Both the position numbers and the translations under genes were made by a program. The notes below the pieces were generated by a model. It saw only the letters and a program-made list of their open reading frames with translations. It did not search any database and was not told where the DNA came from. Below are positions 1 through 57,276 of a stretch of 57,276 bases of DNA, one piece after another. Location of the stretch: positions 1 through 57,276 of the forward strand of contig JADMII010000016.1 in assembly GCA_015478665.1 (NCBI GenBank), in the 5' to 3' direction. This DNA comes from Dehalococcoidia bacterium (GTDB lineage Bacteria > Chloroflexota > Dehalococcoidia > DSTF01 > JACRBR01). Each line of letters begins with the position of its first letter. Positions within the stretch are counted from its first letter, which is position 1.

Positions 1-66
1 ACCGCGAGCAAACCGCGAGCAAACCGCGAGCAAACCGCGAGCAAACCGCGAGCAAACCGCGAGCAA
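1..66. repeat. 11-bp tandem repeat, six copies, at window edge
   Basis: Six perfect head-to-tail copies of ACCGCGAGCAA fill bases 1-66 and then break off. The array may extend to the left of the window. It lies downstream of the ABC transporter ATPase gene, which ends at 137. There are no unique spacers, so it is not a CRISPR array. It could be a slippage-prone minisatellite; no function can be read from it. Confidence 0.9.
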
Positions 67-136
67 CCGCCAGCGCCCGCGGACGAGGCAGCCGGCGTCC
101 CGGCTGGCGTCGAGCGGCGTCGTGCTCCCCGGGGCG

Positions 137-868
137 TCAGCCGCGTCCGCGCATCTGCTCGGGCGAAGCTGACGAAGCCTCCGCGCTGCCCGGCCCGATG
201 ATACGGCCATCGCGCATCGCGACGACGTGGTCCGCGGCGGCGGCGACGTGCGCATCATGCGTGACAAGCACGAGCGTCAAGCCGCGCTCCGCCCGCAGGT
301 CGCGGAAGAGGCCGAGGATGCGGTCGACCGACGCCGAATCGAGGCTGCCGGTCGGTTCATCGGCGAGGACGATCGGCGGCCGGTTCGCCAGCGCCCGCGC
401 GATCGCCAGGCGCTGGCGCTCGCCGCCGGAGAGCCGCGGCGGCTGCACCTTCTGCTTGTCCGCGAGGCCGACCGCCTCGAGCAGCTCGAGCGCGCGCTGC
501 CGCTGCTCGCCGTACGTGAGGCCGGTGCCGAACATCGGGATCTCGATGTTCTCGATGGCGCTGAGGTGCGTGAGGAGATTGTGCAATTGAAAGACGAGGC
601 CAATCTCCTTGCGGCGGAAGCGGTCGTTGCCGGCGGTGCTGAGGTCGCGTCCGTTCACCCGGATCACGCCGGAGTCCGGACGGTCGAGCGCGGCGATCAG
701 GTGCAACAGCGTCGACTTGCCGCAGCCGGAAGGACCGGTGACGGCGACGAATTCGCCACGCGCGACGGACATCGAGACGGAGTCGAGCGCGCGCACGCGG
801 CCGTCGTCGTAGGTCTTGACGACGTCGTTGAGCTGCACGATCGGCGCCTCGGCCGAGCGCTCACTCAT
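137..868 (-). CDS. ABC transporter ATP-binding protein, LolD/MacB type
   Basis: 243-residue nucleotide-binding subunit of a MacB/LolCDE-type exporter; it would couple ATP hydrolysis to the FtsX-like permease encoded just upstream in the transcript. Walker A GPSGCGKST is at residues 45-53, the signature LSGGE at 146-150 and Walker B IVLADEP at 166-172, followed by the VTHD switch histidine. Length and motif order are normal for the family. The ATG lies inside the 3' end of the permease gene (8-base overlap), so the two are translationally coupled. No MacA-like periplasmic adaptor is visible, and the substrate (lipoprotein, peptide or drug) cannot be told. Confidence 0.93.
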   Translation of the reverse strand: MSERSAEAPIVQLNDVVKTYDDGRVRALDSVSMSVARGEFVAVTGPSGCGKSTLLHLIAALDRPDSGVIRVNGRDLSTAGNDRFRRKEIGLVFQLHNLLTHLSAIENIEIPMFGTGLTYGEQRQRALELLEAVGLADKQKVQPPRLSGGERQRLAIARALANRPPIVLADEPTGSLDSASVDRILGLFRDLRAERGLTLVLVTHDAHVAAAADHVVAMRDGRIIGPGSAEASSASPEQMRGRG

Positions 869-1979
869 GCCGCAGCGCGTCCATCGGCACGAGCAGGGCG
901 GCGCGGATCGCCGGGTAGAGCGCGCCGACGAACGCCATGCCGACGGCGAGGCCGAGCGCGCGGCCGAAGATGCCAGCCGGATAGTTGGGCTGGAAGACGC
1001 CGACCAGCGCCGGCACGCGCTGGATCCCCTTGATCGCGATGAAGCCGAGCGCGACGCCGACCGCCGCTCCGACGAGGCTGATCAGCAGCGCCTCCGACAT
1101 GACGAGCGCGATCAGCCGTGCCCGCGTCCAGCCCACCGCGCGCAGCACGCCGAACTCGCGCGTGCGCTCGAACACGGACATCACCATCGTGTTCATGACG
1201 CCGATGGCGCCGATGACGAGCGCCAGGATCGTGATGCCGACGTTCGCCGCGCTGATCAGGCTCAGATTGCGGTCGACTCGCCCGAAGTCCGACTCGGTCT
1301 TCACCGTCGCCATCTCCGGCGAGTCCTTCTCGATCCTCTTGCGAAGGGCAGCGATGTTCGCCCCCGGCTTCGTCTTCACGAAGGCCAGCGTGACGGCGCC
1401 CGGCTTACGCTCGTACCCCTGCAGCGCCGGCAGCGGCAGCATCGACGCCGAGTCACCGAAGACCTGGCCCGTCGAGAAGATGCCGACGACCCTGAAGTTG
1501 TTGCCGTCGATGTTGATCGTGTCCCCCACGCCCTTCTGGAGGTCGCTCGACGCGCGCCAGCCCAGCATCACCTGGTCCGTGGCCGTCGGGCTGTACGCCT
1601 GGCCGCGCAGGATCTGCACGCCGAACGGCGCCAGCTCGTTCGGCTGGATGCCCAGCTCCAGGAAGAAGGGGTGGTTGGCATCGAGCTTCACGGCGGCGAC
1701 GAGGACGCCGACGACGCTATCGACCTGCGGATACGAGCGCAGCGTGTTCACCTGCCCTTCGTCGAGATTGCTGTACAGGACGTCGGATACGCCCTTCTGC
1801 GCGACGGTGAAATCGGCGGTGCCCGTGCGCAGGACGGAGACGGCCGTGCGCCGCAGGCTGTGCGTGAGCACGCCGAGCGCGACGACGGTCATGATGGCGA
1901 TGGCGACGGCGAGGCCCGTGAGGCCGGCGCGCACGCGTCGCGTCATGACATTACGGACGACGAGCGAAAGGAACGACAT
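861..1979 (-). CDS. ABC transporter permease, FtsX/MacB family
   Basis: Membrane subunit of the exporter whose ATPase follows it. An N-terminal membrane segment (about residues 15-38) is followed by a large extracytoplasmic MacB-PCD-like domain (about 40-250) and three C-terminal membrane segments with the FtsX core, including the conserved GVMNTMVMSVFERTREFGVLR-type stretch near residue 265. I place the start at the ATG at 1979 rather than the GTG one codon earlier, because a TAGGAT -10-like box (1991-1986) ends exactly 6 bases before it, matching the leaderless pattern seen elsewhere in the window. The substrate is unknown. Confidence 0.92.
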   Translation of the reverse strand: MSFLSLVVRNVMTRRVRAGLTGLAVAIAIMTVVALGVLTHSLRRTAVSVLRTGTADFTVAQKGVSDVLYSNLDEGQVNTLRSYPQVDSVVGVLVAAVKLDANHPFFLELGIQPNELAPFGVQILRGQAYSPTATDQVMLGWRASSDLQKGVGDTINIDGNNFRVVGIFSTGQVFGDSASMLPLPALQGYERKPGAVTLAFVKTKPGANIAALRKRIEKDSPEMATVKTESDFGRVDRNLSLISAANVGITILALVIGAIGVMNTMVMSVFERTREFGVLRAVGWTRARLIALVMSEALLISLVGAAVGVALGFIAIKGIQRVPALVGVFQPNYPAGIFGRALGLAVGMAFVGALYPAIRAALLVPMDALRHE

Positions 1980-2008
1980 CACCGCATCCTAACCCGCCGG
2001 CTGCCCAC

Positions 2009-2500
2009 TCACGATGCCCCGGACGTCGCCGCGGACTCGCGTACGGCGACGCCGCTGGTGGTCGTGCCGTCCTCGTCGTCCGTCACTTCGTAGCGCACCA
2101 CGAACGCGACGCCCGGATGCAGCATGGCGAAGACGGGGCAGTAGCGCGTCATCGAGAGCTGGAGCGCACGGGCGACGTTCGCCGCGGCGAGCGCGTTGCC
2201 GTGGAGCTGGTGTGTGAGGGCGATCTGCGTCAGAACGCGCGGATGCTCGGCAGCGCGCTCGCCCTCGGCGTGGATGTCGTAGCCGGCGACGTGCTGGCGC
2301 ATCTTGCGGAGGATGGAAACGGCGTCCATCGCCATGCAGCCGGCGGCGGCCGTGAGCACGAGCTCGACGGGCGTCGCCGCCGCATCCGTGCCGCCGCTCG
2401 CCGATCCAGCGTCGAGGCCGACGTCGTGGCCGCTGCCGGTCGTCGCCGTGAAGCGCATGCCTTCGATCAGGCGCAGGTCCGCTCGTGTCGTCGTCGCCAT
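2009..2500 (-). CDS. OsmC family peroxiredoxin-like protein
   Basis: 163-residue OsmC/Ohr-fold protein, a class that reduces organic hydroperoxides with a pair of cysteines. The two expected cysteines are present at C55 (AAGCMAMD) and C121 (RYCPV), with the TPVELVL helix that precedes the first one. The start at 2500 is supported by a GGAGG site about 7 bases upstream; a longer reading from 2557 has no such support. The C-terminal tail after the last strand is Thr/Ser-rich. It stands alone, with the ABC exporter downstream on the same strand and the DUF2344 gene divergent. Confidence 0.9.
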   Translation of the reverse strand: MATTTRADLRLIEGMRFTATTGSGHDVGLDAGSASGGTDAAATPVELVLTAAAGCMAMDAVSILRKMRQHVAGYDIHAEGERAAEHPRVLTQIALTHQLHGNALAAANVARALQLSMTRYCPVFAMLHPGVAFVVRYEVTDDEDGTTTSGVAVRESAATSGAS

Positions 2501-2670
2501 CCGCCATCCTCCATCGCGCTGCCTTCCCACATGATACGTGGCGCCGGCCGAACGCACGGCGACCGGCCTCCCGGGCGGGCGTGCCGCAGCCGGATGCGAC
2601 AGAATGGATGCGCGCGAGACGGGCGATGCGTGCCGGCCCAGAGGGCGAACAACGGAGCGGACAGGTCACG

Positions 2671-3366
2671 ATGAAGATCCAGCGACTGCGCGTCACGTTC
2701 AGCCGCGGCGACGAGCTGAAGTACATCACGCACCTGGACCTGATGCGGTTCTGGGAACGGGCGCTGCGGCGGGCGGCGCTGCCCGTCGCGTACTCCGAGG
2801 GCTTCACGCCGCACGCGCAGATCTCGCTGGCGGCGCCGCTCGCCGTGGGCACGACGAGCGAGGGCGAGCTGATGGATGTCTTCCTCAGCCAGCGCGTGAC
2901 ACCGAAGCGCTTCCTGGCCGACGCCGCGACGCAGTTGCCGGCCGGCATCCGGCTGCTCGCGGCGCACGAGGTGGGCCTCGCGCTGCCGGCGGTGCAGGCG
3001 GACGTGCGCTTCGCCGAGTACGAGGTCGATGTGCCGGATAGCAGCGTCGACGCGGCGTCCGCGGCGGCGGAGCGCTTCCTCGCCGCCGAGACGGTGCCCT
3101 GGGAGCACAAGCGCGAAGACGAGGTGCGCTCGTACGACATCCGGCGGCTGGTCGATGCGATTCGCGTCGTCGGGCCCTCGGCGGCCGGCGGCGTGCGGCT
3201 GCGCCTGCGGCTGCGTTCGGACAGCCAGGGCGCCGGACGGCCGGAGCAGGTCGTCGCGGCATTGGGGCTGCCGGCGCCGGCGCGCGTCCATCGCACGAAG
3301 CTGGTGCTGGCCGAGCGCTCACCGGCGCGCACGGCGTGGCGCACGAAGGGCAGGTTCGCCGGCTGA
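2671..3366 (+). CDS. TIGR03936 family protein (DUF2344, radical-SAM-linked)
   Basis: 231-residue protein of the DUF2344/TIGR03936 family, whose members are normally fused or adjacent to a B12-binding radical SAM protein and are inferred to act in RNA modification. The family signature is visible at the N-terminus: LRVTFSRGDELKYITHLDL, then FWERALRRAALPVAYSEGF and PHAQISLAAPL. The ATG at 2671 gives the usual N-terminus; a weak purine-rich site precedes it. The stop overlaps the start of the phosphatase gene (TGATG), so they form an operon. The usual radical SAM partner is not in this window, so the gene appears detached from it. Confidence 0.88.
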   Translation: MKIQRLRVTFSRGDELKYITHLDLMRFWERALRRAALPVAYSEGFTPHAQISLAAPLAVGTTSEGELMDVFLSQRVTPKRFLADAATQLPAGIRLLAAHEVGLALPAVQADVRFAEYEVDVPDSSVDAASAAAERFLAAETVPWEHKREDEVRSYDIRRLVDAIRVVGPSAAGGVRLRLRLRSDSQGAGRPEQVVAALGLPAPARVHRTKLVLAERSPARTAWRTKGRFAG

Positions 3367-4019
3367 TGCGGCTGATCTTCATACGCCACGGCGAGACCGA
3401 ACACAATCGCGGCCAACTGACCCTCGGGCGCGCCGACGTGCCGTTGAACGAGCGTGGGCGACGTCAGGCGGAAGCGGTGGCGGCGTCGTTCACGGTCGCG
3501 CCGGACGCGATCTACAGCAGTCCACTGACCCGCGCCACCGAGACTGCCAGCCGGATCGCCGCGGCGACCGACGTCCCCGTGACGATCGAGCCGGCGTTGA
3601 TCGAGATGGACGTCGGCGAGATGGAGCATCTGACCGCTGCCGAGCTTCGCGAGCGCTATCCGGAGTTCCTCGCCATCTGGCTCTCGCCGGCGTGCGCCGG
3701 GGCCGGGGCGCGGATGCCGGGCGGCGAGACGCTGACGGAGGTGCAGCGCCGCGCCTGGGACGCGGTCGAGCGGATGCGGGCGGCGCACCCGGACGAGACG
3801 GTGGTCGCCGTCACGCACAACTTCGTCATCCTGACGGCGCTGTGCGCGGCGCTCGGTCTGCCGCTGGCGAACTTCCGCCGGCTGCGGCAATCGCTCGCCG
3901 CCCGCACCGTGCTGGAGGTGCGCGAGTCCGGGTCCACCCTGCTGCAACTCAACGACCTCGCGCATCTCGTGGCGGCCGGAGTGGCCGATGATCCGTCCAG
4001 AAGGGAGGGCCGCGCATGA
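3366..4019 (+). CDS. Histidine phosphatase family protein
   Basis: 217-residue member of the phosphoglycerate-mutase-like histidine phosphatase branch. The phospho-accepting RHGE is at residues 7-10 (LIFIRHGETEHN), followed by LTLGRADVPLNERGRRQA, the SSPLTRATETA helix and the second catalytic histidine in VAVTHNF. The substrate could be a phosphosugar, a cobalamin intermediate (CobC-like) or a nucleotide; nothing here decides between them. It starts inside the stop codon of the DUF2344 gene and ends in a 4-base overlap with the next gene, so three genes are likely translated from one message. Confidence 0.92.
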   Translation: MRLIFIRHGETEHNRGQLTLGRADVPLNERGRRQAEAVAASFTVAPDAIYSSPLTRATETASRIAAATDVPVTIEPALIEMDVGEMEHLTAAELRERYPEFLAIWLSPACAGAGARMPGGETLTEVQRRAWDAVERMRAAHPDETVVAVTHNFVILTALCAALGLPLANFRRLRQSLAARTVLEVRESGSTLLQLNDLAHLVAAGVADDPSRREGRA

Positions 4020-4315
4020 ATGACGCCCAGACCGCGGGTCACGGACCCGACTACGCAGACCGCAAGGCGACCGACGTCCGGATCTTCACGCCTGCCGGCG
4101 TCGTCGAAGGGAAGTTCCACCACGCACCCGGGGTGCGGCTGAGCGACTACCTGCGCAACGCCGCGTCGAGCGAGCGCTACCCGATGCTGACCGACGTGAC
4201 GGTACGCGCACTCGACGGCGCGGCGGACGCGGTGCCGCAGACGGCGCCGTTCATCCTCATCAGCAGCGCGCACGCGAACATGATCGTGCCGATCGAGGAG
4301 CCGGCCGCGGCGTAG
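4016..4315 (+). CDS. Small conserved-looking hypothetical protein
   Basis: 99-residue soluble protein, not recognised. It begins with a polar stretch, then a compact domain with the strands DVRIFTPAGVVEGKFHHAPG and FILISSAHANMIVPIEEP around a helix LSDYLRNAASSERYPML. There are no cysteines, signal peptide or membrane segment. The ATG overlaps the phosphatase stop (ATGA), so it is the last gene of a three-gene operon. The small beta-rich fold beside a phosphatase suggests an accessory role, but this is inference only. Confidence 0.75.
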   Translation: MNDAQTAGHGPDYADRKATDVRIFTPAGVVEGKFHHAPGVRLSDYLRNAASSERYPMLTDVTVRALDGAADAVPQTAPFILISSAHANMIVPIEEPAAA

Positions 4316-4727
4316 GCGTCCGACGGTCGGTCACCGTCCCTCAGCATGATCTGCGGCAGCGCCGTTGCGTGCGCGCGCGTCCTCAGACGTCCGTCCCGCG
4401 ACCTCCGGGATCCGATCTCGCTCCCCCTGCCTCGATGGACGGTGACCTTCGCCGGCCAGCGAGTACGCGTCGGAAGTCCCCGAAGGCGCATGTCGAAGTG
4501 GTGGATTGGGGAGCTGCGAATGCCCGAAAGTGGCTCTCGATGACCTGAGAGAACGCCTGGTGCCACCGTCTCGGGCAGGCTGCTCGCCTCTCTGTCGCCG
4601 GGTTCAGCGACTACCGCACCGCATGGCCTTACGCGTCCCGCTGGCCGACCGGCTGCTTGACCCACGCGCGCCCACCCGACACGATTCCGCCTGATACCCA
4701 CTGCCGCATAGACTCGAAAGAGGCCGC
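4316..4727. other. Intergenic gap with no gene seen
   Basis: About 410 bases between the phosphatase operon and the CoA-transferase gene. Reading both strands gives no recognisable protein or RNA. A short hairpin (GACGGT / ACCGTC around 4320-4340) just after the operon could help end transcription but lacks a T-tract. Confidence 0.5.
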
Positions 4728-5909
4728 ATGCTGCCGCTCGAAGGCATCAAGATCCTCGACCTCTCCCGCCTCGCGCCGGGGCCGTTCTGCTCGATGATGC
4801 TCGGCGACCTTGGCGCCGACGTGCTGCTCGTCGAAGCGCCGGCCGACGGCAAGCTGGCGCCGGCGCTCGGGCCTCGCGGCGGCGACGCGGAGAAGGCCGC
4901 GGCGTACAACATGATGGGCCGCAACAAGCGCAGCATCGTGCTGAACCTGCGCGAGCCGGATGCGCGGGAGATCTTCTACCAGCTGGCGGACGGCGCCGAT
5001 GTCGTGCTCGAAGGCTTCCGCCCCGGCGTCGTGAACCGGCTCGGCGTCGACTACGACACGCTGAAGCAACGCAATCCCCGCCTCATCTACTGCTCGCTCT
5101 CTGGTTATGGCCAGACGGGGCCGTACAGCCAGATGGTCGGGCACGACATCACCTACATCTCCATCGGCGGCGCGCTCGGGATGATCGGCTGGCCCGACCA
5201 GCCGCCGGCGATCCCGATGAACATCATCGCCGACTTCGCCGGCGGCGGCATGCACGCGGCGTACGGCATCCTGGCGGCGCTCATCGCCCGCGAGCGGACG
5301 GCCTGCGGCCAGTACGTCGATATCGCGATGTCGGACGGCGTCCTGTACCTGCTCGCCAGCGTCGCCGGCGGCGTGCTCGCCGGCGGCGCCTCGCCGGGGC
5401 GCGGCGCCACGGTGCTGAACGGCTCGGTGCCGCACTACAACGTCTACCAGTGCGGCGACGGCGGCTGGATCAGCCTCGGCGCGCTGGAGCCGCACTTCTT
5501 CGTCAACCTCTGCAAGGTGATGGGGCGCGAGGACTTCATCCCGCATCAGTACGACCCCTCGACGCGCGCGGAGATCGCGCTGCACTTCAAGAAGCAGTTC
5601 CTCACGAAGACGCGCGACGAATGGTTCGACGTCCTCAAGCAGACCGACATCTGCGCGGCGCCCGTGTACTCGCTCGAGGAGGCGCTGCGCGACCCGCACA
5701 ACCTGGCGCGCCAGATGGTCGTCGACGTCCCCCACCCGACGCTCGGCAGCGTCCGGCACATCGGCATCGGCACGAAACTCTCGGATACGCCGGGCGAGGT
5801 GCGGACGACGGCGCCGCTCGCCGGACAGCACACCGACGACGTCCTCCACGCCCTGGGGTACGGTTCGGAGGCGGTCCGCGACCTGCGATCGCGGGGCATC
5901 GTGGGCTGA
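4728..5909 (+). CDS. CaiB/BaiF family (class III) CoA-transferase
   Basis: 393-residue family III CoA-transferase or acyl-CoA racemase-like protein. It would move CoA between carboxylic acids or, as in AMACR, epimerise a 2-methylacyl-CoA. Visible hallmarks are LPLEGIKILDLSRLAPGPF at the N-terminus, GADVLLVE, the NKRSIVLNLREP strand, VVLEGFRPG, SGYGQTGPY, GHD at 138-140 and ADFAGGGM. A GAAAGAGG site sits about 6 bases before the ATG. Length is normal. It stands alone, but enoyl-CoA hydratase and SDR genes near 50-54 kb suggest the organism degrades acyl-CoA compounds. The substrate is unknown. Confidence 0.93.
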   Translation: MLPLEGIKILDLSRLAPGPFCSMMLGDLGADVLLVEAPADGKLAPALGPRGGDAEKAAAYNMMGRNKRSIVLNLREPDAREIFYQLADGADVVLEGFRPGVVNRLGVDYDTLKQRNPRLIYCSLSGYGQTGPYSQMVGHDITYISIGGALGMIGWPDQPPAIPMNIIADFAGGGMHAAYGILAALIARERTACGQYVDIAMSDGVLYLLASVAGGVLAGGASPGRGATVLNGSVPHYNVYQCGDGGWISLGALEPHFFVNLCKVMGREDFIPHQYDPSTRAEIALHFKKQFLTKTRDEWFDVLKQTDICAAPVYSLEEALRDPHNLARQMVVDVPHPTLGSVRHIGIGTKLSDTPGEVRTTAPLAGQHTDDVLHALGYGSEAVRDLRSRGIVG

Positions 5910-6014
5910 CCGGCGCCGGCGCGGCGGCAGGCCGCGCCGCCTCATCGGCCGGTCCATATTGTCGCCCTCCCGTCTCCGTCGGCGGGGAGTCGAAGGCGGC
6001 GGTACGATGGCGAG

Positions 6015-6560
6015 ATGAGGGATCTCCGGCGGGCGATGCTGTACGCGCTCGTGGCGCTGGCCATCGGCGGCTGCGCATCGGCTTCCGCACCTGCGGACGG
6101 CGGCAGCGTGCGGCCGCGCGGGAGCGTGCAGGCGACGCCGAGCGCGCCGAACCCGGGCCTGGCGCGGACGAGTCTCCGCGTCGGCGGCACGACGATCCCG
6201 GTCGAGCTGGCGGACACGGACGCCACGCGCGCGCAGGGCCTCTCCGACCGCGAGTCCCTGGCGCAGGACGCCGGGATGCTCTTCGACATGGGCGCGGTGA
6301 CATCGCCGACCTTCTGGATGAAGGGGATGCGCTTCCCACTGGATCTCGTCTGGATCGGCGAGGACAAGCGGGTCGTCGGCGTGACGCCGGACGTGCGGCC
6401 GCAGCCAGGCGTCGCCGACAGCGGGCTGACGCTGTACCCGCCGCCGTCGCCCATCCGCTACGTGCTCGAGGTCAACGCAGGGGCCGCGCGTCGTCTCGGT
6501 CTGGGGACCGGCGTCTCGGTCGAGTTCGCGCTGCCGTCGCCTACGCCGGCAGGGCGCTGA
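6015..6560 (+). CDS. DUF192 domain lipoprotein
   Basis: 181-residue secreted protein with a lipoprotein signal: basic start, hydrophobic segment and IGGC with C20 as the likely lipidated residue. After a low-complexity spacer (about 21-50) comes a DUF192 domain (about 55-178) with the family elements ELADTDATRAQGLSDRESL, GMLFDMG and FWMKGMRFPLDLVWI. The function of DUF192 is not established. A TACGAT box at 6003-6008 ends 6 bases before the ATG with no Shine-Dalgarno site, so the transcript is probably leaderless. The last 20 bases overlap the convergent GDPD gene. Confidence 0.9.
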   Translation: MRDLRRAMLYALVALAIGGCASASAPADGGSVRPRGSVQATPSAPNPGLARTSLRVGGTTIPVELADTDATRAQGLSDRESLAQDAGMLFDMGAVTSPTFWMKGMRFPLDLVWIGEDKRVVGVTPDVRPQPGVADSGLTLYPPPSPIRYVLEVNAGAARRLGLGTGVSVEFALPSPTPAGR

Positions 6561-7491
6561 GCAGCTGCTCCCAGGCGGGCGTCGTGTTCGTTGTGATGCG
6601 GGCGATGCCGGCGGCGGCGAGCTGTCCGTGCGCGTCGCGGGCGCCGTCGTCTGCGGCATCGAGCGTCCAGACGTTGGCGTCGATGCCGCGTCGGCGGAGC
6701 CAGGAGGCGACGTCGAAGCCATCGTCGAGCATCTGCAGCACGAGGCGATAGTCGATGAACCACTCCCGCGCGGCCGGCGCCTGCTGCGCGAGCGCCTCCA
6801 TGCGCGCTTCGAGGTATGCGGCGGACGGTTCGATGGCGCCGAACGCCAGCGGGTGGTCGTCGCGGTAGCCGTAGGCGCCGGTGGTGCGCGGCAGGAACAC
6901 GCTCGCTCCCTCAGCCTTCGTATCGATGTAGAGGCCGGGATCGAAGCCGATGGCGAGCGCCGGCTCGGCGGCGTGCAGGAGGCGCAGGTTCCAGTCCTGC
7001 CCGGTCGAGACGATGACGCGCTCTCGTACCGGCGCGACGGCGCGAAGCAGCGCGTCGATGCGGTCCCGGGTCAGCGGACGCCAGTCCTTCAGGTCGAGCT
7101 GGATCTCGGTGCGACCCCCGGCCGCCAGCGCGGCGACTTCGGAGAGCAGCGGCGGCCGGTCGCGCGGGTCGTGGCGGAAGCGCGCCGCGCGCACGGCGTC
7201 GGGCGTGACGGCGCCGACCGAGCCGGCGGCGTCAGTGCGGCGCTCGAGTCGGCGGTCATGGGTGACGATGTAGTCGTCGCCGGCGAGCGAGTGGATGTCG
7301 ATCTCGATGCGCCCGACCCCTGCATCGAGGCATTCGCGGATGGCGGCGAAGGTGTTCGGCCGGAGGGCGCCGGAGAGCACTGCCATATGGGTGACGAACG
7401 CCGGCGCCGGCGTGCGGGCGATGCTGATGGCGGTGCGTGCGGCGCGCGTGTGAGGTGTATTGGGCGCGAGGTCGCCGGGCGTGAGACTCAC
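6541..7491 (-). CDS. Glycerophosphodiester phosphodiesterase-like protein
   Basis: 316-residue TIM-barrel protein of the GDPD family, which hydrolyses glycerophosphodiesters to glycerol-3-phosphate and an alcohol. The NT of the first motif (RPNTFAAI), the metal-binding EID (RIEIDIHS) and the HD (IVTHD) are present, and a C-terminal VWTLD strand matches family members. The usual HRG after the first strand reads HMA here, so activity may be altered. I choose the GTG at 7491 because a TACCAT box (7503-7498) ends 6 bases before it, the spacing seen at other leaderless genes here. It shares 20 bases with the convergent DUF192 gene. Confidence 0.85.
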   Translation of the reverse strand: MSLTPGDLAPNTPHTRAARTAISIARTPAPAFVTHMAVLSGALRPNTFAAIRECLDAGVGRIEIDIHSLAGDDYIVTHDRRLERRTDAAGSVGAVTPDAVRAARFRHDPRDRPPLLSEVAALAAGGRTEIQLDLKDWRPLTRDRIDALLRAVAPVRERVIVSTGQDWNLRLLHAAEPALAIGFDPGLYIDTKAEGASVFLPRTTGAYGYRDDHPLAFGAIEPSAAYLEARMEALAQQAPAAREWFIDYRLVLQMLDDGFDVASWLRRRGIDANVWTLDAADDGARDAHGQLAAAGIARITTNTTPAWEQLLSALPA

Positions 7492-7737
7492 GGTCACATG
7501 GTATCAGGAATCGATATGGATTCGTGACGTAGCGGAGACGTTCGCGGCGTCGCGCGCGATGACATGGATGCGGCGTCCGGGCGTCGGCGCGTGGCGTACG
7601 CGCTCAACGCGCTCACGACGGCCATGCGATGCCGCGTGCACCGTGACGACGGGCAGATGACTGCGTCTGCGCTCGTGACGGCGCTGCGACCCTCGTCGCG
7701 GTGCCGGGGCGCGCGGTCCGAAGAGAGCAGCGGACGG

Positions 7738-7825
7738 CGGAGGGGGTGGGATTCGAACCCACGGTCGCTTTTGACACGACAACCGTTTTCAAGACGGTCT
7801 CCTTCAACCACTCGGACACCCCTCC
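7738..7825 (-). tRNA. tRNA-Ser (anticodon TGA)
   Basis: An 88-nt cloverleaf with the long variable arm of serine tRNAs. The acceptor stem GGAGGGG pairs with CCCCTCC, the D-arm is GTCCGAGTGGTTGAAGG, the anticodon loop CTTGAAA carries TGA, and the T-loop is TTCGAAT closed by GTGGG/CCCAC. The discriminator is G. The next three bases read CCG, so the 3' CCA is not encoded. Confidence 0.97.
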
Positions 7826-8046
7826 GTGGGCTGGCTGCCGGGCGGTGGGAGCCAGGGCGGTCGGTCTCCGTCGCTCGCGCCTCGACGGCAGTGTAACCGG
7901 CGGTCATCGTCTGGGACGTGCGGCGCCGGAGCAGGGGAAGTGGAGATCGGAGGTCGGATGCCGAGAGGGGCCGGGTGGTCCACCGGCGGTCGTCGGGATT
8001 GCGGCCGCGGGCCGCGGCCACGGCGGCGCCAGCGCGTCGCGTCCGC
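7826..8046. other. Intergenic gap with no gene seen
   Basis: Upstream of tRNA-Ser and before the promoter-like TAGGAT at 8047-8052. No protein, RNA or repeat is recognised on either strand. Confidence 0.4.
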
Positions 8047-8061
8047 TAGGATGACGCCGCT

Positions 8062-8268
8062 GTGAACGCTGATCTGCACGCCGCCGCCTGCTCATCGTCC
8101 CCGGAGGGCGCGGTCAACCGGCGCTCCGCCATCACCGCCGCAATCGAAGCGCCGCGGCCCGCCGGTCACCCCCTGAGGTCTGTTGTCTGTCGTCCCTTGT
8201 CGCTCGTCGCCCCGAAGGCCTGCGGGCGAACGGGCAGCGCGCACGACCGCGCGACGCGCCCGGCATGA
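8062..8268 (+). CDS. Possible 68-residue leader ORF before the glycosyltransferase
   Basis: A GTG-initiated frame begins 9 bases after a TAGGAT box (8047-8052), resembling the leaderless starts in the window. It ends in TGA overlapping the glycosyltransferase ATG (ATGA at 8265-8268). The protein is Ala/Arg/Pro-rich with no recognisable domain, so it may be a chance frame in GC-rich DNA. If real, it would couple translation into the glycosyltransferase gene, which otherwise has no clear ribosome-binding site. Confidence 0.25.
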   Translation: MNADLHAAACSSSPEGAVNRRSAITAAIEAPRPAGHPLRSVVCRPLSLVAPKACGRTGSAHDRATRPA

Positions 8269-9536
8269 AGATCTGCTTCCTCATGTACCAGGGGAACATG
8301 TACTCCGGCGGTCAGGGCGTCTACCTGCACTACCTGACCCGCGAGCTGGCGCGGATGGGGCACGAGATCCACGTCATCGCCGGGCCGCCGTATCCGCGGC
8401 TCGACGAGCGCGTCACGACGCACAACATCATCGACTACAGCTACTGGACGTACCACCACTACAAGAAGGACTTCATCTTCGGACGGCCGCCGCTGGCGCA
8501 CTTTCACCCGGTGAACTTCTACGACTTCTTGTCGACGCGCGTCGCCCTCTCGTCGCTCTTGGCGAACTTCAGCGTGCGCGCGTACTTCAAGCTGCGGGAG
8601 CTGTCGAAGGAGCACCGGTTCGACATCGTGCACGACAACCAGACGCTGAGCTACGGCGTCTGGGCGGCGCACGCGAGCGGCTTCCCGCTCGTCGCGACGA
8701 TCCACCATCCGCTTTCGTACGACCTGCGGAACCAGCTGCGGCAGGCGCGCACGACGTACGAGAAGGCGCGCCGCATCCTCTGGTCGCCGTGGATCATGCA
8801 GCAGGTCGTGGCGCGGCGCGTCGACCGGGTGGTCGTCGTCTCCGAGACGTCGCGCGTCGATGTCGAAGCCGCGTTCCGCTTGCCGCCGGAGAAGCTCCGG
8901 ACGGTGTACAACGGCATCGATACGGAGACCTTCCGGCCGCGGCCCGGCATCGAGCGCCGCCCGGACACGCTGCTGTACGTCGGCAACTCGGAGGACCGCA
9001 ACAAGGGCGCGCGCTACTTCCTGGAAGCGCTGAACCTGCTGAAGGATGAGATCGACTTCCGGGTGACGTTCGTCGACAACGCGAAGCACAACCTCAAGCT
9101 GGCGCCGCGCCTGGTCGACGAGTTCGGGCTGAACTCGCGCGTCCAGTTCACCGGCCGCATCCCGACGGAGGAGTTGGTGCGGCACTACAACGAAGCGAAG
9201 CTACTCGTCTCGTCGTCGGTGCACGAGGGCTTCGGTCTGCCGCTGGCCGAAGCGATGGCCTGCGGGACGCCGACGGTGGCGACGGACATCGGCGCCTATC
9301 GGGAGATCGTGCGGCACGGTGAGAGCGGCTGGCTCGTGCCGCCGGGCGATGCCGGCGCCCTTGCGGCGGCGATCCGGATGATGTGGAATGACGCATCGCT
9401 GCGGCAGCGGCTCGCTGACGGCGGCCGGCGCCGGGTCGTCGAGGCGTTCAACTGGCGCACGGCGGCCGAGCAGACGCTGGCGGTGTACGAGGAGCTGCGG
9501 CCGCCGCGTCGCGCCACGACGACAGGCACAACGTAG
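8265..9536 (+). CDS. Glycosyltransferase family 4 protein
   Basis: 423-residue GT-B retaining glycosyltransferase that would transfer a sugar from a nucleotide-sugar to a glycan or lipid acceptor in the cytoplasm. The N-terminal half (about 1-200) has the glycine-rich acceptor region MYSGGQGVYLHYLTREL. The C-terminal half has the donor site: VYNGID, LLYVGN and the EX7E element EGFGLPLAEAMACGTP, then GWLVPPGD. The two methyltransferase genes follow in the same direction, suggesting a small glycan or natural-product modification cluster. The acceptor and sugar cannot be told. Confidence 0.93.
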   Translation: MKICFLMYQGNMYSGGQGVYLHYLTRELARMGHEIHVIAGPPYPRLDERVTTHNIIDYSYWTYHHYKKDFIFGRPPLAHFHPVNFYDFLSTRVALSSLLANFSVRAYFKLRELSKEHRFDIVHDNQTLSYGVWAAHASGFPLVATIHHPLSYDLRNQLRQARTTYEKARRILWSPWIMQQVVARRVDRVVVVSETSRVDVEAAFRLPPEKLRTVYNGIDTETFRPRPGIERRPDTLLYVGNSEDRNKGARYFLEALNLLKDEIDFRVTFVDNAKHNLKLAPRLVDEFGLNSRVQFTGRIPTEELVRHYNEAKLLVSSSVHEGFGLPLAEAMACGTPTVATDIGAYREIVRHGESGWLVPPGDAGALAAAIRMMWNDASLRQRLADGGRRRVVEAFNWRTAAEQTLAVYEELRPPRRATTTGTT

Positions 9537-9618
9537 AGCCGAGAGCCAGGAACCTCGGGGCCGGATTCGTATTCGCTGCGACCGTTCCTGCTCCTCCATT
9601 CCCGGATCCTTCGAACCC

Positions 9619-10392
9619 ATGCCCGATAACATCGTCAACATCGACTTCCACCGCCACTTCCACATCCAGCCCGGCGAGCGCGTGCTCGACCTCGGATGCG
9701 GCAGCGGCCGCCACACCATCGAGGCGGCGCGCTACCCCGGCCGCATCGTCGGCGTCGACATCGCCGCGGATGACCTGCGGGCGGCGAAGTTCATGTACGA
9801 CGACATGAAGGCGAAGGGGCTGGCGGGGCGCGCCGACTTCATCATCGGCGACGCGACGAACCTGCCCTTCCGGGACGGCGTCTTCGACAAGGCGCTCTGC
9901 ACCGAGACCTTCGAGCACATCCCGGATGACCGGCGGGGCATCGACGAGTTCCTGCGCGTGGCGAAGCACGGCGCCCGGACCGTCGTCAGCGTGCCGGCGT
10001 TTTGGCCGGAGCGCGCGTACTGGTCGCTCTCCTGGGACTACTGGCACTCGCCGGGCGGACACGTGCGCTGGTACCGGCCCGGGGAGATGCGGCGGATCCT
10101 GGAGCAGCACGGCATGACGGTGGAGTTCGAGCGCCGCCGGCATGCGTCGCAGAGCCTGTACTGGTTCCTGCGCTGCATCCACGGCCTGCCGCGAGAGAAC
10201 TTCCCGCCGGTGCGGCTGACGTGGAAGCTGATCAACGTCCACCATAACCGTCGCTGGAAGCCGCTCGAGTTCGTCGAGTCGGTGGCGAACCTGATCATCG
10301 GCAAGGACCTGATCCACTACGGCCACAAGCGCGGCGACAGCTCGCCGGCGACGCAGGACGCGCGCGCGATGGCGTCGGCGCGCGAAGGATGA
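9619..10392 (+). CDS. Class I SAM-dependent methyltransferase
   Basis: 257-residue Rossmann-fold methyltransferase. Motif I is VLDLGCGSGRH (about residues 18-28), the acidic motif II is VGVDIAAD, DATNLPF is the post-II motif, and LCTETFEHIPDD matches the UbiE/MenG-like Methyltransf_11 group. The C-terminal part contains YWHSPGGHVRWY and several aromatic-rich stretches. It is clearly paralogous to the first half of the next gene, with which it shares an ATGA stop-start overlap. The start at 9619 (MPDNIVNIDFH) is the first ATG upstream of the fold. The substrate is unknown but may be the product of the adjacent glycosyltransferase. Confidence 0.9.
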   Translation: MPDNIVNIDFHRHFHIQPGERVLDLGCGSGRHTIEAARYPGRIVGVDIAADDLRAAKFMYDDMKAKGLAGRADFIIGDATNLPFRDGVFDKALCTETFEHIPDDRRGIDEFLRVAKHGARTVVSVPAFWPERAYWSLSWDYWHSPGGHVRWYRPGEMRRILEQHGMTVEFERRRHASQSLYWFLRCIHGLPRENFPPVRLTWKLINVHHNRRWKPLEFVESVANLIIGKDLIHYGHKRGDSSPATQDARAMASAREG

Positions 10393-11879
10393 CGGCGATG
10401 GCTTCCCGGCTCGACCGCTTCCAGTCGATCGACCCCGCGCTGCTCGATATCGGCGCCGGCGACCGCGTGATCGACCTCGGCTGCGGCACCGGCCGCCACG
10501 TGCTCGAACTGGCGAAATCGCCCGGGCGGCTGGTCGGCGCCGACCTTTCGTCGCACGACCTGCGCGTCGGCCGCTACCTGCTGGAGATCATGCGCCGCGA
10601 CGGCGAGGTGCGCGCCGAGGTGCACTGGCTGCAGAGCGCCGGCGAGCGGTTGCCGTTCGTCGATGCGGCCTTCGACCGCGTGATCTGTACCGAGACGCTG
10701 GAGCACGTCGACGACGACCGCGTGCTGGCGGCGGAGCTGCAGCGGGTGCTGAAGCCCGGCGGCATCCTCGCCGTCAGCGTGCCGGACGAGTACTCGGAGT
10801 CGATCTTCTGGCGGCTCTCGACGAACTACCGCACGCACGTCGGCGGCCACGTGCGGATCTACCGGCGGCCGGAGATCGTGCGGCTGCTGCGCGGCGCCGG
10901 GCTCGAGCCGTATGCCGTGCGCTACCGCCACTCGCTGGAGACGCTGTACTGGCTGAGCCACGTCGCCTTCTGGAGCGAATGGGGGCAGCAGGGGCCGATC
11001 ACCCGCGTCTTCCGGCGCGCGCTGGACTCGACGCGCGCGCGCCAGTCGGCGATCATCACCGCGCTCGATGACGTCGGCAACCGCATCCTGCCGAAGAGCA
11101 TCGTCGTGTACAGCAGAAAGCCGCTGCGGGCGCGCCAGACGCTGGCTAACGACGAGCACGAAGCGACGGCGCCCGGCAGGAACGGCCATGCGCCGGCCGG
11201 CGCGCCGCCGCCGCCGGACGAGCGCACGACGGTCGAAGTGCGCGCGGTGCCGGCGCCCTTCGAGATCGCCACGCCGTCGCCCGCCACGCCCGACGAGGCG
11301 GCCGGCGCGACGATGCGCGCTCCGCTCTCGCTGCGCGACGAGCTGCGCCTGGCGCTGACGCTCGACGCGGAGGCGCAGAAGGCGCGCCTGCTGGAGATCC
11401 TGCGGTCGTGCCGCTTCACCTTCATGCGCGAGGTGCAGGGCCTCGACGGCGAGCAGGCGGCGACGCCGTGGACGGCGGACGGCCGGTCGATGAAGGAGAT
11501 CATCGGGCACATCGCGGGCTGGGAGACGTGGACGGCCGCCGCCTGCGACGAGATCGCGGCGGGCAGCGCGGAGCCGGCGATGATGTCGCTTTCGGGCTAT
11601 CCGCACGGCATCGGCCGCTACGCATCGATCGATACGTTCAACGCCGCGCGGATGGCGGAAGCGCGCGAGCGGCCGTGGGCGGAACTGCTGGCGTCATCGG
11701 ACGCGACGTTCGGGGCGCTGCTGGCGGCGGTCGAACGGACGCCGGCGGCGGCCCTGGCGCAGACGGCGTCGTTCTTCTGGCCGGACGTGGGCGGCACGGT
11801 GCCGTGCGGCGTCTATCTGCTCATGGTGGCGGCGTACCACTACCAGGAAGAGCACCTGGCGGAGGTTCGCCGCGCCTGA
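10389..11879 (+). CDS. SAM methyltransferase fused to DinB-like domain
   Basis: 496-residue two-domain protein. Residues about 15-245 form a methyltransferase (VIDLGCGTGRH, VGADLSSHD, ICTETLEHVDDDR) closely parallel to the preceding gene. A low-complexity Pro/Ala linker (about 250-310) leads to a C-terminal DinB/DUF664-like four-helix domain (about 320-496) with the expected metal-site histidines in GHIAGWE and HYQEEHL. DinB-fold enzymes include thiol-dependent transferases (mycothiol, bacillithiol). The frame is continuous, so the fusion is not an annotation artefact of adjacent genes. The ATGA overlap with the upstream methyltransferase indicates coupled translation. Confidence 0.88.
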   Translation: MTAMASRLDRFQSIDPALLDIGAGDRVIDLGCGTGRHVLELAKSPGRLVGADLSSHDLRVGRYLLEIMRRDGEVRAEVHWLQSAGERLPFVDAAFDRVICTETLEHVDDDRVLAAELQRVLKPGGILAVSVPDEYSESIFWRLSTNYRTHVGGHVRIYRRPEIVRLLRGAGLEPYAVRYRHSLETLYWLSHVAFWSEWGQQGPITRVFRRALDSTRARQSAIITALDDVGNRILPKSIVVYSRKPLRARQTLANDEHEATAPGRNGHAPAGAPPPPDERTTVEVRAVPAPFEIATPSPATPDEAAGATMRAPLSLRDELRLALTLDAEAQKARLLEILRSCRFTFMREVQGLDGEQAATPWTADGRSMKEIIGHIAGWETWTAAACDEIAAGSAEPAMMSLSGYPHGIGRYASIDTFNAARMAEARERPWAELLASSDATFGALLAAVERTPAAALAQTASFFWPDVGGTVPCGVYLLMVAAYHYQEEHLAEVRRA

Positions 11880-11907
11880 GCGCGGTAGCTGCCACGCGGG
11901 CCTTCCG

Positions 11908-12873
11908 TCATCGACCGGCCGGCCACGCCCGACGCGTCGCATCATCCGGTGAGCCGACCGGCGTCGCCTCCACCTCGTCCACGAACGCGCAGACGGCCTG
12001 CGCCCACAGCCGCGGCTGATACATCGGCGTCGAATGCGCCGCCCTCGGGATGGTGACGAGACGCGCTTGGGGGATCAGCGCCGCGTCGCGGATGGCGCAG
12101 GGGTAAAAGAGATCCCACTCGCCGCACGACACGAGCGTCAGCGCAGCGATCGCCGGCAGCCGCGGCACGAGGTCCGGCCGGTCACGCAGGGCGCGCCCGG
12201 CGTGCACGTAGCCAGCGGCGGTCATCGACGTGTTCTTGCGCGCCGCCTCGGCGTCCTGCTCGTCGTCGGACTCGACGCGCGTGCGCGCGTACGCATCGTG
12301 CTCGCGACGAAAGCGGTTCTCGCGCCGGGTGAGCTCGGCGAGCCCGTGCTGCTCGGCGATGCGCGTCATGCGGTCGAAGGCTTCGCGCACCTGGCGCTCG
12401 GCGTCACGCGCGACGTCGCCGGGACTGGAGCCGGCGGGCGCGTTGCCGCAAGTGGTATCGCAGAGCAGGAGCGACTGAAGGCGCTCCGGGTAGTCGCAGG
12501 CGAACTGGGCGCTGATCATGCCGCCCATCGAGACGCCGCCGATGTGCGCCCGCTCGATGGCGAGCGCGTCGAGCAGCCCGGCGAGGTCGGCAGCGAACTG
12601 CGGCAGGCTGTAGGCCGACGGCGCATCGGGGACGGACGACCGGCCGTGGCCGCGGACGTGGTACCAGAGCAGGCGATACTTCGCGCGGAGGTCGTCGAGG
12701 GCCGGCGGCCAGTACGGGTTGCCGTAGCCATGGGTGAGGACGAGCGTCGGCGCGGTCCGGGCGCCCGCCGGGGGCTCCGTCAGCTCGTACCAGAGCTGAA
12801 TGCTCTTGACGCGCGCGTAGGGCACGACGCGGTCAGCCGCCGTGCTGCTTGGCGCGTCCGGCGCCGCGGCCAT
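11908..12873 (-). CDS. Alpha/beta hydrolase
   Basis: 321-residue alpha/beta-hydrolase fold protein. Oxyanion-hole HGYG is at 48-51, the nucleophile elbow GVSMGGM has S115, the acid is probably the Asp in SCGEWDLFYP and the catalytic His is in PRAAHSTPM. A long helical cap lies between the elbow and the acid. It resembles 3-oxoadipate enol-lactonase and esterase-type members; the substrate is open. Its 5' end overlaps the small membrane protein gene by 41 bases in another frame on the same strand, so the two are co-transcribed. It is convergent with the methyltransferase operon. Confidence 0.9.
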   Translation of the reverse strand: MAAAPDAPSSTAADRVVPYARVKSIQLWYELTEPPAGARTAPTLVLTHGYGNPYWPPALDDLRAKYRLLWYHVRGHGRSSVPDAPSAYSLPQFAADLAGLLDALAIERAHIGGVSMGGMISAQFACDYPERLQSLLLCDTTCGNAPAGSSPGDVARDAERQVREAFDRMTRIAEQHGLAELTRRENRFRREHDAYARTRVESDDEQDAEAARKNTSMTAAGYVHAGRALRDRPDLVPRLPAIAALTLVSCGEWDLFYPCAIRDAALIPQARLVTIPRAAHSTPMYQPRLWAQAVCAFVDEVEATPVGSPDDATRRAWPAGR

Positions 12874-13150
12874 CGGGCCGCCGACCGGGCGCGACGACGC
12901 CGGCAGGCGGGGAGGAGTAGCGGGCGCGGCGCGCGCGCGACGGGAAGATGCCGTTGAGGCCGGCGAGCATCAGCGCCGCGCCGGCGACCGCGAGCATGAC
13001 GAAGAAGAGGAGCAGCCAGGCGCCGAGCAGCATCGAGCGGATGCCGAGCGCGCCCGGCAGGGGCGACCAGAGGAGCAGGAAGCCCAGCACAAACCAGAGG
13101 CTGGTGAAGACGAAGGCGATGGCGGCCTGCCGGTAGCGGATACGGCGCAT
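12833..13150 (-). CDS. Small two-helix membrane protein
   Basis: 105-residue protein, not recognised. Two hydrophobic helices are obvious, AIAFVFTSLWFVLGFLLLW (about 9-28) and a long one over about 38-66, followed by a basic, Gly/Ala-rich cytoplasmic tail that is read in the 41 bases overlapping the hydrolase gene. A TAAGAT box (13163-13158) ends 7 bases before the ATG, so transcription of this gene and the hydrolase probably starts at or next to the initiation codon. Confidence 0.65.
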   Translation of the reverse strand: MRRIRYRQAAIAFVFTSLWFVLGFLLLWSPLPGALGIRSMLLGAWLLLFFVMLAVAGAALMLAGLNGIFPSRARRARYSSPPAGVVAPGRRPDGRGAGRAKQHGG

Positions 13151-13349
13151 CGCGGAGATCTTAGCACACAGAGATCGGCAGCGAATCAGGGAGAAGATGT
13201 GGATGTTGCGGCCATGTGACGGAGCGGCGTCCGTACAGGTGATTCCAGCTCGTGAACGAGGGTTGTTCGCGGTGTCGCAAGGAGCTGCGCCTCAAGCCCT
13301 GGCCGGAGTTCGAGTTACTATGTGATCACCGGCGTGACCTGTGTGGACT

Positions 13350-13424
13350 TGGTACCCCCGGCAGGACTCGAACCTGCGCACATGGTTTAGGAAACCACTG
13401 CTCTATCCTCTGAGCTACGGGGGC
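13350..13424 (-). tRNA. tRNA-Arg (anticodon CCT), CCA encoded
   Basis: Cloverleaf with acceptor GCCCCCG / CGGGGGT (closing G-T pair), D-arm GCTCAGAGGATAGAGC, anticodon stem GTGGT/ACCAT around loop TTCCTAA giving anticodon CCT, and T-loop TTCGAGT. The discriminator A is followed by CCA at 13352-13350, so unlike the tRNA-Ser in this window the 3' CCA is in the DNA. Confidence 0.96.
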
Positions 13425-13619
13425 GCCTGAAGGGTTCCCAGGCAGTATATCGCCCGCCCAGACTCGGTTCTGCGCCTAGAGGCCGACCTTCTCGCTGCCG
13501 ATTCGCTTCGCCGCGTCGCGTGCAGAACCGTGCTGAGGCCTCGCGAAGTGGCTCTGCACTGCAAGCTGGCGACGCTGACCGGTCGAAGCTGCACTTCACC
13601 ACAGCGGGGCGAAAGCACG

Positions 13620-15023
13620 CTACGGATGCGGTCTGCGCTGCGTGCGCGCTGCGTTCGATGCCCACCCCGGCCGGCGCTGCTCGAGGTTGCTCTGGACGAG
13701 CATGAGCGCGAACCCCGCGATCGCCAGGATCGCGAGCACGCCCGCCGCCGCCATCGGCCAGTAGCGGCTCGACGCGACCCAGTCGATGCCGCGCAGCGCC
13801 GGCCAGACCCGCAGCACCACAGCGCCGTTCAACGCCACGAGCAGGAGGATGACGATGCCGCCTTCTCGCGGGTGTTGGAGCCGGCGGCCGGCGAATTCCG
13901 GCACGACGAGCAGTGCCATGCCGACGATCATCATGGTGACCACACCCACCGTCAACGTATGACGAACCGCGTCCGCCTCGTACGAGTCGATGATGCCGCC
14001 GTCGGCGAGCGCCGTCCCCGCGTACCAGGCGAGGAGGGCCGCGGCGACGAGCAGCCAGCCGCACGCTGCGCGCACAAAGTGGAACTGGATCTGCGACGCA
14101 GCAGCGACGCGGTTCGCGCGCGGCCGGAAGACGCCGGCAAGCCAGACGACGGTGACAAACGTGGCCGCTACGCCGAGCAGGGCGGCATCCTCGACGCGAG
14201 CCGTCGTAACCGTCGCGCTGCGGTATGCGGCCCAGATCGCTGCAGCCGCGTAGGCGGCGACGAACGCCGCAAGCATGGACGCTGCCACCTTCGATGCGGC
14301 GTTGCTCCGGGCGTTACCCGTGAGCGCCGGGATGGCGCGTGTGGCGACACCCGACAGGAAGAGCATGAGGAAGCCGAACAGTTGCACGAAGACGAGCGCC
14401 TGATCCTTCGCATACGGCGCTACCTCGCCGTCGCGACGCACCATCTCGACGATGATCGCCGCGTTGAGCGCCGCCTGCCCGACGTAGGCGACCGCCCCGA
14501 GGCAGAAGTACCATCCCGTCGCCTCCGCCCGGCTGGCGGGGTGCGCAAGCGTCCGGAGGATGATCGATGCGAAGGCCAGCGATCCCGCCAGCAGCAGTGC
14601 CGCCGACCCGAGCAAGACAGCGTCGCGCGCCGTCCCGCTTGCCCACGGTTGCGCGATCGCCCGCATCACAAGACTGAGCGCGACGCAGGCGAGCAGCGGC
14701 CGCACGAGCTCCGGAGAGGCGAGCGTCCGCCCGGAGAAGCGTGGCATCAGGCGGAACGACATCCCGATGACGAACAGACCGGCGAACCCCAGGAGCTGCA
14801 GCTGACCGTGCACCTGCACGAGCGCCAGCCAATCGGTTCCCCAGCTGAGCTCGAGGGCCTGCGCGAGGGGCAGCACGACGGCGAGCAGGAAGCCGCCGAA
14901 GACCGCCAGGGCGAGACTCGTCGCGATGAAGAGCCGATACGGCGCGTCGTCGTGCGGGCGCGCCTGCTGTGCGACCCCTCCGCCCACGGGGCGGAGCGGA
15001 ATCGGCGATGATTCGTGGGCCAT
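13620..15023 (-). CDS. NnrS-like multi-helix membrane protein
   Basis: 467-residue integral membrane protein with about 12 predicted helices. It resembles the NnrS family, haem/copper membrane proteins tied to nitric oxide stress. Family-like features are the helix with VHGQLQLLGFAGLFVIG followed by MSFRLMPRF, and a later helix preceded by DAVRHTLTVGVVTMMIVGMA, each with a histidine suited to metal or haem binding. The C-terminus is short and basic. No denitrification genes are nearby. The ATG at 15023 has no clear Shine-Dalgarno site. Confidence 0.75.
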   Translation of the reverse strand: MAHESSPIPLRPVGGGVAQQARPHDDAPYRLFIATSLALAVFGGFLLAVVLPLAQALELSWGTDWLALVQVHGQLQLLGFAGLFVIGMSFRLMPRFSGRTLASPELVRPLLACVALSLVMRAIAQPWASGTARDAVLLGSAALLLAGSLAFASIILRTLAHPASRAEATGWYFCLGAVAYVGQAALNAAIIVEMVRRDGEVAPYAKDQALVFVQLFGFLMLFLSGVATRAIPALTGNARSNAASKVAASMLAAFVAAYAAAAIWAAYRSATVTTARVEDAALLGVAATFVTVVWLAGVFRPRANRVAAASQIQFHFVRAACGWLLVAAALLAWYAGTALADGGIIDSYEADAVRHTLTVGVVTMMIVGMALLVVPEFAGRRLQHPREGGIVILLLVALNGAVVLRVWPALRGIDWVASSRYWPMAAAGVLAILAIAGFALMLVQSNLEQRRPGWASNAARTQRRPHP

Positions 15024-15218
15024 GCATGCAGTCTGGCTGATCGAACTGATTCGTGCGCTCTCCGGCCTGCGCCGGCGGTCGTCGATGCCGGGCGCACAGC
15101 GAACGGCGAGCGCCTGGAGCCCGAGTACTGCTCCGTCGGCCGCAGCTACCGGGCGTCCGCAGCACAGGCTGTCGGATGCGGCGAGCGGCGGAGTAGGTGG
15201 CCCCGCAGACGCTGGCTG

Positions 15219-15320
15219 TCAAGCCGCCGGTGGGTGCCGCGCCGGCAGTATCGGCTGGGCCGTCGGGTTGGTCAGGTTGTTGTCGGCGATGGCCTTCTGC
15301 TGCGCCTTGTCGGCGAACAT
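15219..15320 (-). CDS. Possible 33-residue small protein
   Basis: A short frame starting MFADKAQQKAIADNN and ending in a Pro/Ala-rich tail lies 39 bases downstream of the ferredoxin-thioredoxin reductase stop, in the same frame. Its codons are GC-ending, as in real genes here. It has no ribosome-binding site and no known family, so it may be chance. It is listed because it would be co-transcribed with the selenoprotein candidate. Confidence 0.2.
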   Translation of the reverse strand: MFADKAQQKAIADNNLTNPTAQPILPARHPPAA

Positions 15321-15359
15321 CGTCCGGGCTGCGGGCGTCGGTGATGGTCGGGGCCGAGC

Positions 15360-15851
15360 CTACTCCCCCATGTCCCCTTCGCCAGCGGGCGGCAGCGGCT
15401 TGCGGCCGGACTTGTCGATCGCGCGTCCCTGCTTCTCCTCGAGGCGGCCGAGGGCGCGGCCCCGCTCCGGGTGCGGGTCTGCGATGACGCCGTAGATCTC
15501 GCGTCCTTCGTGGCCCTCTGGCAGGTGCTCGGTAATCGGAAGACCTTCCGAATTGCAGAAGAGCAGTCAGTGGCAGTACTTGTACTTCTGCATCTCCTCG
15601 CAGGCGCAGATCCAGGTGCTGCGCGTCGCCTCTTCCGCCTTGTCCTCGTAGAAGTTGCAGGGGCAGAGCGGCCGGCCGACTTCGTCGATGTGCCTGGCGA
15701 GGCCGATGACGAGGAACTCGGTGATCTCACGCTGGGGGTGCAGGTAGGAACCGCTCTTCTCGGCGAACTTCTCGACGAACTTCCACATCTTGTCGACGTT
15801 CTTCGGCGAAGCCTGCTGGCGGTCCTCTTCGGTCGGCTGGTCGAGCGGCAT
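15360..15851 (-). CDS. Ferredoxin-thioredoxin reductase catalytic subunit, candidate selenoprotein (TGA = Sec95)
   Basis: 163 residues if the TGA at 15569-15567 is read as selenocysteine; 94 if it is a stop. The family catalytic chain holds a 4Fe-4S cluster and a redox disulfide in a CPC-x16-CPC-x8-CHC array. Here the residues are C63, C65, C82, C84, C93 and codon 95 = TGA, with spacings identical to the plant enzyme (55, 57, 74, 76, 85, 87). Position 95 equals Cys87, half of the active disulfide. After the TGA the frame runs 69 more codons with family-like sequence (EGLPITEHLPEGHEGREIYG). Seen: the in-frame TGA, spacing and hairpin. Inferred: Sec insertion. Alternatives are a base error or a nonsense mutation. 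The start is leaderless-like (TACGCT, 6 bases, ATG). No selABCD gene is in the window. Confidence 0.85.
15534..15554 (-). promoter_or_regulatory. Bacterial SECIS-like hairpin downstream of the TGA codon
   Basis: In the mRNA a stem UCGGAA/UUCCGA closes a GGUC tetraloop, extended below by two A-U pairs around a single bulged U. The loop begins 22 bases after the TGA, inside the 16-37 base window used for bacterial SECIS elements. GGUC is the same apical loop that SelB reads in E. coli fdhF. The codons that build it (AAT, GGT, CTT, ATT) are A/T-ending and unusual for this genome, suggesting selection at the RNA level. SelB binding is inferred. Confidence 0.78.
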
Positions 15852-15857
15852 GCGCCC

Positions 15858-15887
15858 AGCGTACCGCGCGAGGGGCAGGACGTCGAA
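15858..15887 (-). promoter_or_regulatory. Promoter of the ferredoxin-thioredoxin reductase gene
   Basis: TTCGAC (15887-15882), an 18-base spacer and TACGCT (15863-15858), ending 6 bases before the ATG. The predicted transcript starts at the initiation codon. Confidence 0.55.
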
Positions 15888-15976
15888 AGCGGAGCGCGCC
15901 GTCCGGAGACCGCGCCGCGGTGGGCTTCGGCGCGACCACACGATCGCGAGCTCTGTGCGCGCGCTCGAGGACGGCC

Positions 15977-17773
15977 TTACGCCTTCTCCGTCACCTTGTA
16001 CTCGAGGCGTCGGCCCAGCGCGAGGCGGATCTGCGCATCGACGGCGGGCAGCGCGGTGAAGAAGAGTGTGATCGGCGCCATCAGCGTCCACTGCGCGAAC
16101 TGCACCGGGTAGAGCCACAGCTTCCAGCGCTTCGGACGCTGCGGCCGCATCATCGTGTCGAGGATGATCATGCCGATCAGCGGCACCATGCACGGCAGGA
16201 GGATGTAGTGCGAGGCGGGGACGAACCACGCCGGGATGTTGTAGAGCGCGAACGGATGCAGGCCGATGAAGCCGCCCCAGGCGCCGGCGGACATGTTCGC
16301 CGCGACGCCGGTGATCAGGAACCACTGCGCCGACCAGAGGACGTGGTTCTCCGTCAGGCTCCAGACGCGGCGCAGGCGGCGCAGGCGCGGGATCTCCGGG
16401 TGGGCGAAGGCCTGCCGCACCGCGTAGGGGATATCGGTGCAGCCCCAGGCGTGGCGACGGGCCTGCTGGTAGTGCTCCCAGAACGTGCGCGTGTAGCTGT
16501 GGGCGCGCACGCCGTCGTTGCCGACGGGCAGCAGGATCGGTTGCACGTCGGGCTCGCCACCGAGCGCGAAGAAGCACTTCAGGAACATGTGCCAGTCTTC
16601 CGGAACCACGTCGACGTCCCAGTAGTCGACGTCATGACACATGCGGAGGCTCAGGCTGTAGGTCGACTGCGGGAAGAGCACGGTGTACTTCCGCACGAGC
16701 TTCGCCAGGTGGTTGATGCCGCCGAGGCTGTTCTGGATGCGCAGCGGCGCCGGCACGTCCCAGACATTGTTGTAGTAGAAGATCGGCCCTTGCCAGAAGA
16801 GGCGATAGCGCCGCGTGTTCGTAGCGAATTCATAGGTCAGGGCGCTGAAATATCGGGGATGGAAGAGCGTGTCGGCGTCGCAACTCGTGATCGTCATGCG
16901 GTCGACATCGAAGCCCATCTCGTCGCAAAACAGGCGCTTCGCCTTTTTCGCCGCCCATGCCTCGTTCGACGATTTGCCGCGCACCTCGCCGGGAATATCC
17001 TTCGGGTGCGTCGTGCCCACCATCGCCAAAAAACAGTGACCGAAGTCGCGCTGCAGGATCTGGAACCGCGCCGGCGCACCGGCGTCGGCTTCCTCCATCG
17101 CGATCACGACCAGCAGCTTGTCGTGCGCGACCTCGCTCTCCGCCAGCTTGCCGAGCGTCGCGCCGAGCTTCTCGACGCTCTCCTTGTACGTCGGGATGAC
17201 GACGATGTGGCGCACGTCCTCCCATGCGAGGACGTCGTCGCGCGTGATGCGCTCTGCGTCGTAGCGCTTGCGCCAGTCGATGCGGGCGGCGGCCTTCAGC
17301 GCACGATAGCCACGGATCGTGTGGATGCCGATGTTCAGCGAGCGCCACGCCCAGTAGACGTCGAAGCCGAGCAGCATGACCACCAGCGGCACGGGCAGCC
17401 AGATAGCCCCCCAGACGAGCGACGAGATGAGCGTGGCGGCCAACGCCAACGGCAACACCTCGAGCATGCGCGTGATGACCCGCTGCGACGCCGGCACGCG
17501 GACGCGCTGCCTGACCGCCGCTGCGACATCGGCGACCGGCTGCGCGAGGTCGCCGATGGCGATGACGGGCGCCGGCCGCGGCGGCGCCAGCACAGCGGAC
17601 GCGCCCCCGCTGCTCCGCCAGGACCGCGCGGCCACGGGCGCCGCAGGCAGTGCTGCTGTCGCGCTGGCGGGCTGACGACGGTACGCGGCCGGCACCTCGC
17701 GCACGATGGGCATCACCGGCACGGCCACGGGCTCCCACGCGGCGCGGAAGCTGTTGCGGCTGCGTGGTTTCAT
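15977..17773 (-). CDS. Membrane-bound GT2 glycosyltransferase
   Basis: 598-residue membrane glycosyltransferase. Two N-terminal helices (the second around PLVVMLLGFDVYWAW) precede a GT-A domain with VVIPTYKES, the metal-binding TSCDADT, PEDWHMF carrying the likely base, and a QQARRHAWG element resembling QxxRW of processive enzymes. Three or four helices follow. It probably makes an exported or surface polysaccharide. Longer readings start at a TTG (17857) or ATG (17839), but both lie in or before an intrinsic terminator hairpin, so I use the first ATG downstream. Transcription is controlled by a c-di-AMP riboswitch immediately upstream. Confidence 0.88.
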   Translation of the reverse strand: MKPRSRNSFRAAWEPVAVPVMPIVREVPAAYRRQPASATAALPAAPVAARSWRSSGGASAVLAPPRPAPVIAIGDLAQPVADVAAAVRQRVRVPASQRVITRMLEVLPLALAATLISSLVWGAIWLPVPLVVMLLGFDVYWAWRSLNIGIHTIRGYRALKAAARIDWRKRYDAERITRDDVLAWEDVRHIVVIPTYKESVEKLGATLGKLAESEVAHDKLLVVIAMEEADAGAPARFQILQRDFGHCFLAMVGTTHPKDIPGEVRGKSSNEAWAAKKAKRLFCDEMGFDVDRMTITSCDADTLFHPRYFSALTYEFATNTRRYRLFWQGPIFYYNNVWDVPAPLRIQNSLGGINHLAKLVRKYTVLFPQSTYSLSLRMCHDVDYWDVDVVPEDWHMFLKCFFALGGEPDVQPILLPVGNDGVRAHSYTRTFWEHYQQARRHAWGCTDIPYAVRQAFAHPEIPRLRRLRRVWSLTENHVLWSAQWFLITGVAANMSAGAWGGFIGLHPFALYNIPAWFVPASHYILLPCMVPLIGMIILDTMMRPQRPKRWKLWLYPVQFAQWTLMAPITLFFTALPAVDAQIRLALGRRLEYKVTEKA

Positions 17774-17823
17774 CGGCTTCGCAATGGGCGGCGTGCCTCC
17801 CTGCACCGGGGATTGTGGGTACG

Positions 17824-17854
17824 AAAAAAGGTCGTCCATCAACGGTCCGACCTT
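17824..17854 (-). terminator. Riboswitch-associated intrinsic terminator
   Basis: A perfect 7-bp stem AAGGTCG / CGACCTT with a 13-base loop is followed immediately by a run of Ts, giving six consecutive Ts. It sits 4 bases after the riboswitch P1 stem and before the glycosyltransferase start, as expected for a transcriptional expression platform. Confidence 0.85.
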
Positions 17855-17857
17855 CAA

Positions 17858-17975
17858 AGCCTACGAGGTTAGCTGGCGGCTTGGGGGAGAAGGTTCCCCC
17901 GGATCACCCGCGCGGCGATCCTTCAGCCCATGGTGGCGGTTCCCCCGCTCTCTCCGTTCCGGGAGAGACTCGGCT
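17858..17975 (-). promoter_or_regulatory. c-di-AMP riboswitch (ydaO-yuaA class)
   Basis: The hallmark conserved blocks of this class appear in order: CCGAGTCT, CGGGGGAACC, GGCTGAAGGATC, CCCAAGCCG and CAGCTAACCTCGTAGGC. P1 can form between AGCCGAG and CTCGTAGGCT. In this class c-di-AMP binding usually turns expression off; with a terminator directly downstream, the ligand would be expected to stop transcription before the GT2 gene. Known targets include wall-remodelling and ion-transport genes, so a glycosyltransferase target fits wall or surface control. Confidence 0.93.
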
Positions 17976-17998
17976 GCATATTCTGTTGTCGTCGCCCG

Positions 17999-18028
17999 AT
18001 CTTAGGGGCGCGCGTAAGAAGCTGTCAA
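17999..18028 (-). promoter_or_regulatory. Promoter for the riboswitch-glycosyltransferase transcript
   Basis: Consensus -35 TTGACA (18028-18023), an 18-base spacer and -10 TAAGAT (18004-17999). The predicted start near 17992 lies about 17 bases before the riboswitch P1 stem. Confidence 0.75.
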
Positions 18029-18221
18029 GATCTACGCGCGGCGGCAGATGTAACGATTTCATCGACATTGTCGATGCGTGAGGACCGCCGATGCGGCGTC
18101 CATCGCCCGACGCGACGACGTCCCGACGCGCTCCACAGATTCAGATGCGGCGAGAACCGCTGCCCCGCGGCCGCGCGCGACGCAGCTTCCCCGCGCGCTG
18201 CGCCGCCTGTACGCTGGTGCC

Positions 18222-19061
18222 ATGCCAAGCGTGCATGTCAACGGCATCGACCTCTACTCCGAGGTGCATGGCACGGGCGAACCGCTGCTCTGGATCGGCG
18301 GTCTCGGCGCGAACACGCGCGAGATCTCCTACCTCATCGAGCCCTACGGCCGCCGCTACCAGTTCATCGTGTACGACGGGCGCGGCTGCGGTCGCAGCGA
18401 CAAGCCGGCGGAGGAGTACAGCATCGGCGGCTTCGCGGAGGATGCGGCGGCGCTGCTCGACGCGCTCGGCGTTCGCGATGCGTTCATCTACGGCTCGTCG
18501 ATGGGCGGCATGATCGCGCAGGAGCTGGCGCTCAATCACCCGGAGCGCGTGCGCGGGCTGGTGCTGGGCTGCACGACACCCGGCGCGGTCAAGGGCGTGC
18601 GCCCGAGCGACGCCACGGTCCGGCAGATCGTCGCCAACCGGGCGCTGAGCGGCGATGCCGCGCTCGAAGCGGGCTGGCGGCTCGGGTACAGCGCGGCGTA
18701 CATCGAGTCGCACCGGGACGCCCTGTTCGCACGCTCGCGCCATGCCGCAGAGCTTGCCGCGCCGCGCGAGGCCTACATGCGCCAGGTGATCGCCGCGGCG
18801 AAGCACGACACGTACGACCGGCTGCAGGAGATCACCTGTCCCGTGCTGATCATCCACGGCTCCGAGGATCTGATGATCCCCTCCGGCAACGCGCACCTGC
18901 TGAAGCGCTGCATCCCGCACGCGGAACTCTACATCCTCGATGGCATCGGCCACGGCTACAACCTCGAGGCGCAGGCGGAGGCCGACGCCATCGTCTTCGA
19001 CTTCCTCGGGCGCTGCTCCGCGGGAACCGCGACCAGGGTTACCGCCGATGCCGCACGCTGA
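18222..19061 (+). CDS. Alpha/beta hydrolase, first of three tandem paralogues
   Basis: 279-residue alpha/beta hydrolase. The nucleophile elbow GSSMGGM has S93, the acid is D216 (HGSEDLMIP) and the His is H244 (GIGHGY); the WIGGLGAN turn supplies the oxyanion hole. It resembles 3-oxoadipate enol-lactonase/esterase-type members. Start: TACGCT at 18210-18215 ends 6 bases before the ATG, with no Shine-Dalgarno site, so it is probably leaderless and heads a transcript with the next two hydrolases. The 3' end overlaps the second hydrolase by 14 bases. Confidence 0.9.
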   Translation: MPSVHVNGIDLYSEVHGTGEPLLWIGGLGANTREISYLIEPYGRRYQFIVYDGRGCGRSDKPAEEYSIGGFAEDAAALLDALGVRDAFIYGSSMGGMIAQELALNHPERVRGLVLGCTTPGAVKGVRPSDATVRQIVANRALSGDAALEAGWRLGYSAAYIESHRDALFARSRHAAELAAPREAYMRQVIAAAKHDTYDRLQEITCPVLIIHGSEDLMIPSGNAHLLKRCIPHAELYILDGIGHGYNLEAQAEADAIVFDFLGRCSAGTATRVTADAAR

Positions 19062-19914
19062 CAGCCGCGGCGCCGCCGCCCGGATCTACTACGAGGCGCA
19101 CGGTTCCGGCCCGCCGCTGTTGCTGATCTCCGGCTTCGGCTCGAACGCGACCGTGTACTGGGCGAACATCCCGCGCTTGAGCGAGCGCTTCCGCGTCATC
19201 GTCATGGATCCTCGGGGCTCCGGCCGCTCCGACGTCACGCCCGGGCCGTACACGATGCAGCTCCTCGCCGACGACTGCGTCGCCGTGCTGAACGCGTGCG
19301 GCGTGCATGCTGCGCACCTGCTGGGCACATCGATGGGCGGCATGATCGCCCAGCATGTCGCGCTCGGGCACCCGGAGCGTGTGCGCGGCCTCGTGCTCGC
19401 CTGCACGACGCCCGGCGGCGCACACCACGTCCTGCCGCCGCCCGAGCATCTCGCCGTCTTCGTCGCCGCCGCGGAGATCGCCGATGCCGTAGAAGCGGTG
19501 CGAGCGACCTACCGGCTGCACTACAGCGACCTCTACGCCGCCGCCCACGACGCCGAGATCGTCGCGCGCTCGCGGGCGAACGAGCGCCTGCGGTCGACGC
19601 CTGAAGGACGTGCGGCGCAGCTCGCCGCCGTGCAGGCGCACGATACCTTCGACCTGCTGCCCTCCATCACCGCGCCGACGCTCGTCGCACACGGCGAGCG
19701 CGATGGCATCGTGCCGGTCGAGAACGGCCGCTCGATCGCGGCGCGGATCCCGGGCGCCCGCCTGCGCACGTGGGCCGATGGGCGGCACCTGTTCTTCGTC
19801 GAGTTCGCCGACGAGTTCAACGAGGCCGTCATCAGCTTTCTCGATGAAGCCGACGTGCGGGAGCGGGCGGTCGTCGCCGGCGAGCACGAGCACAGCCAGG
19901 GAGGCGAGCGATGA
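19048..19914 (+). CDS. Alpha/beta hydrolase, second tandem paralogue
   Basis: 288-residue hydrolase with the triad S95 (GTSMGGM), D219 (HGERDGIVP) and H247 (ADGRHLFF), and the oxyanion region ISGFGSNA. The stretch from the elbow through HPERVRGLVLACTTPGG is nearly the same as in both neighbours, pointing to local duplication, while the cap regions differ. It starts 14 bases inside the first hydrolase gene and ends in an ATGA overlap with the third, so all three should be made together. Confidence 0.9.
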   Translation: MPHADSRGAAARIYYEAHGSGPPLLLISGFGSNATVYWANIPRLSERFRVIVMDPRGSGRSDVTPGPYTMQLLADDCVAVLNACGVHAAHLLGTSMGGMIAQHVALGHPERVRGLVLACTTPGGAHHVLPPPEHLAVFVAAAEIADAVEAVRATYRLHYSDLYAAAHDAEIVARSRANERLRSTPEGRAAQLAAVQAHDTFDLLPSITAPTLVAHGERDGIVPVENGRSIAARIPGARLRTWADGRHLFFVEFADEFNEAVISFLDEADVRERAVVAGEHEHSQGGER

Positions 19915-20738
19915 CCATCGCGCAGATCAACGGCATCGACATCTACTATGAAGAGCACGGCGACGCCGATGCGGCGCCGGTGCTGATGATCATGGGCTTC
20001 ACCGGCAACGGCGCCGCCTGGGCGCCCCAGGTGCCGGCGCTCGCCGCGCAGTACCACCTGATCGTCTTCGACAACCGCGGCGCCGGCCGCACGAGCCAGC
20101 CCGAAGGCCCCTATAGCATGCAGCAGATGGCGTCGGACGCGGCGGGCGTCCTCGATGCCGCCGGCGTCGCGAGTGCGCACATCATCGGCGCGTCGATGGG
20201 CGGCATGATCGCCCAGGAGTTCGCACTTCAATACCCCGAGCGCGTGCGGACCCTGGTGCTGGCGTGCACGACGCCCGGCGGGCCGCACTCGCCGGACTAC
20301 GAGCGCATGCACGCCGAAGCCGGCACGCTGCTCGATGCGACGGAGGTCAATATGTCGCCGGAGCGCATGCGCGAGACGATGGAGCTGCTCTTCACGCCGG
20401 AGTTCATCGCCAACCCCGGGCCGGGATTCCTGCAATTCGCCGGCTCGTCGGTGCAATACCCGGCGTCGCTGACCGGCATGAAGGCGCAGATGCAGGCGAT
20501 TCTCGCCCACGACACGTACGACCGCCTGCCACGGATCAGCGCGCCGACGCTCGTCGTCGCCGGCGACGCCGACCCGCTCGTCTCGCCCGACAACTCGCGC
20601 ATCCTCGCGGCGCGCATCCCGGGCGCGAGGCTGCGGCTGCTGCCCGGCCAGCGCCACGGCTTCACAGCGGAGAAGCCCGAGGAGACGAACGCGATCCTGC
20701 TCGAGTTCCTCTCGCAGCACGCGCCCGCGCCGGTGTAG
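19911..20738 (+). CDS. Alpha/beta hydrolase, third tandem paralogue
   Basis: 275-residue hydrolase with S95 (GASMGGM), D221 (AGDADPLV) and H249 (GQRHGF). The N-terminus INGIDIYYEEHGD and the block around YPERVRTLVLACTTPGG match the preceding two. The cap region is methionine-rich and contains GPGFLQFAGSS. Divergent caps with a conserved core suggest the three enzymes accept different esters or lactones. A cupin gene follows 36 bases later. Confidence 0.9.
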   Translation: MTIAQINGIDIYYEEHGDADAAPVLMIMGFTGNGAAWAPQVPALAAQYHLIVFDNRGAGRTSQPEGPYSMQQMASDAAGVLDAAGVASAHIIGASMGGMIAQEFALQYPERVRTLVLACTTPGGPHSPDYERMHAEAGTLLDATEVNMSPERMRETMELLFTPEFIANPGPGFLQFAGSSVQYPASLTGMKAQMQAILAHDTYDRLPRISAPTLVVAGDADPLVSPDNSRILAARIPGARLRLLPGQRHGFTAEKPEETNAILLEFLSQHAPAPV

Positions 20739-20774
20739 CGTTCGCCAGGAGAACCACCGGACGGAGGGAAGGCC

Positions 20775-21188
20775 ATGGAGATCGTGCGAAGCGGCGGCGA
20801 CACCGCGCTCGGCCCGGCGGAGTGGTTCACCGGCACCGTCTACATCGATGCGCTGGCGCTGCCATCGGGCCGGTCGCGGCTCAGTGCGAACGTGGTGCGG
20901 TTCGCGCCCGGCGCGCGGACGGCCTGGCACCGGCATCCGAACGGCCAGACCCTCTTCATCACGGAAGGCGTGGGCCTCGTGCAGCGGCGCGGCGGCGCCA
21001 TCGAACGGGTGCAGGCGGGCGACCGCGTGTTCTTCGAAGCCGACGAGGATCACTGGCACGGCGCCTCGCCGACGCGCTTCATGACGCACCTGGCGCTGAT
21101 CGACGTCGACGCCGACGGCAGCAGCGCGACGTGGGGCCCGCACGTCAGCGACAGCGACTACCACGCTGCGCCGGCCGAGGGCCGCTGA
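20775..21188 (+). CDS. Cupin domain protein
   Basis: 137-residue single-domain cupin. Metal-ligand candidates are H52, H54 and Q58 (AWHRHPNGQTLFI) in cupin motif 1 and H93/H95 (DEDHWHGAS) in motif 2. The fold matches small cupins often annotated as quercetin-dioxygenase-like or carboxymuconolactone-decarboxylase-associated. A GGAGGGAAGG site is about 3-9 bases before the ATG. It is likely part of the hydrolase operon and may act on the same substrates; this is inference. Confidence 0.88.
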   Translation: MEIVRSGGDTALGPAEWFTGTVYIDALALPSGRSRLSANVVRFAPGARTAWHRHPNGQTLFITEGVGLVQRRGGAIERVQAGDRVFFEADEDHWHGASPTRFMTHLALIDVDADGSSATWGPHVSDSDYHAAPAEGR

Positions 21189-21240
21189 TCACGAATGACG
21201 GCAGCGCCGCGCGGACGAGGCGGGCCGGACCGGAGGTCGT

Positions 21241-22683
21241 ATGCGTGACCTGGCGATGCGCGCACTCGATACGGCGAAGCAGCGGGGCGCCGCGTACGCC
21301 GATGTCCGCGTCGTGCGCTTCACGTCGGAGTCCGTCGTCGTGCGGAACAGGAACGTCGAGGCGCTGACCGCCGACGAGTCGCTGGGGTTCGGCGTGCGCG
21401 TGATCGTCGATGGCTACTGGGGCTTCGCCGCCAGCCACCGGATGACGCTCGACGCCGCGGACGCGACGGCCGCGGAAGCGGTGCGCGTCGCGAAGGCGTC
21501 GGCGATGGTGCGTGGACCGCGCGCGGACATCGGGCCGCCGCAGGCGTCGAGCGGCAGCTATCGCACACCGGTGCTGCGCGATCCCTTCGCCGTCTCGCTC
21601 GACGACAAGATCGCGCTGCTGCTGCGCGCCAACGACGCCATGCAGGCCGTGCCGCACATCGTCTCGGCGGAAGGCAACCTCTACTGCCAGCGCGAGGACA
21701 AGGTCTTCGCCAACAGCGAAGGCGCCTACATCGAGCAGGAGCTGTACGAGACCGGCTGCGGCATCGAGGCGACGGCGGTCGACGAGGGCGAGGTGCAGAA
21801 CCGCTCGTACCCGAACAGCGTCGGCCGGCATCAGGGCACCGAGGGATGGGAGTTCATCGAACGCTACGACCTCGCCGGGAACGCGCAGCGCGTGGCCGAG
21901 GAGGCGCGCGAGCTGCTGACGGCGAAGTCACAGCCGCCCGGCACGACGACGGTGATCCTCGATGGCAGCCAGGTCGCCCTCCAGATCCACGAGTCGTGCG
22001 GTCACCCGATCGAGCTCGACCGCGTGCTGGGGACGGAGGCGGCGTTCGCCGGCATGAGCTTCCTGACGACCGACAAGCTCGGCAGCTTCATGTACGGGTC
22101 GCCCGCCGTGAACATGACCGCCGATGCGACGATCCCGGGCGGCCTCGGCAGCTTCGGCTTCGACGACGAGGGGGTGGCCGCCCAGTCGACGCCGATCGTG
22201 CGCGACGGCCGGTTCGTCGGCTACCTGACCTCGCGCGAGACGGCGACGGCGCTCGGCCAGCGCAGCAACGGCGCCATGCGAGCGTCCGGCTGGAACCGCA
22301 TCCCGCTGATCCGTATGACGAACGTCAGCCTGGAGCCCGGCACGTGGACGCTCGCCGACATGATCGCCGACACGGACGACGGCATCTACATGGAGACGAA
22401 CCGCAGTTGGAGCATCGACGACAAGCGGCTGAACTTCCAGTTCGGCACGGAGGTCGGCCGCGAGATCCGGCACGGCAAGCTCGGCGCGCTGGTGAAGAAC
22501 GCCACGTATACCGGCATCACGCCGCGCTTCTGGGGCAGCTGCGACGCCATCGCCAACCGCGACGAGTGGGTGGTCTGGGGTACGCCGAACTGCGGCAAGG
22601 GCCAGCCCGAGCAGGTCGCGCACACCGGCCACGGCGCCGCGCCCGCGCGCTTCCGCGATGTCCGGGTCGGCGTGATGAAGTGA
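21241..22683 (+). CDS. tldD: TldD family metalloprotease
   Basis: 480-residue TldD-type zinc protease. The HExxxH motif is H250-E251-S-C-G-H255 (HESCGHPIELD), and the conserved cysteine near the C-terminus is C451 (PNCGKGQP). In characterised systems TldD pairs with TldE/PmbA to degrade unfolded peptides such as CcdA or to mature RiPPs. No TldE/PmbA follows; the next gene is convergent. The enzyme is therefore either a homodimer or has its partner elsewhere. A GGAGG site lies about 5 bases before the ATG. Confidence 0.92.
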   Translation: MRDLAMRALDTAKQRGAAYADVRVVRFTSESVVVRNRNVEALTADESLGFGVRVIVDGYWGFAASHRMTLDAADATAAEAVRVAKASAMVRGPRADIGPPQASSGSYRTPVLRDPFAVSLDDKIALLLRANDAMQAVPHIVSAEGNLYCQREDKVFANSEGAYIEQELYETGCGIEATAVDEGEVQNRSYPNSVGRHQGTEGWEFIERYDLAGNAQRVAEEARELLTAKSQPPGTTTVILDGSQVALQIHESCGHPIELDRVLGTEAAFAGMSFLTTDKLGSFMYGSPAVNMTADATIPGGLGSFGFDDEGVAAQSTPIVRDGRFVGYLTSRETATALGQRSNGAMRASGWNRIPLIRMTNVSLEPGTWTLADMIADTDDGIYMETNRSWSIDDKRLNFQFGTEVGREIRHGKLGALVKNATYTGITPRFWGSCDAIANRDEWVVWGTPNCGKGQPEQVAHTGHGAAPARFRDVRVGVMK

Positions 22684-22756
22684 AGGCTGGTCCGCAAACC
22701 GATACAGGCGCGCGTGATGGAGGTCGGAGGCCGCGGGTCGCCCGGAGCCCCGGAGC

Positions 22757-22915
22757 CGCAGTCGACGCAGTCGACGCAGATGGGCGCAGATGACGGGTGA
22801 TCATGTGCTGTCGTCGGGGGGCGAAGCGAAGGACGTCTCCGGCACACAACACGGACGCCGCAGCTGCACACACACGGCGGGCGAACCGCAGATCATTCAG
22901 ATGGGCACAGATGAG
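22757..22915. repeat. CGCAGATG-type short repeats in an intergenic gap
   Basis: The gap 22684-22987 between tldD and the convergent flavoprotein holds no gene. It contains CGCAGTCGA twice in tandem followed by CGCAGATGG and GCGCAGATGA (22764-22794), and a second copy of CAGATGGGCACAGATGA near 22899-22915 that differs from the first by one base over 17. These look like dispersed intergenic repeats of unknown role. Confidence 0.55.
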
Positions 22916-22987
22916 CGATGCGTGTGCGCCTCTCGTCCTGAGGAACGGAGATCCACGGAACACCGGACGTCGCAGTTCTCCTGGCCG

Positions 22988-24223
22988 TCACGCCGCCGAC
23001 GGATCGACCGCCGATGCGAGCGGCCGCGCGTCATCACGCAGGCGGTCGGCCGAGACGCGCTTCCGCGCTTCAATCCAGGCGGGCGCCGCCTCGCGCTCGT
23101 CGTCGGGCCGGCCCATGACGAACGCGGCGACGAGCCGACCGCCGCGCAGCCACCAGACGCTGAAGCTGCTGGTGGTGATATCGCCGCGCACGGCGACGTC
23201 GTCCGCGCCCGTCGTATCGCCCCAGAGCTCGTACGACAGGTCGAACACGTCGGAGAAGAAGTACGGCACGTGGACGAACGGCGTCCGCTCGCCCAGCATG
23301 ATGCGGGCGACGTGGCCGCCCTGCTCGACGGCGTTGTCCCAGTGCTCGACGCGCCGTCGCGTGTCGAAGAGTACGTCGCGGTAGTTCGCAACGTCACCGG
23401 CCGCATAGACGCCGGGGACGTTCGTCTCGAGGTATTCATTGACTACGACGCCGTTCTCCAGCTCCAGCCCGCTGTCCGCCAGATGTTCGATCGCTGGCGT
23501 GACGCCGATGCCGGCCACGACGATCTCGGCATCAAGGCGGGCGCCGGTCGCCGTGATGGCGGCGCGCACGCGGCCATCACCCTCGAACGCGGCGACCGTC
23601 TCATCCTTGCGGAAGGTGACGGCGTGCTCTTCGTAGTACGTCTCGAAGAATGCCGACATCTCCGGCGTGAAGATGCGCTGCCATACGCGGTCTTCCGGGA
23701 AGATCATTGTCGTCGCGTTGCCCTGCTGCGCGAGCACCGCCGCGACTTCCATGCCGATGAAGCCCGAGCCCAGGACGACGGCACTGCGCGCGCCCGCGTA
23801 GCCATCGCGGATGCGCCTGGCGTCGTCGAGCGAGCGCAGATAGCAGACGCCGCCGAGCGATGCGCCGGGCACGTCGAGCGTACGGACGCGCGCGCCGGTG
23901 GCGATGAGCAGGCGCTCGTACGTGAGCTCCTCGCCTTCCGTCGTGATCACACGTCTGCCGCCGATGTCCAACCGCTCGACCACGGTGCGTCTGCGCAGCG
24001 TGATGCCGTGCTCTGCGTACCAGGCCTCCGGGTTGATGAAGATGCCGGCTTCGTCGTCCGTGCCGGCGAGGAAGCCTTTCGAGAGCGGCGGCCGCTCGTA
24101 GGGCGGCGCGGCGTCCGAGGAGACGATGAGCAGGTCGTGGCCCGCGCCGCGCTCGGTGAACTGGCGTGCGGCGTAGCCGGCCACCATCCCGCCGCCGAGG
24201 ATTACGTACTTCGCTCCTGCCAT
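22988..24223 (-). CDS. NAD(P)/FAD-dependent oxidoreductase, ferredoxin-reductase-like
   Basis: 411-residue flavoprotein with two Rossmann folds: FAD binding at the N-terminus (ILGGGMVAG, then PPYERPPLSKGFL) and NAD(P)H binding at VVLGSGFIGMEVA. GVYAAGDVA contacts the FAD pyrophosphate. A C-terminal reductase-like domain follows. This layout fits rubredoxin/ferredoxin reductases of dioxygenase systems and the AIF-like group. No ferredoxin or oxygenase is adjacent, so the electron acceptor is unknown. It is convergent with tldD. Confidence 0.9.
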   Translation of the reverse strand: MAGAKYVILGGGMVAGYAARQFTERGAGHDLLIVSSDAAPPYERPPLSKGFLAGTDDEAGIFINPEAWYAEHGITLRRRTVVERLDIGGRRVITTEGEELTYERLLIATGARVRTLDVPGASLGGVCYLRSLDDARRIRDGYAGARSAVVLGSGFIGMEVAAVLAQQGNATTMIFPEDRVWQRIFTPEMSAFFETYYEEHAVTFRKDETVAAFEGDGRVRAAITATGARLDAEIVVAGIGVTPAIEHLADSGLELENGVVVNEYLETNVPGVYAAGDVANYRDVLFDTRRRVEHWDNAVEQGGHVARIMLGERTPFVHVPYFFSDVFDLSYELWGDTTGADDVAVRGDITTSSFSVWWLRGGRLVAAFVMGRPDDEREAAPAWIEARKRVSADRLRDDARPLASAVDPSAA

Positions 24224-24299
24224 AACGCGCCTCCGTCATCGGGCCGCGCGAGCGCGACCGCTTCGTGGCCGCCGTGCGTCGCCCCGGTACGCCCGGCGT

Positions 24300-24619
24300 C
24301 TGCTCCCTGGATGTGTCCCACGGCCCGCGGCAGCTGAGATCGTACTCGAGGGTGAAGCTCAGCCACCTCGCACGCGGACGATGGTCGCCCGCTCGCCCCA
24401 GGTCGCGGAAGGCCGGCGAGACGGCCGTTGACCGCATGATGTCGCCCGCGACGAGAAACTCCAGCCCGGGCAAGATCGCCCGTCCCAGGCGTGGCGGAAC
24501 TCCCGGCACGACCCGTCCGCATCTTTCGTGCGAAGAGCATCCGCGCGAAGACGAAGCCGGCGATCCGCGCGCCCGCCGATGATCACGAGGACGTCCACCG
24601 CGCCGCCGACGTCCTCCAT
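24300..24619 (-). pseudogene. Frameshifted DUF1622 membrane protein remnant
   Basis: Reading the minus strand and switching frames recovers a DUF1622-like protein: MEDVGGAVDVLVIIGG, then ARIAGFVFARMLFARKM in a second frame, CREFRH, then LGRAILPGLEFLVAGDIMRS in a third, ATIVRV, and WLSFTLEYDLSCRGPW. This matches the family pattern of a short membrane protein ending LSFxLExxxxGxWPW. At least four frame changes are needed, which argues for decay rather than a single read error. It ends about 75 bases before the flavoprotein gene. Confidence 0.65.
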
Positions 24620-24829
24620 CGCGTCCGCGCAACCCATCGGCACCGCTCACGCCACCCGACGGACCCTGGTATTGTCCGCGCATAGGGGCCGCCGCCGTTA
24701 CCACCCGGTTGGTCCGCATCGGCACGCTCCGCGATCGCGGCGTCGTGGACTCGACGGTCGGCGGTGCGGACGTGCTGGAGGCGCCCGCTCGCCCGTCCGG
24801 GTGATGGCGATCGGCTATGCTGACTTCGT

Positions 24830-25042
24830 ATGGAAGCGGAGCCGGTCTTCGAAAAGAGCATCCACGTGCGGCCGATCGGCTACACGCTGTCGCTGCGGGC
24901 GCGACCCTCGACGATCCGGCGCACGGTGCTGCGGCTGCTGCCGTGGGCGCTCTACATCGCGCTGCCGGAAGGCCGCATGGCGAAGCTGGCGTTCGCCGTC
25001 GCACGCCGGACGTCGCCATTGGCGAAGCGCAACCTGCGGTAG
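24830..25042 (+). CDS. Hypothetical 70-residue basic protein
   Basis: Not recognised. A polar N-terminus (MEAEPVFEKSIHVRP) is followed by a basic amphipathic region with a short hydrophobic patch LLPWALYIALP and an Arg/Lys-rich end. A TATGCT box (24816-24821) ends 8 bases before the ATG, as at the leaderless genes here. It is convergent with ribF, whose stop is 43 bases away. It may be a real small protein, but there is no family support. Confidence 0.4.
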   Translation: MEAEPVFEKSIHVRPIGYTLSLRARPSTIRRTVLRLLPWALYIALPEGRMAKLAFAVARRTSPLAKRNLR

Positions 25043-25085
25043 CGCCGCCGTCGACGCCCGCGGATGCCGCGCGGCCGGGGCCGGC

Positions 25086-26024
25086 TCAGTCGCCGGCGTG
25101 CTCGGCGAAGTAGGCGCGCGTCGCCTCGACGTCCGCGGCGATGGCGGCGGTGAGCGCCGCAACGCTGTCGAAGCGCGCTTCGCCGCGCAGGCGATGCAGA
25201 ACCTCGACCCGTAGCTCGCGGCCGTAGAGGTCGCCCTCGAAATCCAACAGGTACGTCTCGACCGAGGGACGCTCGTCGGCGAACGTCGGGTTGATGCCGA
25301 TGTTCGTCGCCGAGGCGTACGCGCGGCCGGCGACCGTCGCCCGCGAGACGTAGACGCCGAACGCCGGCAGCGCGCGGTCCGGCGTCACGGCGATGTTCGC
25401 CGTCGGGAAGCCGATGCCGCGGCCGCGCTCGTGTCCGCGGACGACCGGACCGCGGACGGCGAAGGGCCGGCCGAGCAGGTCGCGCGCCAGTTCCATCTCG
25501 CCGTCGACGAGCGCACGGCGTACGGCGGTAGCGCTGACGCGGCCCTCGCGCGCGGCGAGCGGCGCCGAGAGCACCTCCATCTCGAACCCCAGCTGGTCGG
25601 CGATCTCGCGTACGCGCGCCGGCGTGCCCTCGCGCTCGCGACCGAAGGCGTTGTCCGGCCCCATCAGCAGGAAGCGCATCTGCAGCGCGTCGTGGAGCAT
25701 CGAGACGAAGTCGAACGCCGAGAGCTCGGCGACCTCCGATGTGAACGTCAGCGGCGCGACCGCATCGACGCCGGTAGCGCGAAGCAGCTCGATGCGCTCT
25801 TCGAGGCTGGTCAGGTAAGCGATGCGCACATCCGGGCGCAGCACCTGGACGGGCGCGGGGTGCAGCGTGACGACGACGCTCGCCAACCCGCGCGCCATGG
25901 CGCGTTGACGCAGCGCCGCGATGAGGTGCCGATGGCCGCGATGGACGCCGTCGAAGACACCGAGCGTGATCGCGCTCGCGCGGCCGGGCGCCGAGCGCGC
26001 CAACTCATCGCGCGCGAGGAGCAT
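25086..26024 (-). CDS. ribF: Bifunctional riboflavin kinase / FAD synthetase
   Basis: 312-residue RibF, converting riboflavin to FMN and FMN to FAD in the cytoplasm. The N-terminal adenylyltransferase domain (about 1-160) has TLGVFDGVHRGH and VTLHPAP. The C-terminal kinase domain (about 175-305) has VRGHERGRGIGFPTANI and the FGVYVS strand with TNIGINPTF. No FMN riboswitch is seen upstream. In many bacteria ribF follows truB and rbfA; those genes are not here. The start could lie a few codons either side of the ATG used, since no ribosome-binding site is clear. Confidence 0.95.
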   Translation of the reverse strand: MLLARDELARSAPGRASAITLGVFDGVHRGHRHLIAALRQRAMARGLASVVVTLHPAPVQVLRPDVRIAYLTSLEERIELLRATGVDAVAPLTFTSEVAELSAFDFVSMLHDALQMRFLLMGPDNAFGREREGTPARVREIADQLGFEMEVLSAPLAAREGRVSATAVRRALVDGEMELARDLLGRPFAVRGPVVRGHERGRGIGFPTANIAVTPDRALPAFGVYVSRATVAGRAYASATNIGINPTFADERPSVETYLLDFEGDLYGRELRVEVLHRLRGEARFDSVAALTAAIAADVEATRAYFAEHAGD

Positions 26025-26583
26025 GCGGACCAGGTGCGGGATGCGGCGAGTCGGCGGCGGGCACGCGATGCGGCGCGGTGATCATCTCGTGGCGGATCGT
26101 ATCGACGCGCCATCATGGTGGCAAGCGCGTCGTGGTCGTGCCACCTGGCGCCCGATCAGCAGCGTGGCAGCGATCGTGTTCGGCGCTCCGCTCTCTGCGT
26201 TTCGCGGTACAGAAGCGGCGGTCCGCCGTCCGGTCGAGGAGCGCGGCAGCGCACGACCCGATGGGCGACCGCCCCGCGCCCCGCAGACTCCGCAGCGTCA
26301 TCGCAGTGACCGCACGCGCCCGGCGTTGTCATGCGAGGCACGGGGGGCGTCACCCGCAGCTTCACATCGCGGCCACCGATTGGCCCATCCCGATCGCCGT
26401 GATGGACGGACAGACCAGGCTCGCCAGCGGCGCGGCCAGGATCCGTCGGCAGCGCAGATCTCGCCGGGGCGGAACCCGCCGGGCACGATGACCTGCGGCA
26501 GTCGTCCGCGTCCGGGCTCGCCGGTCGGGCCGCCGCGTCGTTGCCGGGGCGCGTCTGACGTTCGCGGCCGGCCGGAAGCGGCG
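26025..26583. other. Intergenic gap with possible decayed coding sequence
   Basis: About 560 bases upstream of ribF. No intact gene is recognised on either strand. On the minus strand near 26380-26490, VIVPGGFRPGEI in one frame and ILAAPLASLVCPSITAIGM in another look protein-like and would join after a frame change, so this could be a remnant. The parent family is not clear. Confidence 0.3.
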
Positions 26584-27453
26584 TTAGCGGCTCACCTGCG
26601 GCGGCGTCGCTTCGGCCGTGCAGACCTGCGGCCCGCACGCCGGGTCGGGATTCTGCACGCACGGCGCGCAGCCGGGTTCCCCGGCGCACTCCGACGGCCT
26701 TCCGGACGGTAGTGTCGGCGTCGGCGCCGGACACGACGGGCGCGGCAGCGGCGGGCACGGCGGCGTGCCGGAGGCAAGCGGGCAGGCCACGCCGGGCGGC
26801 ACGCAGGCGACGGCGGGCGGCGCCTGGGCGGCGACGGCGCTCCCCTCCCCCGCTGGCGGGCATGCGTCCTGGCACGATGCGACCGGCGTCGCGCCGGGTT
26901 GGCACGGGTCGCATGCCGACGGCGTGGCGCCGTCGCGCGACGAAGGCGCCGGCGGCGGCTGCGTCGGGCAGCCCGGCGCAGTCGGGCAGTCCGGCGCGAC
27001 CGCGCAGGCGACCGGCGGCGGGACGCACGCCGTCCCTGTCTGCGCCTGGACGCCGGCCGGCGTCCCGGAGGGCGCCGAAGGGGCGAGCGGACGCGGCTGC
27101 AGGCACGATGTGACCGGCGGGCAGGCGTCCTGCCTGCAGGGATACGACGGTGGCGCAGTCGCGCACCCCTCCTCGACGCGGCAGGCGGCGCCATCCGTGC
27201 CGCCGCCGCCGACGATCTTGTCGACGCAATTCGGCACGCCGGGTGCGCAGACCGCGGCGCTGACGCCGCCGCCGCCCGGTGGCGTCCCCGCCGATGGCTG
27301 CGTCGTGCCGCCGCCCGCGTGCGTCCCCTCTCGCGCGGACGGCTGCGTCGCGCCGCCGCTGGCGCGGCTGACGATCACGGCCACGATGAGTAGGACCGTG
27401 ATCGCGACCACCACACCGCCCGCCGCCCGCCGCTTCCAGTCCCACCGTCCCAT
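26584..27453 (-). CDS. Membrane-anchored cysteine-rich, low-complexity protein
   Basis: 289 residues: a short basic cytoplasmic start (MGRWDWKRR), one membrane helix (AGGVVVAITVLLIVAVIV, about 10-28), then an outside region of about 260 residues made mostly of Pro, Ala, Gly, Thr and roughly 28 cysteines. The cysteines recur in short units such as CPPVTSC, CPTAPGCPTQPPP, CQDACPP and CAPCVQNPDPAC, reminiscent of disulfide-knotted or metal-binding surface proteins. No known domain is recognised. The start is supported by GAGGAGG 5 bases upstream of the ATG. A decayed shorter copy lies just upstream. Confidence 0.75.
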   Translation of the reverse strand: MGRWDWKRRAAGGVVVAITVLLIVAVIVSRASGGATQPSAREGTHAGGGTTQPSAGTPPGGGGVSAAVCAPGVPNCVDKIVGGGGTDGAACRVEEGCATAPPSYPCRQDACPPVTSCLQPRPLAPSAPSGTPAGVQAQTGTACVPPPVACAVAPDCPTAPGCPTQPPPAPSSRDGATPSACDPCQPGATPVASCQDACPPAGEGSAVAAQAPPAVACVPPGVACPLASGTPPCPPLPRPSCPAPTPTLPSGRPSECAGEPGCAPCVQNPDPACGPQVCTAEATPPQVSR

Positions 27454-27508
27454 GGCTTCCTCCTCTTCAGTCCCCGATGCACGGACGCCCCACTGGCGGC
27501 GCTCCGTC

Positions 27509-27772
27509 TTATGGCGCCGCTGCCGGAGTGGGCGGCGTCGCCTCGTCGCACCGCAGATGGCTGGCGCCGCCGCCGGCCCCCTGGTCGTTGCAGACCGGGG
27601 CAGTGCGGCTACACGTCGCCGGGACCGGCCCGCTGCCCGGCGTCCTCGCCCCGCGCGCCAAGCCCGGGCCGTCACCGCCGCCCGGCCAGCGTCGCGGTGA
27701 TGCCGATGACGCCAGCCGCGAACGCTGCCGCCGCCGCCTTGCCTGCCCGCAGCTTCCCATCCCGCGTCCCAT
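27509..27772 (-). pseudogene. Decayed shorter copy of the cysteine-rich anchored protein
   Basis: The start region repeats that of the intact neighbour: a GGAAGGAAG site and ATGGGACGC. The helix AAAAAFAAGVIGITATLAG is read only after a frame change, and the original frame is then needed again for a Cys-bearing end (CSRTAPVCNDQ, CDEATPP) that resembles the neighbour's CTAEATPP terminus. It looks like a duplicated gene with two compensating frameshifts. A paired sequencing error is the alternative. The rest of the gap 27454-27914 holds only the upstream region of the PLP enzyme. Confidence 0.45.
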
Positions 27773-27914
27773 CGCCGCTTCCTTCCACTCCGTCACACAA
27801 CCCAGACGCTGCGTGCGGCCGATAAGTTCCGGGCGGCAGAGCAAGCAGTCGCCCATCACCGAGCGACCAGCCGCCGACGCGGCGATCGGCGACGTCCGGC
27901 CCTATACTGTCGCG

Positions 27915-29099
27915 ATGCCAGCGCCCGAAGAGCCGTCGTTCGACACCCGCTGCGTGCACGAGAGCGCCGCGCCCGACGTCCGCACGCCGCCGCTGGCGCC
28001 GCCGCTGTACCTGTCGTCCGTCTATGAGACGCCGTCGCCAGATCTCGTCGAGCGGGCGATGGACCACGAGCGCGGCTACTACCTCTACGCCCGCACCGCC
28101 AGCCCGAACGTCGTCGCGCTCGAAGATGCGCTTGCGGCGCTCGAACACGGCGAGGCGGCGGTGGCGACCGCCTCGGGGATGGCGGCGATCTCGTCGCTGG
28201 TCCTCGCGCTGCTGGCTCAGGGCGACCACGTCGTCGCCGCCTCGGACCTCTACGGCACGACGACGACGCTGCTCAGCGGACCGCTCGCAGCACACGGCAT
28301 CACGACGTCGCTCGCCGACGTCAGCGACCCGGCGAGCTTCCGCGACGCGATGCGGCCGCCAACGAAGCTCGTCCTCGTCGAGACCGTCTCGAACCCGCTG
28401 ATGCGCGTCGCCGACATCGCGGCGCTGGCGGAGGTCGCCCACGCCGGCGGCGCCGTGCTCGCCGTCGATGCGTCGTTCACGTCGCCGGCGCTCTCGCAGG
28501 CGCTCGCGCAGGGCGCGGACGTAGTCCTGCACAGCGCCACGAAGTACCTCGGCGGCCACAGCGACGTCACCGCCGGCGTCGTCGTCGGCCCGGCGCCGCT
28601 GCTGGAGACCGTCCGCAGCGCCCGCAACGTCTTCGGCGCGGTCTGCTCGCCGCTCGATGCCTGGCTGACGCTGCGCGGCATGAAGACGCTGGCCCTGCGC
28701 ATGGAGCGGCATACAGCCAACGCCCTCCACGTCGCCGGCCACCTCGCCGGCCACCCGAAGGTGCGCCGCGTGTACTATGCCGGCCTGCCGTCCGACCCCG
28801 ACCACGGCTGCGCCCGCCGCCTGCTGCCGCGCGGCGCCGGCGGCATGCTCTCGTTCGAGCTCGCCGATCGCCCGGCGGTTGGGCGCTTCGTCGCCGCGCT
28901 CTCGATGGTCCGCTTCGCCGCAAGCCTCGCCGATGTTGCGACGACGGTCTCGCATCCGGCGACGACGTCGCATCGCGGGCTGAGCGCGGACGAACGAGCC
29001 CATCGCGGCATCGGCGATGGACTCGTGCGGCTCTCGGTCGGCATCGAGGCGCCGGACGACATCGTCCGTGACCTCGACCAGGGACTGGCGGCGGTGTGA
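27915..29099 (+). CDS. Cystathionine gamma-synthase/lyase-like PLP enzyme
   Basis: 394-residue Cys/Met-metabolism PLP-dependent enzyme (MetB/MetC/MGL group), acting in transsulfuration or methionine breakdown. Visible are the YARTASPNVVALEDALA region contacting PLP phosphate, VATASGMAAISS, the DLYGTTTTLL loop, the Asp in LAVDASF, and the PLP lysine in HSATKYLGGHSD. Which reaction it catalyses cannot be told from motifs. A TATACT box at 27903-27908 ends 6 bases before the ATG, so the transcript is probably leaderless. The stop overlaps the GTG of the next gene (GTGA). Confidence 0.93.
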   Translation: MPAPEEPSFDTRCVHESAAPDVRTPPLAPPLYLSSVYETPSPDLVERAMDHERGYYLYARTASPNVVALEDALAALEHGEAAVATASGMAAISSLVLALLAQGDHVVAASDLYGTTTTLLSGPLAAHGITTSLADVSDPASFRDAMRPPTKLVLVETVSNPLMRVADIAALAEVAHAGGAVLAVDASFTSPALSQALAQGADVVLHSATKYLGGHSDVTAGVVVGPAPLLETVRSARNVFGAVCSPLDAWLTLRGMKTLALRMERHTANALHVAGHLAGHPKVRRVYYAGLPSDPDHGCARRLLPRGAGGMLSFELADRPAVGRFVAALSMVRFAASLADVATTVSHPATTSHRGLSADERAHRGIGDGLVRLSVGIEAPDDIVRDLDQGLAAV

Positions 29100-29665
29100 T
29101 CGGGACGCGCATCGGCGTGGCACTGGCGCTCGTCCTGTCGATCGCCGCTCTCGGCGTCGGTGTGGCGGCGCTCATGGGCACCATCCGCGACAACGGCGCT
29201 CCCGGCGGCCGCCTCGTGCAGACGCGCATCACGAACGAGCTGACCGGCGACCCGGTCGAGTTCGCGGCGGACGGGTTCTTCATGACGTCGGACGGCTCCG
29301 GGCGCGTCGCGGCACTGTACGCCTACCCGCCGGGCTACTTCGGCGACGTGCGCGGCTGCAAGCTCGTCTGGCAGCCGCTGGCCGTCGTCTCGAGCGCGAG
29401 CGGCACGGCCGGTCCGGGCCTCTTCACCGACCCCTGCAGCGGCGCCCGCTTCGACCGTACCGGCACGCTCGTCACGGGGCCTGCGGACCGCAACCTCGAC
29501 CGTTTCCCGATGACGCCGGAGCCCGATGGCTTTCTCGTCGACACGCGGACGCTGCTCTGCGGCGCGAACCTGCCGGTCGCAGACGCCGCGGATGCGCCCA
29601 CTGCGACGCCGACGCCCGAGACGCCGGCGACGTGCGCGCGCGTCTCGCCCGATGCGGCGCCGTAG
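29096..29665 (+). CDS. Membrane-anchored Rieske-like protein lacking cluster ligands
   Basis: 189 residues: an N-terminal membrane helix (VALALVLSIAALGVGVAAL), then a domain ending in CSGARFDRTGTLVTGPADRN, close to the Rieske box-2 region (CxxHGSxFDxxGxVxxGPA). The histidine of box 2 is Ser here, and box 1 is reduced to a lone Cys (GCKLVW), so a 2Fe-2S cluster is unlikely; the remaining cysteines might form a disulfide. The C-terminus is a Pro/Thr/Ala tail. GTG start overlapping the upstream TGA couples it to the PLP enzyme. The role is unknown. Confidence 0.65.
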   Translation: MIGTRIGVALALVLSIAALGVGVAALMGTIRDNGAPGGRLVQTRITNELTGDPVEFAADGFFMTSDGSGRVAALYAYPPGYFGDVRGCKLVWQPLAVVSSASGTAGPGLFTDPCSGARFDRTGTLVTGPADRNLDRFPMTPEPDGFLVDTRTLLCGANLPVADAADAPTATPTPETPATCARVSPDAAP

Positions 29666-29672
29666 CGGCGAG

Positions 29673-30857
29673 TCAGCAGGCGCGGGCGATCAGCTGGCGA
29701 TGGTGGGCGATCTCCCAGTCCGCCCAGCGGTCGAGCGCGTGGCGTAGCGGCCCGAGCTTGCGCGGCAGGTCGGGATAGGCGATCTCGCCGCGGATGATCT
29801 CCGTCATGTAGCGCCAGAACGTGCCGTTGTACTTCAGCATCAGCACGGAGAACGACGGCAGCCGCTGCAGAATCGCCTGCAGCCGCCGCGACGCCACGAT
29901 CTCGTCGCGCATCGCCGCGTCGAGCGCGCGCTGATAGCCGGAAAGGTCGGGCACGTGGCCGGAGAGGTAGCGCAGCCCTTCGTCAGCCGCCAGCCGGCCG
30001 CTGACGAACGCCGCCCAGATGCCCTCGCCCGAGAGCGGGTCGACGAGGCAGGCGGCATCTCCCGCGAGCATGACGGCGCCGCGGTGCACCGGCGCGTCGT
30101 CACGGCGGAGCGGCAGCCGATAGCCACGGAAGCCGACCAGGCGCGACTCGTCGAAGCCGTAGTAGCGGCAGAGCTTCGAGAGCCGCTGCCGCAGCGTCGG
30201 GCCGACGTACTGCCAGCCGCCGACGCCGATGTTCAGGTGGTCGCCCTTCGGGAACACCCAGCCGTAGCCGCCAGGGACGCCGGCGAGGTCCAGGGCAATG
30301 ACGCGTGACCAGTCGTCCATCGTCGCCGCGTCCGCCGGATAGTTCGCCTCGAAGGCGACCGCGTGCTCGGAGAGCGGCGCCAGGCCGATGATCTTCGCCG
30401 AAGGGCCGTTGACGCCGTCGGCGCCGATCAGCAGCCGCGCCTCATAGACGTCGCTGCCGGCCCGGACTCGCACCGCCGCGCCGTCGAGTTCGACTCCGTG
30501 CACCGGCGATGCGTCCCGGAACCCGGCGCCGGCGGCGGCCGCCTGCTCGACGAGGTAGCTGTCGAGACGCGCCCGCTGCGTCATCCGCGCCAGCAGGCGC
30601 GGACTCGTGCGTTCGAAGCGCCGCCCCATGCGGATGCTGATGCGCACGCCGTAGATCTCGCGCTCCGTCACCGGCGCCAGGTCGAGCTCGCTGGCGGCGT
30701 CGGCGCGGAACGTGACGCCGCCGCCGCATGGCTTGTCGCGCGGGAATCGGGCGCGGTCGAGGATCAGCACGCGGGCGCCCCCTCGCGCCAGTTCGCGGGC
30801 GGCGGTGCTCCCGGCGGGCCCGGCGCCGAGCACGATCGCGTCGTAGGTGGCGGTCAT
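29673..30857 (-). CDS. Geranylgeranyl reductase family flavoprotein
   Basis: 394-residue FAD-dependent oxidoreductase of the geranylgeranyl-reductase family, which saturates isoprenoid double bonds in lipids, quinones or chlorophyll side chains. FAD motif VLGAGPAGSTAARELARGG is at the N-terminus, with the family signature RDKPCGGG next, then LLIGADG and MLAGDAACLVDPLSGEGI. I start at the ATG at 30857: TACAAT (30871-30866) ends 8 bases upstream. The promoter region carries a 14-base tandem duplication. The substrate here is unknown; membrane lipid or menaquinone side-chain reduction is plausible. Confidence 0.9.
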   Translation of the reverse strand: MTATYDAIVLGAGPAGSTAARELARGGARVLILDRARFPRDKPCGGGVTFRADAASELDLAPVTEREIYGVRISIRMGRRFERTSPRLLARMTQRARLDSYLVEQAAAAGAGFRDASPVHGVELDGAAVRVRAGSDVYEARLLIGADGVNGPSAKIIGLAPLSEHAVAFEANYPADAATMDDWSRVIALDLAGVPGGYGWVFPKGDHLNIGVGGWQYVGPTLRQRLSKLCRYYGFDESRLVGFRGYRLPLRRDDAPVHRGAVMLAGDAACLVDPLSGEGIWAAFVSGRLAADEGLRYLSGHVPDLSGYQRALDAAMRDEIVASRRLQAILQRLPSFSVLMLKYNGTFWRYMTEIIRGEIAYPDLPRKLGPLRHALDRWADWEIAHHRQLIARAC

Positions 30858-30867
30858 CGCTCTCCAT

Positions 30868-30895
30868 TGTACGTGAGCGACTGTACGTGAGCGAC
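30868..30895. repeat. 14-bp tandem duplication in a promoter
   Basis: TGTACGTGAGCGAC occurs twice head to tail (30868-30881 and 30882-30895). On the minus strand the gene-proximal copy supplies the TACA of the TACAAT -10 box of the flavoprotein gene. The gap 30896-31105 beyond it contains no gene. Confidence 0.85.
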
Positions 30896-31105
30896 GCACC
30901 GGCAGCGGGACGTGCGATCCCGTCGCGCCCGTCGAGGCCGACGCGCGCCGGTTCGCGGACGTGCGTCACCGCTCCGACTGATGCTGCGCGCTCGATGCCG
31001 GGAACTGGAAGCGACGAAGCACGCTGGTCAACTCGTCTCCCACCTCACCCCTTCTCACCGCATCCCGCGACTACCTCCTGCGTGCGCCATCAAGCCAGCC
31101 CTGGC

Positions 31106-31134
31106 TTGCAACGCCGCGCCGTCGCCTGTACGGT
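31106..31134 (+). promoter_or_regulatory. thiC promoter
   Basis: TTGCAA (31106-31111), a 17-base spacer and TACGGT (31129-31134). The predicted start near 31141 lies about 15 bases before the TPP riboswitch. Confidence 0.6.
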
Positions 31135-31156
31135 GGAAGCACAACCGAAGAGCAGT

Positions 31157-33104
<1,948 letters not shown>

Positions 33105-33230
33105 GCGCGCGCAGCAACGCCGAACTCCGTGGTCGAGCGATCCGGTCGGACGAGCCGCCGCGACCGGCGCGACCTGCGGCCGTCGCGCACCGAGCGTCGT
33201 CGGCGGTCGATCCGGCGCCCGCCGCCGCTC

Positions 33231-33626
33231 CTAGCCCGTCGCCGCCGTCACCTCGATCTTCACGATCACCCGGACGTCGCCGGGGCGGCTGAACGGGTAC
33301 GTTTCCTGCCCCAGGTACTTCTTCGCCATGGCATCGATGTGCGCGTCTGCACCCTCCGTCGTCATCTCGACGACGCGTCCCCGGAACTCGACGAAGTCGT
33401 ACGGGTTCCCCATGTCCAGCACGCTCAGCGTCACCCGCGGGTCGCGGCGCAGGTTGCGCAGCTTCACCCGCTTCTCCTCGGTGTTGAACAGGATGTGTCT
33501 GCCGTCGAAGTCGACCCAGACCGGCGTCACCTGCGGCGAGCCGTCCGGCATGATCGTCGCCACGTGCGCAAAGTTCTTCCCCTCCGTCAGCAGCTTCCGC
33601 TGCTTCTCCGTCAACGTGATCGCCAT
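33231..33626 (-). CDS. PPOX class F420-dependent-type oxidoreductase
   Basis: 131-residue split-barrel flavin/deazaflavin protein. MAITLTEKQRKLLTEG and FAHVATIMPDGSPQVTPVWVD are typical of the PPOX family F420-binding group, followed by ILFNTEEKRVKLRNLRRDPRV. It may reduce small organic substrates with F420H2 or FMNH2. A GAAAGGGG site precedes the ATG. It is convergent with thiC. Confidence 0.88.
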   Translation of the reverse strand: MAITLTEKQRKLLTEGKNFAHVATIMPDGSPQVTPVWVDFDGRHILFNTEEKRVKLRNLRRDPRVTLSVLDMGNPYDFVEFRGRVVEMTTEGADAHIDAMAKKYLGQETYPFSRPGDVRVIVKIEVTAATG

Positions 33627-33778
33627 CGCATCGACCCCTTTCTTCCAGCAAGATGATCTATGGCGCTAGACAGGATATCGCGCCGTTGCTGCGTCGTCCC
33701 TTGCCCGCTCGGTCACCCGCTCGCCGGCGACGGTGGAGCTGACATGCGCCGCGCGGCGCCTGGCGTCGCCGCGAGACG

Positions 33779-35191
33779 TCATGCGCGGCTCCGATCGACC
33801 ACGCCGTCCGTCGTCAGCAGCCGCTCCCGGTACGACCGCACGGCATCGTCGTCGTCGGTGAGCTGCGCGGCGGCGGCCGCGAACAACGATACCGTCGTCG
33901 CGACGCAGTACCGCATCGTCTCCGCCGCGGTCCGCACGGCGTCGCTGATCTGCGGCGGCCGGTCGTCCGGCGCCTGCAATCGGTACCCGTTCACCACCAA
34001 CAGCCCGCGCGGCGCCGTCCCCCGCTGCTCGATCGCCCGCTCGATGCGCTGGCGCAGCCGATGATGCGCGCCCATCCCCACGGCCTGCTCGCTCGCCTCG
34101 GCCTCGACCACGACGGCGCCGATGTCGGTGCGCAGTTCGATCTCGCCCGTCGTGCTCACGTACACGTCGAAGCCGATCAGCCGCAGCGCGTCGACGACGA
34201 CGGCCTCGAGCCCGAGCGCGCCCTCCTGCCAGAGCAGGCGCCCGTACCGTGCGCGCTCGTCGTATGCCGCGGCCGCCTGTGCGAAGGCAGCCGTGGCTTC
34301 GTCCTGTCTGCCGCGCGCCGCAGCGCGGGCGGCGCGGAGCTCATCGACGCCCGGCAGCCGCTCGCCGTCCAGCCAGGCCGGCGCCCGTCCCTCCGCCATC
34401 ACGCCAAGCGCACGGCGGATCCCCTCCTGCAGCGCATCCGCGGCCGCGTAGCGCGCCTCGCCGCCCGGAGGGCTCATCGCCGGCAGGAAGATCACGCGGC
34501 CGTGCGCGGCCGGCAGTTCGACGCCGACCGGCATGCCGCCCGCGCTCTCGATGAAGACGATGTGCGCGCCCCGGTCGTCCGGGGCGACGTCGAAGTACGC
34601 GCGGTATGCGACGTTCGCCAACTGGCTCTCCACGAACGCCGCCAGCGGATGCCCGAAGTCCGTCACGGACACCCGCGTCCCGTCGGCGGCCCTCATCCGC
34701 GCCGTGACCAGCGGCGCCGGCGCGGCGCTGGCGGCGGCAGGATCGTCGCCGTGGGCGGCGCTCCCGGCGTCCGAAGAGGCGGGCTCCCGCAGCCAGTAGT
34801 AGTCGTCGAGCGCGTCGAGCCCGTCGATGCCGCTGTGGCTCGTCGCCGGCACGGCGAAGCACACCACCACGCCGTCGTGCGCCAGCAGCGCGCGCGTCTC
34901 CTCGCGTCGCCGCAGCAGCACGTCCGCCAACGCGAGGTCCGTCGGCTGCCCGGGCGTCGCGCGCACGCGCCGGCCGCCGAAGCTCTCGGCTTCCAGCGAG
35001 CCGTCGAGCAGGCGCTCGAGCAGCAGCGACAGCGCGGCGGGGTCGACGACGATGGCATCGTAGTCGAAGAACGCGGGCGCGCTGACGAAGTCGTAGTTGT
35101 CGACGAGCGGCCCCGGCAGCGGGTACCCGAGCGAGAGGATGCGGCCGGTCCGGCGCCGCGAGCGCCCGGCGTCCGCCTGCGGATCCGGCAT
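33779..35191 (-). CDS. Unknown protein with C-terminal nuclease-fold-like domain
   Basis: 470 residues, no signal peptide. The N-terminal part (about 15-320) is not recognised; it includes SLGYPLPGPLVDNYDF and a DDYYWLREP stretch. Residues about 345-460 resemble the restriction-endonuclease-like fold: LGLEAVVVDALRLIGFDVYV, then VVVEAEASE where active enzymes have E-x-K, then GLLVVNGYRLQAPDDRPP and a CVATTVSLF strand. Loss of the lysine suggests it is not a nuclease. Its ATG overlaps the galU stop by one base (TGATG), so it is co-expressed with galU. Function unknown. Confidence 0.7.
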   Translation of the reverse strand: MPDPQADAGRSRRRTGRILSLGYPLPGPLVDNYDFVSAPAFFDYDAIVVDPAALSLLLERLLDGSLEAESFGGRRVRATPGQPTDLALADVLLRRREETRALLAHDGVVVCFAVPATSHSGIDGLDALDDYYWLREPASSDAGSAAHGDDPAAASAAPAPLVTARMRAADGTRVSVTDFGHPLAAFVESQLANVAYRAYFDVAPDDRGAHIVFIESAGGMPVGVELPAAHGRVIFLPAMSPPGGEARYAAADALQEGIRRALGVMAEGRAPAWLDGERLPGVDELRAARAAARGRQDEATAAFAQAAAAYDERARYGRLLWQEGALGLEAVVVDALRLIGFDVYVSTTGEIELRTDIGAVVVEAEASEQAVGMGAHHRLRQRIERAIEQRGTAPRGLLVVNGYRLQAPDDRPPQISDAVRTAAETMRYCVATTVSLFAAAAAQLTDDDDAVRSYRERLLTTDGVVDRSRA

Positions 35192-36060
35192 CAGTCGTCG
35201 AGCGGCAGCGTGCGCAGGAAGTCGCGCAGCCCCGGGCCGATGTCCGAGCGGCGGAGGCCCATCTCGATCGACGCCCGCAGCAGCCCCAGCGGCCTGCCGG
35301 TGTCGTACCACCGGGCCTCGACCTCGCAGGCGAACACCGGCTGCGTCTGCATCAGCGTCGCCAGGCCGTCCGTCAGCTGCACCTCGCGGCCCTTCCCCGG
35401 CGGCGTCCGCTCGAGCACCTCGAAGATCTCCGGCGTCAGCACGTAGCGCCCGACGATGCGCAGGCGCGACGGGGCATCTTCCGCCTTCGGCTTCTCGACC
35501 AGCGTGGCCACCCGCACGAGGCCCTCCGCGTCCTTCTCGCCGCCGACGATCCCGTACTGCTCGACCTCGGCCGCGGCGATCTCCTCGACCGCGAGGACGC
35601 TGCCGTGGCAGCGCTCGAACACGTCGACGAGCTGCTTCGCCACCGGCACGTCGGCGACCGGGACGTCGTCGGGGAACATCAGCACGAAGGGCTCGTCGCC
35701 GACGATGTCCTTCACCTGCAGCACGGCGTGCCCGACGCCCTTCTGCTCGTTCTGCCGCACGTAGACGAAGTCGGCCAGGTCGCTGATCTTCTGGATCTCC
35801 GCCAGCCGCGAGAGGTCGCCCTTCTCCCGTAGCGTCATCTCGAGCTCCAGCGATCGGTCGAAGTGGTCCTCCACGGCCCGCTTGCTCGCCGCCGTGACGA
35901 TGATCACCTGGCGCAAGCCGGCGGCCGCCGCTTCCTCCACCGTGTACTGGATGATCGGCTTGTCGACGAGGGGGAGCGTTTCCTTCGGTTGCGCTTTCGT
36001 CGCCGGTAGCAGTCGTGTCCCGTACCCCGCCGCCAGCACCACCGCCTTGCGCACGCCCAC
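35191..36060 (-). CDS. galU: UTP-glucose-1-phosphate uridylyltransferase GalU
   Basis: 289-residue GalU-type nucleotidyltransferase making UDP-glucose for glycan synthesis. RKAVVLAAGYGTRLLPATK is the nucleotide-binding signature, KPIIQYTVEEA follows, FPDDVPV carries the metal-binding Asp, VEKPK is present and EVEARWYDTG is near the C-terminus. Start: GTG at 36060 (or 36054), both just after GGAGGAGG. UDP-glucose could feed the glycosyltransferases elsewhere in the window. It is followed with one-base overlap by the unknown protein, and is divergent from the cupredoxin. Confidence 0.94.
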   Translation of the reverse strand: MGVRKAVVLAAGYGTRLLPATKAQPKETLPLVDKPIIQYTVEEAAAAGLRQVIIVTAASKRAVEDHFDRSLELEMTLREKGDLSRLAEIQKISDLADFVYVRQNEQKGVGHAVLQVKDIVGDEPFVLMFPDDVPVADVPVAKQLVDVFERCHGSVLAVEEIAAAEVEQYGIVGGEKDAEGLVRVATLVEKPKAEDAPSRLRIVGRYVLTPEIFEVLERTPPGKGREVQLTDGLATLMQTQPVFACEVEARWYDTGRPLGLLRASIEMGLRRSDIGPGLRDFLRTLPLDD

Positions 36061-36200
36061 GCCGCCTCCTCCGGCCCGGATCGTGGGGCCGGGGAGATGG
36101 TAGCGCTGAACCCCGCACATCAGCAATCCGCCGTCGCCGCTACGTCGTAGAGAACAGCGAAGGGACGACGCGCTCCTGAAGCCGACCACGGGAGATCAAC

Positions 36201-36932
36201 ATGAGACGCTGCATCGCACTCGGCCTGATGTTGCTCGCTGCCGCGGCCACGGTCCATCTCCTGCCGGCGAGCGGCGCACGCGCCGCCACCGCGGGCGTCC
36301 GCGTGTCGGACACGATCGCCTTCATCGACGCCGCATCCGGCTCCTCGACGACGACGATCGCTGCCGGCGATACCGTCGTCTGGACATGGGACGGCGGCAT
36401 CCCGCATACGGTCACGGCCGACGACGGCAGCTTCAACAGCGGCACGAAGCAGACCGGCACGTTCAGCTTCACCTTCAACACGCCCGGCACCTATCGCTAC
36501 TACTGTGGCGTCCACAGCTCGCCGACCGGCACGGCGATGAACGGCACGATCGTCGTCCAGGCCGCCGCCACACCGGCCGCAGCCACCGCGACGAGCACGC
36601 CGCCACCGAGCGCGACGAGCACGCCGCGGCCGAGCGGCAGCGCCCAGGCGACCGCCACCGGCCAGCCCCCGGCCGCCGCCACATCGTCCGCGGGCCAGAC
36701 ACCGCCGGCGGGCGGCGCTGGCATCGCCCAGACGCCCGTCCCGGCGGGCACGGGCGCGCCGCCGGCAGCGACCAGCGCCGCGGCGGCTGCTGCCGGCGCC
36801 TCGCTCCCGTCCGCCGGCGACGGCGGGTCCGGCCGCGCCTCCAGCGCCATCCCGCGCTGGCTCGACGTACTGCTTGCCGCGGCAGGCGCCGCCGCCATCG
36901 CCGCCGCTCTCCTCAGCCGCCGTCGCGCCTGA
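36201..36932 (+). CDS. Cell-surface cupredoxin (plastocyanin-like)
   Basis: 243 residues: Sec signal peptide (cleavage near ARA-ATAG, residue 28), a plastocyanin/azurin-like domain (about 32-120) with type 1 copper ligands H69 (GIPHTVT), C102, H105 (YYCGVHSSP) and M113, then a Pro/Thr/Ala-rich stalk of about 85 residues. The end is LPSAGDGG, a spacer, a membrane helix and RRR, which looks like a surface-anchoring tail. It would carry electrons outside the membrane. GGGAGAT precedes the ATG. Confidence 0.9.
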   Translation: MRRCIALGLMLLAAAATVHLLPASGARAATAGVRVSDTIAFIDAASGSSTTTIAAGDTVVWTWDGGIPHTVTADDGSFNSGTKQTGTFSFTFNTPGTYRYYCGVHSSPTGTAMNGTIVVQAAATPAAATATSTPPPSATSTPRPSGSAQATATGQPPAAATSSAGQTPPAGGAGIAQTPVPAGTGAPPAATSAAAAAAGASLPSAGDGGSGRASSAIPRWLDVLLAAAGAAAIAAALLSRRRA

Positions 36933-36948
36933 CCGGGCTGCTGCCCGG
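36933..36948 (+). terminator. Hairpin just after the cupredoxin stop
   Basis: Perfect 6-bp stem CCGGGC / GCCCGG with loop TGCT begins at the base after the stop codon. No T-run follows, so termination is likely but not certain. The remaining gap to 37255 holds no gene; an SRP RNA was looked for here and not found. Confidence 0.4.
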
Positions 36949-37255
36949 CGCCAGCCGAAGGCGACGCCGCCGCCCCGGCGGTCCCGGCTCGTCGGTCGCC
37001 TGATTGACCTGCTGAGAGCATGTGGATGAGGGCACGGCGCTGGCGCCGCGCTGCATAGGCGGGAGCCGGCCACCATCGACGACCGCGACCGATCGGCTTC
37101 GCGAAGGGCGAGTGGAGCGGCGGCGGCCGGCGGCGGCGCGTCATCGGCGCGCGGCCAGTGCAGATGCCGCGGCCCGTCGTCGCCGGCGTCGCGCTCCGCC
37201 TGGAGGCCGACGCGGTCGAGGCCCCGCTGATCCTGCCCCACGCCGGACGACCTCG

Positions 37256-37261
37256 TATAAT
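37256..37261 (+). promoter_or_regulatory. dnaX operon -10 box
   Basis: Perfect TATAAT, 39 bases before the dnaX ATG, rare in such GC-rich DNA. The -35 is weak (CTGCCC at 37233-37238, 17-base spacing). Confidence 0.6.
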
Positions 37262-37300
37262 GCGGTACCCCTTCGATCACCACGAGGCACGGGAGCGCGC

Positions 37301-39040
37301 ATGCCGGCCGAAGTCCTCTATCGCAAGTGGCGCCCGCAGCGCTTCGCCGACGTCGCCGGCCAGGACGTCGTCACGCGCACGCTGCTGAACGCGCTGGCGC
37401 AACACAAGGTCTCGCACGCGTACCTGTTCTCCGGCCCGCGCGGCACGGGGAAGACGACGACGGCGCGCCTGCTGGCGAAGGCGATCAACTGCGAGCGCAA
37501 CACCGGCGCGGCGGGCGAGGCGCCGGGCGAGCCGTGCGATGCCTGCCCGTCGTGCCTGGCGTACAGGGAGGGCCGGGCGCTCGACCTGGTCGAGATGGAC
37601 GGTGCCAGCAATCGCGGCATCAACGAGATCCGCGAGCTGCGCGAGAAGGCGAACTATGCGCCAACGGGCGGCGCCGAAGCGCACAAGGTGTACCTCATCG
37701 ACGAGGTGCACATGCTGACGACGGAGGCGTTCAACGCGCTGCTGAAGACGCTCGAGGAGCCGCCGCCGCAGATCATCTTCATCCTCGCGACGACCGACGC
37801 GCACAAGCTGCCGGCGACGATCCTCTCGCGCTGCCAGCGCCACGACTTCCGGCGCATCTCGCTGGCCGCGAGCGTCGACCGGCTGGCATACATCAGCGAG
37901 CAGGAGGGGATCAGCATCGGACGCGACGCGCTCGAGCTGATCGCCCGCAGCGCGACGGGGAGCCTGCGCGACGCCGTCAACCTGCTGGAGCAAGTGTGCG
38001 ACTCGTACGGCAAGGACGCCTCGCTCGAGGCCGTCCGCGAAGGGCTGGGGCTCGTCGCGGACGACCGCGCGGCGGAACTCTCGCTGCAGGCGGCGCGCGG
38101 CCGGCTGGCGGAGGGGCTGGCGACGATCGGCGCCGTGCGCGACGACGGGCTGGATCTGCGGCAGTTTCAGAAGGAGGTCGTCGCGCGGCTGCGGGAGCTG
38201 CTGCTGGTGCAGGCGGGCGCCGGGGCGGAGCGCGGCTGGACGGCGGAGCAGGTGGCCGATATGCGCAAGAGCATCGAAGGGGTCGCGGCGGCGCAGATGG
38301 TGCGCGTGCTGAAGCTCTTTAGCGAGGCCGACCTGCGCGCCGACCCGCTCTCGCCGCTGCCGCTCGAGCTGGCGCTCGCGGAGTCGACGCTGGAGCCTGC
38401 CGCGCCGACGCAGGCGGCCACGACCGCGCCGGTGCCGCGCGGGCAGCCGTACCAGCCGTCGCAGCGGCCTCCGGCAGAGCGGCCGGCGACCGCGCAATCA
38501 GCGGCGCGGCCGGCGACGCGCGGCAACCTGCAGAACGCGTCGGCGGAAGAGATCGCCGCGATGCTCGGGAGCAAGGCGCCGGTGATCCCGCCCGCTTCGG
38601 AGGGCCCGCCGGCGACGAAGCCCGCCGCCGCCAACGGCGAGCAGAAGATCGCAGCGAACGGCGACGGCGGCGCGCCAGCCGTCGACCACGACGCCACGGC
38701 GCCGACCGGCGGCGACCCCGAACTGGCGACGCTCGTCGACCAGATCCGCAAGCTCGCCCGGCCGCGCAGCCCGAAGCTCGATGCGCTGCTCAACGGCTCG
38801 TGCCGGGCGATGTCCTGGCAGGACGGCGTGCTGACGCTCGGCTTCTACGCCGACGGCTACCCGAGGCAGCAGGCGGAGCTCCCGGTGAACCGCCACGTGT
38901 ACGAAGAGATCGCCGCCGGCATCCTCGAAGCGCCGGTGTCGATCCGGTGTATCATTGCGCCGCGGCCGGCCCGGGCGGTGAGCCCGCTCGTGCAGCACGC
39001 GGTGCAGAACCACGGTGCGAAGATCATCTCGGAGGAGTAG
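37301..39040 (+). CDS. dnaX: DNA polymerase III subunit gamma/tau
   Basis: 579-residue clamp-loader ATPase. Walker A GPRGTGKT is at 45-52, zinc cysteines C64, C79, C82 and C85 (CDACPSC), Walker B LIDEVHML, sensor-1 LATTDAHKLP and the SRC arginine-finger motif. After about residue 370 comes a Pro/Ala-rich linker, then a C-terminal tau-like domain (about 465-575) ending near the TAG. No A/G slippery run for a programmed gamma product stands out. It leads the conserved dnaX-ybaB-recR order. Confidence 0.97.
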   Translation: MPAEVLYRKWRPQRFADVAGQDVVTRTLLNALAQHKVSHAYLFSGPRGTGKTTTARLLAKAINCERNTGAAGEAPGEPCDACPSCLAYREGRALDLVEMDGASNRGINEIRELREKANYAPTGGAEAHKVYLIDEVHMLTTEAFNALLKTLEEPPPQIIFILATTDAHKLPATILSRCQRHDFRRISLAASVDRLAYISEQEGISIGRDALELIARSATGSLRDAVNLLEQVCDSYGKDASLEAVREGLGLVADDRAAELSLQAARGRLAEGLATIGAVRDDGLDLRQFQKEVVARLRELLLVQAGAGAERGWTAEQVADMRKSIEGVAAAQMVRVLKLFSEADLRADPLSPLPLELALAESTLEPAAPTQAATTAPVPRGQPYQPSQRPPAERPATAQSAARPATRGNLQNASAEEIAAMLGSKAPVIPPASEGPPATKPAAANGEQKIAANGDGGAPAVDHDATAPTGGDPELATLVDQIRKLARPRSPKLDALLNGSCRAMSWQDGVLTLGFYADGYPRQQAELPVNRHVYEEIAAGILEAPVSIRCIIAPRPARAVSPLVQHAVQNHGAKIISEE

Positions 39041-39051
39041 GAGCGGCAGCG

Positions 39052-39363
39052 ATGGCGATGAACCGCGACATGATGGCGAAGCTGGCGCAGATGCAGCAGC
39101 AGATCGCGAAGGCGCAGGCCGACCTGGCGGAGAAGCGCGCCGAGGGCTCTTCGGGCGGCGGCGCCGTCCACGTCGTGATCACGGGCGGCATGAAGGTCGA
39201 TTCGCTGAAGATCGACCGGGAGGTCGTCGACCCGGATGACGTGGAGATGCTCGAGGATCTGTTGACGGCGGCGCTGAACGAGGTGCTGCAGAAGGTGCAG
39301 GCCCTGCAGATGGGGCAGCTTGCCGGCATGGCGGGCAGCCTGGGCATCCCCGGGCTGGGCTAG
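39052..39363 (+). CDS. YbaB/EbfC family nucleoid-associated protein
   Basis: 103-residue DNA-binding protein. N-terminal helix MAKLAQMQQQIAKAQADLAE, then beta strands AVHVVITGGMKVDSLKID and a second long helix DVEMLEDLLTAALNEVLQK, with a Met/Gly-rich tail. It forms tweezer-like dimers on DNA and sits, as usual, between dnaX and recR. Eleven bases separate it from the dnaX stop, and GGAGGAG overlaps the dnaX end. Confidence 0.95.
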   Translation: MAMNRDMMAKLAQMQQQIAKAQADLAEKRAEGSSGGGAVHVVITGGMKVDSLKIDREVVDPDDVEMLEDLLTAALNEVLQKVQALQMGQLAGMAGSLGIPGLG

Positions 39364-39491
39364 CCCGCGCGGGCGCACGCGGCAGCGTACGCCGCCGACG
39401 AAGATGCGCGATGCGACGCACGGTCCGCGCCGCCGCCGCCAGCTTCGACCGGGCCTCCGGAACATGAAGGACGACGAGGACGACCGCCGCC

Positions 39492-40103
39492 ATGAATGAA
39501 GCGACCACCTCCGCCGCGGCGCCCGTCGCGCGGCTGATCGATGAGTTCCACAAGCTCCCCGGCATCGGCCCGAAGAGCGCGCAGCGGCTGACCTACCACC
39601 TGCTGCGCATCCCGCCGGAAGATGCGCTGGCGCTGGCGCAGGCGATCATCGAGCTCAAGGAGCGCACGGTGCTGTGCTCCGTCTGCCAGAACGTCACGGA
39701 GGACGACCCCTGCGCGATCTGCCGCGACGACTCGCGCGACCGGTCGATGATCTGTGTCATCGAGGAGCCGCTCGACATCCTCGCCGTCGAGCGGACGCGC
39801 GCCTTCCATGGGCTCTACCACGTGCTGCACGGCGTCATCTCGCCGATGGACGGCATCGGCCCGGACGACCTGAAGGTGAACGAGCTCTTGGCGCGGCTGC
39901 GCGGCGGCGCCGTCCATGAAGTGATCATGGCGACGAACCCCAACCTCGAGGGCGAGGCGACGTCGATGTACATCAGCCGGCTCTTGACGCCACTCGGCGT
40001 GCGCGTCACGCGCCTCGCCCGCGGCCTGCCGATGGGGTCGGACCTGGAGTACGCCGACGACGTGACGCTCTCGCGTGCGCTGGAGAACCGGCAGGACGTC
40101 TGA
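39492..40103 (+). CDS. recR: Recombination mediator RecR
   Basis: 203 residues. HhH region [19 protein letters not shown], zinc finger C62-x2-C65-x8-C74-x2-C77, and Toprim domain with the [11 protein letters not shown] and [17 protein letters not shown] stretches. It helps RecF/RecO load RecA at gaps. It is the third gene of the dnaX-ybaB-recR group, 128 bases after ybaB. Confidence 0.97.
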
Positions 40104-40150
40104 TCGCCGCCGCGCGGTCTTCGGATGCGGCGGCTCCGGCCCGCACCGGC

Positions 40151-40975
40151 CTACGCTGCGCCGACGACGAGGCGGATGCCGAGGGCGACCAGGGCGACCG
40201 CGAGGAAGCGGACGATCGCCGGGCCACCGAAGCGCTGGGCCAGCCGGGCGCCCACCTGCGCACCGGGCACGACGCCGATCGAGAGCAGCACCGCGCGCAG
40301 CAGGTTGATGCCGGCGAGGTCGCCATTGGTGAGGTGGACGATGCTTCCGGACGCCGACGTGAAGACGAGGATGAAGTGCGACGTCGCCACGGCGACGTGT
40401 ACCGGGAAGCGCAGCATCGTGATCATCACCGGCACGTGTACGACGCCGCCGCCGGTGCCGAGCAGCGTCGAGAGGAAGCCGACGCTGGCGCTGTAGGCGA
40501 TGCCGAGCGGCAGGTTGTAGGAGTAGCGGAACTGCTCGCCGCGCTCGCCCGCCATCGTCCGCGTGATGATGCCTCGTCCGCGCAGCGGCGCGCGCACGAC
40601 CTCCGTGCGGCCGGCGCTGTAGATCGTCCAGGCGGCGAGCGCGAGCAGGATCGCCCCGAACATCAGGTCGAACGTCTGCCGCGGGATCGCGGACACGAAG
40701 AAGGCGCCGGCGATCGACCCGGGGATCGCGCTGGCGGCGAAGATGACGCCGGTGACGTAGTCGATGCGCTTCAGCCGGGCGTAGGCGGTGGAGCCGGAGA
40801 GCGCGTTGAAGAAGACGACGGCGAGCGAGATCGACGTGACGCTCGATGCGGACTCGCCGGAGTAGATGATCAGCAGCAGCGGCACGAGGACGAAGCCGCC
40901 GCCGGCGCCGACGAGCGTGCCATAGGCCCCGACGACGAAGCCGAGCGGGATCAGCAGCAGTTCCCAGGGCGACAT
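40151..40975 (-). CDS. TauE/SafE family anion exporter
   Basis: 274-residue membrane protein with about 8 helices and the internal repeat of the TauE/SafE family: GAYGTLVGAGGGFVLVPLL in the first half and GFLSTLLGTGGGVVHVPVM in the second. Family members export sulfite, sulfoacetate or other organic sulfur anions. No sulfur-metabolism gene is adjacent. It is convergent with recR. Confidence 0.92.
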   Translation of the reverse strand: MSPWELLLIPLGFVVGAYGTLVGAGGGFVLVPLLLIIYSGESASSVTSISLAVVFFNALSGSTAYARLKRIDYVTGVIFAASAIPGSIAGAFFVSAIPRQTFDLMFGAILLALAAWTIYSAGRTEVVRAPLRGRGIITRTMAGERGEQFRYSYNLPLGIAYSASVGFLSTLLGTGGGVVHVPVMITMLRFPVHVAVATSHFILVFTSASGSIVHLTNGDLAGINLLRAVLLSIGVVPGAQVGARLAQRFGGPAIVRFLAVALVALGIRLVVGAA

Positions 40976-41111
40976 CAGTGGGCGGCGCGCGCCCGGTCAT
41001 CGGTCAGCAGGGTGCTCCTCCGCGTCCATCCTATGCGGCGGCTGGCCATGGCGATAGATGGAGTAAGTTGGTCGGGAATGGCGCGATTACGCGCGCGCGT
41101 GCTGGCGATTC

Positions 41112-41239
41112 GCGGGCGGCTTCGGCGATGCCGGCGCTGGTGCCGGCGGGATGCGGCGGATTGCGGACGACAGCAAACACCGAAAGGGCACACAGCAACC
41201 GGTCGTCGTGAGCGGGCGACTTCGGCGATGCCGACGCTG
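41112..41239. repeat. 28-bp direct repeat spaced exactly 100 bp
   Basis: A 28-base unit beginning GCGGGCGGCTTCGGCGATGC at 41112-41139 recurs at 41212-41239 with two G-to-A changes. The gap 40976-41348 has no recognised gene. Confidence 0.7.
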
Positions 41240-41348
41240 CCGCCGTGCGCCCGCGGCAGACGGTCGCACACAATGACGGGCACGCAACAAACGGCGCGAC
41301 GTGCGACCTGCGAGTTCCGGCCTACGATCCGCGCCCGGCGACCGAACC

Positions 41349-42365
41349 CTAGCGGCCCGCCCAGGCGACGCGCTCGTCGATGTGACGGCGGATGCCGAAC
41401 TCGATCGGCTTGAAGCCGCTCGATTGCCAGAACTGCGCCCCCTGCAGGTTCGGCGCCGCGAAGTGCAGGCCGATGTGCTTGTAGCCCTGCTCACGCGCCC
41501 AGGCGGCGCCGCGCGCGAGCAGCGCCGTGCCGATGCCGGCCGCGCGCGCATCCTGCGTGACGATGCCCTGGTACAAGTAGACGGTCTCTTCCGGCACGGT
41601 CATGATGGAGAGGAACGCCGGCATCATGAACGTGTTCATGCCGACCGCGCGGCCGTCCTCGTAGGCAATCCAGTGCGCGTTGGCGGGGTCGTTGAGCAGG
41701 CCGAGCGAGAGTTCGTGGCTCGCCGCATCGGACTCCCGGATGTACGGCCAGTAGATCGGCGCGCGGGCGTGGTGCAGGTTCAGCTCTTCGGCGAGCGCGT
41801 AGACGACCTCCGCGTCCTCGGCGCTCGCCGGGTGCACCTCGATGTCCGCGGCGGCCCGCGTCGGCGGCGCGACGTCGCGCAGGGCGGCCACCGAGTGGCG
41901 GCCGAACCCCAGCGACGCCCATGCCTCGGCGGTCGCGGCATCGGATGGCGCGATGCTGACGATGTGGTCGAAGTAGCCGCGGCGCACGAACTCGTCGGCG
42001 AGCGCGGCGTACATCGCACGATAGACGTCGTATTCCCGGCCGGCACTCGCGGCGTGGGACTGATAGCTGACGCCGATACTGCGCGCCGGGAAGAACGAGG
42101 CGAGGAAGTGCGTGGGCGGGAAGAGCTGCGGCGTGCCGATGAGGAAGCCGACGCATTCGCGGCCGGCGCTGGCGACGACGCCGTACCAGCCCGACTGGGC
42201 GAAGGCCGGCTCGATGACGGCGCGACAGGCCGCCGGCACCTCGAAGGCGGCGGGCAGCAGCGGCTCCCGCCCGCGGTCGCGCCGCTGCCGTTCGGCGAGC
42301 AGCGACGCGGCGACGTCGAGGTGCAGGGCCGGGTTGAACGTAGCGATGGCGATGTCCATGCTCAT
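41349..42365 (-). CDS. Tandem GNAT N-acetyltransferase
   Basis: 338 residues, apparently two GNAT folds. The first (about 1-155) has RECVGFLIGTP and a degenerate acetyl-CoA loop. The second (about 165-335) has YLYQGIVTQDARAAGIGTAL, the acetyl-CoA pyrophosphate loop, then GYKHIGLHFAAPNLQGAQFW and SSGFKPIEFGIRR. Probably only the C-terminal domain is active. The substrate is unknown. A TACGAT box (42380-42375) ends 9 bases before the ATG. Confidence 0.85.
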   Translation of the reverse strand: MSMDIAIATFNPALHLDVAASLLAERQRRDRGREPLLPAAFEVPAACRAVIEPAFAQSGWYGVVASAGRECVGFLIGTPQLFPPTHFLASFFPARSIGVSYQSHAASAGREYDVYRAMYAALADEFVRRGYFDHIVSIAPSDAATAEAWASLGFGRHSVAALRDVAPPTRAAADIEVHPASAEDAEVVYALAEELNLHHARAPIYWPYIRESDAASHELSLGLLNDPANAHWIAYEDGRAVGMNTFMMPAFLSIMTVPEETVYLYQGIVTQDARAAGIGTALLARGAAWAREQGYKHIGLHFAAPNLQGAQFWQSSGFKPIEFGIRRHIDERVAWAGR

Positions 42366-42435
42366 GGCAGAGCGATCGTAGCACGGGCTTGTGTCTGGGG
42401 GCGGCGGCGGCCATGGAACGCCACGTCCTCCAGGC

Positions 42436-42482
42436 GACGGACGACGGACGCGACGGACGACGGACGACGGACGACGGACGAG
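42436..42482. repeat. GACGGAC heptamer tandem repeat
   Basis: About six copies of GACGGAC in a row, interrupted once by GC. It lies in the gap 42381-42703 between the GNAT promoter and the amidase, which otherwise contains no recognised gene. Confidence 0.8.
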
Positions 42483-42703
42483 CGGTGACAGCCGAGAGAT
42501 CGCCCTGATGCGGAACGGCACCCGGGATGATGCAAGCGAGCGGTTTCGGAGCGGTTGACCACTTGCGGCCGTCGCGATTGCGCCGGAGAAGGGCAGTGCA
42601 CAACGAAGCGATGTTCCAGGCAGAGACGGCAGGCGACAGACAGGCGAGCGGGGACGCACGCAGCGGGCGCCGCTGACGAGCCAGCAGCCGGGAGGGAGCC
42701 GTG

Positions 42704-44170
42704 ATGGACGACAGCGCGACGAAGGGCGACGAGATCGCCTGGATGCCGGCGACGGAGATGCGCGAGGCGATCCGCCAGAAGCGCCTCTCGCCGGTCGAGG
42801 TCACGCAGGCGCTGCTGGAGCGCATCGACGCGCTCAACCCCGCGCTCACTGCCTACGTGCTGGTCACGCCCGAGATGGCGCTCGCGGCCGCGCGCGCGGC
42901 CGAGGCGGCGGTGATGCGCGGCGAGGCGCTGCCGCCGCTGCACGGCGTGCCGGCGTCGATCAAGGATCTGTTCGACGTCGCCGGCCTGCCGACGACGAAG
43001 GGCTCGCTGATCTACCGGGACCGCATCGCCCGGGGGTACGAGTATTCGGTCAAGCGGCTGCTCGACGCCGGCATCGTCCACCTCGGCAAGACGAACACGC
43101 CGGAGTTCGGCTTCCTGCCGACGACGGAGAACCCGCTCTTCGGCGCGAGCCGCAATCCGTGGGACCCGGCGTGCACGCCGGGAGGGTCGAGCGGCGGCGC
43201 CGGCGCGGCGGTAGCGGCCGGCCTCGGGCCGATCGCGCTCGGCAGCGACGGCGGCGGCTCGATCCGCATCCCGGCGTCGTTCTGCGGCATCTTCGGCATC
43301 AAGCCGACGTACGGCCGCGTCGCCCGCAACCCGGGCGGCTGGTCGACGCTCACGCACCGCGGGCCCATGTCGCGCACGGTCGCCGATGCGGCGCTGATGC
43401 TCGACGTCCTACAGGGCCGCGAGCCCGCCGACCCGTTCTCCGTCGCGGACTACCCGGGCTCGTTCCTCGCGGAATTGCAGTTCGGCGTCAAGGGCCGCCG
43501 CGTGGCATGGAGCGCCGACCTCGGCTACGCGCTGGTCGACCCCGAGGTGCGCGCGCTCTGCGAGCGGGCCGCCCGGCGCTTCGAGGACCTCGGGTGCATC
43601 GTCGAGGAAGCGAGCCCCGGATTCGACAGCCCGACCGCCGACCGCACCTTCATCACGCTCGCCGCATCGGCCGATGCCGTCTGGCTGCAGGCGCTAACCG
43701 ATGAGCAACGCACACAAGTCGGCGAGACGGCGCAGTTCTTCCTCGAGACGGGCACGAAGGCGAGCGCCGCCGAGTACGTGCGCGCGAACGAGCGCCGCAT
43801 GGCGCTCTGGCAGACGATGCAGCGCTTCCACCAGACGTACGACCTGCTGCTGACGCCGACGCTCTCCGTCACGGCGTTCCCGGTCGGGGAGCCGCCGAAG
43901 ACGATCGCCGGCTCGGACTACCCGCCGCTCGCCTGGTCGCCGTACACGGCGCCGTTCAACCTGACCGGACAGCCGGCGGCGTCGGTGCCATGCGGGTTCG
44001 ACGCGCGGGGGATGCCGGTCGGCCTGCAGATCGTCGGCCGCGCGTACGAGGACGCGCTCGTGCTGCGGGCGGCGCGCGGGTTCGAGGCGCTGGAGCCGTG
44101 GGCACAGCGCCGGCCCTCGCTGGCGGCGGCGGTCGCGCAGGTGGCGCCACGAGAGGGTGCGTCGTTGTGA
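42704..44170 (+). CDS. Amidase (amidase signature family)
   Basis: 488-residue amidase-signature hydrolase that cleaves C-N bonds through a Ser-cisSer-Lys triad. K87 lies in ASIKDLF, the GGSSGG loop at 160-165 holds the cis-Ser, and the nucleophile is S186 in SDGGGSIR. It is not a clear GatA: no gatB or gatC is adjacent, and the C-terminal PCGFDARGMPVGLQIVGR is common to the wider family. GGAGGGAG precedes the start; ATG 42704 is preferred over the GTG one codon upstream. The substrate is unknown. Confidence 0.93.
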   Translation: MDDSATKGDEIAWMPATEMREAIRQKRLSPVEVTQALLERIDALNPALTAYVLVTPEMALAAARAAEAAVMRGEALPPLHGVPASIKDLFDVAGLPTTKGSLIYRDRIARGYEYSVKRLLDAGIVHLGKTNTPEFGFLPTTENPLFGASRNPWDPACTPGGSSGGAGAAVAAGLGPIALGSDGGGSIRIPASFCGIFGIKPTYGRVARNPGGWSTLTHRGPMSRTVADAALMLDVLQGREPADPFSVADYPGSFLAELQFGVKGRRVAWSADLGYALVDPEVRALCERAARRFEDLGCIVEEASPGFDSPTADRTFITLAASADAVWLQALTDEQRTQVGETAQFFLETGTKASAAEYVRANERRMALWQTMQRFHQTYDLLLTPTLSVTAFPVGEPPKTIAGSDYPPLAWSPYTAPFNLTGQPAASVPCGFDARGMPVGLQIVGRAYEDALVLRAARGFEALEPWAQRRPSLAAAVAQVAPREGASL

Positions 44171-44178
44171 CGCCGCCG

Positions 44179-45297
44179 CTACGGCCCGGGTCGCGATCCG
44201 AGGGTGACGGTGGCGGTTTGCCGGCTGTTGCCGCGGTAGTACTGCACGCTGACGCGGTCGCCGGCCTTGCGCCGGGCGAGCACCGCCAGCAGGTCGCCGT
44301 TGTTCGCGACGTTCTGGCCATCGATGCTGACGATCACGTCGTTCCCCTGGAGGCCGGCCGCTTCGGCGGGACTGCCGGCGGCGACCTGCGTCACGGCGAT
44401 CCCCTGGTCGACCGGCAGGCCGAAGTTCTGGGCGATGCTGCTCGTCACGTCGACGGTACCCACGCCCAGGTAGGCGCGGTTGATCTGACCGTCCTTGATC
44501 AGCGCCTGCACCGTCGGCTGCACCAGCGCCGACGAGATCGAGAAGCCGATCGTATTGGCGCCCTGGATGATCGCCGTGTTGATGCCGACGACGTTGCCGT
44601 TGGCATCGACGAGCGGGCCGCCGGAGTTGCCGGGGTTGATGCCGGCGTCGGTCTGGATGGCGTCGTTGATCGTGTACTGCTGCTCATCGATCGTGCGGCC
44701 CTTGGCGCTGACCACGCCGCGCGTCACCGTCGGCGCGCCCTTGAGGTCGAGCGCGAAGCCGATGGCGACGACATCCTGGCCGACCTGCAGGTCGTCGGAG
44801 TTGCCGAAGCTTGCGGGCGCCAGGTTGGCGCCATCGATCTTGAGCACGGCGAGGTCGGTCGGCGCGTCGCGGCCGACCACCGTCGCGCGGATGGTGCGCT
44901 GGTCCGATAGTGTGACCGTGATCCGGTCGGCGACCTGGTTCCCCACCATGATCACGTGGTTGTTGGTGACGATGTGGCCGGCGGCGTCGTAGATCACGCC
45001 GGTGCCGACGCCGCCCGCCGGCGTCGAACGGCCGAAGATATCGAGCGTCGCGCCTTCGGTCTGCACGCGGACGATCGACGGGCCGAGCTTCTGGGCGATC
45101 TGCACGGTGGTGAGTCCGGCCTGCGTCTGCAGGACGGGCACGGTGACGCGCGCGGTCGCCGTCGCCGTTGCGGCGGGCGTGTGCGTCGCGGCGGCCGACG
45201 AAGCGTTCGACGCCGTCTTGTTCGACGACCTGCAGGCGGCGCCGGCACTGAGCAGCAGCACGGCGAGCGCGACGACGACGATGCGTGGAACCCTCAT
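44179..45297 (-). CDS. HtrA/DegP-like serine protease with PDZ domain
   Basis: 372-residue exported trypsin-like (S1C) quality-control protease. The signal segment ends near C22 (SAGAACRSS), possibly lipidated though the lipobox is imperfect. After a Thr/Ala linker the protease domain has H114 (TNNHV), D148 (PTDLAVL) and S225 (GNSGGPL). One PDZ domain (about 270-365) contains GSPAEAAGLQGNDVIVSIDG. TACGAT (45311-45306) ends 8 bases before the ATG. It is convergent with the amidase. Confidence 0.94.
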   Translation of the reverse strand: MRVPRIVVVALAVLLLSAGAACRSSNKTASNASSAAATHTPAATATATARVTVPVLQTQAGLTTVQIAQKLGPSIVRVQTEGATLDIFGRSTPAGGVGTGVIYDAAGHIVTNNHVIMVGNQVADRITVTLSDQRTIRATVVGRDAPTDLAVLKIDGANLAPASFGNSDDLQVGQDVVAIGFALDLKGAPTVTRGVVSAKGRTIDEQQYTINDAIQTDAGINPGNSGGPLVDANGNVVGINTAIIQGANTIGFSISSALVQPTVQALIKDGQINRAYLGVGTVDVTSSIAQNFGLPVDQGIAVTQVAAGSPAEAAGLQGNDVIVSIDGQNVANNGDLLAVLARRKAGDRVSVQYYRGNSRQTATVTLGSRPGP

Positions 45298-45406
45298 GGC
45301 CGTTGATCGTAGGGTCGGCGCCGGGCGCCCGCCAGCGGGAATACCCCGAGACTGTGACGAAACGGATACGAAATCATCAAGCGCCCGCTGATCGTCGCCG
45401 CCGTGA

Positions 45407-46069
45407 TCAGCGCGGGGCGGCGAAGCCGCTCACCTGCAGCACCGAAGGCTGCGACGCGTCGTCGCAGCGCGGCGTCGCGCCGGCGGCGGCATCGCTGCCG
45501 GAGATCGGCGCCGTCGCCTTCGCGCCACGTGCCAGCGTGACGGCGACGGCGATGGGAGCGGCGGGCGGTGGGCTGCACCAGTTGGACCAGACGAACGTGA
45601 TCGACGTGCTCTGGTTCGCACCGAGGACGACGTTCGGCAGGCTGAGGCCCGGCAACGCGCTGAGCTGCAGCTTGAGGGACGCGCCGCTCGCGTCGACGAG
45701 CGAGACCTCCGGCGTGCCGCTCGCCCCGGCCTGGCCGATCGAGCAGGCGCGCGACGACACGTTCTGTAGCGTCAGGCTGCCGCCGATCGAGCCGGGGACG
45801 CCCTGCTCGTTGGCGCGCGCCTGCAGGTCGGCGCTGACGCAGGCGACGGTACCGGCCGTCGATGGAGCGGGCGTCGGCGCTGAGCCGCCTGGAACCGTCG
45901 CCGATGCGACGGGCGTAGCCGCGGCCGTCGTACCGGTCGCGGCCGCGGTCGGCGCCACTGTCGCCGGCGCGCTCGTCGGCGTCTTCTTGCCGCTGCCGCC
46001 GCGGCAGCCGCTGAGGGCGAGGCCGAGCAGCAGGAGGCCCCCGGCAAGCGTGTAGATCCTGGGCGTCAT
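45407..46069 (-). CDS. Lipoprotein, DUF4232-like
   Basis: 220 residues. Signal peptide with a good lipobox (LSGC, C22), a Thr/Ala/Pro linker (about 25-85), then a beta-sandwich-like domain starting VACVSADLQ with the pattern SLTLQNVSSRACSIG and later VWSNWCSPPP, resembling DUF4232 domains. It would sit outside the membrane. GGAGGG lies 6 bases before the ATG. The function is unknown. It is transcribed toward the HtrA gene. Confidence 0.75.
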   Translation of the reverse strand: MTPRIYTLAGGLLLLGLALSGCRGGSGKKTPTSAPATVAPTAAATGTTAAATPVASATVPGGSAPTPAPSTAGTVACVSADLQARANEQGVPGSIGGSLTLQNVSSRACSIGQAGASGTPEVSLVDASGASLKLQLSALPGLSLPNVVLGANQSTSITFVWSNWCSPPPAAPIAVAVTLARGAKATAPISGSDAAAGATPRCDDASQPSVLQVSGFAAPR

Positions 46070-46257
46070 CAGGTCCCTCCCGGCCGCATCCATCCCGCGA
46101 CGTAGCATACGCCGCCGCCCGCCCGGGGCGAAACCGGCCGGCGCCGCCCGCGCGCGGGCTTGGTGGTCCGCGGCGGCGTGACTGAGGACTCGCATCGCCT
46201 CGCCTTCGGCGGCCGAATGTGGTTTACTGTCGGGGCTGAAATACCAGAGGTGCCATC

Positions 46258-46491
46258 GTGCAGTTCAAGGATTACGTCAACATCGCCCAGATCCTCGTCG
46301 GCATCGCGCTGACGCTGGTGATCTTGCTCCAGGCGAAGGGCTCGGGTGTCGGCGCGGCCTTCGGCGGCGGCACGAACAGCTCGTTCCGCACCCGCCGCGG
46401 CGTCGAGAAGACGCTCTTCCAGCTGACGATCGTGCTGGCGATCGTCTTCCTGGCGGTCTCCGCCTGGGGCGTGCGCGCCTCCATCTCCTAG
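46258..46491 (+). CDS. secG: Preprotein translocase subunit SecG
   Basis: 77 residues with two membrane helices (about 6-25 and 52-72) and the SecG signature between them: LLQAKGSGVGAAFGGGTNSSF. It is the small subunit of the SecYEG channel. GTG start with AGAGGTG upstream. It is followed 18 bases later by the peptide-binding protein, suggesting a shared transcript. Confidence 0.95.
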   Translation: MQFKDYVNIAQILVGIALTLVILLQAKGSGVGAAFGGGTNSSFRTRRGVEKTLFQLTIVLAIVFLAVSAWGVRASIS

Positions 46492-46509
46492 CCGGAATCC
46501 CGGGCAGGC

Positions 46510-48138
46510 ATGACGCCGCACCGCACGCGGTGGCCCTTCTTCGTCGCGCTCGTACTCGGCGTCGCGAGCGTAGCCATCCTCTCGTACTTCATGTTGGTGC
46601 AGCCGAACGGCGAGGCCGTCCCGGCGAGCGGTGGCCAGTACACCGAGGGCGTCACCCAGGCGGCCGACCGCATCAACCCGCTCTTCACCGCCGGCAACCA
46701 GACCAACGCGGACATCGCGTCGCTCGTGTTCAGCGGTCTCGTCCGTCTCGGCCCGGACGGGACGCCGGAACCCGACCTCGCCTCGCGCTGGGAGATCACC
46801 GGCAACGGCCAGAGCTACGTCTTCCACCTGCGGCAAGGGGTCGCCTGGCAGGACGGCGAGCCGTTCACATCGGACGATGTCGTCTTCACCTTCCGGGCGA
46901 TCGCCGATGCGAACTTCAAGGGCGACCCGGCGCTGGCGCAGCTGATGCAGGGCGTCGTCGTCACGGCGCGCGACCCGCTGACCGTCGAGTTCAAGCTCGA
47001 GCAGGCGTACGCGCCCTTCCTGGCGTACCTCACCGTCGGCATCCTGCCGCGCCACCTGCTGGACGGGATGGACGCGAACCAGCTGTTCAACGCTCCCTTC
47101 AACAGCAAGCCCGTCGGCACCGGCCCCTACGCCTTCAAGCGCAGTGACGACGGCGGCGTGACGCTCGAGAGCAACAGCACCTACTACCTCGGTCCGCCGA
47201 AGATCAGCACGATCGTCTTCAAGACGTTCGCCGATGAGCCGGCGCTCGTCGCCGCGCTTCGCCAGCGCAGCATCGATGGCGCGTTGCTCGCGTCGCCGGC
47301 GAAGTCCGAGCTCGACCTGCTCCGGAGCAGCGCCTACGCGCTCCGTCCCATGTCCGGCAGCGCCTACGATATCGTCTACCTCGATACCCGGTCACCGATC
47401 TTCAGCGACCAGCACGTGCGGGCGGCGCTGCAGCAGGCGCTCGACCTGCCGGCGCTGATCGCCGTTGCCGGCGGCGGCCAGCCGGCGCGCGTCGTCGCCG
47501 GCATCCCCACACGCTCGTGGGCCTTCACGAAGGGTGAGCTGCCGGCGTTCGATCCCGGCGGCGCCGCCGCTGCGCTGGAGCGCGCCGGCTGGTCGCGGCA
47601 GAGCAACGGCGTCCGCAGCAACGGCGGCCAGGCGTTGGCGTTCACGCTCTCGACGCCCAACGACCCGCGCTCCGTCGCGCTGGCCGAGGAGATCGCGCGC
47701 GAGTGGAGGTCGATCGGCGCCGACACGAAGGTGCAGGCGCTCGACGCGTCGACCTACGTCGCCGACCAACTGCTGCAGCGCACGTTCCAGGCGGCGCTGG
47801 CCGTCGTCGACCCCGGCCCGGATCCGGATCCGTACCCCTTCTGGCACAGCAGCCAGATCGCCGCGCCCGGGCGCAATCTCGCCGGCTACACCGACCCGCG
47901 CATTGATGACGTCCTCGAACGCGCGCGGCAGACGACTGACACGCAGCGCCGGAAGGATCTCTACGCCCAGTTCCAGAGCTACTTCGTCGCCGATCTGCCG
48001 GCGATCCCGCTCTTCGCGCCGGCATCGGTCTACGTGCAGAGCACGCGCGTGCAGGGATTCCGCGACGCGCTGCTCTTCACCCCCGCCTCGCGGTTCGGCG
48101 ACGTGGCGGCCTGGTACATCGACACGCGCGCGCCGTGA
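46510..48138 (+). CDS. ABC transporter substrate-binding protein, family 5 (peptide)
   Basis: 542-residue extracytoplasmic binding protein. N-terminal uncleaved-looking membrane segment (FFVALVLGVASVAILSYFML), then the SBP_bac_5 pattern: INPLFTAGNQT, VFSGLVRLGPDG, DLASRWEI, FHLRQGVAWQDGEPFTSDDV and GTGPYAFK. It would bind oligopeptides or nickel complexes. No permease or ATPase genes are in the window, so it is an orphan here. The leader lacks a lipobox Cys, so it is anchored by the helix. Confidence 0.93.
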   Translation: MTPHRTRWPFFVALVLGVASVAILSYFMLVQPNGEAVPASGGQYTEGVTQAADRINPLFTAGNQTNADIASLVFSGLVRLGPDGTPEPDLASRWEITGNGQSYVFHLRQGVAWQDGEPFTSDDVVFTFRAIADANFKGDPALAQLMQGVVVTARDPLTVEFKLEQAYAPFLAYLTVGILPRHLLDGMDANQLFNAPFNSKPVGTGPYAFKRSDDGGVTLESNSTYYLGPPKISTIVFKTFADEPALVAALRQRSIDGALLASPAKSELDLLRSSAYALRPMSGSAYDIVYLDTRSPIFSDQHVRAALQQALDLPALIAVAGGGQPARVVAGIPTRSWAFTKGELPAFDPGGAAAALERAGWSRQSNGVRSNGGQALAFTLSTPNDPRSVALAEEIAREWRSIGADTKVQALDASTYVADQLLQRTFQAALAVVDPGPDPDPYPFWHSSQIAAPGRNLAGYTDPRIDDVLERARQTTDTQRRKDLYAQFQSYFVADLPAIPLFAPASVYVQSTRVQGFRDALLFTPASRFGDVAAWYIDTRAP

Positions 48139-48167
48139 CGGCCGGAGGCGGCGCTATGATGGATGGG

Positions 48168-49334
48168 ATGGAGCGCCGCATCTACCTCGACCACGCCGCG
48201 ACGACGCCGACCGACCCGCGCGTCGTCAGCGCCATGCTCCCCTACCTGACGACCGCCTGGGGCAACGCTTCGAGCATCTACGCCGAGGCGCGCGCCGCCC
48301 GCAAGGGGCTCGACGACGCGCGGCGCACCGTCGCCGGCGTCTTCGGCAGCAAGCCGAACGAGGTCGTGTTCACGAGCGGCGGCACGGAAGCCGACAACCT
48401 CGCCATCCGCGGCGTCGCCCTGGCGCGACGCGGGCGCGGGGACCAGATCATCACCACGGCGATCGAGCATCACGCCGTGCTTCACAGCTGCGAGGCGCTG
48501 GCGAAGGAAGGGATGCGCGTCACCTACCTTCCCGTCGACGGCGAGGGATCCGTCGACCTCGACGCGCTGCGGGCGGCGCTCGACGACCGGACGCTGCTCG
48601 TCAGCGTGATGTACGCGAACAACGAGGTCGGCACCATCGAGCCGATCGCCGAGGTGGCGCGGATCGTGCACGGGCACGACCCGCGCATCCCCGTCCACAC
48701 CGACGCCGTGCAGGCAGCCGGCGCGCTCGACCTCGACGTCGACGCGCTGGGCGTCGACCTGCTGTCCGTCGCGGCGCACAAGCTCTACGGCCCGAAGGGC
48801 GTGGGCGCGCTGTACGTACGCGGCCGCACGCCGTTCCTGCCGCAGACCGTCGGCGGCTCGCAGGAGCGCAACCGGCGCGCCGGTACGGAGAACGTAGCGG
48901 CGGCGGTCGGCCTCGCGACAGCGCTGCGGCTGGCGTACGAAGAGCGCGACGCGCGCCGTCCGCGCGTCGCCGCGATGCGCGACCGGCTGCTCGATGAGCT
49001 GCCGCGCCGCGTGCCGGGGACGATCGTCACCGGGCCGCGGGACCGCGGGCGCCGCCTGCCGAACAGCGCGAGCTTCGCGTTCGAGAACGTGGAAGGCGAA
49101 GCGGTGCTCCTGCAGCTCGATCTGCAGGGCGTCGCCGCAAGCAGTGGCTCCGCCTGCACGACGGCGTCGCTGGAGCCGTCGCACGTGCTCGTCGCGCTGG
49201 GCGTGCCGGAGCGCTATCTTCGCGGCAGCCTGCGCCTCACGCTCGGCCACGAGAACTCGATGGACGACGTCGACTCTCTGCTCGACGTGCTGCCCCGCGC
49301 CGTCGAGAAGATCCGCGCCCTGGCGCCGGCGTGA
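48168..49334 (+). CDS. Cysteine desulfurase (NifS/IscS family)
   Basis: 388-residue PLP enzyme that takes sulfur from cysteine for Fe-S clusters or tRNA thiolation; such enzymes also mobilise selenium. MERRIYLDHAATTP at the N-terminus, HTDAVQAAG binds PLP, K205 (AAHKLYGPKG) is the Schiff base lysine and C330 (SSGSACTT) is the sulfur-carrying cysteine in a long class I-like loop. The start at 48168 follows TATGAT (48155-48160) by 7 bases, so it is probably leaderless. In many genomes mnmA follows this gene; here it does not. Confidence 0.95.
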   Translation: MERRIYLDHAATTPTDPRVVSAMLPYLTTAWGNASSIYAEARAARKGLDDARRTVAGVFGSKPNEVVFTSGGTEADNLAIRGVALARRGRGDQIITTAIEHHAVLHSCEALAKEGMRVTYLPVDGEGSVDLDALRAALDDRTLLVSVMYANNEVGTIEPIAEVARIVHGHDPRIPVHTDAVQAAGALDLDVDALGVDLLSVAAHKLYGPKGVGALYVRGRTPFLPQTVGGSQERNRRAGTENVAAAVGLATALRLAYEERDARRPRVAAMRDRLLDELPRRVPGTIVTGPRDRGRRLPNSASFAFENVEGEAVLLQLDLQGVAASSGSACTTASLEPSHVLVALGVPERYLRGSLRLTLGHENSMDDVDSLLDVLPRAVEKIRALAPA

Positions 49335-49553
49335 TCCGCACGGCTCGACGAGCGGCGCCGAACCACCGCTTCGACGCCGCCTGTCCCCTGCCGCGCTCGC
49401 ACGCCCGGCGGGACGTTCCGGGCACGGTGACCTGCCCGTGCGAACAGATCCGGCGGACACCCCCTCTCTCCGCCGCAGTGGGAGGGCCGGGAGGGCCGTC
49501 CAAAACCGCACCTCTGCCCGCGGCGCCCGCGGCATGGCTATCTGGTTTCGATG

Positions 49554-50312
49554 CTACAGGCCGAGGAGTGCGTAGCCGCCGTCCACGAGCAGCACCTGGC
49601 CGATGATCATCGACGCGGCGGGCGACGCGAGGAAGGCGACGGCATCGGCGACGTCCTCCGGGCGCACGTGGCGGCCGGCGGGGATCTTCGCTTCATAGCT
49701 GCCGACGATGTCCGCATCCATCATGCGCACGCCGTCCGTGCCTTCGACGAGGCCGGCGGAGACGGCGTTGACGCGGATGCCGCGCGGCGCCAGCTCGACG
49801 GCCAGGTACTTCGTCAGCGACTCAAGCGCGCCCTTGGAGACGCCGACAGGGGCGTACTTTGGCAGGTACCGGTCGGAGCCGGGTGAGAGCATGTTCACGA
49901 TGGCGCCGCCGGCCGGCATGCGCTTCGCCGCCTCCTGCGCCGCGAACCACGGCCCGAAGACGTTGACATCCATCGTGTGGCGCAGGTGCTTCGGCAGCGA
50001 ATCCATGGCGCCGCGCGGCCGCTCGAGGCCGCGGGCGGCGCTGTTCACCAGCACGTCGATGCGGCCGAACTCGTCGGCGACCGCCCGCACCATCGCATGG
50101 ACCGCCTCGCGGTCGCCGACATCCGCCGGCACGGCGATGGCCCGCACGCCGAGTGCGCGCAACTCGTCGGCCACCGCGTCGGCGTGCTCGCGGCTGCGCG
50201 AGTAGTTGACCGCGACGTCGGCGCCGCCGCGTGCCAGCCGCAGGGCGATCGCCCGGCCGATGCCGCGCGTGCCGCCGGTGACGAGCGCCGCCTTCCCCTC
50301 GAACCCCTGCAT
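49554..50312 (-). CDS. SDR family enoyl-ACP reductase-like (FabL-type)
   Basis: 252-residue short-chain dehydrogenase. Cofactor motif TGGTRGIGRAIA, NSAARG, and the catalytic stretch RYLPKYAPVGVSKGALESLT match the FabL branch (GSxRYLxxYxxVGVSKxALE), with GQVLLVDGGYALLG at the end. FabL reduces enoyl-ACP with NADPH in fatty acid synthesis. A 3-oxoacyl-ACP reductase role is the alternative. GAGGTG is near the ATG. Confidence 0.88.
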   Translation of the reverse strand: MQGFEGKAALVTGGTRGIGRAIALRLARGGADVAVNYSRSREHADAVADELRALGVRAIAVPADVGDREAVHAMVRAVADEFGRIDVLVNSAARGLERPRGAMDSLPKHLRHTMDVNVFGPWFAAQEAAKRMPAGGAIVNMLSPGSDRYLPKYAPVGVSKGALESLTKYLAVELAPRGIRVNAVSAGLVEGTDGVRMMDADIVGSYEAKIPAGRHVRPEDVADAVAFLASPAASMIIGQVLLVDGGYALLGL

Positions 50313-50401
50313 GCCCACCTCGAAGTTCGCCGCGTTGCGGCCGTGGAGTCGTCCGCGCCGTGACTGTAGCGGTTCCGGGCTGTTTGCGCCTATGCTCCGC
50401 C

Positions 50402-51148
50402 GTGAGTCTCGAAGGCAGGGTGGCGCTGGTGACGGGGGCGACGGGCGGCGGTATCGGCCGCAGCATCGCCCTCACGCTCGCCCGCGAAGGCGCCGACATC
50501 GTCGTCAACTATCGGGAGAAGCACGAGCGCGCGGCGGCGGTCGTCGCGGCCGTCGAGTCGATGGGTCGCCGCGTGCTGCCGTTCGCCGCCGACGTCTCTG
50601 ACCCGTTATCCGTCGAGTCGATGTTCGAGGCGGCAGCGGCGCGGCTCGCTGCGGTCGATATCGTGGTCAACAGCGCCGGCGGCGCCTGGAAGCCGCAGGA
50701 TATCACCGAGATCGAGCCGTCGCACTTTCGCGCCGTGCTCGCCGACGAGGTCGAGGCCACCTTCCTGCTGATGCGCGCGGCGCTGCCGGGCATGCGCGCT
50801 CGCGGCTGGGGCCGGATCATCAGCATCGGCGGCTACATGGCGGATAGCTGGCGCTTTGGGTCGGAGGCGCCGCTGGACTACCCACTCGGCAAGGCGGGCC
50901 GGCACTGGCTGACGCGCACGCTGGCGCCCCGCGAGCTGCCGCACGGCATCACCATCAACGCCATCGCCCCCGGCCCGACGCCCTACGTCTCGCTCGAAGA
51001 CGCGCTCGCGGCCGTGGGCGGCGGGCGCCTCCCCCGCGAGGGCAATACGCCGCAGGATGTGGCGGACGTCGCGGCGTTCCTCTGCTCCGACGCGGCGGCG
51101 CGCGTCAGCGGCGCCGTCATCCCGGTCCCCGGCGCGCGCCCGCTGTGA
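50402..51148 (+). CDS. Short-chain dehydrogenase/reductase
   Basis: 248 residues. TGATGGGIGRSIA cofactor loop (one extra Gly), NSAGGAW, and YPLGKAG as the Y-x3-K catalytic motif with a Ser-poor ISIGGYMADS strand before it. GTG start 5 bases after TATGCT (50391-50396), probably leaderless. It reduces or oxidises an unknown alcohol or ketone. It is followed by an enoyl-CoA hydratase-family gene, so a role in acyl-CoA turnover is plausible. Confidence 0.88.
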   Translation: MSLEGRVALVTGATGGGIGRSIALTLAREGADIVVNYREKHERAAAVVAAVESMGRRVLPFAADVSDPLSVESMFEAAAARLAAVDIVVNSAGGAWKPQDITEIEPSHFRAVLADEVEATFLLMRAALPGMRARGWGRIISIGGYMADSWRFGSEAPLDYPLGKAGRHWLTRTLAPRELPHGITINAIAPGPTPYVSLEDALAAVGGGRLPREGNTPQDVADVAAFLCSDAAARVSGAVIPVPGARPL

Positions 51149-51218
51149 GCCGGGCGTTGTCACCGATGCTCGCCTCGCCGCCCCGGCCGGGCGCGGACCG
51201 GACGGTACACTGCGTCCG

Positions 51219-51989
51219 ATGACGGCCTACACCACCCTGCGCCTCGAGCGCCGCGGCAACATCGCCGAACTCGCGCTGGCGCGTCCAGAGCGCGGCAACC
51301 CCGTCGATCCCCGCTTCTTCGATGAGCTCGCCGCCGCCGCCGCCGCCCTGCACGACGACGACAGCGTGCGCGCGGTGCTGCTGACCGCCGACGGCGACGT
51401 CTTCTCACACGGGTGGGACACGACGGGCGAGGCGCCTGAAGGCGCGCCGCCGAGCGCCCGCGAGCCGCTGCCGTTCCGCTGCCTCGAACTGCTCGGGCCG
51501 CCGGTGATCGCCTGCATCGAGGGCGACGCGATCGGCGCCGGCCTCGAACTCGCGCTCGCCTGCGACGTGCGCATCGCGGCGGAGGGGATTATCTTCGCGC
51601 TGCCCGATGTGGTCGCCGGCATGCCGCTGCGCGGCGGCGGGACGCAGCGCCTGCCCCGCCTCGTCGGGCCGGGCGTCGCCGCCGGGATGATCCTGCTCGG
51701 CGAGCCGCTTGATCCGGCGGCGGCGCTCGCCTGCGGGCTCGTCAACCGCGTGGTGCCGCGGGGCCAGGTGCGCGCGGCCGCCAGCCGGCTGGCAGAGCGC
51801 ATCGCCACCCAGGGGCCGCTCGCCGTGCGGTATGCGAAAGAGGCGATGCTGCGCGGCGCCGCGATGCCGCTCGATCAGGCGCTGCGCTATGAGACGGATC
51901 TCACGGTGATCCTCCAGACGACGTCTGACCGCGCCGAGGGCGTACGGGCGTTCCTCGAGAAGCGCCGGCCGGAATTCCGCGGCGAGTAG
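51219..51989 (+). CDS. Enoyl-CoA hydratase/isomerase family protein
   Basis: 256-residue crotonase-fold protein. The CoA-binding oxyanion elements VFSHGWDT and IEGDAIGAGLELALACDVRIA are present. The two usual catalytic glutamates are not both obvious: the second position reads LPDVVAGMPLRGGG, so it may be an isomerase, thioesterase or dehalogenase-type member. TACACT (51206-51211) ends 7 bases before the ATG, so it is probably leaderless. Confidence 0.88.
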   Translation: MTAYTTLRLERRGNIAELALARPERGNPVDPRFFDELAAAAAALHDDDSVRAVLLTADGDVFSHGWDTTGEAPEGAPPSAREPLPFRCLELLGPPVIACIEGDAIGAGLELALACDVRIAAEGIIFALPDVVAGMPLRGGGTQRLPRLVGPGVAAGMILLGEPLDPAAALACGLVNRVVPRGQVRAAASRLAERIATQGPLAVRYAKEAMLRGAAMPLDQALRYETDLTVILQTTSDRAEGVRAFLEKRRPEFRGE

Positions 51990-52054
51990 CTCCGGGCCCG
52001 CAGCCGTGGCCCCATCCGCCGATGACCACCGGACGAAGGTGCAGCGCGCCGCGG

Positions 52055-53281
52055 CTAGCGCCAGGCGCCGGCGCCGGCGCGCCGGCGGCGTGCGCCGAAG
52101 CCGCGGCTGCCGCCGCCGATACCCGCCTTCGGTCGCGAGCCATTGGCCGGCGCCACGACCTTGATCTCCTGCCCGTCGGCGCCGATGCGCGGCAGCTTCT
52201 TGCCGATGCCGCGCTCGATCTCATGCCACTTCGGCAGGTCGCCGGGGCCGATGAGGGTGATGGCGCGGCCGGAGCGCCCCATGCGGCCCGTGCGGCCGAC
52301 GCGGTGCGTGAAGAGCTCGTGCGTCTCCGGCAGCTCGAAGTTGATGACGCGGCTGATGTGCAGGACGTCGAGGCCGCGGGCGGCGACGTTGGTCGCCAGC
52401 AACACCGGCGTCTTGCCGGCGCGGAAGCGGCTGATCACGCGGTCACGCTGCCCCTGGCTGAGGTTGCCCTGCAGCACGTCGACTTCGTAGCCCATGCGCT
52501 CGAGCTTGATGCCAAGGTTGCGCACGCCGTGCTTCGTCCGGCCGAAGACCAGCGTCGTGCCCTCGGTCGGCTCGTCGAGCAGGCGGCGCAGCACGACGAA
52601 CTTGTCCTCGCGGCCGATCTCATACACGAAGTGGTCGATGTCCGGCGCCGCCTCTTCGCCCGCCGGCGTCTCGATCACCACCGGGTCCTTGAGGTGCTTC
52701 TGCGACACCTTGTGCACCCAGCTCGGCGTCGTCGCCGAGAAGAGCGCCGTCTGCCGCTCCTTCGCCGCATAGCCGAGGATGCGCTCGACGTCCGGCGCGA
52801 AGCCGCGGTCGAGCATCTCGTCGGCCTCGTCGAGCACCAGGTAGGTGATGCCGTCGAGGCGCATCGAGCCGCGCGTCAGGTGGTCGAGGACGCGCCCGGG
52901 CGTGCCGACGACGACTTGGGCGCCGCCATAGATGGCGTCCTGCTGGGGACCGAAGGCCCGGCCACCGTAGATGACGGTGCTCTTGATGCCGGCGGCCTTC
53001 GCCAGCTCCTCGATGACGTCGCCGACCTGCTGCGCCAGCTCGCGCGTCGGCACGAGCACGAGCGCCTGCTGCCACTTGTTCTCCCCGACGATCTTCTCAA
53101 TCAGCGGCAGGCCGAACGCCAGCGTCTTGCCGGAGCCGGTGAAGGCCTGGCCGATGACGTCGTGTCCGTCGAGGAGGTGGGGGATGGAGGCTGCCTGAAT
53201 GGGGGTGGGCTCTTCGATATGCATCGAAGCCAGCACCTTGAGGCTGGATGGCCTCAAGGCAAATTCACTGAAGGATGACAA
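52055..53281 (-). CDS. DEAD-box RNA helicase
   Basis: 408-residue ATP-dependent RNA helicase. Q motif FSEFALRPSSLKVLASMHIEEPTPIQ, Walker A AFTGSGKT, PTRELAQQ, GTPGRVLDHL, DEAD (VLDEADEML), SATTPSW (SAT), and C-terminal ARGLDVLHISRVINF and HRVGRTGRMG. The tail is Gly/Arg-rich. The only start that includes the Q motif is TTG at 53281, with AAAGG 8 bases upstream. The first 20 codons are AT-rich for this genome and fold into a hairpin. It may act in cold adaptation or ribosome assembly. Confidence 0.93.
   Translation of the reverse strand: MSSFSEFALRPSSLKVLASMHIEEPTPIQAASIPHLLDGHDVIGQAFTGSGKTLAFGLPLIEKIVGENKWQQALVLVPTRELAQQVGDVIEELAKAAGIKSTVIYGGRAFGPQQDAIYGGAQVVVGTPGRVLDHLTRGSMRLDGITYLVLDEADEMLDRGFAPDVERILGYAAKERQTALFSATTPSWVHKVSQKHLKDPVVIETPAGEEAAPDIDHFVYEIGREDKFVVLRRLLDEPTEGTTLVFGRTKHGVRNLGIKLERMGYEVDVLQGNLSQGQRDRVISRFRAGKTPVLLATNVAARGLDVLHISRVINFELPETHELFTHRVGRTGRMGRSGRAITLIGPGDLPKWHEIERGIGKKLPRIGADGQEIKVVAPANGSRPKAGIGGGSRGFGARRRRAGAGAWR
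53236..53259 (-). other. Start-proximal mRNA hairpin in the helicase gene
   Basis: A perfect 9-bp inverted repeat CCTTGAGGC / GCCTCAAGG with a 6-base loop lies 22-45 bases after the A-rich TTG start region of the helicase message. Its placement could slow early elongation or initiation unless unwound. Confidence 0.7.
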
Positions 53282-53389
53282 ATGGGTACCTTTCGTCTGA
53301 AGATTTCTTCTCGACGACCAGTGCGAAAGGCGACACCGGCTCGATGGGGGGCAATCGCAGCGGACGTATCCTGAAGATGTGTATGCCCC

Positions 53390-53419
53390 AGTATACGGGT
53401 CTGTTATCGTCGACCGCAA
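53390..53419 (-). promoter_or_regulatory. Helicase promoter
   Basis: TTGCGG (53419-53414), an 18-base spacer and TATACT (53395-53390). This predicts a 5' leader of about 100 bases, long for this window. Confidence 0.6.
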
Positions 53420-53558
53420 TGAGGGAGATCCCCACAGCCCACGGAGTTGTTCGGCCAGGGCGGCTCGGGTCGGGCCAGCCCCGTCGGCGGGCGGGCCTTC
53501 GGCATCGTCCGGCCGTACCGTGCGTGTCTGCAGACGGAGGTGCGGGAGGCGAAGGAGC

Positions 53559-54407
53559 ATGAGCTTCGAGACGGTGGACTACGCCGCGGCCGAAGGCATC
53601 GCCCGCATCACGCTCAACCGGCCGCAACGGCTGAACGCGATCAACGCCGAGCTCGTCGCTGACCTGCGCGCGGCGCTGGCGGCGGCCGACGAGGACCGCG
53701 CGGTGAGGGTGATCGTGCTCAGCGGCGCCGGCCGCGCCTTCTGCGCCGGCTACGACCTCGCCTGGGGCACGCAGGCCGAGGACGCTGCGCAGCGGGCGAT
53801 GTCCGGCCAGTGGGATCCGGTGCGCGACTACACGAGCATGTCCCGCAACGTCCGCGCCTACATGGCGATCTGGGAGAGCCCGAAGCCCGTGATCGCCCAG
53901 GTGCACGGCTGGTGCGTCGGCGGCGGCACGGATCTGGCGCTCTGCAGCGACCTCATCTACATCGCGGACGACGCGCAGATCGGGTATCCGCCGGCGCGCG
54001 TCTGGGGCGAGCCGACGACCGTGATGTGGGTGTACCGCCTCGGCCTCGAGCATGCGAAGCGGCTGATGCTCAGCGGCGAGGCGTTGAGCGGCGCCGACGC
54101 CGAGCGCCTCGGCCTCGCCTCGAAGGCCGTGCCCGCGGACGAGCTGGCGGAGGTCGTGACGACGATGGCGCGGCGGCTGGCGACGATCCCCCTCAACCAG
54201 CTGATCATGAGCAAGCTGCTGGTGAATCAGGCGTACGAGAATATGGGCCTGCGCACGTCGCAGCTCATCGGCACTGTCTTCGACGGCATCGCACGCCACA
54301 CGCCGGAGGGTATCGCCTGGCGCGACGAGGCGATGCGCGACGGCTTCCGGGAGGCCGTGCGGCGTCGCGATGCGCCATTCGGCGACTACGGCGAGCGCGG
54401 CCGCTGA
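53559..54407 (+). CDS. Enoyl-CoA hydratase/isomerase family protein
   Basis: 282-residue crotonase-fold protein. ARITLNRPQRLNAINAEL, AFCAGYDLAWG and VHGWCVGGGTDLALCSDL form the CoA and oxyanion pockets. The catalytic-glutamate region reads WGEPTTVMW. The C-terminal helical extension (about 210-280) is Arg-rich. GAAGGAG precedes the ATG. It is divergent from the helicase. The acyl substrate is unknown. Confidence 0.92.
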   Translation: MSFETVDYAAAEGIARITLNRPQRLNAINAELVADLRAALAAADEDRAVRVIVLSGAGRAFCAGYDLAWGTQAEDAAQRAMSGQWDPVRDYTSMSRNVRAYMAIWESPKPVIAQVHGWCVGGGTDLALCSDLIYIADDAQIGYPPARVWGEPTTVMWVYRLGLEHAKRLMLSGEALSGADAERLGLASKAVPADELAEVVTTMARRLATIPLNQLIMSKLLVNQAYENMGLRTSQLIGTVFDGIARHTPEGIAWRDEAMRDGFREAVRRRDAPFGDYGERGR

Positions 54408-54752
54408 GTGGCTTCGAGCATCCGGGGGCTCGTGGAGCTGCGCGTTCTGCCGCCGTTCGTTGCTGGCTGTCGACACGGCGGCCTTGCGACCGCTCGTCGT
54501 CGCGCCGGAGGGGACGCTTCGCTGCCGCCTGGGAATGACGCTCGCAGGGCCGGTTCTTCGCGAAACCACAGGCCATGCGCAGGCTCCCATCTTCGCTTGG
54601 GAGGGGCGCGGGGCTGAGGGCCTTCGCTCGACGAGCCCAACATCATCGCGGAGGATCAGGAATGACAGCCAAGGTCCGGTTCTTGCCTCCGGCCTCCCGG
54701 CCTCCCGCTCTCGCCTCTCGCGTCTCGCCGTCCTTCCTCACCCGTGCCGCGC
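54408..54752. other. Intergenic gap with a diverged direct repeat
   Basis: No gene is recognised. A unit GGAATGAC...CCGGTTCTT appears at about 54532-54558 and again at about 54660-54685 with a few differences, resembling dispersed intergenic repeats. Confidence 0.4.
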
Positions 54753-54782
54753 TTGCCGGGCGGAGGCGGCGCCCGCTACACT
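54753..54782 (+). promoter_or_regulatory. hrcA operon promoter
   Basis: TTGCCG (54753-54758), an 18-base spacer and TACACT (54777-54782). The predicted start at about 54789 is next to the CIRCE operator, so HrcA binding would block initiation. Confidence 0.75.
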
Positions 54783-54789
54783 GTCGGCG

Positions 54790-54816
54790 TTAGCACTCTC
54801 TGGCATAGAGTGCTAA
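54790..54816 (+). promoter_or_regulatory. CIRCE operator
   Basis: Perfect TTAGCACTC - 9 bases - GAGTGCTAA, the consensus HrcA-binding inverted repeat. It is located between the promoter and the hrcA start, giving autoregulated heat-shock control of hrcA-grpE-dnaK. Confidence 0.98.
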
Positions 54817-54829
54817 TCGAAGGAATGCG

Positions 54830-55849
54830 ATGCTGACAGAACGGCGCGCACAGCTCCTGAGCCTGATCGTCCGCGAGTACGTCGACTCGGCGCTGCCCGT
54901 CGGCTCCGACGCGATCGTCCGCAAACACGAACTCCCGTTCTCGTCGGCGACGATCCGCAACGAGATGGCGCACCTCGAGGAAGAGGGATACATCAGCCAT
55001 CCGCACACCTCCGCCGGCCGTGTGCCCTCGGACCAGGGCTACCGCTACTACGTCGAGGCGCTGATGCAGGAGAGCGACCTGCCGCGCGAGGTGAAGCGCA
55101 CCATCCGCCACCAGTTCCACCAGGCCGGCCGCGAGGAGGACGAGTGGATCCAGCTGGCGGCGGCGGTGCTGGCGCGCGCCGTCGAGAACGCGGCGGTGGT
55201 GACGGTGCCGCGCTCGGCGGAGTCGCGGCTGAAGCGGCTGGAGCTGGTCGGCATCCAGGACAACGCGGCGCTGCTCGTGCTGGTGCTGCACCAGGCGCGG
55301 GTGAAGCAGCAGGTGCTGCTCTTCCCGGAGCCCATCGAGCAAGACGACCTGACCCGCATCTCGAACCGCCTGAACGGGGCCTTCGCCGGCCACAATGCCG
55401 TCGAGATCGGCCGCTCGCAGGCGCAGATGACGCAGCTCGAGTGGCACGTCGCCAACGCCGTGCGCGCGATCATGAGCGCGTCGGACCGGGGTGGCTTCGA
55501 CGAGGCGTACCTCGAGGGCGTCCGCAATGTGCTGCAGAAGCCGGAGTTCGCGACGAGCGACAAGATGCTCACCATGCTCGACGTGCTCGAGCACAAGAAC
55601 CTGACGCGCCTGCTGCCGTTCGCCTCGCTGCCGCCCGAAGGCATCACCGTGCGCATCGGCGCCGAGAACGAAGAGGATGCGATGCGCGAGTACAGCGTCG
55701 TCATCAGCCCCTACGGCATGCCCGGCGGCATGATGGGCGCGATGGCTGTCGTCGGGCCGACCCGCATGCACTATCCGGAGACGATCTCCGCCGTGCGCTT
55801 CATTGCCGAGCTGATGAGCGAGATGCTGGCGACACACTACGACGAATGA
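54830..55849 (+). CDS. hrcA: Heat-inducible transcription repressor HrcA
   Basis: 339 residues. N-terminal winged helix (LTERRAQLLSLIVREYVDSA, then SSATIRNEMAHLEEEGYISH) binds CIRCE. The rest is the GAF-like dimerisation domain. AAGGA lies about 6 bases before the ATG. GroEL normally keeps HrcA active; groESL is not in this window. First gene of the operon. Confidence 0.97.
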   Translation: MLTERRAQLLSLIVREYVDSALPVGSDAIVRKHELPFSSATIRNEMAHLEEEGYISHPHTSAGRVPSDQGYRYYVEALMQESDLPREVKRTIRHQFHQAGREEDEWIQLAAAVLARAVENAAVVTVPRSAESRLKRLELVGIQDNAALLVLVLHQARVKQQVLLFPEPIEQDDLTRISNRLNGAFAGHNAVEIGRSQAQMTQLEWHVANAVRAIMSASDRGGFDEAYLEGVRNVLQKPEFATSDKMLTMLDVLEHKNLTRLLPFASLPPEGITVRIGAENEEDAMREYSVVISPYGMPGGMMGAMAVVGPTRMHYPETISAVRFIAELMSEMLATHYDE

Positions 55850-55989
55850 CGCACGCGCGCAGGGACGCGGCATCGCACCACGGCCGCACACTGCCGCGAA
55901 CCTGAAAGCCGCCCGGCGGCCGCCGCTATGGCTCGACGACCGGGGCGGTCGGAACATGAGAGGATCACGGATTGGGAGAGTGCAGCGAG

Positions 55990-56535
55990 ATGACGACCGA
56001 CAGGGATCAGGATGGCGCGGACGTCGCTGGCGGACCGCCGGACAGCGCCGGGGGCGCCGACGGCGCGCAGTTGCGGGCGCAGCTGGAGGAAGAGCGCGAG
56101 AAGGCGAAGTCCTACTACCAGAGCTGGCAGCGGTCGGCGGCCGATTTCCAGAACTTCAAGCGGCGCGTCGAGGACGAGCGTAGCGAGACGGCGCGGCTGG
56201 CGAACGCGGCGCTGATCATCAACATGCTGCCGCTGCTCGATGACCTGGAACGCGCGCTGAAGAACGTCGACGGGCACCTCGCCGGCCTCACCTGGGTCGA
56301 TGGCGTCCGGCTGATCTACCGCAAGTTCCAGGCGCTGATCGAGATGGCCGGCGCGGAGGAGATCGCGGCCGACGGCGAGACGTTCGACCCGGCGCGCCAC
56401 GAGGCCGTCAGCCAGGCGCCGGGCGAGGAGAACAAGGTGGTCTCGGTCGTGCAGAAGGGCTACCGGCTCGGCGACCGCGTGATCCGGCCGGCGATGGTCG
56501 TGGTCGGCCGCGGCGGCGGAGGGGAGGAAGGATAG
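55990..56535 (+). CDS. grpE: Nucleotide exchange factor GrpE
   Basis: 181 residues. Acidic disordered N-terminus, long coiled helix LEEEREKAKSYYQSWQRSAA with the signature DFQNFKRRVEDER, then the beta domain ending VVSVVQKGYRLGDRVIRPA. It releases ADP from DnaK. The ATG at 55990 is preferred; a TTG six codons earlier is possible. 140 bases follow hrcA. Confidence 0.96.
   Translation: MTTDRDQDGADVAGGPPDSAGGADGAQLRAQLEEEREKAKSYYQSWQRSAADFQNFKRRVEDERSETARLANAALIINMLPLLDDLERALKNVDGHLAGLTWVDGVRLIYRKFQALIEMAGAEEIAADGETFDPARHEAVSQAPGEENKVVSVVQKGYRLGDRVIRPAMVVVGRGGGGEEG

Positions 56536-57276
<741 letters not shown>

Follow-up and report, generated by a model that had tools for sequence, protein, structure and literature searches.

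A putative c-di-AMP riboswitch with a terminator hairpin enclosing the probable start codon of a membrane glycosyltransferase gene in Dehalococcoidia

Background

On the minus strand of a 57,276-nucleotide stretch of DNA from a Dehalococcoidia bacterium (the window), a promoter, an aptamer of the c-di-AMP (ydaO/yuaA) riboswitch class, a terminator-like hairpin and a gene for a membrane glycosyltransferase of family GT2 follow one another in that order. The arrangement raises the question of whether c-di-AMP controls this gene and, if so, whether control would be exerted on termination of transcription, on initiation of translation, or on both. There is precedent for each of the first two: c-di-AMP promotes termination in Bacillus subtilis (PMC9960051) and represses translation in Corynebacterium glutamicum, for which a pseudoknot of the aptamer sequence CTCC with the ribosome-binding sequence GGAG has been suggested in the bound state (PMC9960051), and ydaO has been placed in the interdomain-docking class of riboswitches (PMC10907184). 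A literature search for c-di-AMP control in Dehalococcoidia found no paper.

Results and discussion

Promoter and aptamer

The aptamer (17843-17985, minus strand) scores 78.1 bits with the covariance model RF00379, for which the gathering score is 38 bits, and the match runs from model position 1 to 134 of 134 (E 1.6e-16), with zero non-standard pairs flagged. Upstream of it lies a sigma-70-type promoter (17999-18028, minus strand) consisting of TTGACA (18028-18023), an 18-nt spacer and TAAGAT (18004-17999), with 10 of 12 consensus matches. Taken alone, the promoter match is weak, as a consensus scan of 5 kb returned one match where 0.5 were expected in shuffled sequence; in 32 of the 40 orthologous leaders, however, a TTGAC lies no more than 75 nt ahead of the aptamer. 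Transcription from this promoter would begin a few nucleotides upstream of the aptamer. The region beyond (18078-20738, plus strand) holds three tandem alpha/beta hydrolase genes, transcription of which points away from the riboswitch promoter. The initial annotation, made from the letters of the window, had described a consensus promoter, a complete ydaO-class aptamer, an intrinsic terminator and a membrane GT2 target gene, all of which were found where it had placed them. On these sequence features and their conservation, the locus is very probably a functional c-di-AMP switch acting on the GT2 gene.

The regulated glycosyltransferase

The downstream open reading frame (15977-17839, minus strand) encodes a protein of 620 amino acids that scores 45.3 bits with PF13632 (cut-off 27), a family that all eight of the aligned homologues also match. 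The PF13632 group of membrane GT2 enzymes includes synthases of the hyaluronan, cellulose and OpgH types. The protein resembles these enzymes in its Pfam family, in a GT-A core with flanking hydrophobic helices, and in the motifs TSCDAD (DxD-like), PEDWHM (ED-type) and QQARRHAWG (QxxRW-like), which are kept in most homologues, but differs from them in that an NCBIfam search gave no match and the PDB, searched by sequence and by profile, gave none that was significant; none of these searches found a characterised relative. An AlphaFold model built from six sequences had a pLDDT of 44.7 overall, with only the GT-A half usable, and its structural matches were to generic GT-A folds, with BcsA and hyaluronan synthase among many tied matches, so that absence of a family from these matches is uninformative. 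Synthesis of a polysaccharide is plausible, and it is somewhat favoured that the enzyme builds or modifies an envelope glycan, a proposal that derives from its membrane segments, from the GT-C partner described below and from the known targets of c-di-AMP. Osmoregulated periplasmic glucans of the OpgH type are made at low osmolarity. A role of this kind was considered for the GT2 and set aside, because synthesis at low osmolarity is opposite to the outcome of a c-di-AMP OFF switch.

Association of the riboswitch with the GT2 gene

Among the 60 nearest genomes searched (host included), GT2 homologues were found in 17, and in 16 of these RF00379 lies immediately upstream on the same strand. Across 294 Dehalococcoidia genomes, 47 carry the GT2 gene and 41 of the 47 have RF00379 directly upstream, 40 of them by an automatic cut and one more (G193) in which riboswitch and alignment share 62 nt, where the automatic cut is 60. 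In three genomes, RF00379 is located 2-4 kb upstream and heads a run of genes in which a GT-C glycosyltransferase (PMT_2-like) directly precedes the GT2 (L089, G088:C62; L088, G070:C119; L090, G102:C72); the run of G088 also holds a weak MGH1-like hydrolase. Such a run is possibly a glycan-assembly operon. The remaining cases are copies at contig ends (G152, G220 and one fragment of G284), a second, unlinked copy in G102, and G034, in which the GT2 gene truly is without an upstream RF00379. Homologues with approximately 30-43% identity occur in other classes of Chloroflexota, and of 40 such genomes, eight have RF00379 but none has it upstream of the GT2. The pairing of riboswitch and GT2 has been retained throughout the class, whereas the sampled members of its sister classes lack it. 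The link is therefore of long standing in the class and has the look of an acquisition specific to this lineage.

A chance juxtaposition, or a degenerate aptamer that no longer functions, might be suspected because the GT2-associated aptamers score approximately 49-92 bits, below many other copies (up to 107 bits). All of these matches are nevertheless above the cut-off, the hairpins that follow are conserved, and an aptamer directly upstream in 41 of 47 genomes is not accidental, which makes this explanation extremely improbable.

The start codon and the hairpin around it

The segment that follows the aptamer can form a hairpin (17855-17827) with an 8-bp stem of -12.5 kcal/mol, its 5' arm being GAAGGUCG (17848-17855, minus strand) and its 3' arm CGACCUUU (17827-17834, minus strand), after which come six U (17824-17829, minus strand) ending at 17824. 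It has the features of the intrinsic terminator that had been proposed at this position; a consensus terminator scanner missed it because the scanner considers no loops longer than 8 nt.

The position of the hairpin relative to the protein depends on the start codon, which the initial annotation had placed at 17773, clear of the terminator. A comparison of the leaders of the seven members of the window's family (G000-G006) contradicts that placement. The ATG at 17837-17839 (minus strand) is the only start codon common in frame to all seven; ATGGACGACCT is present in the GT2 frame, inside the hairpin, in every one of them, and the proteins open with it. In G004, an in-frame TAG directly precedes the conserved ATG, the frame of G003 and G006 closes 18 nt upstream of it, and G005 offers no other start from this ATG at codon 1 to codon 50. 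The ATG at codon 23 (17773) is confined to the three genomes of the host's genus and is lacking in G003, G004, G005 and G006. Differences in length between the conserved ATG and the conserved segment SFRAAWEP are of whole codons; within codons 1-23, G006 has one codon more and G005 is shorter by whole codons. Thus, by comparison of sequences, the protein very probably starts at ATG 17839. Because the hairpin by itself accounts for part of the conservation of GACGACCT, this conservation is not independent proof of coding. TTG 17857 and GTG 17806 were rejected as starts because neither is conserved in frame through the family.

Two observations count against this assignment. The sequence GAAGG in the 5' arm resembles a Shine-Dalgarno sequence, but its spacing of 11-17 nt from the AUG is long for one. 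In addition, a GGAGG (17796-17800, minus strand) is conserved in the N-terminal coding region of six of the seven family members, always in frame, 33-42 nt past the start codon, and its GGA is used as a codon nowhere else in the gene. As the Shine-Dalgarno sequence of a downstream start it was rejected, since the family shows no consistent start codon beyond it, and the 22 nt from GGAGG to ATG 17773 are too far for this function.

If the protein starts at 17839, the 3' arm and the U-tract must be codons 2-6 of the GT2 gene, the 3' arm lying inside codons 2-5 and the U-tract forming part of codons 4-6. One alternative is a purely transcriptional switch, in which the hairpin serves termination alone and the protein is made from 17773. 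It would account for the good U-tract in the window, for terminators clear of the start codon before the GT2 genes of G008, G010, G052 and G071, and for the codon-23 ATG shared by the three genomes of the genus; it is unlikely because G003-G006 lack this ATG, G005 has no start between codons 1 and 50, the differences within codons 1-23 are of whole codons and the GGAGG is 22 nt from ATG 17773.

The opposite alternative is a purely translational switch, in which the hairpin only hides the start codon and the run of U is a by-product of Leu-Phe-Ser codons. In G005 the U-tract is lost while the hairpin and the ATG are retained, families f5 and f36 have hairpins at the start site without a U-tract, and the nlpC riboswitch of C. 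glutamicum acts on translation (PMC9960051), all in line with this alternative. The codons themselves speak against it: among the 620 codons of the gene, CTT is used once compared to 53 uses of CTG and CTC, and TTT three times compared to 23 uses of TTC, so that the U-tract is built from codons that the gene otherwise avoids, a sign of selection acting on the RNA. Furthermore, a T-rich run is retained in six of the seven family members, and the terminators at the equivalent place in sister families are unmistakable. A switch acting on translation alone is therefore possible without being probable, and a single hairpin acting on both termination and initiation is slightly favoured.

Expression platforms in the class

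A comparison of 40 orthologous GT2 leaders indicated that the segment following the P1 helix forms a hairpin more stable than dinucleotide shuffles of the same segment (mean z -2.0, negative in 39 of 40). Three designs were distinguished. In the first, a plain terminator stands clear of the start codon (G008, G010, G052, G041 and G071). In the second, a hairpin without a U-tract abuts or covers the start codon (families f5 and f36); in genus g67 (G075, G161, G140 and G190), the 3' arm of the hairpin is codons 2-3 of a protein that begins MVS. The third design, that of the window's family, is a mixed form in which a terminator encloses the start codon.

The helix between aptamer loop and tail

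Within the 5' arm of the window's hairpin, GAAGGU (17855-17850) is complementary to the segment ACCUUC in the loop of the aptamer (17889-17894, minus strand), so that GAAGGUCG has two partners, either CGACCUUU downstream, giving the terminator with its six U, or the aptamer loop; as predicted from the sequence, pairing of loop and tail would exclude the terminator. An expression platform with mutually exclusive pairings is thus predicted directly 3' of P1.

Covariation in the 97 RF00379 leaders at loci L040-L157 of the class was used to assess whether this complementarity is general. The pairing energy of the loop with its own tail was -10.45 kcal/mol, compared to -7.95 kcal/mol with the tails of others (z -11.2), while the controls over the same 97 riboswitches gave z 0.0 for a reversed loop and z -0.1 for another segment of the aptamer. 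With the GT2 leaders alone, the signal was z -3.3 (p 0.0008) and both controls were null. The reversed-loop control departed from zero in the non-GT2 subset (z -3.0, compared to z -9.6 for the real signal) and under permutation within genomes (z -3.2, compared to z -6.0). In the Rfam consensus of RF00379 itself, the loop reads CUCUUU and the tail AAAGAG. The pairing of the aptamer's terminal loop with the tail after P1 is a candidate for a general switching helix of the riboswitch class. An anti-terminator suggested by plain folding, in which GGUCGG pairs with CCGCC of the aptamer, was discarded because it is present only in part of family f1 and is not retained elsewhere.

The loop-tail helix could instead be the docked state of the ligand-bound aptamer, in which case c-di-AMP would block the terminator and turn the gene ON. 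A review that puts translational ydaO riboswitches in the interdomain-docking group (PMC10907184) and the CTCC-GGAG pseudoknot of C. glutamicum (PMC9960051) lend themselves to this interpretation. The characterised c-di-AMP riboswitches in the literature surveyed are OFF switches, however, and docking of a Shine-Dalgarno sequence in translational members would also turn genes OFF, leaving only the members with terminators to be inverted; this polarity is accordingly doubtful. By analogy with precedent, repression of the GT2 gene by c-di-AMP is likely.

Proposed mechanism

The best overall interpretation is that c-di-AMP probably acts as an OFF switch on envelope glycan synthesis through both termination and initiation. 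With c-di-AMP bound, the hairpin of GAAGGUCG and CGACCUUU would form and transcripts would end there, and in any transcripts that read through, the hairpin would occlude the start codon. When c-di-AMP is low, which by analogy may be the case at low turgor, under potassium limitation or upon osmotic upshift, the 5' arm would pair with the aptamer loop, the hairpin would be absent, and the GT2 would be made.

Production of the ligand by the organism is predicted from its genome (2.67 Mb in 66 contigs, with three RF00379 sites), where the search for dacA/cdaA recommended at the outset found one DAC domain (PF02457, E 1.1e-42) in a CdaA-like protein, the gene for which is followed by those for a YbbR/CdaR-like protein and Der. 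A second riboswitch of the host (L091, G000:C10:89651-89784, minus strand) precedes the gene for a fusion of trehalose-6-phosphate synthase and phosphatase (OtsA-OtsB; PF00982, 522 bits; PF02358, 162 bits), and OtsA/OtsB-like cluster members follow 12 of 63 non-GT2 riboswitches of the host genome and its relatives. No c-di-AMP riboswitch on trehalose synthesis was found in the literature searched. The full proposal, in which the hairpin both terminates transcription and covers the start codon, the first codons supplying its 3' arm and U-tract, the loop forms a general covarying switching helix, and a c-di-AMP regulon specific to Dehalococcoidia couples trehalose synthesis to an envelope glycosyltransferase, has roughly an even chance of being correct in all its parts.

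Comparison with known systems

The locus resembles ydaO/kimA of B. subtilis (RF00379) in its class of aptamer and in an intrinsic terminator directly after P1, but the target in B. subtilis is a potassium importer whereas that in the window is a GT2 with its start codon inside the terminator. It resembles nlpC of C. glutamicum and rpfA of Streptomyces coelicolor in its class of aptamer and in control of an envelope-related gene, translational in the case of nlpC, but these genes encode peptidoglycan hydrolases and have no canonical terminator, whereas the window has a glycosyltransferase and a hairpin with a U-tract. A membrane GT2 as target of a c-di-AMP riboswitch was not found in the literature searched, the coverage of which left out the core ydaO papers. 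The aptamer class is known, the kind of target gene appears to be new and the overlap of terminator and start codon is unusual. The proposed switch would extend c-di-AMP control to a new class, Dehalococcoidia, and to a new type of gene, the membrane GT2; together with riboswitch control of OtsA-OtsB trehalose synthesis, it would provide a concrete and testable link between osmotic signalling and envelope glycans; and switching of the expression platform in this riboswitch class could be modelled simply, and probed by mutation, through the covarying helix of loop and tail.

Other features of the window

A search of a plasmid collection gave no match. A second, ordinary riboswitch in the window, of the TPP class (RF00059, 31148-31244, plus strand, 62.2 bits), lies directly upstream of a ThiC-like open reading frame (31323-33104, plus strand).
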